Both the position numbers and the translations under genes were made by a program. A DNA stretch of 50,008 nt, from NCBI GenBank assembly GCA_902805615.1, contig CADCTQ010000002.1:1-50008 (forward strand), given 5' to 3'. Below are positions 1-50,008 of the stretch, piece by piece (the stretch's first letter is position 1; the number at the start of each line of letters is the position of its first letter). The notes beneath the pieces were generated by a model. The model was not told where the DNA came from. It did no database searches and saw only the letters and a program-made list of their open reading frames with translations. The stretch comes from an uncultured Cytophagales bacterium. Its GTDB lineage: Bacteria > Bacteroidota > Bacteroidia > Cytophagales > 172606-1.

Positions 1-39
1 AGCGCGTAACGATACCAGCGCGTAACCAACGTGCCCGCT

Positions 40-129
40 CACTGCCTGGCTACCCACTGCCCGGCTACTCACTGCCTGGCTACTCACTGCCTGGCTACTC
101 ACTGCCTGACTACACACTGCGTATCTACT
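40..129. repeat. 15-bp tandem repeat, six units
   Basis: Six head-to-tail 15-bp units close to CACTGCCTGGCTACT begin at 40, 55, 70, 85, 100 and 115. The middle units are nearly identical and the last two are degenerate. There are no unique spacers, so this is not a CRISPR array. It lies in non-coding DNA upstream of the topoisomerase gene. A second short repeat, AGCGCGTAAC, occurs at 1-10 and 17-26. Confidence 0.85.
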
Positions 130-152
130 AGGCGGGGCGCTAATCATATACT

Positions 153-188
153 AGTCCGAAGACTACCCCCAGCGCGTACCGGTACTTG
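153..188. repeat. Dispersed 36-bp repeat, inverted copy at 27508-27543
   Basis: This 36-bp stretch is the exact reverse complement of 27508-27543. It includes the AGTC-CGAA-GACT core of the UUCG-loop hairpin found at 27.5 and 27.7 kb. Here the hairpin lacks a following T-run, so it is not convincing as a terminator. It looks like a fragment of the same interspersed element. Confidence 0.75.
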
Positions 189-295
189 ACCGCTTTCCCA
201 GTACAGCCTCCCGGAGGCATAGGCCGCACGTCCGCGGCCCGCACTTGCCGGTTGCCGCCAAAGGCGGTATCTATGCACTTTACCCGAACATACGG

Positions 296-2527
296 ATGAA
301 AGTAGTGATTGCCGAAAAGCCCAGCGTGGCCCGCGAATACGCCCGCATCCTGGGCGCCACGCAACGCCGGGAAGGTTACCAGGAAGGAAACGGTTACGCG
401 GTGACCTGGGCCATCGGGCACCTGGTGCAACTGGCCGACGCCGAAGCCTACGGTTGCGAAAAATGGCGGCTGGAAGACCTGCCCATCCTGCCCGAACCCT
501 TCCAATTGGCCGTCACCGGCGACGAGGGGCTGCGCAAGCAGTTCAACGTGATCAAAGACCTGTTTGCCAAAGCCGACGAGATCATCGTGGGCACCGACGC
601 CGGGCGGGAAGGCGAACTCATCTTCCGCTACATCTACCAGGTGTCGGGCTGCGACAAGCCCTTCAAGCGCCTCTGGATTTCTTCCCAGACCGACGCGGCC
701 ATCCGCGAGGGGTTCCGCAACCTGCGGCCCGGTACCGAATACGACAACCTCTACTTTGCCGCCCGCAGCCGCAGCGAGGCCGACTGGCTGGTGGGCATCA
801 ACGCCACCCGGGCCCTCACCCTCTCGGCCCGCGCCAAGTCGGTGCTGTCGCTGGGCCGGGTGCAAACGCCCGTACTCGCCATGATCTGCGACCGGTACCT
901 GGAGCACGTCAACTTCAAGCCCGAAGCGTACTGGCTGCTGTCCATCGGCCTCGAAAAGGACGGGCAAAAGTTCAAGGCCCGCCACCCGCCCGTTTTCAAG
1001 ACGGCCGAAGACGCCGAGGCGGCCCGGCAGAAAGTGGAACCCACGGCCACCTGCACCAAGGCCGAAACCAAGAAAGTGTTCGAAGGCGCCCCCCTGCTCT
1101 TCGACCTCACCAGCCTGCAACAGGAAACCAACAAGCGGTTTGGCTTTTCGGCCCAGCAGACGCTGGACCTGGCCCAGGCGCTGTACGAACGGCACAAACT
1201 CATTACTTATCCCCGCACGGGTTCGCGGTACCTCACCGACGACCTCTACCCCAAGATCCCGGCCCTGCTCGACGTGGTGGCGGGCAAACCTAAATTCACC
1301 GTGCACGCCAACGGGCTGCGGCAGCGACCCATTTCGCGGCGCCCGATCAACAATGAGAAGGTGACCGACCACCACGCCCTGCTGCCCACCGAAACCAATC
1401 CCAACGCGGCGCACCTGTCGCCCGACGAAGAAAAGCTCTATGACCTGATCGTGACGCGCTTCTTGGCCGCCTTTTCACCTCCCTGCGAGAAGGAAGTGAC
1501 GGTCCTGGAGTTTCTGAGCGGCGGCCTGCTCTTCCGGGCCTCGGGTTCGGTGATCCTGGTGCCCGGCTGGCGGGCCGTGGAGGAGGAAGTGAAGGAGGCG
1601 GGTAAAAAGGGGAACAAGAAAGAGGACAAAAAGGAAGACGACGACGCCGAGGAGGAAAACCAGTCCTTGCCCAAGGTGCACGTGGGCGACGTGCTGCCGG
1701 TAAAGGACCCCACCGTGGTCAAGAAGATGACCAAGGCCAAGCCCGTCCACACCGAGTCGTCGCTGCTGAAGCTGATGGAAACGGCCGGCAAGGAACTCGA
1801 CGACGAGGAACTGCGCCAGGCCATCAAGGAGTGCGGCCTGGGCACGCCGGCCACGCGGGCGGCGGTGATCGAGACGCTCTTCACGCGGGAATACATCACC
1901 CGCGACAAAAAGAAGATCGTGCCCACCGAGAAGGGCTTGCAGGTGTACGGGCTGGTGAAGGACCGCTCCATTGCCAGCGTGGGCCTGACGGGCAACTGGG
2001 AAAAAGCCCTCAACCTCATTGCCCGCGGGGAACGCAACTACGAGCAGTTCATCGGGGCCATTCACCGCTACGCCCGGAAAGTGGTGGACGGCCTGAGGGA
2101 AGCCGGCGCGCAGTACAAGGGCGAACAGCGGGCCGCCGTGCCCCTGGCGGAAGTGGGCCAGCTCGACGACAAACCGGTAAAAGTCGGCAAAGGGCAGTAC
2201 GGCACCTACGTGCTCTACGACGACAAGTTCTACACCGTGGAAGGCAAGGAGCCGGCCGAGGTGACGCTGGAAGTGGCCGTGGCCGCCATGGAGGCCCGCC
2301 GCCGGCAGGACCAGGAAAAGGCCCAGAACCTGGTGGCCCGGGTGGGCAAACGCTACGAAATCCGCAACGGCCGCTACGGCCTTTACGTCACCGACGGCAA
2401 GACCAACGCCACGCTGCCCCGCGAGGTGACGGCCGAGCAGGCAAAAACCTGGACCGCCACGCAGTGCAAGGAGACCATTGCCGGTTACGTGGCGTGGAAG
2501 AAAAGCCGGGATACAAACAAAAAGTAG
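296..2527 (+). CDS. topB: DNA topoisomerase III (type IA)
   Basis: Type IA topoisomerase that passes single strands through a transient 5'-phosphotyrosine break and decatenates recombination intermediates. I chose the ATG at 296 because the protein then starts directly with the Toprim strand VVIAEKPSVA; the longer frame from 245 adds 17 unlikely residues. The Toprim acidic motif GTDAGREGELI follows at about residue 100, and the active-site tyrosine is Y305 in ITYPRTGS. A very lysine- and acid-rich linker, about 30 residues encoded at 1580-1670, interrupts the gate domain. The C-terminus carries two short repeats of the type seen at bacterial topoisomerase C-termini (GKGQYGTYV, RNGRYGLYV) rather than zinc-binding cysteines. 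Length is 743 aa. It stands alone with no operon partner. Confidence 0.96.
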   Translation: MKVVIAEKPSVAREYARILGATQRREGYQEGNGYAVTWAIGHLVQLADAEAYGCEKWRLEDLPILPEPFQLAVTGDEGLRKQFNVIKDLFAKADEIIVGTDAGREGELIFRYIYQVSGCDKPFKRLWISSQTDAAIREGFRNLRPGTEYDNLYFAARSRSEADWLVGINATRALTLSARAKSVLSLGRVQTPVLAMICDRYLEHVNFKPEAYWLLSIGLEKDGQKFKARHPPVFKTAEDAEAARQKVEPTATCTKAETKKVFEGAPLLFDLTSLQQETNKRFGFSAQQTLDLAQALYERHKLITYPRTGSRYLTDDLYPKIPALLDVVAGKPKFTVHANGLRQRPISRRPINNEKVTDHHALLPTETNPNAAHLSPDEEKLYDLIVTRFLAAFSPPCEKEVTVLEFLSGGLLFRASGSVILVPGWRAVEEEVKEAGKKGNKKEDKKEDDDAEEENQSLPKVHVGDVLPVKDPTVVKKMTKAKPVHTESSLLKLMETAGKELDDEELRQAIKECGLGTPATRAAVIETLFTREYITRDKKKIVPTEKGLQVYGLVKDRSIASVGLTGNWEKALNLIARGERNYEQFIGAIHRYARKVVDGLREAGAQYKGEQRAAVPLAEVGQLDDKPVKVGKGQYGTYVLYDDKFYTVEGKEPAEVTLEVAVAAMEARRRQDQEKAQNLVARVGKRYEIRNGRYGLYVTDGKTNATLPREVTAEQAKTWTATQCKETIAGYVAWKKSRDTNKK

Positions 2528-2617
2528 CGTTGCCCGAGCAGAAGGATGGCAGGCTCCAACCCGTTCCTTTCCGGTATGAACACCCCGTTTGCCATGTAAG
2601 CAATTTGTAAACAAGCA

Positions 2618-2648
2618 TTTGGGTTTCTTCGTGAAATCAGTACCTTTA
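2618..2648 (+). promoter_or_regulatory. Bacteroidota-type promoter for the nucleoside hydrolase
   Basis: TTTG at 2618-2621 and TACCTTTA at 2641-2648 are separated by 19 bp. This fits the Bacteroidota consensus TTTG-N19-TANNTTTG except for the last base. The start codon at 2669 is about 20 bp downstream, giving a very short leader without a clear Shine-Dalgarno. Confidence 0.5.
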
Positions 2649-2668
2649 CGTCAAAACGACGCTAAGTA

Positions 2669-3619
2669 ATGAAACAATTCAACGACAAAGCGAAACAGGT
2701 CATATTTGACCATGATGGTTCAGCGGACGACTTTCTATCCCTTATGTTACTGCTCTCCATGGAGCACGTGGACATTGCGGCGGTTACCATAACCCCCGCA
2801 GACTGCTACGCAGAAAACGCGCTGGAGACGACCCTGAAAATCCTGGCCTTGACCAACAAGACGGGAATAGACATAGGGATAAGCAGTTTTCACGGCGTGA
2901 ACGCATTTCCGGCCGAGTGGCGGGCAAGACCCAAAGTTTTAAATGCGCTGCCGCTGATGATCAACGTAGAAACCAAGCCAGGGGCTACCCGGATGGCTGA
3001 AAGCAGGAACATAATTGCCGAAAAGATTGGCTCCGCTGCCCGTCCGGTAACGGTACTGATGACGGGGCCGTGCTCCAGCCTGGTACAAGCCATTGAGGAC
3101 AACCCCGGCATTGTTGACCGGATATCGGAAGTAGTCTGGATGGGGGGAGCAATTGACGTACCGGGCAACGTGCGGACGTATAACCACGACAACAGCGCCG
3201 AATGGAATGTGTTTTGGGACCCTGTTGCATCCCACAAACTGTTGCAATACCAACTTCCCTTGACCCTGGTTCCGCTGGACGTTACAAACCACGTACCGGT
3301 AAACATTGCCTTTCTCAAAAGTCTGGCTTTGCAATCCTCCTTTCTCTACTCCAACCTGGCCGGGCAGTTCTGGGCCACCACCATTGATACCATTCCATCC
3401 TACGAATATACTTATTTCATGTGGGACGTATTGGCAACCAGTTACCTGGCCATTCCGGAGGCATTTACAATTGAAAGGACAGAACTGGAAATAGCCGGTA
3501 AGGGGCCTAATGCCGGGCAGACGTACCGCAAACCCGGGTCGGGGCAATGGGTCGGCGTAGCCAGGCACGTTGACAAGGCCTGTTTCTATAACTACCTGCT
3601 GGGCCGATTCAGGCGCTGA
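2669..3619 (+). CDS. Inosine/uridine-preferring nucleoside hydrolase
   Basis: Hydrolyses the N-glycosidic bond of a nucleoside to release base and (deoxy)ribose. The family's N-terminal calcium-binding aspartate cluster is present as DHDGSADD (D14, D16, D20, D21), where most members have DTDPGxDD. The downstream family motifs VWMGGAI and AEWNVFWDP are intact. Near the C-terminus the metal-binding aspartate is kept in MWDVLA, but the histidine usually just before it is tryptophan, so substrate preference may differ from the classical enzymes. Length of 316 aa is typical and there is no signal peptide, so it is probably cytoplasmic. It is convergent with the Nudix-like regulator at 3664-4329, which could be its controller. 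Confidence 0.88.
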   Translation: MKQFNDKAKQVIFDHDGSADDFLSLMLLLSMEHVDIAAVTITPADCYAENALETTLKILALTNKTGIDIGISSFHGVNAFPAEWRARPKVLNALPLMINVETKPGATRMAESRNIIAEKIGSAARPVTVLMTGPCSSLVQAIEDNPGIVDRISEVVWMGGAIDVPGNVRTYNHDNSAEWNVFWDPVASHKLLQYQLPLTLVPLDVTNHVPVNIAFLKSLALQSSFLYSNLAGQFWATTIDTIPSYEYTYFMWDVLATSYLAIPEAFTIERTELEIAGKGPNAGQTYRKPGSGQWVGVARHVDKACFYNYLLGRFRR

Positions 3620-3663
3620 CCCGTCCAGCCCCCCGGTGCAACCCGGCGGCAGGAAGAGCCGCG

Positions 3664-4329
3664 CTAAACGACTGACAGTTTGCCGGCCGCAATAATATAT
3701 TCCTGTTCATTAAAGGAATAAAGCATGCCCGGCCTCCTGGAAACGTTATCTTCCAGTTCATTCAATGACTGAATGTAGTGCAGGCCTTTAACTTTCCGGC
3801 GAAAGTTTCTGTTGTCGAGCTTTGTGGTAAAGATTTCTTCGTATATCTTCTGCAATTGATTCAGGGTAAACCGGGAGGGCAGCAGGTTGAAAACAATCGG
3901 CCTGACGTTGATACTGTCTTTGATCTTTTGAATGGCATCCTGCACTTTCTGGCCGTGGTCGAACGGCAATGGGGGCATGTCGTTGATGTGCACCCATTGA
4001 TACGTGTGGCTGTTGTCGGTGGCGGGCCTGAAGTCTTCCAGTTTAATCAACGCATAAAAAGCAATGGAGACGATGCGGTTGTCCGGCGAAGGGTCAGTGA
4101 GGCTATATCCCTTCAATTGCTCCAGAAAGATGTTTTTAGCCCCGGTTTCCTGATTTAATATTTCCAGCGCGGTATCAATAAATTCTTCCGTTTTTTTGAC
4201 AAAACCCCCGGGCAGCGCCCACGCTCCCTTTGCAGGTTCATTGTTGCGCTTTATCAGGAGTAGTTTTAATTTATTAGTAACATTATCATAGGCAAACACC
4301 AAACAATCCACCGTGATTTTAAAAACCAT
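3664..4329 (-). CDS. Nudix-domain transcriptional regulator (NrtR-like)
   Basis: The N-terminal ~145 residues form a Nudix fold (ALPGGFVKKTEEF). The C-terminal ~75 residues resemble the winged-helix domain of NrtR-type regulators (FTLNQLQKIYEEI, NFRRKVKG). The Nudix box is degenerate: the REXXEE core reads LEILNQE, losing the arginine and one glutamate. That supports ligand sensing rather than hydrolysis, as is known for NrtR/AraR-type repressors that bind ADP-ribose or sugar derivatives. Length is 221 aa and the start is ATG. It is convergent with the nucleoside hydrolase, whose sugar product would be a natural effector class; this link is inference. A perfect AT-rich palindrome lies about 50 bp upstream. 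Confidence 0.82.
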   Translation of the reverse strand: MVFKITVDCLVFAYDNVTNKLKLLLIKRNNEPAKGAWALPGGFVKKTEEFIDTALEILNQETGAKNIFLEQLKGYSLTDPSPDNRIVSIAFYALIKLEDFRPATDNSHTYQWVHINDMPPLPFDHGQKVQDAIQKIKDSINVRPIVFNLLPSRFTLNQLQKIYEEIFTTKLDNRNFRRKVKGLHYIQSLNELEDNVSRRPGMLYSFNEQEYIIAAGKLSVV

Positions 4330-4379
4330 TTGTACTTAGGTTTAATTTGCATTAATTTAGTTGCCAGATTACATCCTCG

Positions 4380-4395
4380 ATATTATTTATAATAT
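4380..4395. promoter_or_regulatory. Perfect 16-bp AT palindrome, candidate operator
   Basis: ATATTATTTATAATAT has 7-bp arms around TT and lies 50 bp upstream of the Nudix-like regulator on the opposite strand. Its position suits autoregulation. AT-rich palindromes also arise by chance, so confidence is limited. Confidence 0.35.
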
Positions 4396-5329
4396 TGCGG
4401 GTAGCTAATACGAGCATGAAAAAGAAAACATCATTTCATTTAATATCTTCAAGGCCGGCATCAGATACGGGGCAATTCCCGATGGCCGCGTTTGGTACCA
4501 TATGGCCGGCATCCGGAAAAGGTGTCCAGGGCCACAGGGAGGGCAGCGGACGAACCCAGCCATGGGCCCTGCCATAGCGCACGTGTCATAACAGGCGTTA
4601 CGGTGCCTTATCAATGCTCTTTAGATAGTATCTGCGGAACTTTCCCGGAACACCCACCATTCCGCAATCAGTGCTCCTGCGGTAAGCCCCTTTCCAGCAA
4701 ACACGACGGAAAGCAAGTATGTTTTAAGCGCACGCACGGATTCAGTTTGCTACGCAAGCCAGGCAGCCCAGCCCCCGCTCCTCCGGGTACATTCGAAAGA
4801 ATAAGTATAGGAGTTACTCAATTACTTTCCAAGTGGTAACGCTCAAAAAGGCAGACAAAACTGCAATTGTACCGAGCCACGCCAACGGAGAGTGGGCAGC
4901 GGTTGCGGTACGGGTCAGCGCATCAACCCATCATTCGGCGTGGGAGGTGTGCTAATAAAATATCCTGCTGGTTGTAAAAAGGCTTGGCCCCTTATCACAA
5001 AGTCTGTTGATGCCAGGCCGGTTTGGTCATTAAGCTTGCAATTGGTTGGATTTGGGCAGCCTCACCGTTAAACAACCCCAGGAATCGAAAAAATATTAAA
5101 AAAACATTTGCATATGCGTTATAATGACGCTAACTTAGCGTGTATATAACGTATAGTTCAACCGCCGAAGATTTAGCACCGGAACGGGCCGCATTCAATC
5201 TGATTGGGTACCTGCCCCTGGAAAAAGCACTCCCTGAAAACGAGCTCGTCAATTGATACAATTGACCTTAACCACTATTCCTGAATCCTACTGTATGTCC
5301 ACTGCTGAATCAAAAATGCACGCCTGCTT

Positions 5330-5359
5330 GCCATGCCAGGGAACTGCTCCCGGCATGGC
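5330..5359. repeat. Strong stem-loop without T-run
   Basis: Arms GCCATGCC and GGCATGGC enclose an inner GGGA/TCCC stem with an ACTGC loop, giving twelve pairs with one bulged A. No poly-T follows on either side, so this is not a classical terminator. It may be a REP-like element or a structured RNA segment. Confidence 0.5.
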
Positions 5360-6096
5360 TTCTCAACAAGCCCGCCATTACCCGCCGGCCAACTACGCTG
5401 ATTGCCAGGCCAAAATCCCATTCATCATGAAGTGACAATTTGCAAGGGCAATGCTTGCTTCATCCAACTCATCGCAATGACGCAGCGGGGTATTTCCGAA
5501 TGAACCGTGGCAGCGTAAGGCCTGGATGGTGCACCATCGGGCGTGGTATGCCAGGTTGATGTGGTTCCTGCAAGCGCATTCTGAAGGGTTACATCCGTTT
5601 CTCCACTGGGCCGTAGTCAGCGGTTGTAGGCGATAGCCTGCATCAGCAACAGAAGCTTTACTTGGCTGAAAGCAAAGGTGCCCGGGGCTTGCCGGTTCAC
5701 GGGTAGGATTTTAATGAAAATTATTAATCAGCATCAGCTTCAACCTGCGGCCGGTTCTTAAAAAAAACGGCGGGACGCAAGGTGCGTTGTTTTCTCAAAA
5801 CGGGCGCCCCCTGCCACCCCAAGGTTTTAAACCGGGAATTGCTGCTGAGCACGTCGCGTAATACCGTAACAGCCTCACGTTTAAACAGATCACAAGGAAT
5901 ACATCAGCGGGTGGCAGGTGTGGGGGTGTACTGCCCGCATCAAATGGCAAACCTTGCCTGTTGACTGTTCGGGTGCTGCGCGCAGCAACGGAACGGGCTT
6001 CCCGTTTGCCGCCGGGCAGCGGGGGTTGCTCCTGCAATCATTTGAAACAGGAGATTTTATAATCATGTAAGGCGCTTTTCTTGATCTCCGGTAGCT

Positions 6097-6125
6097 TTTG
6101 CCGGGGCAATGGCAATGTATTTACC
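6097..6125 (+). promoter_or_regulatory. Possible operon promoter
   Basis: TTTG at 6097-6100 and TATTTACC at 6118-6125 are 17 bp apart, and the ferredoxin start follows 18 bp later. The -7 element matches TANNTTTG only partly. It is the best candidate visible upstream of the operon. Confidence 0.3.
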
Positions 6126-6142
6126 AAAATTAACCGGATCAC

Positions 6143-6430
6143 ATGCACCAGTTCATATTTAAGCTCGGCAATGACATTGAGGTAAGCATTGAAAATACTT
6201 TTTCAAAACAAAGCCTGCTGGACATTGCTTCGGACCACGACATTGACATACGCAGCCTGTGCGGAGGCGCTGGGGTCTGCAAAAAGTGCCTGGTGCACGT
6301 TGAGGAGGGCTGCCAGTATCTGGAAGAGATAAAAAACCAACAAAAAATAGCTCAAAATGGTCCCCGGTACGCTTGTCAGACAGTGCTGACCAGTGGTGCA
6401 AACGGCAAAACAGTCGTCAGGATCAACTAA
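6143..6430 (+). CDS. [2Fe-2S] ferredoxin
   Basis: A small electron carrier of 95 aa with a complete [2Fe-2S] cysteine set: C40, C46, C49 and C78 (C-x5-C-x2-C-x28-C). The x5 spacing in LCGGAGVCKKC resembles adrenodoxin-like and ASKHA-associated ferredoxin domains rather than plant ferredoxin (x4). It is the first gene of the eleven-gene operon. The operon encodes a diiron oxygenase of the AurF family, which needs external electrons; no ferredoxin reductase is seen nearby, so a genome-encoded one would have to be shared. The role as donor to the oxygenase is inference from co-location. Confidence 0.9.
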   Translation: MHQFIFKLGNDIEVSIENTFSKQSLLDIASDHDIDIRSLCGGAGVCKKCLVHVEEGCQYLEEIKNQQKIAQNGPRYACQTVLTSGANGKTVVRIN

Positions 6431-6459
6431 GTATCGTACGTACCGCTAAATCGAAACTC

Positions 6460-8907
6460 ATGGAGACAATGAACTTTCCTTTCGTCAAGAAAGGGGTGAA
6501 CACAACCTGCATTCTATTTTTTTTATGCATCTGCCTGGCAACGTCACCCTACGTCAATGCGCAGACGCGGGTCATGGGAAAAGTAGAAAGCCTTTACGGA
6601 GAACCGCTGCATAAAGCTGTCGTCCAGGTACTTACGGAAGGCGACCACCGGGCGGTCCAGGGTGCCGTTTCGGATTCCGCCGGGCATTTCGTTGTCAGTA
6701 AACTGACGCACGGGAAGTACTACGTCAAAATTAGTTTTATTGGTTACCAGAGCACTGATTCAAAAATCTTTGAAACCAGCAACGGTGATATCAACTTAGG
6801 AATTTTTAAATTGATTCCGGCCGACTACGTGCTGGATGAAATAGTAGTTGAATCCAAACAGAAAACAATCGAGCAGCAGGAGGGAAAAGTAGTCGTAAAC
6901 TTAAAGAACAGCGCAGCGGCCGGCGGGACTTCCGCCCTGGAAGTGCTCGAACGCTTGCCCAACATCAACGTTGACCGGCAGAACAGCCAGATTTCGCTGG
7001 CCGGTAAGGAAGGTTCTATTGTAATGATCAACGGCAAGCGGACGTACATGCCTAACGCGGCGCTCCTGCAACTTTTGTCGGGAATCAACGCTTCCAAAAT
7101 TGACAAGATAGAACTGATCGCCAACCCTTCGGCTGCTCTCGATGCGGAAGGAAATGCGGGGGTGATCAACATTGTCATGAGCAAGACCGGGGCCGACGGC
7201 GTGAACGGGTCCGTTGAAGCGCAGGCGGGTTACGGGCGCGGAAGCCTCTACAACCTGAACGGCGACTTCTCCTACACCAAAAACAAACTCAGCCTGTATG
7301 CTGCATACTCATTTGCCCGGCAGCACCAGGCCCAGACTTCATTCAACTCCCGGGTGAACACGGACGGCAGCCAGGAATTCTCCATTGCCACGATGAGCGA
7401 AAGGGACCCCATCCAGCGCAACCACAACGTGCGCCTGGGCATGGATTACCAGGTGAATAAAAATGCCTTTGTCAGCGCCTTGTTTACGCTTTACGACAAT
7501 AAATGGTCCATGAATGCGCTCAATCGCACGGACTTCTACCCGTACTATCAGCAGGCCAGCGGGTTGGGCATCGTAAATGACGAGATCAACCACTGGAAAC
7601 ACGCCGGGGGCAGCTTGAGCTTCCAACAGAAATTAAAGAACAACCGGTCTTTTTCAACCAGTGTGGATTACCTGTATTACCATGACAACAATCCTACTTA
7701 TTACAATACCTCTTCCCTGGACCCGGAAGGTACGCTGCTGGGCAGCAGCGTAACCCGGAGTACGAAAGTAACCCCCATTTCCATCCTGGTTCCGCAGTTG
7801 AATTACACGGCCTACTCGAGCAGCAAACTGGAAGTACAGGCCGGCGCCAAAGCTTCGCTGTCGCGTTTCAACAACGATGTGAGCGTAGGCACCTTAACGG
7901 AGGGAACCTGGGCCGACGATCCGCTGCTGACGTCGCAGGCTGAACTCAACGAAACCATTCTTGCCGGGTTTGCGGAGGCAAACTATACTATTTCCGAAGC
8001 AACGGCCGTCAAAGGTGGATTGCGGTACGAACACACCATGTTTGACCTCTCGGCAAACGTTGAGTCCGGCAACGTGAAGCGGAACTACGGGAGTTTGTTT
8101 CCCAGCCTGCTCGTATCCCACCGGCTCAACGCCAACAACCTGATGTCGGCATTTTACGCCAGAAGGATCAACCGGCCAACCTTCAATGACATTGCGCCCT
8201 TTGTACTGTTCATTGACCCGTACACGTTTTTTTCGGGCAACCCGGCCATTCAGCCCTCCTACACCCACACGGTGGGCATCAATTATACGCTGTACAACCT
8301 GCTTTTTTCGGCAAGCTACAGCAATGAACGCAACAGCCTGGCAAAGTTCCAGATCAGCGTAGACCCGTTGACGAATATGCAGACCATCCGGCCGGAGAAC
8401 CTGGGCCGTACCAATACGCTCAACGCCGGCGTCACGGTGCCGATTGAAATCACCGACTGGTGGACGTTCCAAAGCAGCCTGAATGGCTTGTGGAAGGAAG
8501 TCAATACGGGTGCTTTCCAGGACAACCGGCGGCTGAGCATTTACAGCATGCAACTGTCGGGCAGCCAGCAATTTAAATTCTTAAAGCATTACTCGGCCGA
8601 AGTTTCGGGCTTTTACAACACGGCCACCCTGGCCGGCACCTCAAAAATTCAGCCCTTTGGTGGCATTACGGCAGGCTTGCAGCGAAAGATAAACAACTCG
8701 ATCCTGCGGGTGAACGTCAACGATGTGTTTAACTCCATTCAGTCGGTTGCCCTGATCAGCACGATGGGATACGACATCCGGAACGGCTACGATTTCAGCC
8801 AGAGAACCTTCAAAGTGTCCTATTTGTACACCTTCGGCAACCGGCAGGGCAGTGGCAGCAACGCCAAAAACAAGGGAGCCGAAGAAGAAAGAAAGCGTGT
8901 CCAGTAA
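6460..8907 (+). CDS. Outer-membrane beta-barrel protein (TonB-receptor-like)
   Basis: About 815 aa. I use ATG 6460 (alternative 6469) rather than an upstream start that overlaps the ferredoxin gene. A signal peptide ends near PYVNAQ. It is followed by a carboxypeptidase-regulatory-like domain (GKVESLYGEPLHKAVVQV), a TonB-type plug region (ALEVLERLPNINVD, NAGVINIVMSK), and then a long 'outer membrane protein beta-barrel family' barrel rather than a SusC barrel. The last barrel strand ends near VSYLYTFGN and a charged tail of about 20 residues follows. It starts 29 bp after the ferredoxin and precedes the first aminotransferase by 28 bp, so it is co-transcribed. It may carry the pathway's product or an uptake substrate across the outer membrane. 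No SusD partner is present. Confidence 0.86.
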   Translation: METMNFPFVKKGVNTTCILFFLCICLATSPYVNAQTRVMGKVESLYGEPLHKAVVQVLTEGDHRAVQGAVSDSAGHFVVSKLTHGKYYVKISFIGYQSTDSKIFETSNGDINLGIFKLIPADYVLDEIVVESKQKTIEQQEGKVVVNLKNSAAAGGTSALEVLERLPNINVDRQNSQISLAGKEGSIVMINGKRTYMPNAALLQLLSGINASKIDKIELIANPSAALDAEGNAGVINIVMSKTGADGVNGSVEAQAGYGRGSLYNLNGDFSYTKNKLSLYAAYSFARQHQAQTSFNSRVNTDGSQEFSIATMSERDPIQRNHNVRLGMDYQVNKNAFVSALFTLYDNKWSMNALNRTDFYPYYQQASGLGIVNDEINHWKHAGGSLSFQQKLKNNRSFSTSVDYLYYHDNNPTYYNTSSLDPEGTLLGSSVTRSTKVTPISILVPQLNYTAYSSSKLEVQAGAKASLSRFNNDVSVGTLTEGTWADDPLLTSQAELNETILAGFAEANYTISEATAVKGGLRYEHTMFDLSANVESGNVKRNYGSLFPSLLVSHRLNANNLMSAFYARRINRPTFNDIAPFVLFIDPYTFFSGNPAIQPSYTHTVGINYTLYNLLFSASYSNERNSLAKFQISVDPLTNMQTIRPENLGRTNTLNAGVTVPIEITDWWTFQSSLNGLWKEVNTGAFQDNRRLSIYSMQLSGSQQFKFLKHYSAEVSGFYNTATLAGTSKIQPFGGITAGLQRKINNSILRVNVNDVFNSIQSVALISTMGYDIRNGYDFSQRTFKVSYLYTFGNRQGSGSNAKNKGAEEERKRVQ

Positions 8908-8935
8908 ACTCACAGTCCCTCAACCAATCCATTCC

Positions 8936-10066
8936 ATGACCCAGTACCACAACTGCTACGTCAATATTGACGAAACAGACCTTCAACTCCTGCAAACCGC
9001 CGTCAACCAGAAGAGTATTTCGGGGAAAGGACCCTTTGTTGAAACATTTGAAAAATCTTTGGGCGCCTATTTTGGTTCACCCTACGCCCTGTGCTGCAGC
9101 AACGGGACGGCCGCCATCCACATGGTGCTCCTGCACGAGGGGATTGGGGCGGGTGACGAAGTGCTCTTGCCCCCTACGGCTCCCGTCATGTCGGTATTGC
9201 CCATCCTTGCCGTTGGAGCAACCCCCGTTTTTGTGGACACGGAGGCGGGCAACTTCAACGTAGACCTTGCCGACCTCCAGCGGAAAATCTCCCCCAGCAC
9301 CAGAATGCTCATCAACGTTCCCATGTGGGGCTACGCCAACAACGTGGATGAGACGGCGGCCGTGTGCCGGCGGGCCGGCATCAAAGTGCTGGAAGACAAT
9401 TCGCACTGCCACGGTACTACCCTGCATAACCAATACCTGGGTACTTTCGGCGACTACTCCGTCTTCAGCACGCACGAAAGAAAATTGATCACCACCGGGG
9501 AAGGCGGTTTCATCCTCATCAAAGACAAGGCTGATTACGAAGGGCTGCTGCAGGTCAGGTCTTTTGGAGAAGTAGCTACGAGCGAAGAGCGCTTCCGGAA
9601 TGTAAAAGGGGCTTACGGGTACTTTTTCGGTCTCAACTTCAAACTGAGTTCCATCAATGCGGCCCTGGGTATCGCGCAACTCGGCAAGCTGGCCGCCAAA
9701 CTACAGGTAAGAAGGGAAAACGGGCAGTACCTGGCCGCCCGGGTTGCCGAGCGGGACCCGGCGATCCGGGAAATGGCTACCCGCGCCGGCAGCGTGAGCA
9801 ACTACTACTCCATTGTATTGCTGACCGAACCCCAACGCCGGGCACGCATTGAGCGGAAGCTCCAGGAAAACAACATTATTTCCGACCCCATGCGGTACAA
9901 ATACCAGCCGCTGTACCGGATGCCGCTTTTTGAGCAGTACGCATCGCATTGCCCCAATGCGGAGGTTCTGATTCAGTCGGTGTTCACCCTCCCGGTTCAT
10001 GAGGGGCTGACTACCGGGGACCTGGATTTGTTTCTGGAGCTTATTGAGGACGTGCAGTATGCTTAA
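8936..10066 (+). CDS. DegT/DnrJ/EryC1 PLP aminotransferase 1
   Basis: A fold-type I PLP enzyme of the sugar-aminotransferase family, transferring an amino group to a keto-sugar. I chose ATG 8936 because it falls just before the first family strand; the frame upstream overlaps the barrel gene. The catalytic lysine is K183 in ERKLITTGEGGF. The PLP-ring aspartate lies in LEDNSHCHG, and the phosphate-binding segment is SNGTAAIH. Where many relatives have VHLYG, this enzyme has VPMWGYA, which is shared with the second DegT enzyme in the operon; the two are clearly paralogues. Length is 376 aa. The stop overlaps the next start by 8 bp. The exact substrate cannot be read from sequence; a 3-keto-sugar is favoured by the Gfo/Idh and HAD neighbours. 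Confidence 0.9.
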   Translation: MTQYHNCYVNIDETDLQLLQTAVNQKSISGKGPFVETFEKSLGAYFGSPYALCCSNGTAAIHMVLLHEGIGAGDEVLLPPTAPVMSVLPILAVGATPVFVDTEAGNFNVDLADLQRKISPSTRMLINVPMWGYANNVDETAAVCRRAGIKVLEDNSHCHGTTLHNQYLGTFGDYSVFSTHERKLITTGEGGFILIKDKADYEGLLQVRSFGEVATSEERFRNVKGAYGYFFGLNFKLSSINAALGIAQLGKLAAKLQVRRENGQYLAARVAERDPAIREMATRAGSVSNYYSIVLLTEPQRRARIERKLQENNIISDPMRYKYQPLYRMPLFEQYASHCPNAEVLIQSVFTLPVHEGLTTGDLDLFLELIEDVQYA

Positions 10067-10550
10067 ACAATTCACAACCAGCGTAATCGTTTTGAAAAGC
10101 TTGACGGCCGACGCGGAGGTTCTGCTGATTCACCACAAAAAATTCGACCGGTGGATGATTCCCGGCGGGCACATTGAGCCCACGGAAAATCCCAATGAAG
10201 GAGCGGTGCGGGAGGTGCTGGAAGAAACGGGCGTCAACGTTAACCTGATCTCCTTCATGCACAAGCCCCTGGCCGTGCGGGACAGCGAGTGGCTCCTGCC
10301 CCCCGAATACTTCTACCAGCAACTCATCCCTGCTTCAAAAAAGGAAGAACCGCATTACCACCTCGACCTGGTTTACGTGGGCCTCGCCGTGGAACACCAA
10401 CTGGTCGTCAACGCTTCGGAGACCAACGGCGTCAGGTGGGCCTCCCTCTGGGAAATTGACAACCTGAATCTCTTCGACGGAACCCGTACGGTACTTAAAG
10501 ACATACACCACAAAATACTAACCAAAGAGGATATCTGCCATGAGATTTGA
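10059..10550 (+). CDS. Nudix hydrolase, catalytically competent
   Basis: 163 aa from the ATG at 10059, which overlaps the preceding stop by 8 bp (ATGCTTAA), suggesting translational coupling. The Nudix box is canonical: GGHIEP, then REVLEETGV in the correct spacing, so metal binding and diphosphate hydrolysis are expected. This contrasts with the degenerate box of the regulator at 3664-4329. It overlaps the following oxidoreductase by 11 bp. Placement between sugar aminotransferase and sugar dehydrogenase suggests a nucleotide-sugar or other diphosphate substrate made in the pathway, for example release of an amino-sugar phosphate from a UDP-amino-sugar; this is inference. A housekeeping role is possible but the overlaps argue for a pathway function. 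Confidence 0.88.
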   Translation: MLKQFTTSVIVLKSLTADAEVLLIHHKKFDRWMIPGGHIEPTENPNEGAVREVLEETGVNVNLISFMHKPLAVRDSEWLLPPEYFYQQLIPASKKEEPHYHLDLVYVGLAVEHQLVVNASETNGVRWASLWEIDNLNLFDGTRTVLKDIHHKILTKEDICHEI

Positions 10551-11583
10551 CAGACTTAAAGTTGGCATCGTTGGACTGGGCGAGCAGACTATGGATAATT
10601 TGTTGCCGAGCTTATACCTGAGCCAGTACGCTTCGATCGTAGCCATCTGCGACATTGATGAGGCCAAACTATCGGCCACCAGCGCAAAAACCGGGGTACT
10701 CAGCCGGTATACCGACTACCGGCAGATGATTGACTGCGAAAACCTGGATGTAGTGGTCATTTCATCCTTCCCCGAAGTTCATTTCCAGGTGGCCAGGTAT
10801 GCCATGCAGCAAGGGAAGAATGTGTTCGTGGAGAAGCCACCCGTGAGCAACACTGAGCAGTTGAAAGAGTTAATCGGTCTTGCCAGGGTCCTGCCGGTAA
10901 AAACGGGGGTCGGCATGAACTTCAGCTACACGGATTCGCACAAGATTTTGAAGGAAATCCTGTCGGAACATGACTTCGGCGACATCTCTTTTGTGTCGGT
11001 GGAGCACGTAAGCAGCAAGCCCGTTTCCCCCCTGTGGAACCTGGATACTACGGTAGAGTCATTCCTGCTTGCCCAATTGATTCATCCGCTGGACTACATC
11101 CTGGCGCTTGGCGGCAGTTACCATTCCCTCAACGTACACTGCTCCAAATTGCATTCTCCCTTTTTCATCCAACTCATGATCGAATTCGACAACGGAATCA
11201 TTGGTTGCCTGAAGAGCGGCTCGTTCTATCCCCGCTTCAAGCACGAGGTAGAAGTAATCAGCAATACGGGCAATACCGTCAGGATCAGCGATTTGTCGTC
11301 AGTGGAGGTAACCAGGAAAAACCTTCCTACGCCGTTCAACCTGAGGGCCAAGAACTGCGCCACCGTGTACACGCCCAGCCCCCTCAAGTCTGGTTATTCC
11401 AAAGCCGGGTACACCGTCGAATTCAATGCCTTTTTTGAAAGCATTCTGTTTGATACCGAATACTACCACACTTTCGGGGACATGCTCCACGTGTACAAGG
11501 CCCTGGACCAGATCAAACTTCAGATTGATTACAGGTCCAGTGATTGCCGGCTCCCGCTGCCCGTCACGGAAAAAACCTACTAA
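10540..11583 (+). CDS. Gfo/Idh/MocA family NAD(P)-dependent sugar oxidoreductase
   Basis: 347 aa with an N-terminal Rossmann domain (KVGIVGLGEQT, then VAICDIDE), the family signature VEKPPVSN near residue 100, and a C-terminal alpha/beta domain with the catalytic-type histidine/aspartate pair in LIHPLDYIL. The family oxidises or reduces a ring hydroxyl of sugars, cyclitols or nucleotide-sugars with NAD(P). The start overlaps the Nudix gene by 11 bp. Next to a DegT aminotransferase and a Cof-type phosphatase, it occupies the place that NtdC (glucose-6-phosphate 3-dehydrogenase) has in kanosamine synthesis; RifL in ansamycin clusters is an analogous UDP-glucose case. Which hydroxyl it oxidises is not visible from sequence. 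Confidence 0.9.
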   Translation: MRFDRLKVGIVGLGEQTMDNLLPSLYLSQYASIVAICDIDEAKLSATSAKTGVLSRYTDYRQMIDCENLDVVVISSFPEVHFQVARYAMQQGKNVFVEKPPVSNTEQLKELIGLARVLPVKTGVGMNFSYTDSHKILKEILSEHDFGDISFVSVEHVSSKPVSPLWNLDTTVESFLLAQLIHPLDYILALGGSYHSLNVHCSKLHSPFFIQLMIEFDNGIIGCLKSGSFYPRFKHEVEVISNTGNTVRISDLSSVEVTRKNLPTPFNLRAKNCATVYTPSPLKSGYSKAGYTVEFNAFFESILFDTEYYHTFGDMLHVYKALDQIKLQIDYRSSDCRLPLPVTEKTY

Positions 11584-11612
11584 CCGGGGAGCGGACAAAC
11601 CCACCAGAGATC

Positions 11613-12653
11613 ATGATGCATTCAGCCCTGCCAAAGTCGCTCGAACGGTTCTACGCCGATGAGGACAATACGGCAATTGCAGCCTACGAAAGCGCGTTGA
11701 AGAATTACTTCGGAGCAACTTATTGTCTTGCCCTCTCTTCGGGCACGGCTTCTCTGCTTGCGGCGCTGGTCGCCGTGGGAAGCACCCGCGGCGACCAGGT
11801 GGTGGCGCCCCCTACGGCTCCTTTGTGCACGGCGTACCCCATTCTGTCCACGGGCAGCACCCTTGCCTTCGGCGACATCCGGCCCGGCAATTTCGGTTTG
11901 GACGTAGACGGGTTGTTTCGCATCGCCGGCAACAACACCCGGGCCATTGTTGAAGTACCCATGTGGGGATACGCAACCCCGGCCGAAGCATTGAGGGATT
12001 TCGCCGCCGACCGGGCCATTCCGCTGATTTTCGACCTGGCCCATTGTGCAGGCACCACACTGCACGGCCGGCCCTTGTCGGACTACTGCGACATCGCCTG
12101 TTTCAGCACCCAAAAACACAAGATATTCTCCACGGGGGAAGGGGGCTTTCTGCTGACCAACAACGAAGCGTACTACCAAAGGGCGTTGATGTACACGCGG
12201 ATGGGAGAGTTGAACGGAAAGGATTTCGGTTTGAACTTCAAGATCAGCAGCGTGCAGGCGCAAGCCGGTATTGCGGCCCTGGAAACAATAAGCCAGAACC
12301 TCCGGACCAGGCGCAGCAACAGCACCCGCATCACTTCGGCAATCACCAACCCGGCCGTTGCCGAAGTGGAAGTAATCGCGGGCAGCGAACCGAGTTACCA
12401 GAGGCTGCTGCTGCAGTCGAAAAAAGCAGGCCGGGCGCTGGCCGCCCACCTGGTATCGCGGGGCATTCCATCAGACATGCACAAGTATGGAATCAAGCCG
12501 CTGTACGACTACCCGATCCTGCAGCAATTGAAAACCCCCTGCCCCAATGCCGAGCATATGCTGTCAGCAACCACCACCGTACCGGTACACCACGCCTATT
12601 GCGAACAGGACCTGGCGTACATCATTGATTCAATCAACAGTTTCAGGCAATAA
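11613..12653 (+). CDS. DegT/DnrJ/EryC1 PLP aminotransferase 2
   Basis: 346 aa from ATG 11613 (ATG 11616 also possible); an upstream frame start would overlap the oxidoreductase. The catalytic lysine K170 is in QKHKIFSTGEGGF and the PLP aspartate in IFDLAHCAG. It shares VPMWGYA, PPTAP, GLNFKISS and a CPNAE...VPVHH tail with the first DegT enzyme, so the pair arose by duplication. Both keep the lysine, so neither is an obvious dead subunit. This one lacks about 25 N-terminal residues of the first. The pair may act at two positions of one sugar, on two sugars, or as a heterodimer. It lies 8 bp before the glycosyltransferase. Confidence 0.9.
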   Translation: MMHSALPKSLERFYADEDNTAIAAYESALKNYFGATYCLALSSGTASLLAALVAVGSTRGDQVVAPPTAPLCTAYPILSTGSTLAFGDIRPGNFGLDVDGLFRIAGNNTRAIVEVPMWGYATPAEALRDFAADRAIPLIFDLAHCAGTTLHGRPLSDYCDIACFSTQKHKIFSTGEGGFLLTNNEAYYQRALMYTRMGELNGKDFGLNFKISSVQAQAGIAALETISQNLRTRRSNSTRITSAITNPAVAEVEVIAGSEPSYQRLLLQSKKAGRALAAHLVSRGIPSDMHKYGIKPLYDYPILQQLKTPCPNAEHMLSATTTVPVHHAYCEQDLAYIIDSINSFRQ

Positions 12654-12661
12654 CTTCACCA

Positions 12662-13984
12662 ATGGCAACCATGGGTAAACTCGGACTTGTAATTGCCGCC
12701 GCCGACGGCATTATGTCGCTGCAATCAGGCGTGGGAATGGTCGTTAACTTTTTCTTTGAAGCCTTCGGGGAAATAGCCGCGGCCCTGCCGGAGTGGGATA
12801 TTGATCTTTACGCCGCCTGCCCGCGGGTGAATGCCGGCAGCTCCGACTTTTCCCCGAATGCTTTTGAACTGGTGAACCGCCAATGCCGGCAGTACAACGG
12901 CAGGGTGATTCCCCTCGCCAACCTAAGCTCCGGTAACAGTCTCAACGAAGTCTGGAAAGGTACGGCTCAACATGCTTCGGCAGCCGTTTGGGAAAGCTGC
13001 TGCCAGGCCCTGGCCGCCGGAGCCGAAAGCCTCGATGAGGCGTACGATAAAATAATCATCCTCGCGCACGACACCTTGTTCGTGAATCTGTCGGGCTACG
13101 TTGCCGACCCCCGCGTTGAAGTATGCTGGATTCCGCACAGTCTGGGTACGCTCTTCAAAGATCCCAACCAGGGCGAAAGAATCCGTTTTGAACAGGAAAA
13201 AATTACAAATTTACGCCGGCGCGGCGACAAGATCGGCTACATCAGCCATTTTACGAAAGCGCACCTGCTTGAACATTACGGCGTAACCGGCGCCGAACTG
13301 GTCTCTTTCTACTCGGGCATTTACTTTAATTCCCACAAGTACCGGCAAACCGGCCTGATCGGGGATTTTATGGGCCGCCACCGGATTCCAGCCGCTAAAA
13401 AACTGATTTTCAGCTGGGGCAGGTGCTCCGACCAAAAAGGCATTGACATCATCATTGAGGCATACGGCTCAATCCTGCGGGAGAACCCGCACTTCGGCGA
13501 CGAGTACCACCTGGTGCTGCTTTGCCCGACTGAAACGACGTACGAAGAATACCTGGCCGGCATTTTACTTTCGCTGGGTAAACTGCCGGCCGGCTCCTGC
13601 TCGTTCATCGCCGAGTTCCAGGAAAAAGTCCAGTATGAAATCCTTTCGTACGCAAATACCCGGTTCGTCCTCTTGTGCTCCCGGTACGAAAGCTTCGGGC
13701 TCACCTCCATTGAAGCCCTGTACAAAACCAACCCTTCCGCTACGATCATTTACGCGCCCCTGCCCACTTTCCGCGAAGTACTCGCGGGCGGAAGCGCCGT
13801 GGAACTGGCGGAAAACTCGGCCGCTTGCCTGGAAAAAGTACTGCTGGCGCAATCACAAAAATCTTTACCCGGCCTTTCCGCACCCGGGCAACGTGCCGTG
13901 CTCGGCGAGAAATTTTCCATTGAAAAAAACTACTCCTACGGGTTGTCACAACTCGTCCCCAAAGAACTGCTGACCGAAAAATAA
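12662..13984 (+). CDS. GT-B glycosyltransferase (GT4/GT5-like)
   Basis: 440 aa with two Rossmann-like halves. The N-terminal half starts KLGLVIAAADG with SGVGMVVNFF, comparable to the glycine-rich loop of retaining GT-B enzymes. The C-terminal half has SWGRCSDQKGIDIII (the usual GR..xxKG donor-site motif) and the E-x7-E signature at E343 and E351 in YESFGLTSIEAL. This is typical of retaining GT4/GT5 enzymes that use a nucleotide-sugar donor. There are no membrane segments, so it is probably cytosolic. It sits 8 bp after the second aminotransferase and 5 bp before the HAD phosphatase. A likely role is joining an amino sugar to a second sugar or an aglycone; the acceptor is unknown. Confidence 0.86.
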   Translation: MATMGKLGLVIAAADGIMSLQSGVGMVVNFFFEAFGEIAAALPEWDIDLYAACPRVNAGSSDFSPNAFELVNRQCRQYNGRVIPLANLSSGNSLNEVWKGTAQHASAAVWESCCQALAAGAESLDEAYDKIIILAHDTLFVNLSGYVADPRVEVCWIPHSLGTLFKDPNQGERIRFEQEKITNLRRRGDKIGYISHFTKAHLLEHYGVTGAELVSFYSGIYFNSHKYRQTGLIGDFMGRHRIPAAKKLIFSWGRCSDQKGIDIIIEAYGSILRENPHFGDEYHLVLLCPTETTYEEYLAGILLSLGKLPAGSCSFIAEFQEKVQYEILSYANTRFVLLCSRYESFGLTSIEALYKTNPSATIIYAPLPTFREVLAGGSAVELAENSAACLEKVLLAQSQKSLPGLSAPGQRAVLGEKFSIEKNYSYGLSQLVPKELLTEK

Positions 13985-13989
13985 CGCCG

Positions 13990-14817
13990 ATGCTTGAGAA
14001 CATAAAAGTAATATCGCTGGATCTGGATGGTACCCTGTTCCGGTCGGACGGTACGGTTGGGCGGGCAACCATAGACTGCCTGCTCTCCTGCAAAAGGAGG
14101 GGAATGGTGCTGGTGTTCAACACGGCCCGCCCCAAAAAGATGATCCCCGGCGCCTTCTACGAAGCTTTCGGAGAGGAATACTGGGTATTCTCCAACGGAA
14201 CCACCTGCCTGAAAGCGGGAGAAACCGTGTTTCACACCTGTATGGAACGCAGGCACGTCCACCCGATACTCCACTCACTGCACCGCAAACACCCTTCCTA
14301 CTTCTTCTCGGTAGAAGCCCACGGCCAGATATACACCACTTCATCGTGCGACACGACGAACCGGAAATACTACGCGCAAAGCACGGTGATTGATTTTATG
14401 GAGAGCCAGGAAATCAATAAAATCATCATCATTGCCGAAAACCGGGATTTTCCCGTCGGTGAAATCAAACACCTGCTGCACCCGCAATTGAAGCTGCTGG
14501 TCACGGAAAAGGGAAAATACGTGCAGATCATGCCGCAGCAAGTCTCAAAGCTTACTGCCGTGGAAGCAATACTCTCCTCGCTGCACCTCGACCTCTCCAA
14601 CGTACTCTCGTTCGGCGACGATTTGAATGACCTCGAACTCATCCGGGCCTCGGGCATCGGCGTGGCAATGGACAATGCCGATCCCATCCTCAGAAATGCT
14701 GCCGGCTTTGTTACGGCTTCCAATGATGAAAACGGAGTGGCTGTTTTCATTGGTTCTTTCCTCTTGCCGGCAGCAGCCGTAAGCTTATCCTCCTCACCAT
14801 CACCCGACAATTGCTAA
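13990..14817 (+). CDS. Cof-type HAD-family sugar phosphatase
   Basis: 275 aa. HAD motif I is DLDGTLF with nucleophile D11 and acid D13; motif II threonine is in VFNTARP; the lysine of motif III is in the VSKLTAVEAI region; motif IV is LSFGDDLNDLEL. A large C2-type cap between motifs II and III marks the Cof subfamily, which dephosphorylates sugar phosphates. NtdB, the kanosamine-6-phosphate phosphatase of Bacillus, belongs to this subfamily and has similar length. The gene is 5 bp downstream of the glycosyltransferase and 6 bp upstream of the AurF-like oxygenase. The C-terminal serine/alanine-rich extension is outside the domain. Confidence 0.9.
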   Translation: MLENIKVISLDLDGTLFRSDGTVGRATIDCLLSCKRRGMVLVFNTARPKKMIPGAFYEAFGEEYWVFSNGTTCLKAGETVFHTCMERRHVHPILHSLHRKHPSYFFSVEAHGQIYTTSSCDTTNRKYYAQSTVIDFMESQEINKIIIIAENRDFPVGEIKHLLHPQLKLLVTEKGKYVQIMPQQVSKLTAVEAILSSLHLDLSNVLSFGDDLNDLELIRASGIGVAMDNADPILRNAAGFVTASNDENGVAVFIGSFLLPAAAVSLSSSPSPDNC

Positions 14818-14823
14818 AATACG

Positions 14824-15786
14824 ATGACTACGAAACGTGACCACATGAACGAAAACCTGGAAGGCCTCGAAATCAACACGAGTTTGATTGCCAGGCTGAT
14901 GAAGAACTGGCCCAAGAGAGCATCCGTCAGGGGCTGCTACTTCGACGAATTCAAGGGCAGTGACGCATATGACCCCAGCCTGCCCGACTACCCGAAAGAA
15001 CTGGTGCCTTTCTGGGAGCACCCGGGTTTCGACAGCGTAGATGAAGAAATCAAGTTTAAAATACTCACCTGGGGCTGGATCACCTACAACCTGCGGACCG
15101 TGCACGCCGAGGAGAAAATTGTGAATCCCTCATTCGACCTGATCCTTCGGGATACCTTTCCGGGCACCGACACGGTCGAAATGAAAAACGTAGTGTATCA
15201 ATCCCTGATTGACGAACACTTTCACACCATGATGCACTTCAATGCGATGAACGCCACCAAGCGCCTCCGCAAAATGAACGAAAAGATCAATCTGCCCGAC
15301 TCAGTAACCTACCGGTGTTTGCTGGAGCATAAAAGCCTTGAATCAGAGGACTGGAAGCAGCAACTGATGACAATCGCCTGCGGGATTGTTTCCGAAACCA
15401 GCATCAATGCTTTCCTGTCGTTGTTGTCCAAAAGTGCGGGCATTCAACCCAAACACGCTTTGGTGAGCAGACTGCACGACGTGGATGAATTTGCCCATTC
15501 TTCTATTCTGGTTGAAGTAGCAAAATCCGTTTTTACCCACCTGGATCGCCGGGAAAAAGCCTTCTTCATCAAATATTTGCCCAAGGCAATGGATGCCTTC
15601 TGCGCCCAGGACTTTACGTCGTGGCAAACCATACTGGACCATTACCATATTGCGCAGGCTGACCGGATCATCCAGGACTGCCGGCATGAGGCTTCCAAAG
15701 CAAAGATGGTAAATGACTACTCGGGTATAAAACGGCTGGCCGAGGAGTTGAATATTTCGAGAGAGATCGCGTACGAATTCGAATAG
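14824..15786 (+). CDS. AurF-family diiron N-oxygenase
   Basis: 320 aa, all-helical, related to p-aminobenzoate N-oxygenase AurF and CmlI, which oxidise an arylamine to hydroxylamine, nitroso and nitro. All seven iron ligands are present: E96, E131, H134, E191, H218, E222 and H225. As I recall the AurF ligands (E101, E136, H139, E196, H223, E227, H230), each is offset by exactly five residues, so identity and spacing are both conserved. Visible motifs are HAEEK, DEHFH, VSETSINAF and HDVDEFAH. ATG 14824 is used; ATG 14845 is an alternative. It is embedded in a sugar-amination operon with no aromatic-amine genes, so its likely substrate is an amino sugar or a product built from one, which would be unusual for the family. 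Electrons could come from the operon's ferredoxin. Confidence 0.92.
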   Translation: MTTKRDHMNENLEGLEINTSLIARLMKNWPKRASVRGCYFDEFKGSDAYDPSLPDYPKELVPFWEHPGFDSVDEEIKFKILTWGWITYNLRTVHAEEKIVNPSFDLILRDTFPGTDTVEMKNVVYQSLIDEHFHTMMHFNAMNATKRLRKMNEKINLPDSVTYRCLLEHKSLESEDWKQQLMTIACGIVSETSINAFLSLLSKSAGIQPKHALVSRLHDVDEFAHSSILVEVAKSVFTHLDRREKAFFIKYLPKAMDAFCAQDFTSWQTILDHYHIAQADRIIQDCRHEASKAKMVNDYSGIKRLAEELNISREIAYEFE

Positions 15787-15806
15787 ATCAAGACCCTTGC
15801 ACAGTT

Positions 15807-16811
15807 ATGGCAGCAACAAACCCACCCCTTATTTCGGTGCTCATAGCCGCCCGGAATGAAGAATCCAACATGAAAGCTTGTTTAGAGGGGGTTTTACGGC
15901 AAACATTCCCATCCGACCGGTACGAAGTCTGGATTGGGGACGACAACTCCTCGGACGGCACGGCTGCCGTCGTAAAGCAATTTCAAGCGTCCTGCAAAAA
16001 CCTGCACCTGCTGCCGGTTGAAAAGAACCTCAATGGCCTGCTGGGAAAAGCAAATGTGCTGGCGCAACTGGCCCGGGTTGCCAGGGGTGAAATCCTGCTG
16101 ATTACCGATGCCGACGTGCAGGTGCCGCCTGCCTGGATTGATTGTTATGCCCGGCATTTCCGCCGCCGGGTGGACATGATCTCGGGGGTGGTCGCCCTGA
16201 ACGGGCAGTCCGTTTTTGCCAAGTTACAAAACGCCGACTGGCTCACCTACATGGCCGAATGCAACGAAAAGAGCAACAAGGGGCAACCCGTCACGGCGGT
16301 AGGCTGTAACATGGCCATCCGGTCAAGTACTTACAAAGCGGTTGGCGGGTACGAAAAAATTCCTTTTTCCGTTACGGAAGACTACGAGTTGTTCCGCGCA
16401 GTCACTTCCGCCGGATACGCGTTCGGCAGCCTGATGGACCGTGAGGCCCTTGCCTTTACCAACCCGGTAAAAACATTCGGGGATTTATTGAAACAGCGCA
16501 GGCGGTGGCTTACCGGTTCCTTCAGCGCCAACTGGCGCTTTGTGTTGGGATTTAACCTGAACTGCCTGTTTCTGCCGTTCCTGCTTGCCCTTGCGTTCCT
16601 GGTAAACCCGCTGATTCCAGCCACCCTGTTTTTGTACGCGTGGGTAAACCACATCGTCTTCCTGCGGAAGGTATATCACAAACTGGAGTTAAAGAAAAAT
16701 GCAGGTTTGTATTTGTACAAACCTTACTCCATGATTTGCAATGTCATCTTCATGTTTGTCCGGATGATGCCTACTCCCGTGGAGTGGAAAGGGCGGAAAT
16801 ACGGTCAGTGA
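15807..16811 (+). CDS. Membrane GT2 glycosyltransferase
   Basis: 334 aa. A GT-A domain of family 2 starts PLISVLIAARNEE and has GDDNSSDGT, a DxD in TDADVQVP, the acceptor-site ED in VTEDYELF, and QRRRW in LKQRRRWLTG, the set seen in processive-type or membrane-anchored GT2 enzymes. Two or three hydrophobic segments follow (residues ~245-300: FNLNCLFLPFLLALAFL and onward). It starts 20 bp after the oxygenase gene. A membrane GT2 in a small-molecule operon could add a sugar to a lipid-linked or membrane acceptor, which leaves open that the end product is a glycolipid rather than a free antibiotic. Confidence 0.87.
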   Translation: MAATNPPLISVLIAARNEESNMKACLEGVLRQTFPSDRYEVWIGDDNSSDGTAAVVKQFQASCKNLHLLPVEKNLNGLLGKANVLAQLARVARGEILLITDADVQVPPAWIDCYARHFRRRVDMISGVVALNGQSVFAKLQNADWLTYMAECNEKSNKGQPVTAVGCNMAIRSSTYKAVGGYEKIPFSVTEDYELFRAVTSAGYAFGSLMDREALAFTNPVKTFGDLLKQRRRWLTGSFSANWRFVLGFNLNCLFLPFLLALAFLVNPLIPATLFLYAWVNHIVFLRKVYHKLELKKNAGLYLYKPYSMICNVIFMFVRMMPTPVEWKGRKYGQ

Positions 16812-16919
16812 TTTTCAGTTCCCCGTACCCACGGATGCGCGCCCCGACGGCGCTGCCAGCCTGATTGCGGCAGATGGATTGCAGTAAGATACCGGTTTAC
16901 CAAATTCAATGACTTGCCA

Positions 16920-18263
16920 ATGCTGTTTACCGAAGCGCTGAAAACCTGGCGGCTGTCTGCTCCGATCATTCTGGGAGAAATCATTCAAATGTCGGTTCAC
17001 CTGGCCGATGTTGCGATGGTGGGAAGGATTTCTTACAAGCACCTGGCGGCAGCATCACTGGCCGGCAGTATCATCAACATTCCCTTTATCATCGGAGTGG
17101 GCATTACCATTGCTTTTTCCCAGCTGATTTCTGCCGCCAGCGGGAAAAAAGACGACAAAAAAATAGCGCATTATTTATTCAATGGCTTCTGGCTGTGTAC
17201 GGCCGCTGCATTGGGCTTATCGCTGTGCATACACGTGGGAGCGGGAATGCTGCTGCACCTGAACCAGGAAAAGGAGGTAGCCTTGCTGGCCATTCCTTAC
17301 CTGCGGATACTGGGGTGGTCACTCACCCCGCTGCTGATGTTCCTGGCCCTGAAGCATTTTATTGATGGGCTCGGGAAAACCCGGGTTGCCATGGTGCTTT
17401 CCCTGGCATCGCTGCCCATTACTGTTTTCGTAAACTGGCTGCTCATCTACGGACACTGGGGCTTTCCCCGGATGGAGTTGCTGGGAGCAGCGTATGGCAC
17501 GCTGATTTCCCGGCTGGTAGTGCTGGCAGCAATCTGCATTGTGATCACCCGCAGCGATGCACTCCGCCAGTACCTGAAAATGAGAAAAACGCAGTGGACG
17601 TTGAGATGGGAATCGCTAAAAGAGTTTCTGGCGTTGGGAATACCCATAAGCCTGCAACTGGGCATAGAAATAGCAGCTTTTACTGTTTCTGCCATTCTGA
17701 TCGGCAGGTTGGGTCCGGTCCCGCAGGCAGCTCACCAGATCGCTTTTGGCTGCGCGACTTTCACCCTGATGGTATCACTGGGGCTGGCACAAGGCGGCTC
17801 AATCCGGATCAGTAATGCGTGGGGACGGGAGGATTGGGTAAAAGTGAACCAGATTGCAAAAAGTACACTTGCCATTGCCGCCTTATACTGCCTGGCGGCT
17901 GGAATTGTATTCTATGCTTTTCATGCGCAAATTCCCTTACTGTTCAACGACGACCCGGCCGTGGTTGCTGCTGCCTCCTCGCTGATGATCGTCGGGGTGT
18001 TTTTTCAGGCCTCCAATGCACTCCAAGTAGTGGCTTCTTCAATGCTCCGTGGCATCAAAGAGGTTAAACTTCCCACGCTGTTCACGCTGGCCGCCTACTG
18101 GCTGATCGGCATTCCGGCGGGTTACTGTCTGGCTTTTTACGCTGGCCTCGGCATAAAAGGGATCTGGCTCGGATTTACCAGCGGGCTGGTGTTATCAGCT
18201 CTGGCTTTGGCCCGCAGGTTTTTTAGAATAACCGCGAAAGCAAGGGCATGTTTACCTGCATAG
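16920..18263 (+). CDS. MATE-family efflux transporter
   Basis: 447 aa, about twelve transmembrane helices in two homologous halves, of the multidrug and toxic-compound extrusion family (NorM/DinF type). The first helices follow LKTWRLSAPIILGEIIQMSVHLADVAMVGR, cited here only by its start: LSAPIILGEII and HLADVAMVGR. An aspartate in the first helix pair (ADVAMVG) and the conserved GIPISLQLGIE at the start of the second half are present. ATG 16920 is chosen; a TTG two codons upstream and an out-of-frame ATG at 16909 are less likely. It lies 108 bp after the GT2 gene on the same strand, so it could share the transcript or have its own promoter. Probable exporter or self-resistance pump for the operon's product. 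Confidence 0.92.
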   Translation: MLFTEALKTWRLSAPIILGEIIQMSVHLADVAMVGRISYKHLAAASLAGSIINIPFIIGVGITIAFSQLISAASGKKDDKKIAHYLFNGFWLCTAAALGLSLCIHVGAGMLLHLNQEKEVALLAIPYLRILGWSLTPLLMFLALKHFIDGLGKTRVAMVLSLASLPITVFVNWLLIYGHWGFPRMELLGAAYGTLISRLVVLAAICIVITRSDALRQYLKMRKTQWTLRWESLKEFLALGIPISLQLGIEIAAFTVSAILIGRLGPVPQAAHQIAFGCATFTLMVSLGLAQGGSIRISNAWGREDWVKVNQIAKSTLAIAALYCLAAGIVFYAFHAQIPLLFNDDPAVVAAASSLMIVGVFFQASNALQVVASSMLRGIKEVKLPTLFTLAAYWLIGIPAGYCLAFYAGLGIKGIWLGFTSGLVLSALALARRFFRITAKARACLPA

Positions 18264-18418
18264 CAGCTAGGTACAACCGGATTCGCTGCCGGATTGCTGG
18301 CATCCGCACCTTGCCGTACCGGACGGGTTCCAGCCCATTTGTTGAAGCAACTCACCTAAGGTGATTTGAAAGCTTCTGCCTCCGCGTACCCCGGGAAGCC
18401 TGCCGTTAAAGCCTAAAG

Positions 18419-19318
18419 CTACTTTACCCTGAAGTCAAACAGGTCGGGACGGGTGTAGTGGCCGATCACGTCGAAGTCGAGTTTGCTGGCGATCACCTCG
18501 TCCAGGTCCAACTCGGCGGTCAGCATGCCGGCTTCGTCCCAGAGCGGGCCGGCGATGATTTTTCCCTGCGGGGAAACGATCACGCTGCCGCCCCGGCAAA
18601 TCACGTCTTCGCCTTCGGCCACGAATGGCCGGAACGCCTCCGGGTAATCGTCGCGGCGGAAGAACTGGTTGCAGCCCAGCACGAAGCAACGCCCTTCGCA
18701 GGCGATGTGCTGCATGGTGGCCGGCCAGGTTTCCCGGGCGTCGGCGGTGGGGGCGACGTACACCTGCACGCCCTGCTGGTAGATTGCCATGCGGGCCAGC
18801 GGCATGTAGTTTTCCCAGCAGATGAGCCCGCCGAGCCGGCCCCATTCCGTTGCTACGGTGGTCAGCACGTCAGGCCCGTGCCCTTCGGCCCAGATGAGCC
18901 GTTCCACGCCGGTCGGTTTGATCTTGCGGTGCTTGCCCAGGTAGCCCGCGGTGGGAGAAATGTAGAGGGTGGTGCAGTACAGGCTGCCGTTGAGGGCGTC
19001 CCGCTCCGTAACACCCGTCACCAGGAACACGCCGTGCGTTTTTGCCATCCGTTCGAGTTGCCCCAACGCCGGGCCGGGCACGGCAACGCTGTTTTCCCAG
19101 TACCGCCGGTACAGTTGCCGCCCCTCGTCGCTGCGCCCGCCGATGGTGGCGCCAAACGTGAATGTGCGGGGATAGCCGGGAATGAACGATTCGGGAAACA
19201 CCACCAGTTGGCAGCCCCGGCCGGCGGCTTCCCGCACGAGGTCTTCCATCTTCTGGATGGTGGCCCGGAGGTCAAAAAACACCGGCGCGTGCTGCACGAC
19301 GCCCACTTTCAGATGCAT
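18419..19318 (-). CDS. Nitrilase / carbon-nitrogen hydrolase
   Basis: 299 aa, cytoplasmic, of the nitrilase superfamily. The Glu-Lys-Cys triad is complete: E43 in FPESFIPGYP, K132 in HRKIKPTG and C167 in LICWENYMP. The CWE context and FPESFIPGYP motif are those of true nitrilases (aliphatic or arylacetonitrilase branch), which turn a nitrile into acid and ammonia, rather than amidases or beta-ureidopropionases. It is on the opposite strand to the operon and stands alone, convergent with the MATE gene over a 155-bp gap. It is probably not part of the operon's pathway, though detoxification of a nitrile cannot be excluded. Confidence 0.92.
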   Translation of the reverse strand: MHLKVGVVQHAPVFFDLRATIQKMEDLVREAAGRGCQLVVFPESFIPGYPRTFTFGATIGGRSDEGRQLYRRYWENSVAVPGPALGQLERMAKTHGVFLVTGVTERDALNGSLYCTTLYISPTAGYLGKHRKIKPTGVERLIWAEGHGPDVLTTVATEWGRLGGLICWENYMPLARMAIYQQGVQVYVAPTADARETWPATMQHIACEGRCFVLGCNQFFRRDDYPEAFRPFVAEGEDVICRGGSVIVSPQGKIIAGPLWDEAGMLTAELDLDEVIASKLDFDVIGHYTRPDLFDFRVK

Positions 19319-19380
19319 GGGGTAAGGGCTTTGGGTTCAAACTAGCCAACCCCGGCGAGGGTAGGAAGGTTCGGGGGGAG

Positions 19381-19607
19381 ATTGGGGTATTAGGGTATTG
19401 AGGGATTGAGTATTGGGGAGGACCACCCCCGGCCCCTCCTTGCAAAAAGGAGGGGAGCCGTACCCATGCACCCAGCTGATGGTTAAAGACTTACGTAACG
19501 TGTGCTTCTCCTTGCCGTGCAGCCGATAGTTACGGTTCCCCTCCTTCCTTCAAGGAGGGGACTGGGGTGGTTCGCCCAATACCCTATTCCACCAATACCC
19601 CAATACC
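19381..19607. repeat. MITE-like inverted-repeat element
   Basis: About 227 bp with imperfect terminal inverted repeats of roughly 80 bp. The left arm runs from ATTGGGGTATTAGGG to GGAGGGGAGCCGTA; the right arm is its reverse complement and ends in ACCCCAATACCC. Each arm carries a CCCCTCCTT...AAGGAGGGG hairpin. The unique centre is short and non-coding. It lies in the 460-bp gap between the nitrilase and a SusC remnant, and no transposase is nearby. Confidence 0.7.
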
Positions 19608-19652
19608 CAAAAGTTTTTTTACAAAAAAACAGCATAATGTAAGAACCGATGC

Positions 19653-19679
19653 TATATTTGTCTACAAATCCTATGGAGA
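19653..19679 (+). promoter_or_regulatory. Promoter with TCTAC-type operator half
   Basis: TATATTTG at 19653-19660 is an exact TANNTTTG -7 element. It overlaps TGTCTAC (19659-19665), the left arm of a palindrome repeated at 20178, 20618 and 24826. The right arm here is degenerate. It precedes the first SusC remnant. Confidence 0.45.
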
Positions 19680-19779
19680 TTATTGGTTAAACAGTAGGGG
19701 TGCTCCGGAAAAAGCGATTCGACTGCTCCCTAAGCCTGGCGATCAGACCCAAAAAGACCCACTACAATCAATCCCGAAC

Positions 19780-19962
19780 ATGAAGAAAACAGTACAGCTC
19801 ATGATGATGACCCTGCTGTGGGTCAACGCGGCACTGGCCCAGCAGGCCGTGGAAGGCGTGGTGAAGGATGGCAGCGGCGCCCCCGTAGCGGGAGCCAACG
19901 TCATCGTCAAAGGCACCAACGTGTTTCCTTTCTGGATTATGACCACTCCTCAAAAACACTGA
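19780..19962 (+). pseudogene. Truncated SusC/RagA-type receptor N-terminus
   Basis: From ATG 19780 the frame encodes a signal peptide (MKKTVQLMMMTLLWVNAALAQ) and the start of a carboxypeptidase-like domain (VEGVVKDGSGAPVAG, then NVIVKGTN), the standard N-terminus of SusC-family TonB-dependent receptors. It then breaks after KGTN and stops within 14 residues. A full receptor would be about 1,000 aa, so more than 95% is missing. The upstream promoter-like region is retained. The tail does not resemble SusC in any frame, which points to deletion rather than a point mutation. Confidence 0.75.
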
Positions 19963-19966
19963 TTGG

Positions 19967-20005
19967 AAAGGGCGCCGGGAGATGTACGTTCTCCTGGCGC
20001 CCTTT
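19967..20005. terminator. Hairpin after the SusC remnant
   Basis: AAAGGGCGCCGGGAGA pairs with TCTCCTGGCGCCCTTT around a short loop (one G-T mismatch), giving a 16-bp stem that begins with AAA and ends with TTT. It is symmetric, so it could act on either strand. The T-run is only three bases, so termination is plausible rather than certain. Confidence 0.45.
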
Positions 20006-20177
20006 GCGCTTCCGGACGCCTTTGCGTGAAACCTGTTTTTCGGGGTGAAAAAAGACGCGATGAATTGCGTCTCTACCGTTGATGGTTTTTTCAATATCCT
20101 GTTGTACAGCGAATTGCGAAACTTTTTTGAAAAAAGCCAGCGGGAACCTTGCATATACAACCGGTAATGCTAATATT

Positions 20178-20198
20178 TGTCTACAGAAATAGTAGACA
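20178..20198. promoter_or_regulatory. Palindromic operator TGTCTAC-N7-GTAGACA
   Basis: Perfect 7-bp inverted arms separated by AGAAATA, preceded by TAATATTTG. It is one of four related palindromes in 19.6-24.9 kb. What follows (20199-20617) holds no gene I can support: a 62-codon frame at 20392-20580 has no recognisable domain. Confidence 0.55.
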
Positions 20199-20617
20199 TA
20201 CAGAAAAAGGGCGCTACCCCCGGTAAAAGGGAAACCCGGTTTGTCCCTGTTTTCCTGCCAAAAGCAACCGCGGGATACGAGCCCCGTTGAAGCAGTCTTC
20301 CTGAAAAACCATTACGCAGCATACGGACGGGATTTTACGCGGTAAAGTCTCCCGTCATCGCTTTGCCAACCCGGAGCTTGCCCGCGCAAGAATGCTTGTC
20401 CTTTGCCTTTCCCCGTCCACCCCCATCCTTCCACCCGCTATGAACCGATGTCACGCCTCGTACCTGATCGTACACACCTCCATTGACTTTAGGTTTGCCC
20501 CCCACGCCGAAAACCGCTACCAGGTCCGCCGGCTCGTGGAAGGCGGCGGCCTCGCCAAGTGGTACATCCACTTGAACTGACTCCGTTTTCGCCATTAAAA
20601 AAATTTTTGCCCTGATA

Positions 20618-20636
20618 CTCTACTAAATTAGTAGAG
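20618..20636. promoter_or_regulatory. Perfect 19-bp palindrome CTCTACTAAATTAGTAGAG
   Basis: Nine-base arms flank a central A. It lies 37 bp upstream of the ATG of the second SusC remnant, where an operator overlapping the promoter would be expected. It shares the TCTAC/GTAGA core with the sites at 19659, 20178 and 24826. The dyad is reminiscent of BlaI/MecI-type operators, but no such repressor gene is in the window. Confidence 0.55.
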
Positions 20637-20672
20637 ATCGTATTGTCGTTTCCGCCATTCAATCAACAACGT

Positions 20673-21070
20673 ATGCAAACCGCTTTACAAATCATGTTAC
20701 GGCTGCCGGTTCGCCTCGTCTTCCTGCCGGGCCTGGTGCAGGGCGCCTTTGCGCAGCAGGGCGAGATTACGGTGACGGGCAAAGTCACCGCCGGCGATGC
20801 GGGCAGGGACGTGGTGCCCGGGGTGACCGTACTGGCCAAGGGGACCACCAAAGGCACCATTACCGACGGGGAAGGCAATTTTTCCCTGGCCGTGCCGGGC
20901 GACGCCGTGCTGGTGTTTTCCAGACCGGGTACGTGCAGCCCTCCCTGCGGGAATTGCTCGCCGCCCGGGGCGCCGACACGGCCTACCACCTCAACCCGGT
21001 TACGGCCTGGCAGATCAAACCCGACGGCCGCGTGCTGCTCCGGCCCGAAGCCGGGCGGTCCGGCGGCTAG
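20673..21070 (+). pseudogene. Chimeric remnant: SusC N-terminus joined to an unrelated C-terminus
   Basis: ATG 20673 begins a signal peptide (LVFLPGLVQGAFAQQ) and carboxypeptidase-like domain (VTGKVTAGD, VPGVTVLAKGTTKGTITDG, GNFSLAVPGDAVLVFS), a SusC start. At about 20930 coding signal switches frame. The new frame reads TGYVQPSLRELLAARGADT and HLNPVTAWQIKPDGRVLL to a stop at 21068-21070, and looks like the genuine end of another, unidentified enzyme. The join is therefore a deletion scar between two genes. This is the second beheaded SusC within 1.3 kb. Confidence 0.65.
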
Positions 21071-21177
21071 GCTCCGGGCGGACCGGCCGGTGCGCAGAAA
21101 AATGCATTATTTAAGATCCGGCAGAAACCATTTTCCCGCCCCGGGGTTGCGTATGAAGGAGTATATTAATTCGTAGC

Positions 21178-22632
21178 GTGGAAAAACGAGATTTTGATGC
21201 GGTTGTCGTCGGTTCCGGTCCCAACGGGCTGGCGGCGGCGATCCGCTTGCAGCAGGAAGGACTGTCGGTGCTGCTGCTGGAGGGCAAGGATACGATTGGC
21301 GGCGGCCTGCGGTCGGCGCCGCTCACCCTGCCCGGCTTTACGCATGACGTGTGTTCGGCCATTCACCCGATGGCGGCCGGCTCGCCGTTCCTGAGCACCC
21401 TCCCGTTGCGGGAGCACGGCCTGGCGTACGCCTGCCCCCCGGTGGCCGCCGCCCACCCGTTCGACGACGGCACGGCCGCCCTGCTGACCGGTTCGGTGGA
21501 CGATACGGCCCGGCGGCTGGGCGACGACGCCCGGGCGTACCGGCAACTGATGACTTCGGTGGTGGCCGACTGGCCGGGGCTGGCCCCCGACGTACTCGGA
21601 CCGTTGCAGTTTCCGCGGCACCCGCTGGCGCTGGCTCACTTCGGCCTCAAGGCGCTGCCCTCGGCCCAGTTGCTGGCGAAGATTTTCCGCACCAAAGAAG
21701 CCCGGGGCCTGTGGGCGGGCATGGCGGCGCACTCCATCCAGCCGCTGTCCAACACCGCCACCTCGGCCATCGGGCTGGTGCTGCTGGCGACCGGGCACCT
21801 GCGGGGCTGGCCCCTGCCCATCGGCGGCTCGCAGGCCATTGCGGATGCCCTGGCGTCGTACTTCCGGTCGCTGGGCGGCAAGATCGAAACCGGCGTGTAC
21901 GTCAAGTCGCTGGCGCAACTGCCCTCCGCCCACGCCGTGTTGCTGGACGTGACGCCCCGGCAACTGCTGCAAATCGCCGGGCAGGACCTTTCGCCCCTGT
22001 ACCGGTGGCAACTCGAACGGTACCGCTACGGCATGGGCGTGTTCAAAGTGGATTGGGCCCTGTCCGGCCCGGTGCCCTTCGTGGCCGAGGGTTGCCGGCA
22101 GGCCGGTACGGTGCACCTGGGCAACACCTTCGAAGAAATTGCCCGGGGTGAATCCCTGGCTTCGGGGGGGCAGCACCCCGAAAAGCCGTTCGTGCTGCTG
22201 GCCCAGCAAAGCCTGTTCGACCCGACGCGGGCCCCGCAGGGCAAACACACCGCCTGGGCATACTGCCACGTGCCCAACGGTTCGGCCGTAGACATGACCG
22301 CCGCCATCGAGGCGCAGGTGGAACGCTTCGCCCCCGGCTTCCGCGACCTGATCATCGGCCGGCACGTGATGAACACCGCGCAGATGGAGGTTTACAACCC
22401 CAACTACATCGGCGGCGACATCAACGGCGGCATCATTGACCTGGGGCAGCTCTTTACCCGGCCCGCGTTGCGCCCTTCGCCCTACCGCACCTCCCGCAAG
22501 GGCCTCTACCTGTGTTCGTCTTCCACGCCTCCGGGCGGCGGCGTACACGGCATGTGCGGCTACCACGCCGCGCAGCGGGCCCTCAAAGACGTATTCCGCC
22601 GCCGCACCCGGAACCTGCCCCAAACCGCCTGA
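21178..22632 (+). CDS. FAD-dependent oxidoreductase, phytoene-desaturase (CrtI/PYROXD2)-like
   Basis: 484 aa with an N-terminal FAD-binding dinucleotide motif (VVVGSGPNGLAAA), the downstream acidic residue in LLLEGKDTIGGG, and a C-terminal FAD motif region (LCSSSTPPGGGVHGMCG) typical of the phytoene desaturase/NAD(P)-FAD oxidoreductase superfamily. HDVCSAIHPMAAGSP matches the branch annotated as PYROXD2-like. The GTG at 21178 is used; AAGGAG occurs about 18 bp upstream, a loose Shine-Dalgarno. No other carotenoid gene is near, so a carotenoid role is not supported. It follows the chimeric remnant by about 100 bp on the same strand. The substrate is unknown. Confidence 0.85.
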   Translation: MEKRDFDAVVVGSGPNGLAAAIRLQQEGLSVLLLEGKDTIGGGLRSAPLTLPGFTHDVCSAIHPMAAGSPFLSTLPLREHGLAYACPPVAAAHPFDDGTAALLTGSVDDTARRLGDDARAYRQLMTSVVADWPGLAPDVLGPLQFPRHPLALAHFGLKALPSAQLLAKIFRTKEARGLWAGMAAHSIQPLSNTATSAIGLVLLATGHLRGWPLPIGGSQAIADALASYFRSLGGKIETGVYVKSLAQLPSAHAVLLDVTPRQLLQIAGQDLSPLYRWQLERYRYGMGVFKVDWALSGPVPFVAEGCRQAGTVHLGNTFEEIARGESLASGGQHPEKPFVLLAQQSLFDPTRAPQGKHTAWAYCHVPNGSAVDMTAAIEAQVERFAPGFRDLIIGRHVMNTAQMEVYNPNYIGGDINGGIIDLGQLFTRPALRPSPYRTSRKGLYLCSSSTPPGGGVHGMCGYHAAQRALKDVFRRRTRNLPQTA

Positions 22633-22680
22633 TCTCTTTCTGCATGCTTACCCGGGAGGGCAGGGCGAGACACCGGGAAC

Positions 22681-22781
22681 AACTGAACCGCAAGGATCGC
22701 AAAGGGCGCAAAGAAGCCGCAAGGAGTACGCATCACCCTTTGCGCTCCTTGCGGCTTCTTTGCGCCCTTTGCGGTTCAGTT
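22681..22781. repeat. GCAAAG-rich long hairpin
   Basis: Arms of about 40 bp (beginning AACTGAACCGCAA and ending TTGCGGTTCAGTT) pair almost perfectly, apart from a 9-bp insertion in the left arm (GGATCGCAA). The central loop is about 15 bp. It is in the 415-bp gap before the YfiR-like gene. The same accgcaa/gcgcaa theme recurs at 38548-38781. Confidence 0.75.
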
Positions 22782-23047
22782 CTACTCACTCCTCACTCCT
22801 CGCTTCTCTCTCCTTTTTCTCCGTGTTGCTCCGTGGTGAACCCTTTATTTCTTCTTGGTGCTCCGTTGCAGCCGGACGGCAATTGGCTGATGCGTAACGG
22901 GTTGCTGGGGTTGCTGATCTTCCCATTGTTCATTTTCTGACGCGGAAAGTTACATTCCGCTTTTGGCGGGTATCCATGCTTGTGTAAGAAAATCACCGAA
23001 AGCTTCCACAACCAAGCGCAAAGAGCCAAAACCCTAACAATAAAACC

Positions 23048-23557
23048 ATGAAAAGAACAGCTGCCTGCCTCATTCTTCTATTCGTTTTCACTGCCTTTTC
23101 CGCCGCAAAAGCCCAGACGGCAGAACTTGCCCGGGTCAAGGCCATTTTTATCCTCAACTTCATCAAGTATTCTGACCACCAGGCCGCCAACAACGCCGAC
23201 GAATTCGTGGTAGGCGTATACGAAGATGAAAAGTTGGTGCAGGAACTCACGAAAATATGCGGCAACAGTTACCGCGGCAAACGAGTGGTGGTGCAGCAAC
23301 TGACAGACTTGAACACCCCGGTTCACCTGCTGTTCGTACCGGACAAAAAGCACTTCAACTACCTGGCGCACGTAAAGAAAAACGGCATGATCGCCAATAC
23401 GCTGATCGTGTCCGATAAAAGCTGCGAAGCAACCATGATCGGCTTCGAAATCCATCAAAACCGGTTCTTCTTCCGGCTGAATGAGGCGCTGTTGGCTAAA
23501 AACGGGATAAAACTTGCGGAATCCATCCGCGCCATTGCCATCAACAACCAGTCGTAG
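23048..23557 (+). CDS. YfiR/HmsC-like periplasmic protein (DUF4154)
   Basis: 169 aa with a clear signal peptide (LILLFVFTAFSAAKAQ) and a single YfiR-type domain (KAIFILNFIKY, then VVGVYEDEKLVQEL, NTLIVSDKSC, IGFEIHQNRFFFRLN, NGIKLAESIRA). YfiR proteins repress membrane diguanylate cyclases or modulate sensor kinases from the periplasm. No cyclase or kinase adjoins it here, so its partner is elsewhere. The first of its two cysteines (in KICGNS) and the second (SDKSCEAT) could form a disulfide as in YfiR, though this is not established for this protein. Confidence 0.85.
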   Translation: MKRTAACLILLFVFTAFSAAKAQTAELARVKAIFILNFIKYSDHQAANNADEFVVGVYEDEKLVQELTKICGNSYRGKRVVVQQLTDLNTPVHLLFVPDKKHFNYLAHVKKNGMIANTLIVSDKSCEATMIGFEIHQNRFFFRLNEALLAKNGIKLAESIRAIAINNQS

Positions 23558-23719
23558 GCACGCTGGAACGACAAAGCGAGGTATAAAAGATACATTACAG
23601 ACGTTGTCCCAACTGTTGCCCGGCCGCGAGGTTGGGCTTTTTTGCTGGCAGGGATATACGGAATGTTTGAGGGAGGTCCTGGAAGCACGAAAGCAAGTCA
23701 TTCCCTTGTGCTGGGCGAC

Positions 23720-23927
23720 TCATTCCCCTACCCCCTTCGCTAACCCGCTGCCAGCCGCACAAGGGGGACCGGTTGTTGGTGGCTCCTCGGCAAGGAAACG
23801 GGCCGTACCCATCGAGTACAGGCAGTCCCCTTGTGACGGCACCGGTGGATAGCCGTCCCCCTTGTGGGCTTGCTCGTGCGTAAGGGAACCCCAAGGGGTC
23901 GACGCAGTCAAGGGGGTAGGGGGATGA
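23720..23927. repeat. MITE-like element, copy A
   Basis: About 208 bp bounded by inverted ends close to GTCATYCCCCTRCCCCCTT and its reverse complement AAGGGGGYAGGGGGATGAC. Inside is a second inverted pair (CGCACAAGGGGGACC / TCCCCCTTGTGGGC). The same ends and inner motifs occur at 46996-47254, so it is a dispersed, non-coding element. It fills most of the 560-bp gap between the YfiR-like gene and the redoxin-like gene. Confidence 0.75.
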
Positions 23928-24035
23928 CCCCGGCAAACAGAAGCCATTTTTCCCGCGTTCCCATAATGCCTATACCCGTGTCTGGTTGAAGCGTGGAGTC
24001 CTGCTCCTATCCATAGCTATGTTGAGCCATACGTG

Positions 24036-24074
24036 AAAAAGAAAAACGCCCCGGAACCGGCCGGGACGTCTTTT
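24036..24074 (-). terminator. Rho-independent terminator of the redoxin-like gene
   Basis: On the minus strand ACGTCCCGG pairs with CCGGGGCGT (one G-U) around CCGGTT, followed by TTTTTCTTTTTC. It lies 45 bp after the stop of the minus-strand gene at 24119. A short TTTT on the plus side may give weak bidirectional action. Confidence 0.65.
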
Positions 24075-24118
24075 CAAAGTAAACGATATGAATGGACAGT
24101 ACGTGCTGAATGGGGGCG

Positions 24119-24745
24119 TTACGCGGCCTTTTTGATGCGCTGGTCGCGGACGTAGTACAGGGCCGTCAGCAGCGGGCGGACCGGCAGGGGCTTGTCGAAG
24201 TCGGCATCGGTAAAGGCGTACGCCACTTGTCCCTGCGGGGCGATGACGTAGGTGCCGGGCAGGGCCACCGATTCCCCGATGCCCGAAACGCGTTGCCACG
24301 CCGGTTTTGCCGGTGAGTACAGGCCGAAGGCGGCGGCAAGGCGGTGGTCGGCGTCGTGCACCAGGCTGAACGGCACCTGGTAAAACGAAGCGATGCGCGG
24401 CAGTTGGTGCACCGGCTCCGGGGTCAACACCAGCAGTTCCCCGCCCAACGCCCGGATTTTGGGGTACAGCCGGACCAGCGTTTCCAGTTGTGCGTGACCG
24501 TAGGCATTGGTGTGCGGCGAATAGAAGCTCACCACCACCGGGCGGCTCCCCAGCAGGTCGTTGAGCGTGACCCGGCCCGACCCGGCAACGTCCGCAACTC
24601 CTTCCGACCACAACCCGTACGAAGCGGGCAGGCTGAAGCCGGGGGCCTGGTCGCCGGGGCACAGCGGTTCCCGCCCGGACTGGATGCCTTTGTTCTTTTC
24701 GAACCAGTAAGGAACTTGCGCAAGGGAAGAAGAAGGAGTGATCAC
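24119..24745 (-). CDS. AhpC/TSA-type redoxin-fold protein lacking the catalytic cysteine
   Basis: About 208 aa from the GTG at 24745; a GTG at 24817 would add 24 residues of unlikely sequence. The thioredoxin-like fold of the AhpC/TSA-redoxin family is clear: GDQAPGFSLP, then VVVSFYSPHTNAYGHAQLETL, LVLTPEPVHQLPRIASFYQVPFSLVHD, and LPGTYVIAPQGQVAYAF. At the place of the peroxidatic or CxxC cysteine the sequence reads SPHTNAYG, with no cysteine. The only cysteine is far upstream in LCPGDQAP. Peroxidase activity by the usual mechanism is therefore unlikely. Upstream is a TGTCTATAG...TAGTAGA palindrome that may regulate it; a terminator follows. Confidence 0.75.
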   Translation of the reverse strand: MITPSSSLAQVPYWFEKNKGIQSGREPLCPGDQAPGFSLPASYGLWSEGVADVAGSGRVTLNDLLGSRPVVVSFYSPHTNAYGHAQLETLVRLYPKIRALGGELLVLTPEPVHQLPRIASFYQVPFSLVHDADHRLAAAFGLYSPAKPAWQRVSGIGESVALPGTYVIAPQGQVAYAFTDADFDKPLPVRPLLTALYYVRDQRIKKAA

Positions 24746-24825
24746 GGCGTTTCGTTGTTTAGGGTGACTAAAAATGGACCAGCTGGGGATGGATACAAAA
24801 AGCAGGAAAACCGGCACCTGCTATT

Positions 24826-24846
24826 AATCTACTAAATCTATAGACA
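24826..24846 (-). promoter_or_regulatory. TCTAC/GTAGA-type operator upstream of the redoxin-like gene
   Basis: On the minus strand it reads TGTCTATAGATTTAGTAGA and is preceded by TAATATTTG, exactly as at 20171-20184. It lies about 80 bp upstream of the GTG at 24745. The rest of 24746-25080 holds no gene. It is the fourth member of the palindrome family and the only one in front of an apparently intact gene. Confidence 0.5.
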
Positions 24847-25080
24847 AATATTAGTTGATTTCCTTTTCCGCGCAAGCCCCGGCCCGACTTTTTTTTCGGC
24901 GTTCGCATTTGATCCCGTTTACCGGCACTGCCGCGAAGATGGGGGCGGCCCGTACTGGCCGGATGGTTCAGAAGAACGCTCTTTTTTCTCTGATTTCCCG
25001 GATGCGGTTGACCCCCAGGATAGGACAGGATAGCACCCCGGGCGGGGCGTTTCATCTTTAAGGCCCCAACCCCCGCGTTC

Positions 25081-27366
25081 ATGCCCACCTTTTTTTCCGT
25101 TCCCGGTAAAGCCCGGCACACCCGCAAAAAAGCTTTTCGCTTCATCCTCAACCCTTTGTTGCTCCTCCTGGTCGCGTGCGCCGCGCCGAAAGAAGCGGAG
25201 CGCACCGAAGCACCGGCCGGCTTCCGGGTCAGCGCCGAAGGAGATGCCCTCACGCTGGGCTGGGGCGGCAAACCCCGGCTGAGCGGCGGCAGTCCCGTGT
25301 TCGAAGGCAAGCCTTTCGCGGCCACCGGGGCCGAAGCCGACGGGTCGGCGGGTACTTTCCGTTTCACCGGCCCCTCGGCGCAACCCGTCGAACTCACCAT
25401 TGACCGGCAGGCCGGCGGCGACGTAGCCATCCTGTCGCTGACGGCCCGTGGCAACCAGTCGCCGGACGGCGAAAAGTACCTGGGCCTGCTGTTCGACGCG
25501 TTTCCCGGCTACAAGCGGGGCATTGCGTTTTACTGCTACGACCCGGTGAAAGCCTGGACCTACCCGGTGCCCGTGCCCGACCCGGGCCGGTTGCCCTACC
25601 CCAAGGATTTGCAATGCATGCTGTGGCAGTACGAAGACAGCACCTACGCGGCGGCGATGCCCCTGGGCGGCAAGGGCTACAACGCCACCCTGGGCGCCGA
25701 AGGGGGCCGCTTCGGCGCCAAGTCGGTGAGCCTGGTGGACCACACGCCGGCCGAAGCGGTGCCTCTGCTGGCCGTGTCGTTCGGCAAAGACCCCTTCCGG
25801 GTGGTGGACCAGCTCTACGAGGCCGGGCTGACGGCCGTGGGCAAGGGCGAAAACCTGCGCCGCAAAAAGCAGTACCCGGCCGCCTTCGAGGGCATCGGCT
25901 GGTGCACCTGGAACGCCTACGGCCACGCCCTGAGCGAAAGCAAGATCATGGCTGGCGTGCATACGTTCACCGGCAAAAAGTTTCCCCTGCCTTTCCTGCT
26001 CATTGACGACGGCTGGCTGAACATCACCGGTCCCAACGGGCAGCTCAAAACCTTTACCCCCGACCCGGCCAAGTTTCCGGGCGGGCTCAAACCGGTGGTG
26101 GACCGCCTCCGCCGGGAGCACGGCGTGCGGCACGTGGGCGTGTGGCACACGATCAACGCCTATTGGGGCGGCGTGGACTCCACCGGCGAACTGGGCCGCC
26201 AGTACCGCGACCTGCTCATGCCCTATCGCGACAAAGTGACCTGGACGGACAAACCGGTCGAGACGTTCTACGGCCCTACGGTGCAGTCGGAAGCGGGATT
26301 CCGGTTTTACGACGACTGGTACGGCTACCTGAAGGGCCAGGGCATTTCGTTCGTGAAGGTGGACAACCAACTGGTGGTGGACCGCATGGCCCGCCGCAAC
26401 CGGCCGCTGTGGGAAGCCGCCGGGCAGGCCGAAGCCAACCTGCAAAAGGCCGCGGCCAAACACTTCGGCGGGGCGGTGGTCAACTGCATGGACATGACCA
26501 CCAACGTACTCTACCACCTGGGTTCGTCGGCGGTGGCCCGGGCGGTGGAGGACTATTTTCCCGAAGACACCACTTACCGGATGCACCACGGCAACGCCGC
26601 CGTGCACGTGCTGTGCGCCCTCACCAACTCCCTGTGGCTCTCCCCGATGGTGTGGCCCGACTACGACATGTTCCAGTCGCACCACCCCGATGCGCACTAC
26701 CACGCCATTGCCCGGGCCATCAGCGGCGGCCCCGTGTACTTTACCGACGCGCCGGGCAAACAACGGTTCGAGGTGATCTGGCCGCTCATCTACCGCGACG
26801 GGCGCATCATCCGGTCGGACGTACCGGCCCGGCCCACGGAAGACTGCCTCTTCCAGGTGCAGGAGGCGCGGCCGTTCAAAGCCTTCTCGCGGTCGGGCGA
26901 GGCGGGGCTGCTGGGCGTGTGGAACGTGGCCGACGCCGACCGGGTAACGGGCACGTTCCGCGCCGCGGACGTGGCGGGCCTGCCGGGCGAAAACTTCGCG
27001 GTGTACGAATACTTCTCGCGCCAACTGCGGGTGGTTGCCCGCGACGAGGCCCTGCCGCTGGACCTCAAACGCATGGGCTACGCCCTCTACTACGTGGTGC
27101 CCCTCAAAGCGGGGGCGGCTCCGCTGGGCCTGCTCAACAAGTACAACGCGCCCAAAACGATCACCCGGCAGTCGGTAAGCGCCAACGCCCTGGAGGCAAC
27201 GGTAGCCGAAGGCGGCACGTTCGGCGCCTGCCTGGCAAAAGCACCGGCCCGCGTGGCGGTGGACGGCCGGGAACTCACGCCGCAACAGTACCGCTACGAA
27301 GGCGGGCTCCTCACCGTTCCCCTGGACGAAACGGGCGGCGCCCGGACGGTACAGGTGGGTTGGTAG
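25081..27366 (+). CDS. GH36-type alpha-galactosidase-like lipoprotein (raffinose synthase/Sip1 family)
   Basis: 761 aa. A lipoprotein signal with lipobox LVAC (C33) predicts anchoring in a membrane facing the periplasm or cell surface. Family motifs appear in order: IGWCTWNAYG, LLIDDGW, FVKVDNQ with nucleophile D428, and WPDYDMFQSHHPDAHYHA with acid/base candidates D527/D529, then ISGGPVYFTDAPG. These are the signatures of the raffinose synthase/seed imbibition (Sip1) group of GH36, whose bacterial members are mainly alpha-galactosidases or related transferases. ATG 25081 lies close before the signal peptide. A terminator hairpin follows at 27526. There is no adjacent transporter. Confidence 0.9.
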   Translation: MPTFFSVPGKARHTRKKAFRFILNPLLLLLVACAAPKEAERTEAPAGFRVSAEGDALTLGWGGKPRLSGGSPVFEGKPFAATGAEADGSAGTFRFTGPSAQPVELTIDRQAGGDVAILSLTARGNQSPDGEKYLGLLFDAFPGYKRGIAFYCYDPVKAWTYPVPVPDPGRLPYPKDLQCMLWQYEDSTYAAAMPLGGKGYNATLGAEGGRFGAKSVSLVDHTPAEAVPLLAVSFGKDPFRVVDQLYEAGLTAVGKGENLRRKKQYPAAFEGIGWCTWNAYGHALSESKIMAGVHTFTGKKFPLPFLLIDDGWLNITGPNGQLKTFTPDPAKFPGGLKPVVDRLRREHGVRHVGVWHTINAYWGGVDSTGELGRQYRDLLMPYRDKVTWTDKPVETFYGPTVQSEAGFRFYDDWYGYLKGQGISFVKVDNQLVVDRMARRNRPLWEAAGQAEANLQKAAAKHFGGAVVNCMDMTTNVLYHLGSSAVARAVEDYFPEDTTYRMHHGNAAVHVLCALTNSLWLSPMVWPDYDMFQSHHPDAHYHAIARAISGGPVYFTDAPGKQRFEVIWPLIYRDGRIIRSDVPARPTEDCLFQVQEARPFKAFSRSGEAGLLGVWNVADADRVTGTFRAADVAGLPGENFAVYEYFSRQLRVVARDEALPLDLKRMGYALYYVVPLKAGAAPLGLLNKYNAPKTITRQSVSANALEATVAEGGTFGACLAKAPARVAVDGRELTPQQYRYEGGLLTVPLDETGGARTVQVGW

Positions 27367-27525
27367 CCGGGGTCCCAAAGGGCCGGCTGGCTGAATGATT
27401 GCTTTCGGGACTTGCTCAACAAGCTTTACCGGGCGGTGAGTGGGAGTATGTGATTAGCGACGGATTGGAGGGTTACGTGGTTAGACGTAGTAGTGTTGGC
27501 GTACGGGCAAGTACCGGTACGCGCT

Positions 27526-27554
27526 GGGGGTAGTCTTCGGACTACCCCTTTTTT
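27526..27554 (+). terminator. Rho-independent terminator with UUCG loop (plus strand)
   Basis: GGGGTAGTC-TTCG-GACTACCCC followed by TTTTTT is a textbook terminator with an extra-stable UUCG tetraloop. It lies 160 bp after the GH36 stop, reading in the same direction. Confidence 0.85.
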
Positions 27555-27695
27555 ACGCGCAAAACTCAGTTTTGCCTCCCTGCTGCCCCGGTTAACGACC
27601 TGCCTGATTTGCTTCTGCCTGCCCACGTAGCGCCATGACAAGGCTTTCTAAGCTTCCAGGCAAGGCCACCGGAAGCAAAACCAAGTTTTGCACGT

Positions 27696-27727
27696 AAAAA
27701 AAAGGGGGTAGTCCGAAGACTACCCCC
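27696..27727 (-). terminator. Rho-independent terminator with UUCG loop (minus strand)
   Basis: On the minus strand GGGGGTAGTC-TTCG-GACTACCCCC is followed by TTTTTTTT. It lies 54 bp beyond the stop of the giant GH16 gene and reads in its direction. Confidence 0.85.
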
Positions 27728-27780
27728 AACCGTAAGGAGACGGTGCCGTTCCAACGCCTCCGCTGGGTTCACCCTTGGAC

Positions 27781-30700
27781 CTACGGGTGTTGCACCACGA
27801 CGCGTTGGATCAGGACGCCGTTGCCGGTCACCAGTTTGATCACGTACACCCCCGCGGCAAAACGGGCTGCATCCAGTTCAAACCGCCCGGAACCACCGGA
27901 CCCGCTCCGCCCGGCCGCGATTTCGTGCACGGGCCTGCCTTGCAGGTCGTACACCGTCAGGCGGTACGCGCCTTCGGGCACGCCGGTCATGGCAACGTTG
28001 GTGTTGCCCCCGGTCGGGTTGGGATACACGGCCAGCGCCGCCCCCGCCCCGTCACCCGACGGATGGCCGGTCCGGGCCGCCGTACCCACCCCCGCGTTGC
28101 AACTGCCCAGCCGGTCGCCGTGGCCCAGGTGGACGGGCACCTCGGCCGCCGAGACTTCCTGCACCTGGCCCTTGTGGCACACCAGCACCTTGTTGCGGTT
28201 CCGGGTCCCCCGCGCATTGACGACCGTGATGGTCACCGAGGCGGTGGCCGTGCAACCGGCGGCATTGGTGCCCGTGACGGTGAACGTGTAGCTGCCCGCC
28301 GCCGTGGGCGTAAACACCGGGTTGGCAACCGCCGCGTTGCTCAGGCCCGTCGCCGGGCTCCAGCGGTACGAAGCTGCCGCCGGCCTGTTCGAAGCCGTCA
28401 GCGTAACGCTCTGCGGGCCGTACCCCAGGTAGAGGGTCTGGGCGTTGCCGCCGGTGTAGACATTGGACGAAGGCGTAACCGCAATCACCGGAGATGCGAG
28501 TTGGATGCCTTCGTCCACCTGGCCGTCGCAATCGTTGTCCACCCCATCGCACGTTTCGGGGGCACCCGGGAACACGGCCGCGTCGTTGTCGTTGCAATCC
28601 GCCGGGGCCGCCACGCCATCCCCGTCCCCGTCGGCCGGTTTAGCGCTGTAGTAGATGTTGTCGAACTGGAAGTCCGCGCCCATCGCCGGGGCGTCGCCGG
28701 CAAACATGAACGCCTGGTCGAGCGTCGCCAGGTCCGCGCCGGCGAAATCCTTAAAGGGAATGACCACCTCGTGCCACTGCCCGTCGCGGCGCAGGCCGTA
28801 CTTTTCGACGCCCGGCCCGAATTCAATCCAGCCTTCGGCCGCCGCCCACTTGATGCCTACTTTGAAGGGGCCGGCGTAGGCAGTTTTCAGGTGGAAATGC
28901 AACGCACCGTTCGCGTAGGTGCCCAGGTTTTTGGTGTCGTTGTCCACCCCGAAGCCGAACCAGTTGCCGGGCGCCGCCCGGAAGGCCAGTCCTTCGCTGC
29001 CTTCGAACGGCGCCGGGGCCGGCGTGATGTTCGAAAGGTTGTTCCAGAGCCACAGGTTGGCGTCCTGCGTGTACGCGAGCCGGTTGGGAATGCCCGCCTG
29101 CTCGGTGTAAATGCCGAAGTAATCGCCCGTGACCACGTTGTCTTTCACCTGCACGGTGATCGCCGCCGACGTGGCCGTCGCCCCTTGGTCGTTGGTGACT
29201 TTAGCGGTCAGCGAATGCGTACCCGCCGGCACGTTCGTCCAGTTGAACGCGTAGGGAGCCTGCGTGTCGGTTCCCAGCAGGGCTGCGCCGTTGAAGAAAT
29301 CCACCTTGGTAATGGCATTGACGGCGTCGCGGGCACTGGCCGTAATGGCGAGGGTGGCGCCGGGCGTTGCAGTCGCCCCGTTGCCCGGGGCCGTAATGCG
29401 CACGGTGGGACCGGCGTAGGGCGGAGCCGGTTTCTGGTACACCCGCACGTAATCCACGTACATATTGGCCGGGAAAGCGTTGTTGTCCACGTTGAAGCCG
29501 GGCCAGTTGCCGCCCACGGCCAGGTTGAGCAAGAGGAAAAATTCCTCGTGGAACTCGTGCGTGCCGTTGATGCCGTCCCCGATGCCGGCTTCGTGGTACT
29601 TGACCCCGTCAACGAACCACCGGATGGCCGAGGCGTCCCACTCCACGCTGTACACGTGGGCCACGGTTACGTTCGCCACCGGGGTGCTGCCGCCGTAGTT
29701 GGCGTACGCCCCGTTGTCGCTCGACCAGTGGATGGTGCCGTGGACCTTGGGCTCGGTGTTGACGTGCTCCATGATGTCAATCTCGCCGCAGGACGGCCAG
29801 CCTTCGGTGACAATGCTGCTGCCCAGCATCCAGAAGGCGGGCCACAAGCCCTGGGCCGACGGCATGGCGATCCTGGCTTCGATGCGGCCGTACTGGAACG
29901 CTTTTTTGCCTTGCGTCTTCATGCGGGCCGACGTGTACTCGGCGCCGCCGAAAGGCTCCTTCCTGGCCGTGATCACCAGTTCCCCGTTTTGCACCGAGGC
30001 GTTCTCGGGGCGGTAGTACTGGAGTTCGTTGTTGCCCCAGCCGTTGCTGCCCCGGCCGGTTTCAAACACCCAGTCGGGGCCGATGCCGTTGGTGAACTCG
30101 TCGGCCCACACCAGGGTATAGCCATCGGCTGCCGCGCCGTTGACGGTGATGGTGACGGGCGACGAAGCCGTGAAAGCGCCGCCGTCGTCGGTGGCTTTGG
30201 CCGTGAGGGTGTGCGTACCGGCGGGGGCGTTGAGCCAGGCAAAAGAATACGGAGCCGTCGCATCCTCGCCGAGCTTATCGGCACCGTTGAAGAATTCCAC
30301 CTTGCCCACCGTGCCGTCCGCGTCAGTAGCATCCGCCGTAATGGTGACGGTGGCGGGAGCCGTGAAGGCAGCACCCGGGGCCGGGGCAGTAATCGAAACG
30401 GTCGGGGCCGCGTTGGCGGCCGTCGCGCAATCCGTGCCTACGGTGTAGCTGTGCGGGGAAGCCGCCGAGTTTCTTTCGGGTCCGCCGGCGCCGACCTGGT
30501 AGGTAAAGTACAGGCTGATCCCCGTGCCCGCCGGGATGGATTTGCTGAAGGTAAAGTCACCCGCCGCGTTTTTGGTCATCGGGTAGCCGGGATACACCCC
30601 GTCGCCGCCCTCCCGGATGTAAATGATCGCCAGGTTGCCGCCCGCCGTCGCCCCCAGCGGGTGGAAGGTAAAGGCCACCGTCCCGCCGGTCGTCACCGCT

Positions 30701-33501
30701 TTCCAGCTGTAATCGCCGCTGGCGGCCGTACCGCAGTAGCCGCCGCCGCCGGTTGACCCCTCGCTGACGGTCACGCTGACGGCCGCCGAAGTGGTGGTGC
30801 CCCCCGCATTGTCGGTTGCTTTCGCGGTCAACGCGTACGTGCCGGCCGCTACGCCCGTCCACGCGAAGCTGTACGGCGCCGTGGCGTCTTCACCCAGCCT
30901 GGTCGTTCCCTGGAAGAATTCCACTTTGCCCACCGTGCCGTCCGCGTCGGCCGCCTCCACCGTGATGTTGATGGCGGCCGGGGCCGTAAACGGGGTGCCC
31001 GGCGCCGGGGCGGTGATGGAGACGGTCGGGGCGGTGCCCGCCGGGGCCTGGCTGCTGTAGTAGATGTTGTCGAACTGGAAATCCGCGTTGGTCGCCGGGG
31101 CGTCGCCGGCAAACATGAACGCCTGGTCGAGGGTCGCCAGCGCGGCGTTGGCGAAGGCGCTCATGGGGATGACCACCTCGTGCCACTGCCCGTCGCGCAC
31201 CAGCCCGAGCTTCTGCACGCCGGCCGGGAACTCGATCCAGCTTTCGCCGCCGCCCGTCTTGATGCCCACCTTGAAGGGGCCGGCATAGGTGGTTTTGCAG
31301 TGGAACTTCAGCGCCCCGTTGGCAAAGTGCGACAGGTCTTTGGTGTCGTTGTCCACGCCGAAGCCGAACCAGTTGCCGGGAGCGGCCCGGAAGGCCAGGG
31401 CCTCACTGCCTTCGAAAGGCGTAGTGCCGGGGAGGGCCGCCAGGTTGTTCCACACGAACAGGTTGGCGTCCGTGCCGTAGGCCAGCCGGGCGGTGATGGC
31501 CGCATTTTCGGTGTACACGCCGAAGGCATCGGCCACCACGCGGTTGTCTCGCACGGTCACGGTTACCGGTGCCGAGGTGGTGGTCAGTTTGCCGTTGTCG
31601 GTGGCCCGGGCGGTGACGGCGTAGGTGCCGGCCGCGACGCCCGCCCAGGTGTAGGTGTACGGGGCCGTCAGGTCGGTGCCCAGCAGGGTGCTGCCGTGGT
31701 AGAAGTCCACTTTGTAAATGCTGCCGCCCGCCGCGTCGGTGGCGTTGGCCGTGAGGGTGACCGTGGCCGGGGCCGCCGGGTTGGCCGGGGTTGCCGCCAG
31801 GGAAACGGCCGGGGCCGGGTTGTCCGGCGCCGCCACGAAAACCGTGGCGGGAACCGAGGTGGCCGTGGCCCCGCCGTCATCAGTGGCCCTGGCCGTCAGC
31901 GTGTATACGCCTTCCGGGGCGTCGGCCCAGGTAAAGCTGTACGGCGCGGAGAGGTCTTCGCCGAGCAATGCATTGCCGTTGTAAAATGCCACTTTGGCGA
32001 CGCTGCCGCCCGCGTCGGCCGCCTGCGCGGTGAGCGTAATGCTGGCCGGCGTGGGGATCAGGGCGTCGTTTGCCGGGGCGGTGAGCGACACCGTGGGGGC
32101 CGGGTTGGCCGCCACGCCGCCGCCGTAGTAGATGTTGTCCACGTAGAAGTCGGCGGCGGCGCCCGGGGCATCGCCGGCGAACATGAACGCCTGGGTCACC
32201 GAACCCAGGTCAATGTGCATCCCCTGGTTGGGGTTGTTGAAGGCGCTCAGCGGAATGCTTACCTGGTGCCACTGGCCGTCCCGGACGAGGCCGTACGCCG
32301 CGGCGCCCGGCGCGAAGTTGATCCAGCTTTCGCCGTGCCCGCTCTTTACGCCCACCTTGAATGGGCCGTTGTACGTGGTCTTGAAGTGGAACTTGAGGGA
32401 GCCGTCGGCGAAGTTGAGCAGGTTCTTGGCCGTGTTGTCCACGCCGAAGCCGAACCAGTTGCCCGCCGCGGCCCGCAGCGCCAGTCCTTCGTTGCCTTCA
32501 AAAGGCGTGGCGCCGGGGATGGGCGCCAGGTTGTTCCAGATGAACAGGTTGGCGTCCGTGCCGTAGGCCAGCCGGGCGGTGATGGCCGGGTTTTCGGTGT
32601 ACACGCCGAAGTTGCCCGCCAGCGCATTGTCCTGGCCCAGGTAGAGTTCGTCGCCGGGGTTCTGGTACAGCTTCACGTAATCCACGTACATCTGGGCCGG
32701 CAGGGGCGCCGTCACGCCGTCGGCGGTGGGAATGCCGGTATATTGTCCCCCCACGGCCATGTTCAGCAGGATGTAGTGCGACTGGTGAAACTCCTCCAGG
32801 TCGGCCGCGTCGGCCTGGGAAATGTCCTTGGTAAAGTACAGGTTGTCATCCACGTACATCCTGATGGCATCTTTGTCCCACACCAGTTTGAAAAGGTGGT
32901 AACCTCCCGCCAGGTCGGTCGGATTGTCGAAATCGGCGCCGGTGTAGCTGTGCGAACCATTGTTTTCCCAGTGGACGGCCGCGCCCACCCGCTTGTTGGC
33001 GAGGCCGGCCCGGATGGCGTTCACGTTGCCCATCTCCATGATGTCAATCTCCCCGCTGGACGGCCAGTTTTTGCTGGCGCCCAGCATCCAGAAGGCGGGC
33101 CACAGGCCGTTGCGCAGGTCGGGCACTTTGATGCGGGCTTCGAGGGTGCCGTACTTGAAGTGGACGCGGCCGAAGGTTTTGAGCCGGGCCGAGGTAAAGG
33201 GTTTGCCCCCGAAGGTTTCCCGCCGGGCCTCGATGAGCAGGTTGCCGTTTTCGATGCGGGCATTCTCGGGGCGGCTCGTGTAGTATTCGAGTTCCTGGTT
33301 GCCCCAGCCGCAGATGCCCCGTTCGCAGCCGTCGCCGAAGTCGAACGTCCAGGTCTGGGGGTTGATGGTGGCCTCGTTGAAGTGTTCCTCCCACACCAGC
33401 GTTTGCGCCGGCGAGGAAGAGGCGGTCCAGCACAGCAGCCCGAGGAGCAGGGCCAGCGCGCGGGGGAGGGACAGGGTGGTACGCGGATAAAAAATTCCCA
33501 T
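27781..33501 (-). CDS. Giant secreted multidomain beta-glucanase, two GH16 domains, T9SS cargo
   Basis: About 1,906 aa from ATG 33501 (an upstream in-frame ATG at 33546 is less likely). Order: signal peptide; GH16 domain 1 (to ~285; catalytic EIDIME, E151/D153/E156); a ~150-residue beta-sandwich module starting NFGVYTENPAITARLAYG, repeated near 655 and 1455; several Ig-like Big_7-type domains (VSLTAPANDALIPTPASI, VEFFQGTTRLGED); a CBM56-like beta-1,3-glucan-binding module (~915-1015); GH16 domain 2 (~1120-1365; EIDIMEHVN); a MopE/calcium-type stretch (DCNDNDAAVFPGAPETCDG, ~1630-1670); another Ig/PKD-like domain; and a type IX secretion sorting tail (AVYPNPTGG to the end). Both GH16 domains resemble laminarinases. 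It diverges from the propeller regulator at 33748. Strong UUCG terminator downstream. Confidence 0.92.
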   Translation of the reverse strand: MGIFYPRTTLSLPRALALLLGLLCWTASSSPAQTLVWEEHFNEATINPQTWTFDFGDGCERGICGWGNQELEYYTSRPENARIENGNLLIEARRETFGGKPFTSARLKTFGRVHFKYGTLEARIKVPDLRNGLWPAFWMLGASKNWPSSGEIDIMEMGNVNAIRAGLANKRVGAAVHWENNGSHSYTGADFDNPTDLAGGYHLFKLVWDKDAIRMYVDDNLYFTKDISQADAADLEEFHQSHYILLNMAVGGQYTGIPTADGVTAPLPAQMYVDYVKLYQNPGDELYLGQDNALAGNFGVYTENPAITARLAYGTDANLFIWNNLAPIPGATPFEGNEGLALRAAAGNWFGFGVDNTAKNLLNFADGSLKFHFKTTYNGPFKVGVKSGHGESWINFAPGAAAYGLVRDGQWHQVSIPLSAFNNPNQGMHIDLGSVTQAFMFAGDAPGAAADFYVDNIYYGGGVAANPAPTVSLTAPANDALIPTPASITLTAQAADAGGSVAKVAFYNGNALLGEDLSAPYSFTWADAPEGVYTLTARATDDGGATATSVPATVFVAAPDNPAPAVSLAATPANPAAPATVTLTANATDAAGGSIYKVDFYHGSTLLGTDLTAPYTYTWAGVAAGTYAVTARATDNGKLTTTSAPVTVTVRDNRVVADAFGVYTENAAITARLAYGTDANLFVWNNLAALPGTTPFEGSEALAFRAAPGNWFGFGVDNDTKDLSHFANGALKFHCKTTYAGPFKVGIKTGGGESWIEFPAGVQKLGLVRDGQWHEVVIPMSAFANAALATLDQAFMFAGDAPATNADFQFDNIYYSSQAPAGTAPTVSITAPAPGTPFTAPAAINITVEAADADGTVGKVEFFQGTTRLGEDATAPYSFAWTGVAAGTYALTAKATDNAGGTTTSAAVSVTVSEGSTGGGGYCGTAASGDYSWKAVTTGGTVAFTFHPLGATAGGNLAIIYIREGGDGVYPGYPMTKNAAGDFTFSKSIPAGTGISLYFTYQVGAGGPERNSAASPHSYTVGTDCATAANAAPTVSITAPAPGAAFTAPATVTITADATDADGTVGKVEFFNGADKLGEDATAPYSFAWLNAPAGTHTLTAKATDDGGAFTASSPVTITVNGAAADGYTLVWADEFTNGIGPDWVFETGRGSNGWGNNELQYYRPENASVQNGELVITARKEPFGGAEYTSARMKTQGKKAFQYGRIEARIAMPSAQGLWPAFWMLGSSIVTEGWPSCGEIDIMEHVNTEPKVHGTIHWSSDNGAYANYGGSTPVANVTVAHVYSVEWDASAIRWFVDGVKYHEAGIGDGINGTHEFHEEFFLLLNLAVGGNWPGFNVDNNAFPANMYVDYVRVYQKPAPPYAGPTVRITAPGNGATATPGATLAITASARDAVNAITKVDFFNGAALLGTDTQAPYAFNWTNVPAGTHSLTAKVTNDQGATATSAAITVQVKDNVVTGDYFGIYTEQAGIPNRLAYTQDANLWLWNNLSNITPAPAPFEGSEGLAFRAAPGNWFGFGVDNDTKNLGTYANGALHFHLKTAYAGPFKVGIKWAAAEGWIEFGPGVEKYGLRRDGQWHEVVIPFKDFAGADLATLDQAFMFAGDAPAMGADFQFDNIYYSAKPADGDGDGVAAPADCNDNDAAVFPGAPETCDGVDNDCDGQVDEGIQLASPVIAVTPSSNVYTGGNAQTLYLGYGPQSVTLTASNRPAAASYRWSPATGLSNAAVANPVFTPTAAGSYTFTVTGTNAAGCTATASVTITVVNARGTRNRNKVLVCHKGQVQEVSAAEVPVHLGHGDRLGSCNAGVGTAARTGHPSGDGAGAALAVYPNPTGGNTNVAMTGVPEGAYRLTVYDLQGRPVHEIAAGRSGSGGSGRFELDAARFAAGVYVIKLVTGNGVLIQRVVVQHP

Positions 33502-33618
33502 AAGCAGTACGGAATAAGGGGAAAGGGTTGGATAAGGATTTTGCAATAAAATCTTATAATTTTACTATCGTTGGGTTTGCATAAATAGCCCGTTCGGCTG
33601 GCTAAATCAAAGAAAGGG

Positions 33619-33666
33619 CTACGTCAATTTTACGACAAGGCGAAATCCGGACTACGTCAATTATAC
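33619..33666. promoter_or_regulatory. Direct repeats CTACGTCAATTWTAC between divergent genes
   Basis: CTACGTCAATTTTAC (33619-33633) and CTACGTCAATTATAC (33652-33666) are 33 bp apart, about three helical turns, so a dimeric protein could touch both on one DNA face. They lie in the 246-bp gap between the GH16 gene and the regulator. An imperfect hairpin AAAGGGCC/GGCCCCTTT at 33678-33710 lies in the regulator's leader. The likely binder is the regulator itself (LuxR-type HTH); this is inference. Confidence 0.5.
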
Positions 33667-33747
33667 ATCAACGCGGGTAAAAAGGGCCTGATTTTCAAAA
33701 TATGGCCCCTTTCGTCCGCCCAAAGGATACAACAACCCGTGAACGCG

Positions 33748-36648
33748 ATGCTTAACCCGGGGAAGCCCCACTGCCCGGCGGGCCGGTGGCGGGCAAAGGC
33801 GCTGGGCGTCCTGCTCCTGCTTTGCCTGGCGGTGATGCGGGGCCACGGGCAGGAGCAAGCGGGGGGGCTGCCGTTTATCCGCAACTTCAGCACCGGCGAT
33901 TTCAAGGGCGGCATCCAGAGCTGGGGCATCACCCAGGACAGCCGCGACTTCCTCTACGTGGCCAACAACTTCGGCCTGCTCGAATACGACGGCAAGGCGT
34001 GGAACCATTACCCGGTCAAGAACGGCACGAAGGTGCGGTCGGTGTACGTGGGCCGCGACAACCGGGTGTACGTGGGTTCGCAGTCGGGTTTCGGCTACTT
34101 CCGGAGCAACCCGCGGGGGCAGCCCGAGTACGTGGCCCTGTCCGACAGCCTGCCGGCCCGGCACCGGAACTTCACGGAGGTCTGGCGGGTGTTCGGCCAG
34201 GGCGACGACGTGTATTTTCTCACCTTCGAGAACATTTACCGCTACGACGGCCGCCGCCTCACCACGCTGGTGCCGGACGGCCCGCTGGAGTTTTCCTTCC
34301 AGGTGGCGGGCAAAATCTACGCCCAGGAGTGGGGCAAAGGGCTGAGCGAACTCAAAAACGACCGGCTGCAACCCTTGCCGGGCGGCGATTTTTTCCGGCA
34401 CATCCGCATCGTGGCCCTGCTGCCGCACCGTTCGGGGCTGCTCGTGCTCACCAACAGCGATGGTATCTACCGCTACGAGAACGGGCACGTGGGCCGCTTC
34501 GAATGGGCGCTTTCCGGCCGGCCCGAACCGCTGCTCATCAACACGGCAGCGCTGCTGCGGGACGGGACCCTTGCCATCGGCACGCCCAACGAAGGGCTTT
34601 TCATCGTGGACGAACGCGGGGCGCTGCGGCGGCACCTGTCCAAAAAAGACGGGCTGCTCGACCGGTCGGTGCTCCACATTTACCAGGACAACCAGGACCA
34701 CGTGTGGCTGGCCCTCAACAATGGCCTCTCGATGATCGAACTGGCCTCGCCCTTTACGGTGATTGACGAAAAGATGGGCCTGCCGGGGGCCGGGTACGCC
34801 GCCACCCGGGGCGACGGGGTGCTGCTGGGCACCAACAACGGCCTGTTCTCGTTCGACCCGGTCCGTCGGCAGATCACGCCGGTGCCCGGCTCCACGGGGC
34901 AGGTGTACAGCATCCGCAAAGCCGGCGCCGATTACCTGGTCGGGCACCACGACGGGCCGATGGTGCTCAGGGACGGGGTGCTGACGCGACTGGGCGACGA
35001 AAAAGGCGCCTGGCTGTTCAAGCCCGTGCCGGGCAACGAAAACTACTTCGTGGCCGGCACCTACGCGGGCATCAACCTGTTTGCCAGGAACGGCCGGGCG
35101 TACACGTTCGTCCGCAAGTTCGACGCCTTCCGGGAATCGTCGCGGGTGCTCGAATTCGACGACGACGGCAACCTGTGGATGGCGCACGGCTACAAAGGGG
35201 TGTACAAACTGCAACTGTCGGCGGGCCTGGATGGCTTTGCCCGGGTGAGCTTTTACAACGCCGGAAACGGCTTCCCGTCCGACGTGCTCATCAACCTGGA
35301 GCGGATCAACAACGCGCTGATCTTTCCCGCGCAACGGGGCATTTACCGCTACGAAGAGGCCACCGACGCCTTCGTGGCGGACGAAACGTTCTCCCGGCTG
35401 TTCCACCCCGACGAACACGTCATTGACATGGAGCAGGATGCAGTGGGCAACGTCTACTTCGTTTCCAACCAGCGGGCCGGGGTGCTGCAACCCCGGCCCC
35501 AGGGGAAGTACGCCCTCAAAACCGACATTTTCCACCGCATCACCGACCTGATCAACGACGACCTGACCAGCGTGCAGGTGCTCGATTCCAAAAACATCCT
35601 GTTCGGGGCCAAAGAAGGATTCATTCACTTCAACGCCGACCAGCCCGCCGCGCCGGGTCCGTTCAAGGTCCACCTCCGGAAGGTCACCAACTCGGTGAGC
35701 CGGGAGACGCTGTTCGGGGGCAACCCCCACCCGGAGGCCGCGGCCCTCATCCTGCCCTACGCCCGGAATGCGCTTAATTTTTCGTATTCGGCCACGTTTT
35801 TTGAAAAGCCCGAGAAAACCGTTTTCCAGTACTTCCTCAAAGGCTTCGACCGGAACTGGTCGGAGTGGACGCCCCGCACGGACAAGGAATACACGAACCT
35901 GCCCGAGGGCGAATACACGTTCCTGGTGCGGGCCCGCAACCTGTACGGCACCCGGAGCGAAGCCGTGGCCTACCGGTTTACGGTGCTGCCGCCCTGGTAC
36001 CGCGCGGGATGGGCCTTTCTGCTCTACGGGCTGACGGCGGCTTCGGGGCTGGGCCTGGTGTTCTACGCCCTCGACAAGCGGTACAAAAAGGAACGCAAGC
36101 GGCTGGTGCTCAACAAGCAGCGGGAAATCCACCGGAAGGAAACCGAGATCCGGCACCTGTCCGATAAGAGTGAGCAGGAGATCATCCGGCTCAAAAACGA
36201 AAAGCTGGAAGCCGAACTGGCCCACCTCAACCAGGAACTGACTTCTTCCACGATCCACCTCATCAACAAGAACGAGCAGCTCGGCTCGGTGAAGGCGCTG
36301 CTGGAGGGCCTGCTCGAAAGCCGGCACGACGCGCCGAAAACGGAGGTCCGGCGGATCATCAGCGAAATTGACAAGAGCCTTTCGAGCGACGCCGACTGGC
36401 ACCGCTTCGAGCGGAACTTCAACCTGGTGCACGGCGATTTCATCAAGCGGCTGCTGGCGCAGTACCCCGCACTCACGCCCCAGGAAGTAAAGCTCTCGGC
36501 GTACCTGCGGCTGAACCTGAACACGAAGGAAATCGCGCAGCTCATGAACATTTCCATCCGGGGCGTCGAGATCAGCCGGTACCGTTTGCGCAAAAAGCTT
36601 AACTTGGAACGCAACGAGAACCTGACCGAGTTCGTGCTCAAGTTCTAG
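33748..36648 (+). CDS. Membrane-bound propeller/Y_Y_Y sensor with LuxR-type HTH
   Basis: About 966 aa; ATG 33748 preferred over the GTG at 33739. A signal peptide (LLLLCLAVMRGHGQ) is followed by beta-propeller repeats of the two-component-regulator type (GGIQSWGITQDSRDFLYVAN, DQDHVWLALNNGLSMIE, DDDGNLWMAHGYKGVY), a Y_Y_Y domain (FQYFLKGFDRNWSEW, YTFLVRARN), one transmembrane helix (GWAFLLYGLTAASGLGLVFYAL), a long coiled coil (~780-870) and a C-terminal helix-turn-helix (LTPQEVKLSAYLRL, TKEIAQLMNISIRGVEISRYRLRKKL). No kinase or receiver is present, so it is a one-component transmembrane regulator: periplasmic glycan sensing coupled directly to DNA binding. Divergent orientation suggests it controls the GH16 gene. 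The following serine hydrolase gene may be separate. Confidence 0.88.
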   Translation: MLNPGKPHCPAGRWRAKALGVLLLLCLAVMRGHGQEQAGGLPFIRNFSTGDFKGGIQSWGITQDSRDFLYVANNFGLLEYDGKAWNHYPVKNGTKVRSVYVGRDNRVYVGSQSGFGYFRSNPRGQPEYVALSDSLPARHRNFTEVWRVFGQGDDVYFLTFENIYRYDGRRLTTLVPDGPLEFSFQVAGKIYAQEWGKGLSELKNDRLQPLPGGDFFRHIRIVALLPHRSGLLVLTNSDGIYRYENGHVGRFEWALSGRPEPLLINTAALLRDGTLAIGTPNEGLFIVDERGALRRHLSKKDGLLDRSVLHIYQDNQDHVWLALNNGLSMIELASPFTVIDEKMGLPGAGYAATRGDGVLLGTNNGLFSFDPVRRQITPVPGSTGQVYSIRKAGADYLVGHHDGPMVLRDGVLTRLGDEKGAWLFKPVPGNENYFVAGTYAGINLFARNGRAYTFVRKFDAFRESSRVLEFDDDGNLWMAHGYKGVYKLQLSAGLDGFARVSFYNAGNGFPSDVLINLERINNALIFPAQRGIYRYEEATDAFVADETFSRLFHPDEHVIDMEQDAVGNVYFVSNQRAGVLQPRPQGKYALKTDIFHRITDLINDDLTSVQVLDSKNILFGAKEGFIHFNADQPAAPGPFKVHLRKVTNSVSRETLFGGNPHPEAAALILPYARNALNFSYSATFFEKPEKTVFQYFLKGFDRNWSEWTPRTDKEYTNLPEGEYTFLVRARNLYGTRSEAVAYRFTVLPPWYRAGWAFLLYGLTAASGLGLVFYALDKRYKKERKRLVLNKQREIHRKETEIRHLSDKSEQEIIRLKNEKLEAELAHLNQELTSSTIHLINKNEQLGSVKALLEGLLESRHDAPKTEVRRIISEIDKSLSSDADWHRFERNFNLVHGDFIKRLLAQYPALTPQEVKLSAYLRLNLNTKEIAQLMNISIRGVEISRYRLRKKLNLERNENLTEFVLKF

Positions 36649-36870
36649 GACGGCCCGTCCCGGGTCTTTGCGCGGCCTTTGCGCAACATGAGCGGTGATT
36701 GGGCGCCGAAAGCAAAGCGGTCTTTGTATCACAATGAAACAGTCCGCGTTCGTTTCCGGGACTGCTTTGCGCATCTCTTTGGCAGGCATCGCCTAATCCG
36801 TTGATTTTGAAAGACATTGCAATGCTGGCATATGGCTTGTTTTACGCACCACGCCAACCCAATGATTCCC

Positions 36871-38535
36871 ATGAACACGTACCGTCTGCTGCTGGCCGCC
36901 GTTTTGCTGATGCGCGGCCCGCTTCCCCTGCCGGCCTGGCAGGTTGGTCCCGCGCAACCGGGGAAACCCGCCCGGACGGTTCACCCAACCCATACCGGCC
37001 GCGTCACCTTTGCCGCCACCGACATTCCGCCCGGAAAGCATCAGCCAGCGGACTTTCTGACCGCCTACGCGTTGACGCCCAGGAGCCAGTTGTACATGAC
37101 GGTTTTCCTGGGCAAGCCGCTCCTGGAGCACCTGCGCGAACTGGCCCCCGAACGGACGGCGGCGGCGCTGGATAGCCTCGGCAGCTACCAGTTCACTTTT
37201 TACGTGGACGACCAACGGGTCAACGTCGTAAACATGCCGCCGGGCAACGTCGAAACGGCGACCAAACGCACCGAGACAATCGTCCGGAAGCCCCTGATCG
37301 CCCGGCCCCGGCAGCGTACGTGGGGTGAGTCCATCTGGAACATTTTTCTCATGAGCGGCGGACAGCAGGCCCTCACCGAAGGCAAGCATACCTTCAAACT
37401 GGAGATACGCCCCTTCCTCCAACTGCCCCAACGCATCACCGGCAAGGTCATTGCCGAGGGCAGGCTGGAAATGGACGTCCGGCTGGACCCCGCCATTGAC
37501 CCGGCCACCGTGCAGTTGCAAACGCCCCAGCCCTACGCGGGCCTGGCCGTTTCCCACGAAAAATTCGACGTGAACCGGATCAGGGCGCTGAAGGGCAACA
37601 CGGATGCGTACGTTTTCAAGGACATTGCCAGCGTGGTCGTCCTCAAAAACGGCAAGCTGCTGATCGAAGAGTACTTCAACGGGGCCGACCGCAACACCCT
37701 GCACGACGTGCGTTCGGTGGGCAAGTCGTTTGCCTCCACGGCGGCCGGCATTGCCATCGGGGAGGGTTTTCTCAAAAGCGAAAATCAGTCGCTGAAGGAG
37801 TTCTACAACCTGAAGCAGTTTGCCAACCGTTCCCCCCAAAAGGACAACTGCACCCTCAAGGACCTGCTCACGATGCGTGCCGCCTTCGAGGGCAACGACG
37901 ACGAGCGGGAGTCGGCCGGCAACGAGGAGAAGATGTATCCCACCGCCGACTGGGTAAAGTTTACGCTGGACCTGCCCGTTGATTCGCCCCGCCCGGCGGG
38001 GGAATGGCACTACTTTACGGCCGGGGTTGTGCTGCTGGGCGACATTTTGCACCGGCGCGTGCCCGGCGGGCTGGAGCAGTACACCGACCGCAAACTCTTC
38101 GCGCCCCTGGGCATCACGCAGTACAAATGGCAGTACACCCCCCAGAAAGTAGTTAACACGGCCGGGGGCATCCGCATGAATGCGCTGGATTTTGCCAAAT
38201 ACGGCCAGTTGTACCAGAACGGGGGCAAATGGAACGGCAAGCAGCTCATTCCGAAGGCGTGGGTGGACAAAACCTTCACCCGCCACGAGGCCGTCCCGGG
38301 CCGGAAAAACGAGTACTACGGCTACCTGTTCTGGAACCGGACCTACCAGGTGAATGGCCGGGCGTACGAAACGTACTACTGCTCCGGGAACGGCGGCAAC
38401 AAAATCTTCATCTTCAAGGACCAGCCCCTGGTCGTCGTGGTCACGGCCAGGGCTTTTAACACCCCCTACGCCCACGCCCAGGTGGACAAAATGATGGAGG
38501 AATACATTCTGCCGGCTACGCTGGGAAAAGAATAG
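36871..38535 (+). CDS. Secreted serine hydrolase, class C beta-lactamase/penicillin-binding family
   Basis: 554 aa from ATG 36871 (36862 possible), with a signal peptide (LLLAAVLLMRGPLPLPAWQ). The C-terminal two thirds are a beta-lactamase-fold hydrolase: SxxK nucleophile S282 and K285 in RSVGKSF, the second motif as YFT (Y381) in WHYFTAG where YxN is usual, and a GNGGN third-box region. The YFT variation suggests an esterase or transferase rather than a true beta-lactamase. The N-terminal ~230 residues form a separate domain without an assigned family (VTFAATDIPPGKHQPADFL). It lies 220 bp after the regulator on the same strand. Confidence 0.85.
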   Translation: MNTYRLLLAAVLLMRGPLPLPAWQVGPAQPGKPARTVHPTHTGRVTFAATDIPPGKHQPADFLTAYALTPRSQLYMTVFLGKPLLEHLRELAPERTAAALDSLGSYQFTFYVDDQRVNVVNMPPGNVETATKRTETIVRKPLIARPRQRTWGESIWNIFLMSGGQQALTEGKHTFKLEIRPFLQLPQRITGKVIAEGRLEMDVRLDPAIDPATVQLQTPQPYAGLAVSHEKFDVNRIRALKGNTDAYVFKDIASVVVLKNGKLLIEEYFNGADRNTLHDVRSVGKSFASTAAGIAIGEGFLKSENQSLKEFYNLKQFANRSPQKDNCTLKDLLTMRAAFEGNDDERESAGNEEKMYPTADWVKFTLDLPVDSPRPAGEWHYFTAGVVLLGDILHRRVPGGLEQYTDRKLFAPLGITQYKWQYTPQKVVNTAGGIRMNALDFAKYGQLYQNGGKWNGKQLIPKAWVDKTFTRHEAVPGRKNEYYGYLFWNRTYQVNGRAYETYYCSGNGGNKIFIFKDQPLVVVVTARAFNTPYAHAQVDKMMEEYILPATLGKE

Positions 38536-38547
38536 GGGGCAAGGGGA

Positions 38548-38781
38548 AGGGAGACCGGAGACCGGAGGAAAGGAGACCGGAGGATAGGACCGCAAGGGGC
38601 GCAAGGGAGACGGATCAGGATTCACAGGATGGAAGGATTGGCAGGATGGTCTGAACCTTGATGGGCTTGATGAAAGGATGACCAGGATTTAGGCGCAGAC
38701 GGGAAGTACGCGTTTCCCTTTGCGCCCCTTGCTTCTCTATTGCAATCCTTGCGGTCCTATCTTCCGGTCTCCGGTCTCCCT
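38548..38781. repeat. 234-bp inverted-repeat element (ACCGGAG/GCAAGG type)
   Basis: Outer arms AGGGAGACCGGAGACCGG (38548-38565) and its reverse complement (38764-38781) enclose inner arms AGGACCGCAAGG and CCTTGCGGTCCT. The 386-bp gap from 38536 to 38921 contains this plus low-complexity CTCCGTGT/TCTCCCGTCTCC runs and no gene. It is related in theme to the hairpin at 22681-22781. Confidence 0.65.
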
Positions 38782-38921
38782 TTTTCTCCGTGTCCTCCGT
38801 GTCTCCGTGGTTCAGTTCTTTCGGTCTCCCGTCTCCCTGCCTCCCGTCTCCTTTTTCCCTTCACAACCGGCATCCTTTTGGGCCGCCCGCCGGTTAGAGG
38901 CATAAAAACGCGTCGCAAGCC

Positions 38922-39623
38922 ATGAAGCCTTACGTCATTTGCCACATGCTCGGGTCCGTGGACGGCCGGATCAAACAAGACATCTGGGGATTTGAAGACC
39001 ACCACAAGTACTTCGAAGAAACCGCCGGGCAGATCGAAGCCGACGCCTGGCTGGTGGGCCGCGTCACCATGCAGGAGTTTTCCAGCAAGAACACCTACCC
39101 GGTTGACTCGGGTACTCAGTCTGTTCCGGAAGGAGACTTCGTGGCCGGAGGGCCGGCAAAAACCTACGCCGTGGTCATTGACCCGTCGGGAAAGTGCTTC
39201 TGGGACTCGAACATGGTGTCTACCGAACACGTCATCGAAGTGCTCACCGAAAAGGTGCCGGCGGGATACCTGACCCACCTGCGGAGCAAAAACGTGTCGT
39301 ACCTGTTTGCCGGGGCGGAAACGCTGGACCTGGAGGTGGTGCTGCAAAAGCTGTTTCGCCTGTTCGGCATCAAGACGCTGCGCATTGACGGCGGCGGCCA
39401 CGTCAACGGCTCTTTCCTGGCGGCCGGCCTGATCGACGAGTTCAGCCTGGTGCTGGCCCCCGTGGCCGACGGCACCTTCGGGGCCCCGACCGTGTTCGAA
39501 GCCGCCCAGGGGTACGAGGGCCGCAAAGCCACCCAGTTCACCCTCAAATCCGTCGAGCGGATCTACAGCGATTTCCTCTGGATCCGCTACCTGGTGGCAA
39601 AAAACGGCGTCCCCGGCCGGTAG
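38922..39623 (+). CDS. RibD C-terminal domain (dihydrofolate-reductase-fold) reductase
   Basis: 233 aa consisting of one RibD_C/DHFR-like domain: PYVICHMLGSVDGRI at the N-terminus, ADAWLVGRVTMQEF, VVIDPSGKCFW, YLFAGAETLDLE, KTLRIDGGGHVNGSFL and LIDEFSLVLAPVADG. This fold reduces a ribosyl or pterin-like carbonyl/imine with NADPH. No riboflavin operon gene adjoins it and no deaminase domain is fused, so it is one of the many stand-alone RibD_C proteins with unknown substrate. No signal peptide. ATG 38922. Confidence 0.87.
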   Translation: MKPYVICHMLGSVDGRIKQDIWGFEDHHKYFEETAGQIEADAWLVGRVTMQEFSSKNTYPVDSGTQSVPEGDFVAGGPAKTYAVVIDPSGKCFWDSNMVSTEHVIEVLTEKVPAGYLTHLRSKNVSYLFAGAETLDLEVVLQKLFRLFGIKTLRIDGGGHVNGSFLAAGLIDEFSLVLAPVADGTFGAPTVFEAAQGYEGRKATQFTLKSVERIYSDFLWIRYLVAKNGVPGR

Positions 39624-39777
39624 GGCGGGTGCGGTGTTCCATTGTGGAACAGGCGTTTGTTCGGCTTTGGAACACAATCTTTTCCCGCAACCGGCGGTGC
39701 AGCGGCAAGCGGCTGACCATCAGCGATATTGAGGCACTGGCACGGGTCTTGGACGGGCCGGTTCAAACAACCCGGAC

Positions 39778-42168
39778 ATGCTGCGCAACTACTTTTTGAT
39801 TGCCTGGCGGAGTTTCAAACGCCGCCAGGGTTTTTCCTTCATCAACGTGCTGGGGCTCTCCATCGGGATGGCGGCCTGCCTGCTGATCTTGCAGTACATC
39901 ACTTTCCAGACGAGCTTTGATGATTTCCACGACAAGGCGCCCCGGCTGTACCGGGTGGTGCTGGGCAAAGACGTACCAGGCCGGTGGGTTACGCCCTACG
40001 GCTTGTCCCCGCTGCTGCGGCAGGAATTTCCCCAGGTGGAGCAGGTAAGCCGGATGGAACCGGACGGCGGGGTGGTTTCGGCGGGCCCGGCCGTCTTTAC
40101 GGAAAACAAGATGTACTGGGTGGAACCTGCATTTCTGACCATGTTCAGTTTTCCGCTGCGGAAAGGAAACCCGGCGACTGCGCTCACGCAACCCAACACG
40201 GCCATCATTTCCCCGGCCATTGCCCGCAAGTACTTCGGCAGTGACGACCCGGTGGGCAAAGTATTCTCCCTGAACGGAGAGGTGTCTTTCCAGGTAACGG
40301 GGGTGCTCGAACCCATCCCGGCGTACTCCCACCTGCAATTTGACTTCCTGCTTTCCTTCGTGACCCTGCAAAGGCAAGAGCACGAGAAAAGCTGGGGGTC
40401 GCGGGGCATCCCCACCTACGTGCTGCTCCGGGAAGGCGCCGGCCCGCGCCCCCTGGAGCAGGCCCTGCCCCGGGCGGTCAAAAGACACACTGCCGACGTC
40501 AAAGAGTACGGCAGCTTCTGGTTGCAGCCCTTGCAGGACATCCACCTGAGCACCGAGATCAAGGAGGGAAACGGCGTAGACCCCGTGATGCTCTACTTCC
40601 TGTTGCTGCTGGCCTTGTTCATCCTGGTGATCGCCTGGATCAACTACATCAACCTCTCGACGGCGCGGGCTACCGAGCGGGCCCGGGAAGTAGGCGTACG
40701 CAAGGCCATGGGAGCCAACCGCTACCAGTTGCTGCGCCAGTTCATGCTCGAGTCCGTCCTGCTCAATACGCTGGCCATTTTACTGGCCTTTACCCTCGTG
40801 CAGCTCAGTCTGCCCGCCTTCCGCGAGCTGACCGGCCTTGCCTTGTCGCTTACGCTCTGGCACACCCCCCTCTTCTGGGCCGGACTGGCCGGCTTGTTCA
40901 TCCTGGGGACGGTGCTCTCGGGGCTGTACCCGGCCCTGGTACTCTCCTCCTTCCATCCCGTTGCCGTGCTCAAAGGGTCGGGCACGGGTTCCTCCTGGCG
41001 CCGGGGCCTGGGCCTCCGGCAATTGCTGGTCGTGTTCCAGTTCACGGCTTGCATTGTGCTGATGGTAGGCACGGCGGCCGTGTACCTGCAAACCGAGTAC
41101 ATGCGCCACCAGGAGCTTGGCATCCACATTGAACACACCCTGGCGTTGGAGGGGCCCGCCATTGCCGGAGACAGTGCCAGCCGGGCAACCCGCTGGCAGG
41201 TCTTTAAGCAAGCCTTGCAGCAGACGGGTACCATCCGCGGCGTGACCGCCTCCAGTGCCGTGCCTTCCAAAGGCTTCCACAGCTGGAGCTACACCTCCGT
41301 GGTCGGAGACGCCCCGGCGGCCAACGCCAAAGACACCTACGCCCTGGTGAGGGTTGACGCCCATTTCTTCCGCACCCTGGGGTTGCGCCTGCTGGCCGGC
41401 CGGACCTTTTCGGAGCAACGCGCCACGGACCGGGATGCGGCGGTACTCAACGAGGAAGCCGCCCGCAAACTGGGGTTTGCCAACCCGGCCCGGGCCATTG
41501 GCCGGCAAATTGACCTGGATAAAAAACGCACCATCATCGGCGTGATCAAAAACTACCACCACGACGGGTTGAAGAATGATTACTTTCAGACCATTTTCAT
41601 GCTGGACCCGGCCCCCGGCCAGTACTTCACGCTCAAGATTGACGCGGGCAACCAGCCGGCCCGGCAGATCGCGCGGACCCTGGCGGCGGTGGAAAAGCAG
41701 TGGAAACGGACCTACCCGGGCAACCCCTTCACGTATTTCTTCCTCAATGAGTCGTTTGACGCGCAGTACCGGGCGGACCGGCAACTCGGGCAGACAGTGG
41801 CCTTGTTTGCCTTCCTGACCATCCTGGTGGCGTGCCTGGGGCTGTTTGGGCTTGCCTCCTTTACCGCGCTCCAGCGAACCAAGGAAATCGGCATCCGCAA
41901 AGCATTGGGCGCCAGCTTGTCGAGCATTCTGCTCCTGCTCTCGAAGGATTACGTAAAGCTCGTGCTGCTGGCCAACCTGCTGGCCTGGCCCCTCGCGTAC
42001 TGGAGCATCCGTGAGTGGCTGGAGAATTACCCCTTCGACTTCCCGGTCAGTCCCTGGCTGTTCGTGCTGCCGGCTGCCGGGGTGCTGGGGGTCGCTTTGC
42101 TCACGGTCAGTTACCGGACGCTGAAAGCCGCCCGGCAAAATCCGGTAAAGGCGCTGCGCTACGAGTAG
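39778..42168 (+). CDS. FtsX/MacB-type ABC transporter permease
   Basis: 796 aa of the two-module MacB-like permease class common in Bacteroidota. The N-terminus is cytosolic then a first helix (FINVLGLSIGMAACLLILQYI), a periplasmic MacB_PCD domain, a group of helices (~275-420; MLYFLLLLALFILVIAW, with the FtsX coupling sequence ARATERAREVGVRKAMGA), a second helix/periplasmic module (~430-660) and a final set of helices with a second ARxxEIGIRKALGAS-like coupling sequence (LQRTKEIGIRKALGAS). No ATP-binding subunit is adjacent. These permeases usually serve lipoprotein, antibiotic or signalling export. The stop touches the convergent HTCS stop without a gap. Confidence 0.9.
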   Translation: MLRNYFLIAWRSFKRRQGFSFINVLGLSIGMAACLLILQYITFQTSFDDFHDKAPRLYRVVLGKDVPGRWVTPYGLSPLLRQEFPQVEQVSRMEPDGGVVSAGPAVFTENKMYWVEPAFLTMFSFPLRKGNPATALTQPNTAIISPAIARKYFGSDDPVGKVFSLNGEVSFQVTGVLEPIPAYSHLQFDFLLSFVTLQRQEHEKSWGSRGIPTYVLLREGAGPRPLEQALPRAVKRHTADVKEYGSFWLQPLQDIHLSTEIKEGNGVDPVMLYFLLLLALFILVIAWINYINLSTARATERAREVGVRKAMGANRYQLLRQFMLESVLLNTLAILLAFTLVQLSLPAFRELTGLALSLTLWHTPLFWAGLAGLFILGTVLSGLYPALVLSSFHPVAVLKGSGTGSSWRRGLGLRQLLVVFQFTACIVLMVGTAAVYLQTEYMRHQELGIHIEHTLALEGPAIAGDSASRATRWQVFKQALQQTGTIRGVTASSAVPSKGFHSWSYTSVVGDAPAANAKDTYALVRVDAHFFRTLGLRLLAGRTFSEQRATDRDAAVLNEEAARKLGFANPARAIGRQIDLDKKRTIIGVIKNYHHDGLKNDYFQTIFMLDPAPGQYFTLKIDAGNQPARQIARTLAAVEKQWKRTYPGNPFTYFFLNESFDAQYRADRQLGQTVALFAFLTILVACLGLFGLASFTALQRTKEIGIRKALGASLSSILLLLSKDYVKLVLLANLLAWPLAYWSIREWLENYPFDFPVSPWLFVLPAAGVLGVALLTVSYRTLKAARQNPVKALRYE

Positions 42169-45100
42169 TCAGGCGCCGGCGGCATCCATGCATTCGGACG
42201 GGGTTTGGTGGAAGAACTTCTTGAAGCTGATCGAGAAATAGTGCGGGTCGGTGAAGCCCACCAGGTAACACACGTCCGACACCCGGTGCTTCTTTTCCCG
42301 GAGCAACTGGCTGGCCCTTTTCAGGCGGGTCACTTTGATGAATTCGGCGGGGGAATGGTTGATGAGTTCCTTCAGTTTGAGGTACACCAGGCTGCGGCTC
42401 ATCCCGATCTCCCGCACCAGGTCGGCCACCCCGAATTCGGCGTCGTGCAGGTTGGCTTCCACCACCGAGAGGGCCTTTTCGAGAAACTGCTCGTCGGCCG
42501 AGCTGACGGTGATTTCGCGGGGTTCCAGGACCAGCTTTTCGCGGAAAGACTCCCGGAGCTTTTCCCGCGACCGGATCAGGTTGTGGATGCGGGCCAGCAG
42601 CACCGTTTCGTTGAAGGGCTTGGTAATGTAGTCGTCGGCGCCGTTGCGGAATCCGTTCAGCTGCGTTTCCACCGAGGTTTTGGCCGTCAGCAGGATCACC
42701 GGGATGTGGCTCACCTCAATGTCTTCCCGGATGCGCTGGCAGAACGTCATGCCGTCCATGGCGGGCATCATCACGTCGCTGATGATGAGGGTGGGCAACT
42801 GCTGCCGGGCAACGGCCATGCCGGCCAGCCCGTCGGCGGCTTCGTACACCGCAAACTGGTCCTCCAGGCAACTGCGGATGTAGGCCCGCATGTCGGCGTG
42901 GTCGTCAATCACCAGGATTTTGGGCCCGGCCGGCGACGCTTCCCGCGCCGGGGCGTCCGTGGGGAACCCGGCCGGCAGTTCGGCGGGCAACGGGTGAACC
43001 GGTAGCGGGGTGCCCGGCGGGAGCAACGCGAATGGCCCGTTGCGTTCGGTACGGTCCGGCTTGAGGGCGGGCAGCCAGACGCGGAAGGTGGTGCCCGACC
43101 CGGGAGAACTGGCGACGCCCATCGAGCCGCCCAGCAGTTTGACCAGCTCCTGGCTGTACGACAACCCGATGCCGGTGCCCTGCGGGTGGGCCACGCCGGA
43201 TTCAATCTGGTAGTACCGGTCAAAGATCCGGTCCAGCTCGGCCGCCGGGATGCCGATGCCGGTGTCGCTCACGACCACTTCCAGCCCGCCGGCGTCTTTC
43301 CGGACGCCCAGCCGGACGCGGATTTCGCCCCCGGCGGGCGTAAATTTCAAGGCGTTGGACAACAGGTTGAACAGCACCACCTCCAGCTTGGCCGGGTCGA
43401 ACCAGGTGTGGTGCTCGGGCACTTCCGGCGCGAAGCCCAGGGCGACCCCCTTTTTTTCGGCCGCGCCGCCGAAAGCCCCCACCACCTGCCCGCAGAACGC
43501 CACAATGTCGCCCTTGCCGGCCCGGACCTTCATTTGCCCCTGGTCGAGCTTGTGGAAATCGAGCAGTTCGTTGACGAGCTTCAGGAGGCGGTGGGCATTC
43601 TTGTAGAGCAGCGTGGCTTCTTCGTGCAGCTTCGGCGCCCCGGCCGTCTGCGCCACCAGCCGCTCGGCCGGCCCCAGGATCAGCGTCAGCGGGGTGCGGA
43701 TTTCGTGGGACACGTTGGTGAAAAAGTTGAGCTTCTTTTCGTCGGCCTCCTTCACCCGGGCACTCATCTGGACGATCTCGTTCTTCTGGAGCAGGATTTC
43801 CTCCTTCTGCCGGCTCAGCGCCAGGTTGGCCTTCGCCAGAATCTTGTTTTTGTCCACGATCTCCCGGGTCTTGCGGCGCACCAGCTTTTTGAGCACTTCC
43901 TTCTGCCTGCCGAGCCGGCGCACCCGGGCCCGCACGAGTAAATGGATCACCACGGCCAGGACCACCCCCAGCAGCAGGCGGAACCACCACGTTTGCCAGA
44001 ACGGCGGCGTGATGACGAGGCGGATGGAAGCTCCCTTTTCGTTCCAGACGCCGTCGTTGTTGCTGGCCTTGACGGTGAACGTGTACTGGCCCGGGTCGAG
44101 GCTCGTGTAGGTGGCTTCGCGGCGGTTGCCCACGTAGTTCCAGTCTTCTTCCAGCCCTTCGAGTTTGTAGGCGTACTGGTTCTTTTCGGGGTAGCAGTAG
44201 CTCAGCGCCGCAAAGTCGAAGGAGAGCACCGAATGCTTGTAGGACAACACCAGTTCCTTCGTCTGCGAGATGTGCCGGGGCAGCAGCGCGTCGCGGCCGC
44301 CGACGGGCACGGATTTGTTGAAGATTTTGAAGTCGGTGAGCAGCACGGGCGGCACGGTGCGGTTGTCCCGGATGCGCTGCGGGTGGAATGCATTGTAGCC
44401 ATTGTTGCCGCCGAAGAGCATTTGCCCGTTTTTCAGTTCCAGGAAAGCGTTCTGCTTGAATTCATTGCCCTGCAACCCGTCGTCAACGCCGTAGTTTTTG
44501 AACGTCCGCGTCGCCGGGTCAAAGCGGCTGACCCCGTTGGAAGTGCTGATCCAGAGGAAGCCTTCCGCGTCTTCCAGGATGCCGTACACCGCGTCGCTCG
44601 ACAGGCCGTCTTTGGCCTGGAACGCCCGGAAGGTGCGCCGCTTCCGGTCGAACCGGTTCAGGCCGCCAATGGTGCCCACCCACAGGTCCCCCCGGCTGTC
44701 CTCGAACAACGTGTTGATGACGTTGCTGCTGAGGGAATGCTTATCCCGGTCGTCGTGCCGGAACGCCTGCACGGTCTTGCCGTCGCGGTCGAGGATGCAC
44801 AGGCCGTCGTACGTACCGATCCACAGCGTGCCGTAGCGGTCTTCGAGGATGTCGCCGGGGTAACTCGCCAGCAGGGTGTTGGGGAAGAGGCGTTCGTAGC
44901 GGGAGAAGGTGCCCGTTTGCCGGTCCAGCCGCTCGACGCCGCTGCCCACGCCGACCCACAGGTTGTCGCGGCGGTCCTCGTAAATGTGGACGATGTTGTC
45001 GTTGCCGATGCTCCGGGGATTGGCCGGGTCGGTCCGGTACCGGGTGAACGCGCCGGTGGCCCGGTCAAAGCGGTTCAGTCCGCCGCCCCAGGTACCGACC

Positions 45101-46350
45101 CACAGGTTCCCCCGGCGGTCTTCCTTCAGGTAGGTGATGGCGTCCGAACTGATGCTGCGCGGGTTGCCCGGGTCGTGCCGGTAGTGGGTAAACGTGCCCG
45201 TACGGGGGTCGTACCGGTCGAGCCCGGCCCCGTCCGTGCCGATCCAGAGGGTACCCAGGTGGTCTTCGCAGAAGGAAAGGATGTTGTTGCTGCCGGGGCT
45301 GTTGGGGTTCAGGAAATCGGACCGCACGTGGGCGAACTTGTCGTTTTTGACCCGTTCCACCCCGGCAAACGTGGCCAGCCAGATGTTTTTGGCCCGGTCG
45401 GTGGTGATCGCGTACACGGTGTTGAAGCACAGGCTCTCGGGGTCGGCCGGGTTGGTCAGGTACTGGTAAAACCGGTCCGCCGCCGGGTCGTACACCGACA
45501 GGCCGCCGTTTTCGGTGCCGATCCAGAGGCGGCCCAGGGAATCCCCGGCGACGGTAAACACGGCGTGGTTGGGAATGTTCAGTTCCTTCTGGTACAGCGT
45601 TGCGGTTTGGTCCGCCGGCCGGTACCGCAGCAGGCCCATCACCCGCGAGCCGACCCACAGGTGGCCCGCCCGGTCTTCGTAGAGGCAACTCACGTCCCTG
45701 ACGGCAATGTGGGGCTGCGGGTGCAGGGTGCGGGTTTTCCGGTCGAGCACGGCCAGCCCCCCGAAGGTGCCGATCCAGAAGGTGCCCCGGCGGTCTTCGA
45801 ACAGGCAGGCAATGGTGATGCCTTTGGCCGGCAGGGGAAACCGGGAGAAGCGGCCCCGTTGCCGGTCGTAGCGGTAGAGTTCCTTGCGGGTGCTTACCCA
45901 GAAATCCCCGTTGCGGTCTTCGAGCAAACTGGTGATGAAGGCGTCGCCGATTTCCGGGACGGGCACGAAGGCGTCCAGGTCCCGCACGTACCGGTTGAGC
46001 CCTTTGCCGGTGCCCACCCACAGCGTACGGCGACTGTCTTCGAACAGTGTGAGCACGTCGTTGGAGGTGATGCTGCGGGCGTCGTCGGGGTTGTGGCGGT
46101 ACACGGTCATTTTGTACCCGTCGTATTTGTTGAGCCCGTCGGCGGTGGCAAACCACATGTACCCTTCGTGGTCCTGGATGATCTTGCGGGTAAAGCCGTG
46201 GGACAACCCTTTGAGGGCGTTGATGTGCTGGAACCGCAGGTCCGGCCTTTGGGCGCAGACCCGGCTTTGGAGGAGGGAAAAGAGGCAGGAAAGGAAGAGG
46301 CAAAAGAACGCACGCACTGGCTTCATTCCGGATTGGGTCGTGTTCTCCAT
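42169..46350 (-). CDS. Hybrid two-component system regulator (HTCS)
   Basis: 1,393 aa from ATG 46350 (46326 and 46383 are alternatives). Order: signal peptide (FFCLFLSCLFSLLQSRVCAQ); about fourteen beta-propeller repeats (GFTRKIIQDHEGYMWFATADG, GNLWVGTWGGGLNRFD and similar); Y_Y_Y domain; a transmembrane helix (LLLGVVLAVVIHLLV); coiled-coil; HisKA with phospho-histidine H882 in VSHEIRTPLTL; HATPase; receiver with phospho-acceptor D1192 in LIISDVMMPAMDG and lysine in LLTAKTS; and a C-terminal AraC-type HTH (HRVSDVCYLVGFTDPHYFSISF). HTCS proteins sense periplasmic oligosaccharides and activate nearby polysaccharide genes. The nearest candidates are the GH16 at 47300-48736 and GH18 at 49702. Confidence 0.95.
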   Translation of the reverse strand: MENTTQSGMKPVRAFFCLFLSCLFSLLQSRVCAQRPDLRFQHINALKGLSHGFTRKIIQDHEGYMWFATADGLNKYDGYKMTVYRHNPDDARSITSNDVLTLFEDSRRTLWVGTGKGLNRYVRDLDAFVPVPEIGDAFITSLLEDRNGDFWVSTRKELYRYDRQRGRFSRFPLPAKGITIACLFEDRRGTFWIGTFGGLAVLDRKTRTLHPQPHIAVRDVSCLYEDRAGHLWVGSRVMGLLRYRPADQTATLYQKELNIPNHAVFTVAGDSLGRLWIGTENGGLSVYDPAADRFYQYLTNPADPESLCFNTVYAITTDRAKNIWLATFAGVERVKNDKFAHVRSDFLNPNSPGSNNILSFCEDHLGTLWIGTDGAGLDRYDPRTGTFTHYRHDPGNPRSISSDAITYLKEDRRGNLWVGTWGGGLNRFDRATGAFTRYRTDPANPRSIGNDNIVHIYEDRRDNLWVGVGSGVERLDRQTGTFSRYERLFPNTLLASYPGDILEDRYGTLWIGTYDGLCILDRDGKTVQAFRHDDRDKHSLSSNVINTLFEDSRGDLWVGTIGGLNRFDRKRRTFRAFQAKDGLSSDAVYGILEDAEGFLWISTSNGVSRFDPATRTFKNYGVDDGLQGNEFKQNAFLELKNGQMLFGGNNGYNAFHPQRIRDNRTVPPVLLTDFKIFNKSVPVGGRDALLPRHISQTKELVLSYKHSVLSFDFAALSYCYPEKNQYAYKLEGLEEDWNYVGNRREATYTSLDPGQYTFTVKASNNDGVWNEKGASIRLVITPPFWQTWWFRLLLGVVLAVVIHLLVRARVRRLGRQKEVLKKLVRRKTREIVDKNKILAKANLALSRQKEEILLQKNEIVQMSARVKEADEKKLNFFTNVSHEIRTPLTLILGPAERLVAQTAGAPKLHEEATLLYKNAHRLLKLVNELLDFHKLDQGQMKVRAGKGDIVAFCGQVVGAFGGAAEKKGVALGFAPEVPEHHTWFDPAKLEVVLFNLLSNALKFTPAGGEIRVRLGVRKDAGGLEVVVSDTGIGIPAAELDRIFDRYYQIESGVAHPQGTGIGLSYSQELVKLLGGSMGVASSPGSGTTFRVWLPALKPDRTERNGPFALLPPGTPLPVHPLPAELPAGFPTDAPAREASPAGPKILVIDDHADMRAYIRSCLEDQFAVYEAADGLAGMAVARQQLPTLIISDVMMPAMDGMTFCQRIREDIEVSHIPVILLTAKTSVETQLNGFRNGADDYITKPFNETVLLARIHNLIRSREKLRESFREKLVLEPREITVSSADEQFLEKALSVVEANLHDAEFGVADLVREIGMSRSLVYLKLKELINHSPAEFIKVTRLKRASQLLREKKHRVSDVCYLVGFTDPHYFSISFKKFFHQTPSECMDAAGA

Positions 46351-46500
46351 CACTAAATCTAATCCGATCCGGCAAATTTTCAAATATTTACCCGAATAAT
46401 TACATTTAGTGAACCAGCAGTGAACCAGCCAGGCACATTCGGCCGAGCCACAACGGGCAGCAAGCCAGCCGGTAAACGCTCCGGCGGATCATACCTTACG

Positions 46501-46697
46501 CGTCATTGCGAGGCGCCGGGCCGAAGTGCGGGCAGGCCGCTGAAGCAATCTCTTTCGGTATCCCCGCCAAACGCCGGGTTTGTCATGCTGAGCCTGGCGA
46601 AGCATCTGGTATAAAAGCCCGCATTGGCGGAATGAACCTCCCCGTACGCTACTCATCTACCGGATGCTTCGCAAGCTCAGCATGACAAACCCGGCGT
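46501..46697. repeat. Dispersed inverted-repeat elements (CATTGCGAG and CATGCTGAG types)
   Basis: 46501-46553 begins CGTCATTGCGAGGCGCC and ends GAAGCAATCTC, and 46571-46697 has 40-bp arms (ACGCCGGGTTTGTCATGCTG / CAGCATGACAAACCCGGCGT) around a ~46-bp centre. Both sequences match widely distributed bacterial intergenic repeats of unknown function. They open the 950-bp gap between the HTCS and the second GH16 gene. Confidence 0.65.
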
Positions 46698-46753
46698 CTG
46701 GCGCTGAAGCCTGAAAGTGTGAATCAGCCGATGTCCTTTTCCGCGACTGGTTT

Positions 46754-46980
46754 AAGCGTCCACGCTTGAACCTTTGCCCCTGCCCATCCGCGCATCCCCG
46801 CGTACGCCAATCTCCTTCCCCAAGCGTCCACGCTTGGTTTGTTCATCCATTCGTGAAGCCTAACTTCAACCGGCAAGCGTGGACGCTTGCATCCGTACCA
46901 TGCGGCTCCACTGGCTTCAATTAAAGTGGAGGGGTTCAAGCGTGGACGCTTGAACCAGCGGGAGGAGGCGTGGTCGCTTG
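46754..46980. repeat. Cluster of CAAGCGTGGACGCTTG palindromes
   Basis: A 16-bp near-palindrome (arms CAAGCGT/ACGCTTG around CC or GG) occurs at 46754-46768, 46821-46836, 46874-46889 and 46937-46952, with a degraded copy at 46967-46980. The first two have CC at the centre and the later ones GG, so the array is arranged as an inverted set. No gene lies in this 230-bp stretch. Confidence 0.75.
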
Positions 46981-46995
46981 AATCAATAGGCGAAA

Positions 46996-47254
46996 GTCAT
47001 CCCCCTGCCCCCTTCGGCTACCGCACCAACCAGCCCGCAAGGGGGACCCCGTAGTTGGCGGCTCCCAGACAAGGAACGGTCCGCGCCCAGCGGACACGGA
47101 CCGTTCCTTGCGGTGAAGTGTTGCCTTGCGGTGAAGTGTTGCCTTGCGGCCAAGCGTTGCCTTGCCAGGCTAATTGCCTTGCGGCGGCACCGACAGCTAC
47201 CGGGTCCCCCTTGTGGGTTTGCTTGTGCGGAAGGGAAGGGGGCAGGGGGATGAC
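46996..47254. repeat. MITE-like element, copy B
   Basis: About 259 bp with inverted ends GTCATCCCCCTGCCCCCTT / AAGGGGGCAGGGGGATGAC, shared with 23720-23927. The centre holds a hairpin CAAGGAACGGTCC / GGACCGTTCCTTG and four tandem 18-bp units near CCTTGCGGTGAAGTGTTG (47106-47177). No coding capacity. Confidence 0.75.
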
Positions 47255-47299
47255 TTGCCCATTTGTCATCTCCCAATGCCGCCCGAAATCTCCTCCGGC

Positions 47300-48736
47300 T
47301 CATTCCCTTTTCACGAAGCGGCGCACCAGTTGCCGGTTGTCGGCCGTGGTGACCACCAGGCTGTAAACGCCCGGTTTGAGGGCCGAAACATCCACCCCTC
47401 CCGCCTGCAACGCCCCGTTCAGCACCGTGGCGCCCCGGGCGTCAACCACCCGGAACCGACTGGCCCCCAGCGGATGCGCCGAACGGATGCGCAGTTGCCC
47501 GGCGACCGGGTTGGGGTACAGCCCGATGTTTTCGGCCGCATCCGCTTCGCTGAGTTCCGCTCCTTCGCGGGCCGTGGATTGCCGGGTGATGCGCAGCCAG
47601 TTGAAGTTCCAGCCGCCGGCCTGGGCGTACACGCCGAGGTTGTAGGTGCCCGCGTTCACGTTCACCGTGTGCGAGACCGTCTGCCAGGTTTGCCAGCCGC
47701 CCGTGGCCGGTACGTTGAGCGTACCCAGCACGGTAGCCCCGCCGTTCAGGTCCAGCGACAGCCGCCCGCCGCCCGGGCTGGCCACGCGGTACTCCACCGT
47801 GTAAGTGCCCGAAGTAGGGAAGTTGACGTTGCCGTAGGACATCCAGTCGCCCGTGTCAATCCAGCCCACGTTGAGGCCGCCGCCGGTGTCGGTGGTGGTT
47901 TCGGTCTGCACGCCCGACATGGCGGTGTAGCTTTCGGCCTGGATGGTGGTGGTGAACGCCGGCGGTGGGGTGGCGCCTTGCTGGTACACGCGCACGTAGT
48001 CCACGTACATGTTGGCCGGGAACGCCGTGTTGTCTACCGTGAAGCCGGGCCAGTTGCCGCCGATGGCCATGTTGAGCAGGAGGAAAAACTCGTTCTGGAA
48101 CTCACTCGTGCCGTTGACGCCGTTGGCAATGTTGATCTCGTGGTACTTCACGCCGTCCACGTACCAGCGGATGGCCGAGGCGTCCCACTCCACGGCGTAC
48201 ACGTGGAAGGCCGTAACGGTGGTAGTGGTGTTGCCCCCGTAGCTGGCGTACGAGCCGTCGGCCGCCGACCAGTGGACCGTGCCGTGCACCGTGCCGCCGG
48301 TGTTGACGTGTTCCATCACGTCAATTTCCCCGCAGGCGGGCCAGCCCACCGAGGTAATGTTGTTGCCCAGCATCCAGAAGGCGGGCCACACGCCCTGGAA
48401 AGCCGGCATGGCAATGCGGGCCTCGATCTTGCCGTAGCGCCACGACCGTTTGCCCTGCGTTTTCATGCGGGCCGAGGTGTAGTTCATGCCCCCGAAGCTT
48501 TCGCGCTTGGCCGTGATGACGAGCTGGCCGTTCTGGACGGTGGCGTTTTCGCGGCGGTAGTACTGGAGTTCGTTGTTGCCCCAGCCGCCCGAACCGGTGC
48601 CGGTTTCAAATACCCAGTCGGGGCCGATGCCGTTGGTGAACTCATCCGACCACACCAGTTGCCAGCTTTGGGCAGCGGCACTGCCTCCCACCGAGAGGAG
48701 GACCGTGATCAACGATAAAAGTAAGGTTGGTTTCAT
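47300..48736 (-). CDS. Secreted GH16 beta-glucanase with CBM6 and T9SS tail
   Basis: 478 aa. Signal peptide (LLLSLITVLLSVGGSAAAQ), then a GH16 catalytic domain (~25-285) with GEIDVMEHV (E137, D139, E142) closely similar to the second GH16 domain of the giant protein (same LVWxDEFTNGIGPDWVFETG start). A CBM6-like module (~290-395; IQAESYTAMSGVQTE, GGWQTWQTV) binds glucans. A type IX secretion tail (IGLYPNPVAGQLRI to FVKRE) completes it. Likely acts on laminarin or lichenan-type beta-1,3(-1,4)-glucan outside the cell. The region upstream (48737-48790) is strongly AT-rich and should contain the promoter. Confidence 0.93.
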   Translation of the reverse strand: MKPTLLLSLITVLLSVGGSAAAQSWQLVWSDEFTNGIGPDWVFETGTGSGGWGNNELQYYRRENATVQNGQLVITAKRESFGGMNYTSARMKTQGKRSWRYGKIEARIAMPAFQGVWPAFWMLGNNITSVGWPACGEIDVMEHVNTGGTVHGTVHWSAADGSYASYGGNTTTTVTAFHVYAVEWDASAIRWYVDGVKYHEINIANGVNGTSEFQNEFFLLLNMAIGGNWPGFTVDNTAFPANMYVDYVRVYQQGATPPPAFTTTIQAESYTAMSGVQTETTTDTGGGLNVGWIDTGDWMSYGNVNFPTSGTYTVEYRVASPGGGRLSLDLNGGATVLGTLNVPATGGWQTWQTVSHTVNVNAGTYNLGVYAQAGGWNFNWLRITRQSTAREGAELSEADAAENIGLYPNPVAGQLRIRSAHPLGASRFRVVDARGATVLNGALQAGGVDVSALKPGVYSLVVTTADNRQLVRRFVKRE

Positions 48737-49701
48737 GTGCTTTTATTTAATGGATTGAAAAAATAAGTATTAAAAATATAAAACAACAGGCATTGGACAC
48801 CTTTCCGGGCGGTTGGAACCACCCGGTGCTTGGCTTTGCAACCAAGTGATTGAATGTTAATGTTTTATCGAATAGACGCCGGGTGTTTGCCTCGCCATGG
48901 CAGCCCGGCATTGCTTTTCGAAGAATCACCCGGCAGCCGCTACGGGACGAGGCCGGGGTCATGCCTGAAGAGGAAGCGACGGGGATACGGGCCGTTCCGT
49001 TTTCGACCTTGCGCGGGAGAGGAGGTGTGTAGTAAAATTTGCATAAGGGTTAATAATGGTTAGGAATAAGGTGAATGGATGAAACACTTGCCTGCCGTAA
49101 AAGTCCGCAAATGATCCGGAAAGGAGGGTGTACAAACGTCCAGAATAGCGTGTATTTACGTCCGGAATGGGACAATTTCGCAAAAAAGTAGCAAATAAGC
49201 CCTTATTGCCGCTCCCAAAGCCGGGTCCGGGCCACCGGGAACCGCAAAAGAACCTGGTCGGCGCGGCCCGCGGCAGTTCACGCGTTCGTCAATAAAAGCC
49301 TGCTACTTGAATAATCATACGCTCCGGTTCTATTTTACGATTGCCCCGGCGTTTCCTCCCGGAATAGTGGAAAACGGCTCCCGGTCGCCCAGATATTTTA
49401 GCGCAATTGCTTGCATTTGTAAATAAACGTTTACACTTTTGCTTGCACTGCTTCAAATGCAACGTTTTTAACACAGTCCCGCGCCACGGATTGTTGCTCC
49501 TTACCCGTCCGGCGGCAAAGCCGGCCCGCCAAAGCTACCCGTACCCGGCAGGGAAATTCTCTCAATCTCCTGCCCGTTCACCATACATCTTTAAAAAAGG
49601 CACCGGAACCGTCCGCGCACAAACGTCCGCGGCGTGATTCCCCTTTGCGGCCTTGGCAGTTCCTCCCGTGCAATCCTTGTCCCACCTAATTTCCACCCCG
49701 T
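48737..49701. other. 965-bp divergent intergenic region between GH16 and GH18 genes
   Basis: No supported gene. The first 60 bp are AT-rich and promoter-like for the GH16 gene. Two direct repeats ACGTCCRGAAT at 49136-49146 and 49158-49168 are 22 bp apart, about two helical turns, compatible with an AraC-type activator site. A further AT-rich part at 49400-49470 may hold the GH18 promoter. The rest shows nothing recognisable. Confidence 0.5.
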
Positions 49702-50008
49702 ATGCAAAAATTCTCCCGACCCCGCCAACGCGTACCGGCCCGCCCCTTCGCCGGCGGCAGGCCCCTCCGTACCACCCTCCGGCACCTGTGCCTCCTGTGG
49801 CTGCTGTGCCTGGCGGCCGTCTGCCCGGCCCAGGTGAGCCCCACCGTCCCCAAAAAGACCCGTGACCACACCCGGCAGGTAATCGGGTACCTCACCCAGT
49901 GGGGCCCCTGGAAAGACGTGGCCGGCCTCATTCCCAAGGGCAGCCTGACCCAGCTCAACGTGGATTATTCCCAGTTCACGATCCTCAACTTCTCCTTCTT
50001 CGGCGTTC
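49702..50008 (+). CDS. GH18 chitinase, N-terminal part (cut by window end)
   Basis: ATG 49702 opens a frame that runs to the window edge, so at least 102 codons are coding. A signal peptide (LCLLWLLCLAAVCPAQ) is followed by VIGYLTQWGPWKD, then SLTQLNVDYSQFTILNFSFFGV, the first two strands of a family-18 glycoside hydrolase. The catalytic DxxDxDxE motif lies beyond the window. A chitinase beside beta-1,3-glucanases and an HTCS fits fungal cell-wall breakdown. Confidence 0.82.
   Translation, partial: MQKFSRPRQRVPARPFAGGRPLRTTLRHLCLLWLLCLAAVCPAQVSPTVPKKTRDHTRQVIGYLTQWGPWKDVAGLIPKGSLTQLNVDYSQFTILNFSFFGV

Follow-up and report, generated by a model that had tools for sequence, protein, structure and literature searches.

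What would a bacterium make with an operon that encodes sugar-type amination enzymes together with an N-oxygenase of the AurF family? The locus lies in the window (the whole 50,008-nucleotide stretch of DNA that was analysed) and comprises eleven intact same-strand genes at 6143-18263 (+), all of them open frames (see the table). As the preliminary description had reported, they are tightly packed: nine of the ten junctions are shorter than 30 bp (at most 29 bp), two gene pairs overlap, and the gaps in gene order are 29, 28, -8, -11, 29, 8, 5, 6, 20, and 108 bp, the only long one lying directly before the MATE gene. All eleven family assignments of that description were upheld by Pfam, with every family above its curated cut-off, and it was confirmed that one operon unites sugar-type amination genes with a true N-oxygenase of the AurF family. 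Genes for polyketide, peptide, or arylamine synthesis are missing from its vicinity, also as described, and the searchable papers contain no described cluster with a matching gene set, in line with the claim that none is known.

Genes of the operon, their positions in the window, and the matches that identify them
Feature	Position	Strand	Evidence
Ferredoxin, 2Fe-2S	6143..6430	+	Pfam Fer2 37 bits
Outer-membrane beta-barrel, TonB-receptor type	6460..8907	+	CarboxypepD_reg and OMP_b-brl_3; PF14905 246 bits
DegT/DnrJ aminotransferase AT1	8936..10066	+	Pfam DegT 258 bits
Nudix hydrolase	10059..10550	+	Pfam NUDIX 62 bits; complete Nudix box GX5EX7REVXEEXG
Gfo/Idh/MocA dehydrogenase, distinct subfamily	10540..11583	+	Pfam GFO_IDH_MocA
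Second DegT aminotransferase AT2	11613..12653	+	Pfam DegT 179 bits
GT-B (GT4-like) glycosyltransferase	12662..13984	+	Pfam Glycos_transf_1 26.5 bits, cut-off 26.4
Cof-type HAD-IIB phosphatase	13990..14817	+	Pfam Hydrolase_3; NCBIfam TIGR00099 145 bits, cut-off 137
AurF-family ferritin-like di-iron N-oxygenase	14824..15786	+	PF11583 139.5 bits, cut-off 29.6
GT2 glycosyltransferase	15807..16811	+	Pfam Glycos_transf_2 80 bits; hydrophobic C-terminal segment
MATE-family exporter	16920..18263	+	Pfam MatE 183 bits

The N-oxygenase aligns over its length to the solved AurF (PDB 3chh, E 3.5e-66) and matches PDB 5hyg, which we take to be CmlI (E 5.8e-56); its identity is 37% with AurF and 32% with CmlI. 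All seven di-iron ligands, four Glu and three His, are kept (E96, E131, H134, E191, H218, E222, and H225) and align with AurF E101, E136, H139, E196, H223, E227, and H230. The same seven ligands occur in AurF, CmlI, and DnfA (PMC9478400). Against the NCBIfam model for the 4-aminobenzoate N-oxygenase AurF itself (NF045603) the protein scores 258 bits, below the cut-off of 620, so that, judged by its sequence, it is a member of the AurF family and by this model not the same enzyme as AurF. That it oxidises some amine is very probable. The operon's 2Fe-2S ferredoxin, in which the motif Cys-X5-Cys-X2-Cys...Cys can be read, is a plausible candidate for its electron donor, and a 2Fe-2S domain is present in DnfB, whose gene accompanies that of DnfA (PMC9478400).

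Relatives of the amination genes were found on plasmids. A search of 72,556 plasmids for loci with the dehydrogenase subfamily recovered three independent ones. The Mycetohabitans locus (NZ_CP062179.1) encodes Gfo/Idh, DegT, Nudix, DegT, FAD monooxygenase, HAD, desaturase, nucleoside phosphorylase, and further proteins; the Pantoea ananatis locus (NZ_CP020945.2) encodes Nudix, Gfo/Idh, DegT, a third aminotransferase, DegT, FAD monooxygenase, HAD, desaturase, nucleoside phosphorylase, and more; and the locus of Rhizobium sp. BT04, with Gfo/Idh, DegT, and Nudix, adjoins glycosyltransferases. In each of them the Gfo/Idh, DegT, and Nudix genes adjoin one another and AurF is missing, and a second aminotransferase and a purine-nucleoside/MTA phosphorylase occur in two (Mycetohabitans and Pantoea). 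With the window counted, all four loci found encode a Nudix protein along with the dehydrogenase and an aminotransferase.

Identities between the window proteins and their plasmid-locus counterparts mostly lie at 28-43%. The dehydrogenase is 28-31% identical over 92-97% to the Mycetohabitans, Rhizobium, and Pantoea proteins, and a profile of the four matches PDB 3m2t at 446 bits with no other PDB entry above 93, which marks them as one tight subfamily. PDB 3m2t, a structure annotated as 'probable dehydrogenase', falls into this subfamily too. Homologues of the Nudix protein in the same module of the three loci match with E-values of 1e-20 to 6e-13 and are only about 31% identical to it. AT1 and AT2 are paralogues (35% identical), both with the PLP lysine. 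AT1 is 43% identical to ATa of Mycetohabitans and 40% to ATa of Pantoea, and AT2 is 39-43% identical to ATa and ATb of Mycetohabitans and ATb of Pantoea; in a weakly supported aminotransferase tree the sole supported grouping is AT1 with Pantoea ATa (84/87). The plasmid clusters of Pantoea (locus extract L023:9531-22829) and Mycetohabitans (L024:14992-26315) are likely amino-nucleoside clusters and deserve study in their own right; their nucleoside phosphorylases fit a nucleoside.

The preliminary description had proposed that these genes make a kanosamine-like sugar. NtdABC is composed of a DegT aminotransferase, a Cof-type HAD, and a Gfo/Idh dehydrogenase, and the operon has this trio, including a HAD that matches TIGR00099 at 145 bits and in which the motifs DLDGT and GDDLNDLE can be read. 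In a kanosamine- or neotrehalosadiamine-like route, the Gfo/Idh enzyme would oxidise C3 of glucose-6-phosphate, DegT would aminate it, the Cof-HAD would dephosphorylate the product, GT-B would join sugars, and the AurF-type enzyme would N-oxidise the amine. Yet AT1 and AT2 do not score as NtdA-type enzymes, NtdA being among their poorer structural matches: for AT1, NtdA scores 83 bits against 151 for the best match, and with the aminotransferase profile 142 against 215. The Nudix hydrolase has no place in a glucose-6-phosphate route and is superfluous for NtdABC, and the nucleoside phosphorylase of two relatives is likewise left unexplained. Because NtdA matches poorly and a Nudix gene is linked to the module, we dropped kanosamine as the leading reading and regard it as quite improbable.

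A second possibility is a nucleoside-diphosphate amino-sugar route in the style of WbpB/WbpE or GnnA/GnnB, in which a nucleotide sugar would be 3-oxidised and aminated for a glycolipid or surface glycan, with the membrane GT2 as transferase. The PDB aminotransferases nearest to AT1 and AT2, the perosamine synthetases, are NDP-sugar enzymes, which counts against amination of a nucleotide proper; the dehydrogenase weakly matches the archaeal UDP-GlcNAc 3-dehydrogenase model (NCBIfam NF040723, 61 bits, cut-off 450); and a GT-B protein is encoded along with a GT2 whose C-terminus is hydrophobic. A Nudix hydrolase, however, would destroy the activated sugar donor, two relatives have a nucleoside phosphorylase, the operon is without NDP-sugar-forming, flippase, or polymerase genes, and an AurF gene would be unusual in a glycan locus. 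On balance, this route seems rather doubtful.

By gene content, the left part of the operon bears more resemblance to Pur10/Pur4/Pur7 of puromycin and to AdgB-D of Photorhabdus, enzymes that place an amino group on the ribose of a nucleotide, than to NtdABC. In the Pur10/Pur4/Pur7 route, ATP is oxidised, aminated, and cut to an amino-NMP, and A201A (ata) and cystocin (cst) use homologues of the puromycin genes (PMC11641026). The genes adgB-E are homologous to pur10, pur4, pur7, and pur3, and E. coli expressing the adg genes without the transporter produces 3'-amino-3'-deoxyguanosine (PMC9239236). The adjacency of Gfo/Idh, DegT, and Nudix that typifies the puromycin-type module is found in the operon. 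A monophosphatase of the Pur3 type is absent, the phosphatase being a Cof-type HAD-IIB protein, and the Mycetohabitans and Pantoea loci likewise use HADs. The operon also has no amino-nucleoside N-methyltransferase or acyl-coupling enzyme, which counts against a nucleotide pathway, as do the differing phosphatase type, the low identity of the Nudix protein to those of the other three loci, and the two aminotransferases where the adg module has one. We suggest with moderate confidence that the left module works like the Pur module; as the likeness is one of gene content and the phosphatase differs in type, we do not class it as a member. Amination moves, in our reading, from kanosamine to the nucleotide level, which leaves the earlier interpretation partly supported: the substrate is somewhat more probably a nucleotide than not, and for the ribose of that nucleotide, which would give an amino-nucleoside, the chances come close to even.

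The right part of the operon has a different distribution. A pattern-based scan of one genome each for 84,980 species found one close relative of the N-oxygenase, in Terrimonas pollutisoli (76% identical), where the order HAD (59%), AurF, GT2 (63%), and MATE (56%) is that of the window. The right half thus recurs in order in Terrimonas, and the operon is best seen as a mosaic of two modules. The Terrimonas contig (NZ_JARKNA010000033.1) begins inside the HAD gene, and the first ~40 HAD codons do not match those of the window; the contig start (1-830) has a repeated 'gggtcaacatg' motif and may be the end of an insertion sequence. Beyond the Terrimonas MATE gene lies a mobile element with genes for DUF932, RadC, MobC, and a relaxase, the mobilisation genes being at 4982-11768. 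The expectation that homologous neighbourhoods would keep both oxygenase and aminotransferases held in part: neighbourhoods with the aminotransferases are without AurF, but the close AurF relative keeps the HAD-AurF-GT2-MATE run up to the contig end inside HAD.

That the two modules are found separately in other organisms would be expected if two unrelated gene sets with no common product merely stood side by side. Against such chance neighbourhood, ten same-strand genes with gaps below 30 bp run unbroken across the module boundary, and both modules share low GC and GC3; we consider it very improbable.

Plasmid searches with the HAD and GT2 proteins returned general family members alone. The GT-B protein, the weakest family assignment of the eleven and the only borderline one, is supported by relatives annotated as glycosyltransferases on an Agrobacterium plasmid (32% identity over 90%) and in Nocardia (26% over 83%). 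It had no match in the PDB, and a single-sequence structure model had a mean pLDDT of 36 and was of no use. The Agrobacterium plasmid cluster (L017:7957-18776, L018) that includes this GT-B relative encodes LuxR/LuxI quorum-sensing proteins, methyltransferases, and several glycosyltransferases.

The operon was probably acquired horizontally. Its region has 53% GC compared with 63% in the surroundings, and the GC3 of its genes is 56-72% compared with 84-86% for the neighbouring genes on both sides, which encode a topoisomerase III, a nitrilase, and an FAD oxidase. Counterparts of this nitrilase and of the flanking nucleoside hydrolase (63-76% identical) lie at separate places in genomes of the same family, and those genomes are without AurF, so the contig belongs to this lineage and the operon looks acquired. 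The relaxase and MobC genes next to the Terrimonas copy and the absence from sampled relatives point the same way. The same identities of the flanking genes speak against a contaminant contig, which had been considered in view of the 6% contamination of the assembly. Directly upstream, at 2669-4329, lie genes for a nucleoside hydrolase (IU_nuc_hydro) and for a Nudix regulator of the NrtR type, likewise low in GC; the following 1.8 kb up to the operon (4330-6142, 50% GC) holds no convincing gene and is possibly decayed DNA left from the acquisition. Rfam detected no RNA families in the window; the 1.8 kb stretch has no clear promoter, a search for the Bacteroidota-type promoter pattern was negative, and sigma-70-like promoter matches were near chance level.

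The operon is rare as well. No AurF gene turned up in 389 other genomes of the order or in 193 relatives. Neither AT1 (at E 1e-60) nor the dehydrogenase profile (at 1e-45) found a counterpart when 394 further genomes of the phylum were searched, and GT-B had just weak, partial matches among 394 other genomes of the class. Viral contigs scanned with the aminotransferase and dehydrogenase alignments contained no aminotransferase relatives and merely distant Gfo/Idh matches. We conclude that the operon is a rare mosaic in which enzymes of known kinds are combined in a new way, with a probably new product.

For the AurF-type enzyme, both the sugar amine and an arylamine come into question as substrate. 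We know of no di-iron route for N-oxidation of an aliphatic sugar amine, and a full-text literature search found no di-iron oxidation of a sugar amine. A sugar amine made by the operon is a possible but doubtful substrate, and the product that would follow if the enzyme oxidised the operon's own aliphatic sugar amine, a hydroxylamino, nitroso, or nitro form of a glycosylated amino-nucleoside or amino-sugar, is unlikely. For an arylamine as the amine oxidised, the chances are about even. In the fuller form of this alternative, which we hold to be a credible contender though somewhat below even chances, the enzyme would act on a host arylamine such as p-aminobenzoate, and the glycosyltransferases would link the resulting hydroxylamino- or nitro-arene with the amino-sugar or amino-nucleoside; alternatively, the arene, once oxidised, would serve as nitrogen donor. 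Such an oxidised-nitrogen-donor role has reportedly been proposed for fragin.

Several observations favour an arylamine. Among characterised enzymes AurF, which acts on p-aminobenzoate, is the closest. At AurF position 96, both AurF and its Embleya orthologue have Arg, as do the proteins of the window and of Terrimonas, whereas CmlI has Asn and two other aligned proteins have Lys; in AurF this Arg96 presumably contacts the carboxylate of the substrate p-aminobenzoate. AurF-family genes on Burkholderia glumae and Rhodococcus plasmids adjoin or stand near pabB, and elsewhere in its genome the host carries a gene resembling pabB (321 bits, cut-off 328), so that the host is probably able to make p-aminobenzoate. 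HamC also oxidises p-aminobenzoate (PMC5878181). On the other hand, the operon is without pabA/pabB, acyl ligase, and acyltransferase genes, and the family includes enzymes with other reported substrates, namely glutamine for TsnB7 (PMC6783550) and hydroxylamine for DnfA (PMC9478400). The arylamine alternative concerns the AurF-type enzyme alone and can stand together with the nucleotide-amination module; an arylamine and a sugar or nucleoside amine both fit nucleotide-level amination by the left half. Among the plasmid loci, those of Rhodococcus (L022:9923-20879) look like a chloramphenicol-type cluster, in which AMP-binding, pabB-like, and DAHP-synthase genes adjoin the gene of an N-oxygenase that shares 73% identity with CmlI, and in Burkholderia glumae (L021:9551-24942) pabB, pabA-like, and AurF-family genes directly precede a large NRPS/PKS gene.

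Taken as a whole, the operon is best explained as an acquired mosaic for nucleotide amination, glycosylation, AurF-type N-oxidation, and export, an explanation we hold tentatively, at just under an even chance. The analysis itself shows the gene families, the intact catalytic motifs, and the recurrence of both modules elsewhere; for the substrates, order of steps, and product, we infer the following. The Gfo/Idh enzyme would act on a sugar carried by a nucleotide and oxidise one of its ring hydroxyls to a ketone, one or both DegT enzymes would aminate the ketone, and the Nudix hydrolase would cut the nucleotide, as in the Pur10/Pur4/Pur7 (puromycin) and AdgB-D pathways. The HAD would take off the last phosphate to give an amino-nucleoside or amino-sugar, and GT-B and GT2 would add sugars. 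The AurF-type enzyme, with electrons from the operon's ferredoxin, would turn an amine into a hydroxylamine, nitroso, or nitro group, and the MATE protein, together with the barrel, would export the product. Since a gene set resembling that for amination of a nucleotide's sugar, an AurF-type enzyme, and two sugar transferases are joined here, the product is likely a small molecule with oxidised nitrogen.

If this is true, one operon unites a puromycin-style nucleotide amination module with an AurF-type N-oxygenase and would offer a small and testable route to a new nitrogen-oxidised metabolite of Bacteroidota; from this phylum, to our knowledge, few nucleoside-type antibiotics are known. It would also suggest a function for the orphan structure PDB 3m2t and for the unexplored Pantoea and Mycetohabitans plasmid clusters, and it would put to the test whether the AurF family accepts sugar amines.

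The operon resembles several known systems in part. NtdABC shares its DegT, Cof-HAD, and Gfo/Idh trio but is without the Nudix, AurF, and ferredoxin genes, and NtdA is a poor match to AT1 and AT2. The AurF and CmlI arylamine N-oxygenases agree with the window enzyme in family, seven ligands, and length, whereas the operon is without arylamine-synthesis genes. The Mycetohabitans and Pantoea clusters share Gfo/Idh, two DegT, and Nudix genes in one run and have FAD monooxygenase, desaturase, and nucleoside phosphorylase where the window has AurF, GT-B, GT2, and MATE. In the core of the puromycin, cystocin, and A201A clusters, dehydrogenase, aminotransferase, and Nudix are encoded together with a phosphatase, as in the window; the window differs in its two aminotransferases, in having HAD-IIB instead of the Pur3 type, in being without methyl- or aminoacyl-transfer genes, and in its extra AurF, ferredoxin, GT-B, and GT2. 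Photorhabdus adgA-E, with its homologues of pur10, pur4, pur7, and pur3, is likewise a small operon of low GC that belongs to a Gram-negative bacterium and encodes an exporter (PMC9239236), yet its five genes include one aminotransferase where the window operon has two, are without an N-oxygenase or glycosyltransferases, and encode an MFS exporter in place of MATE.
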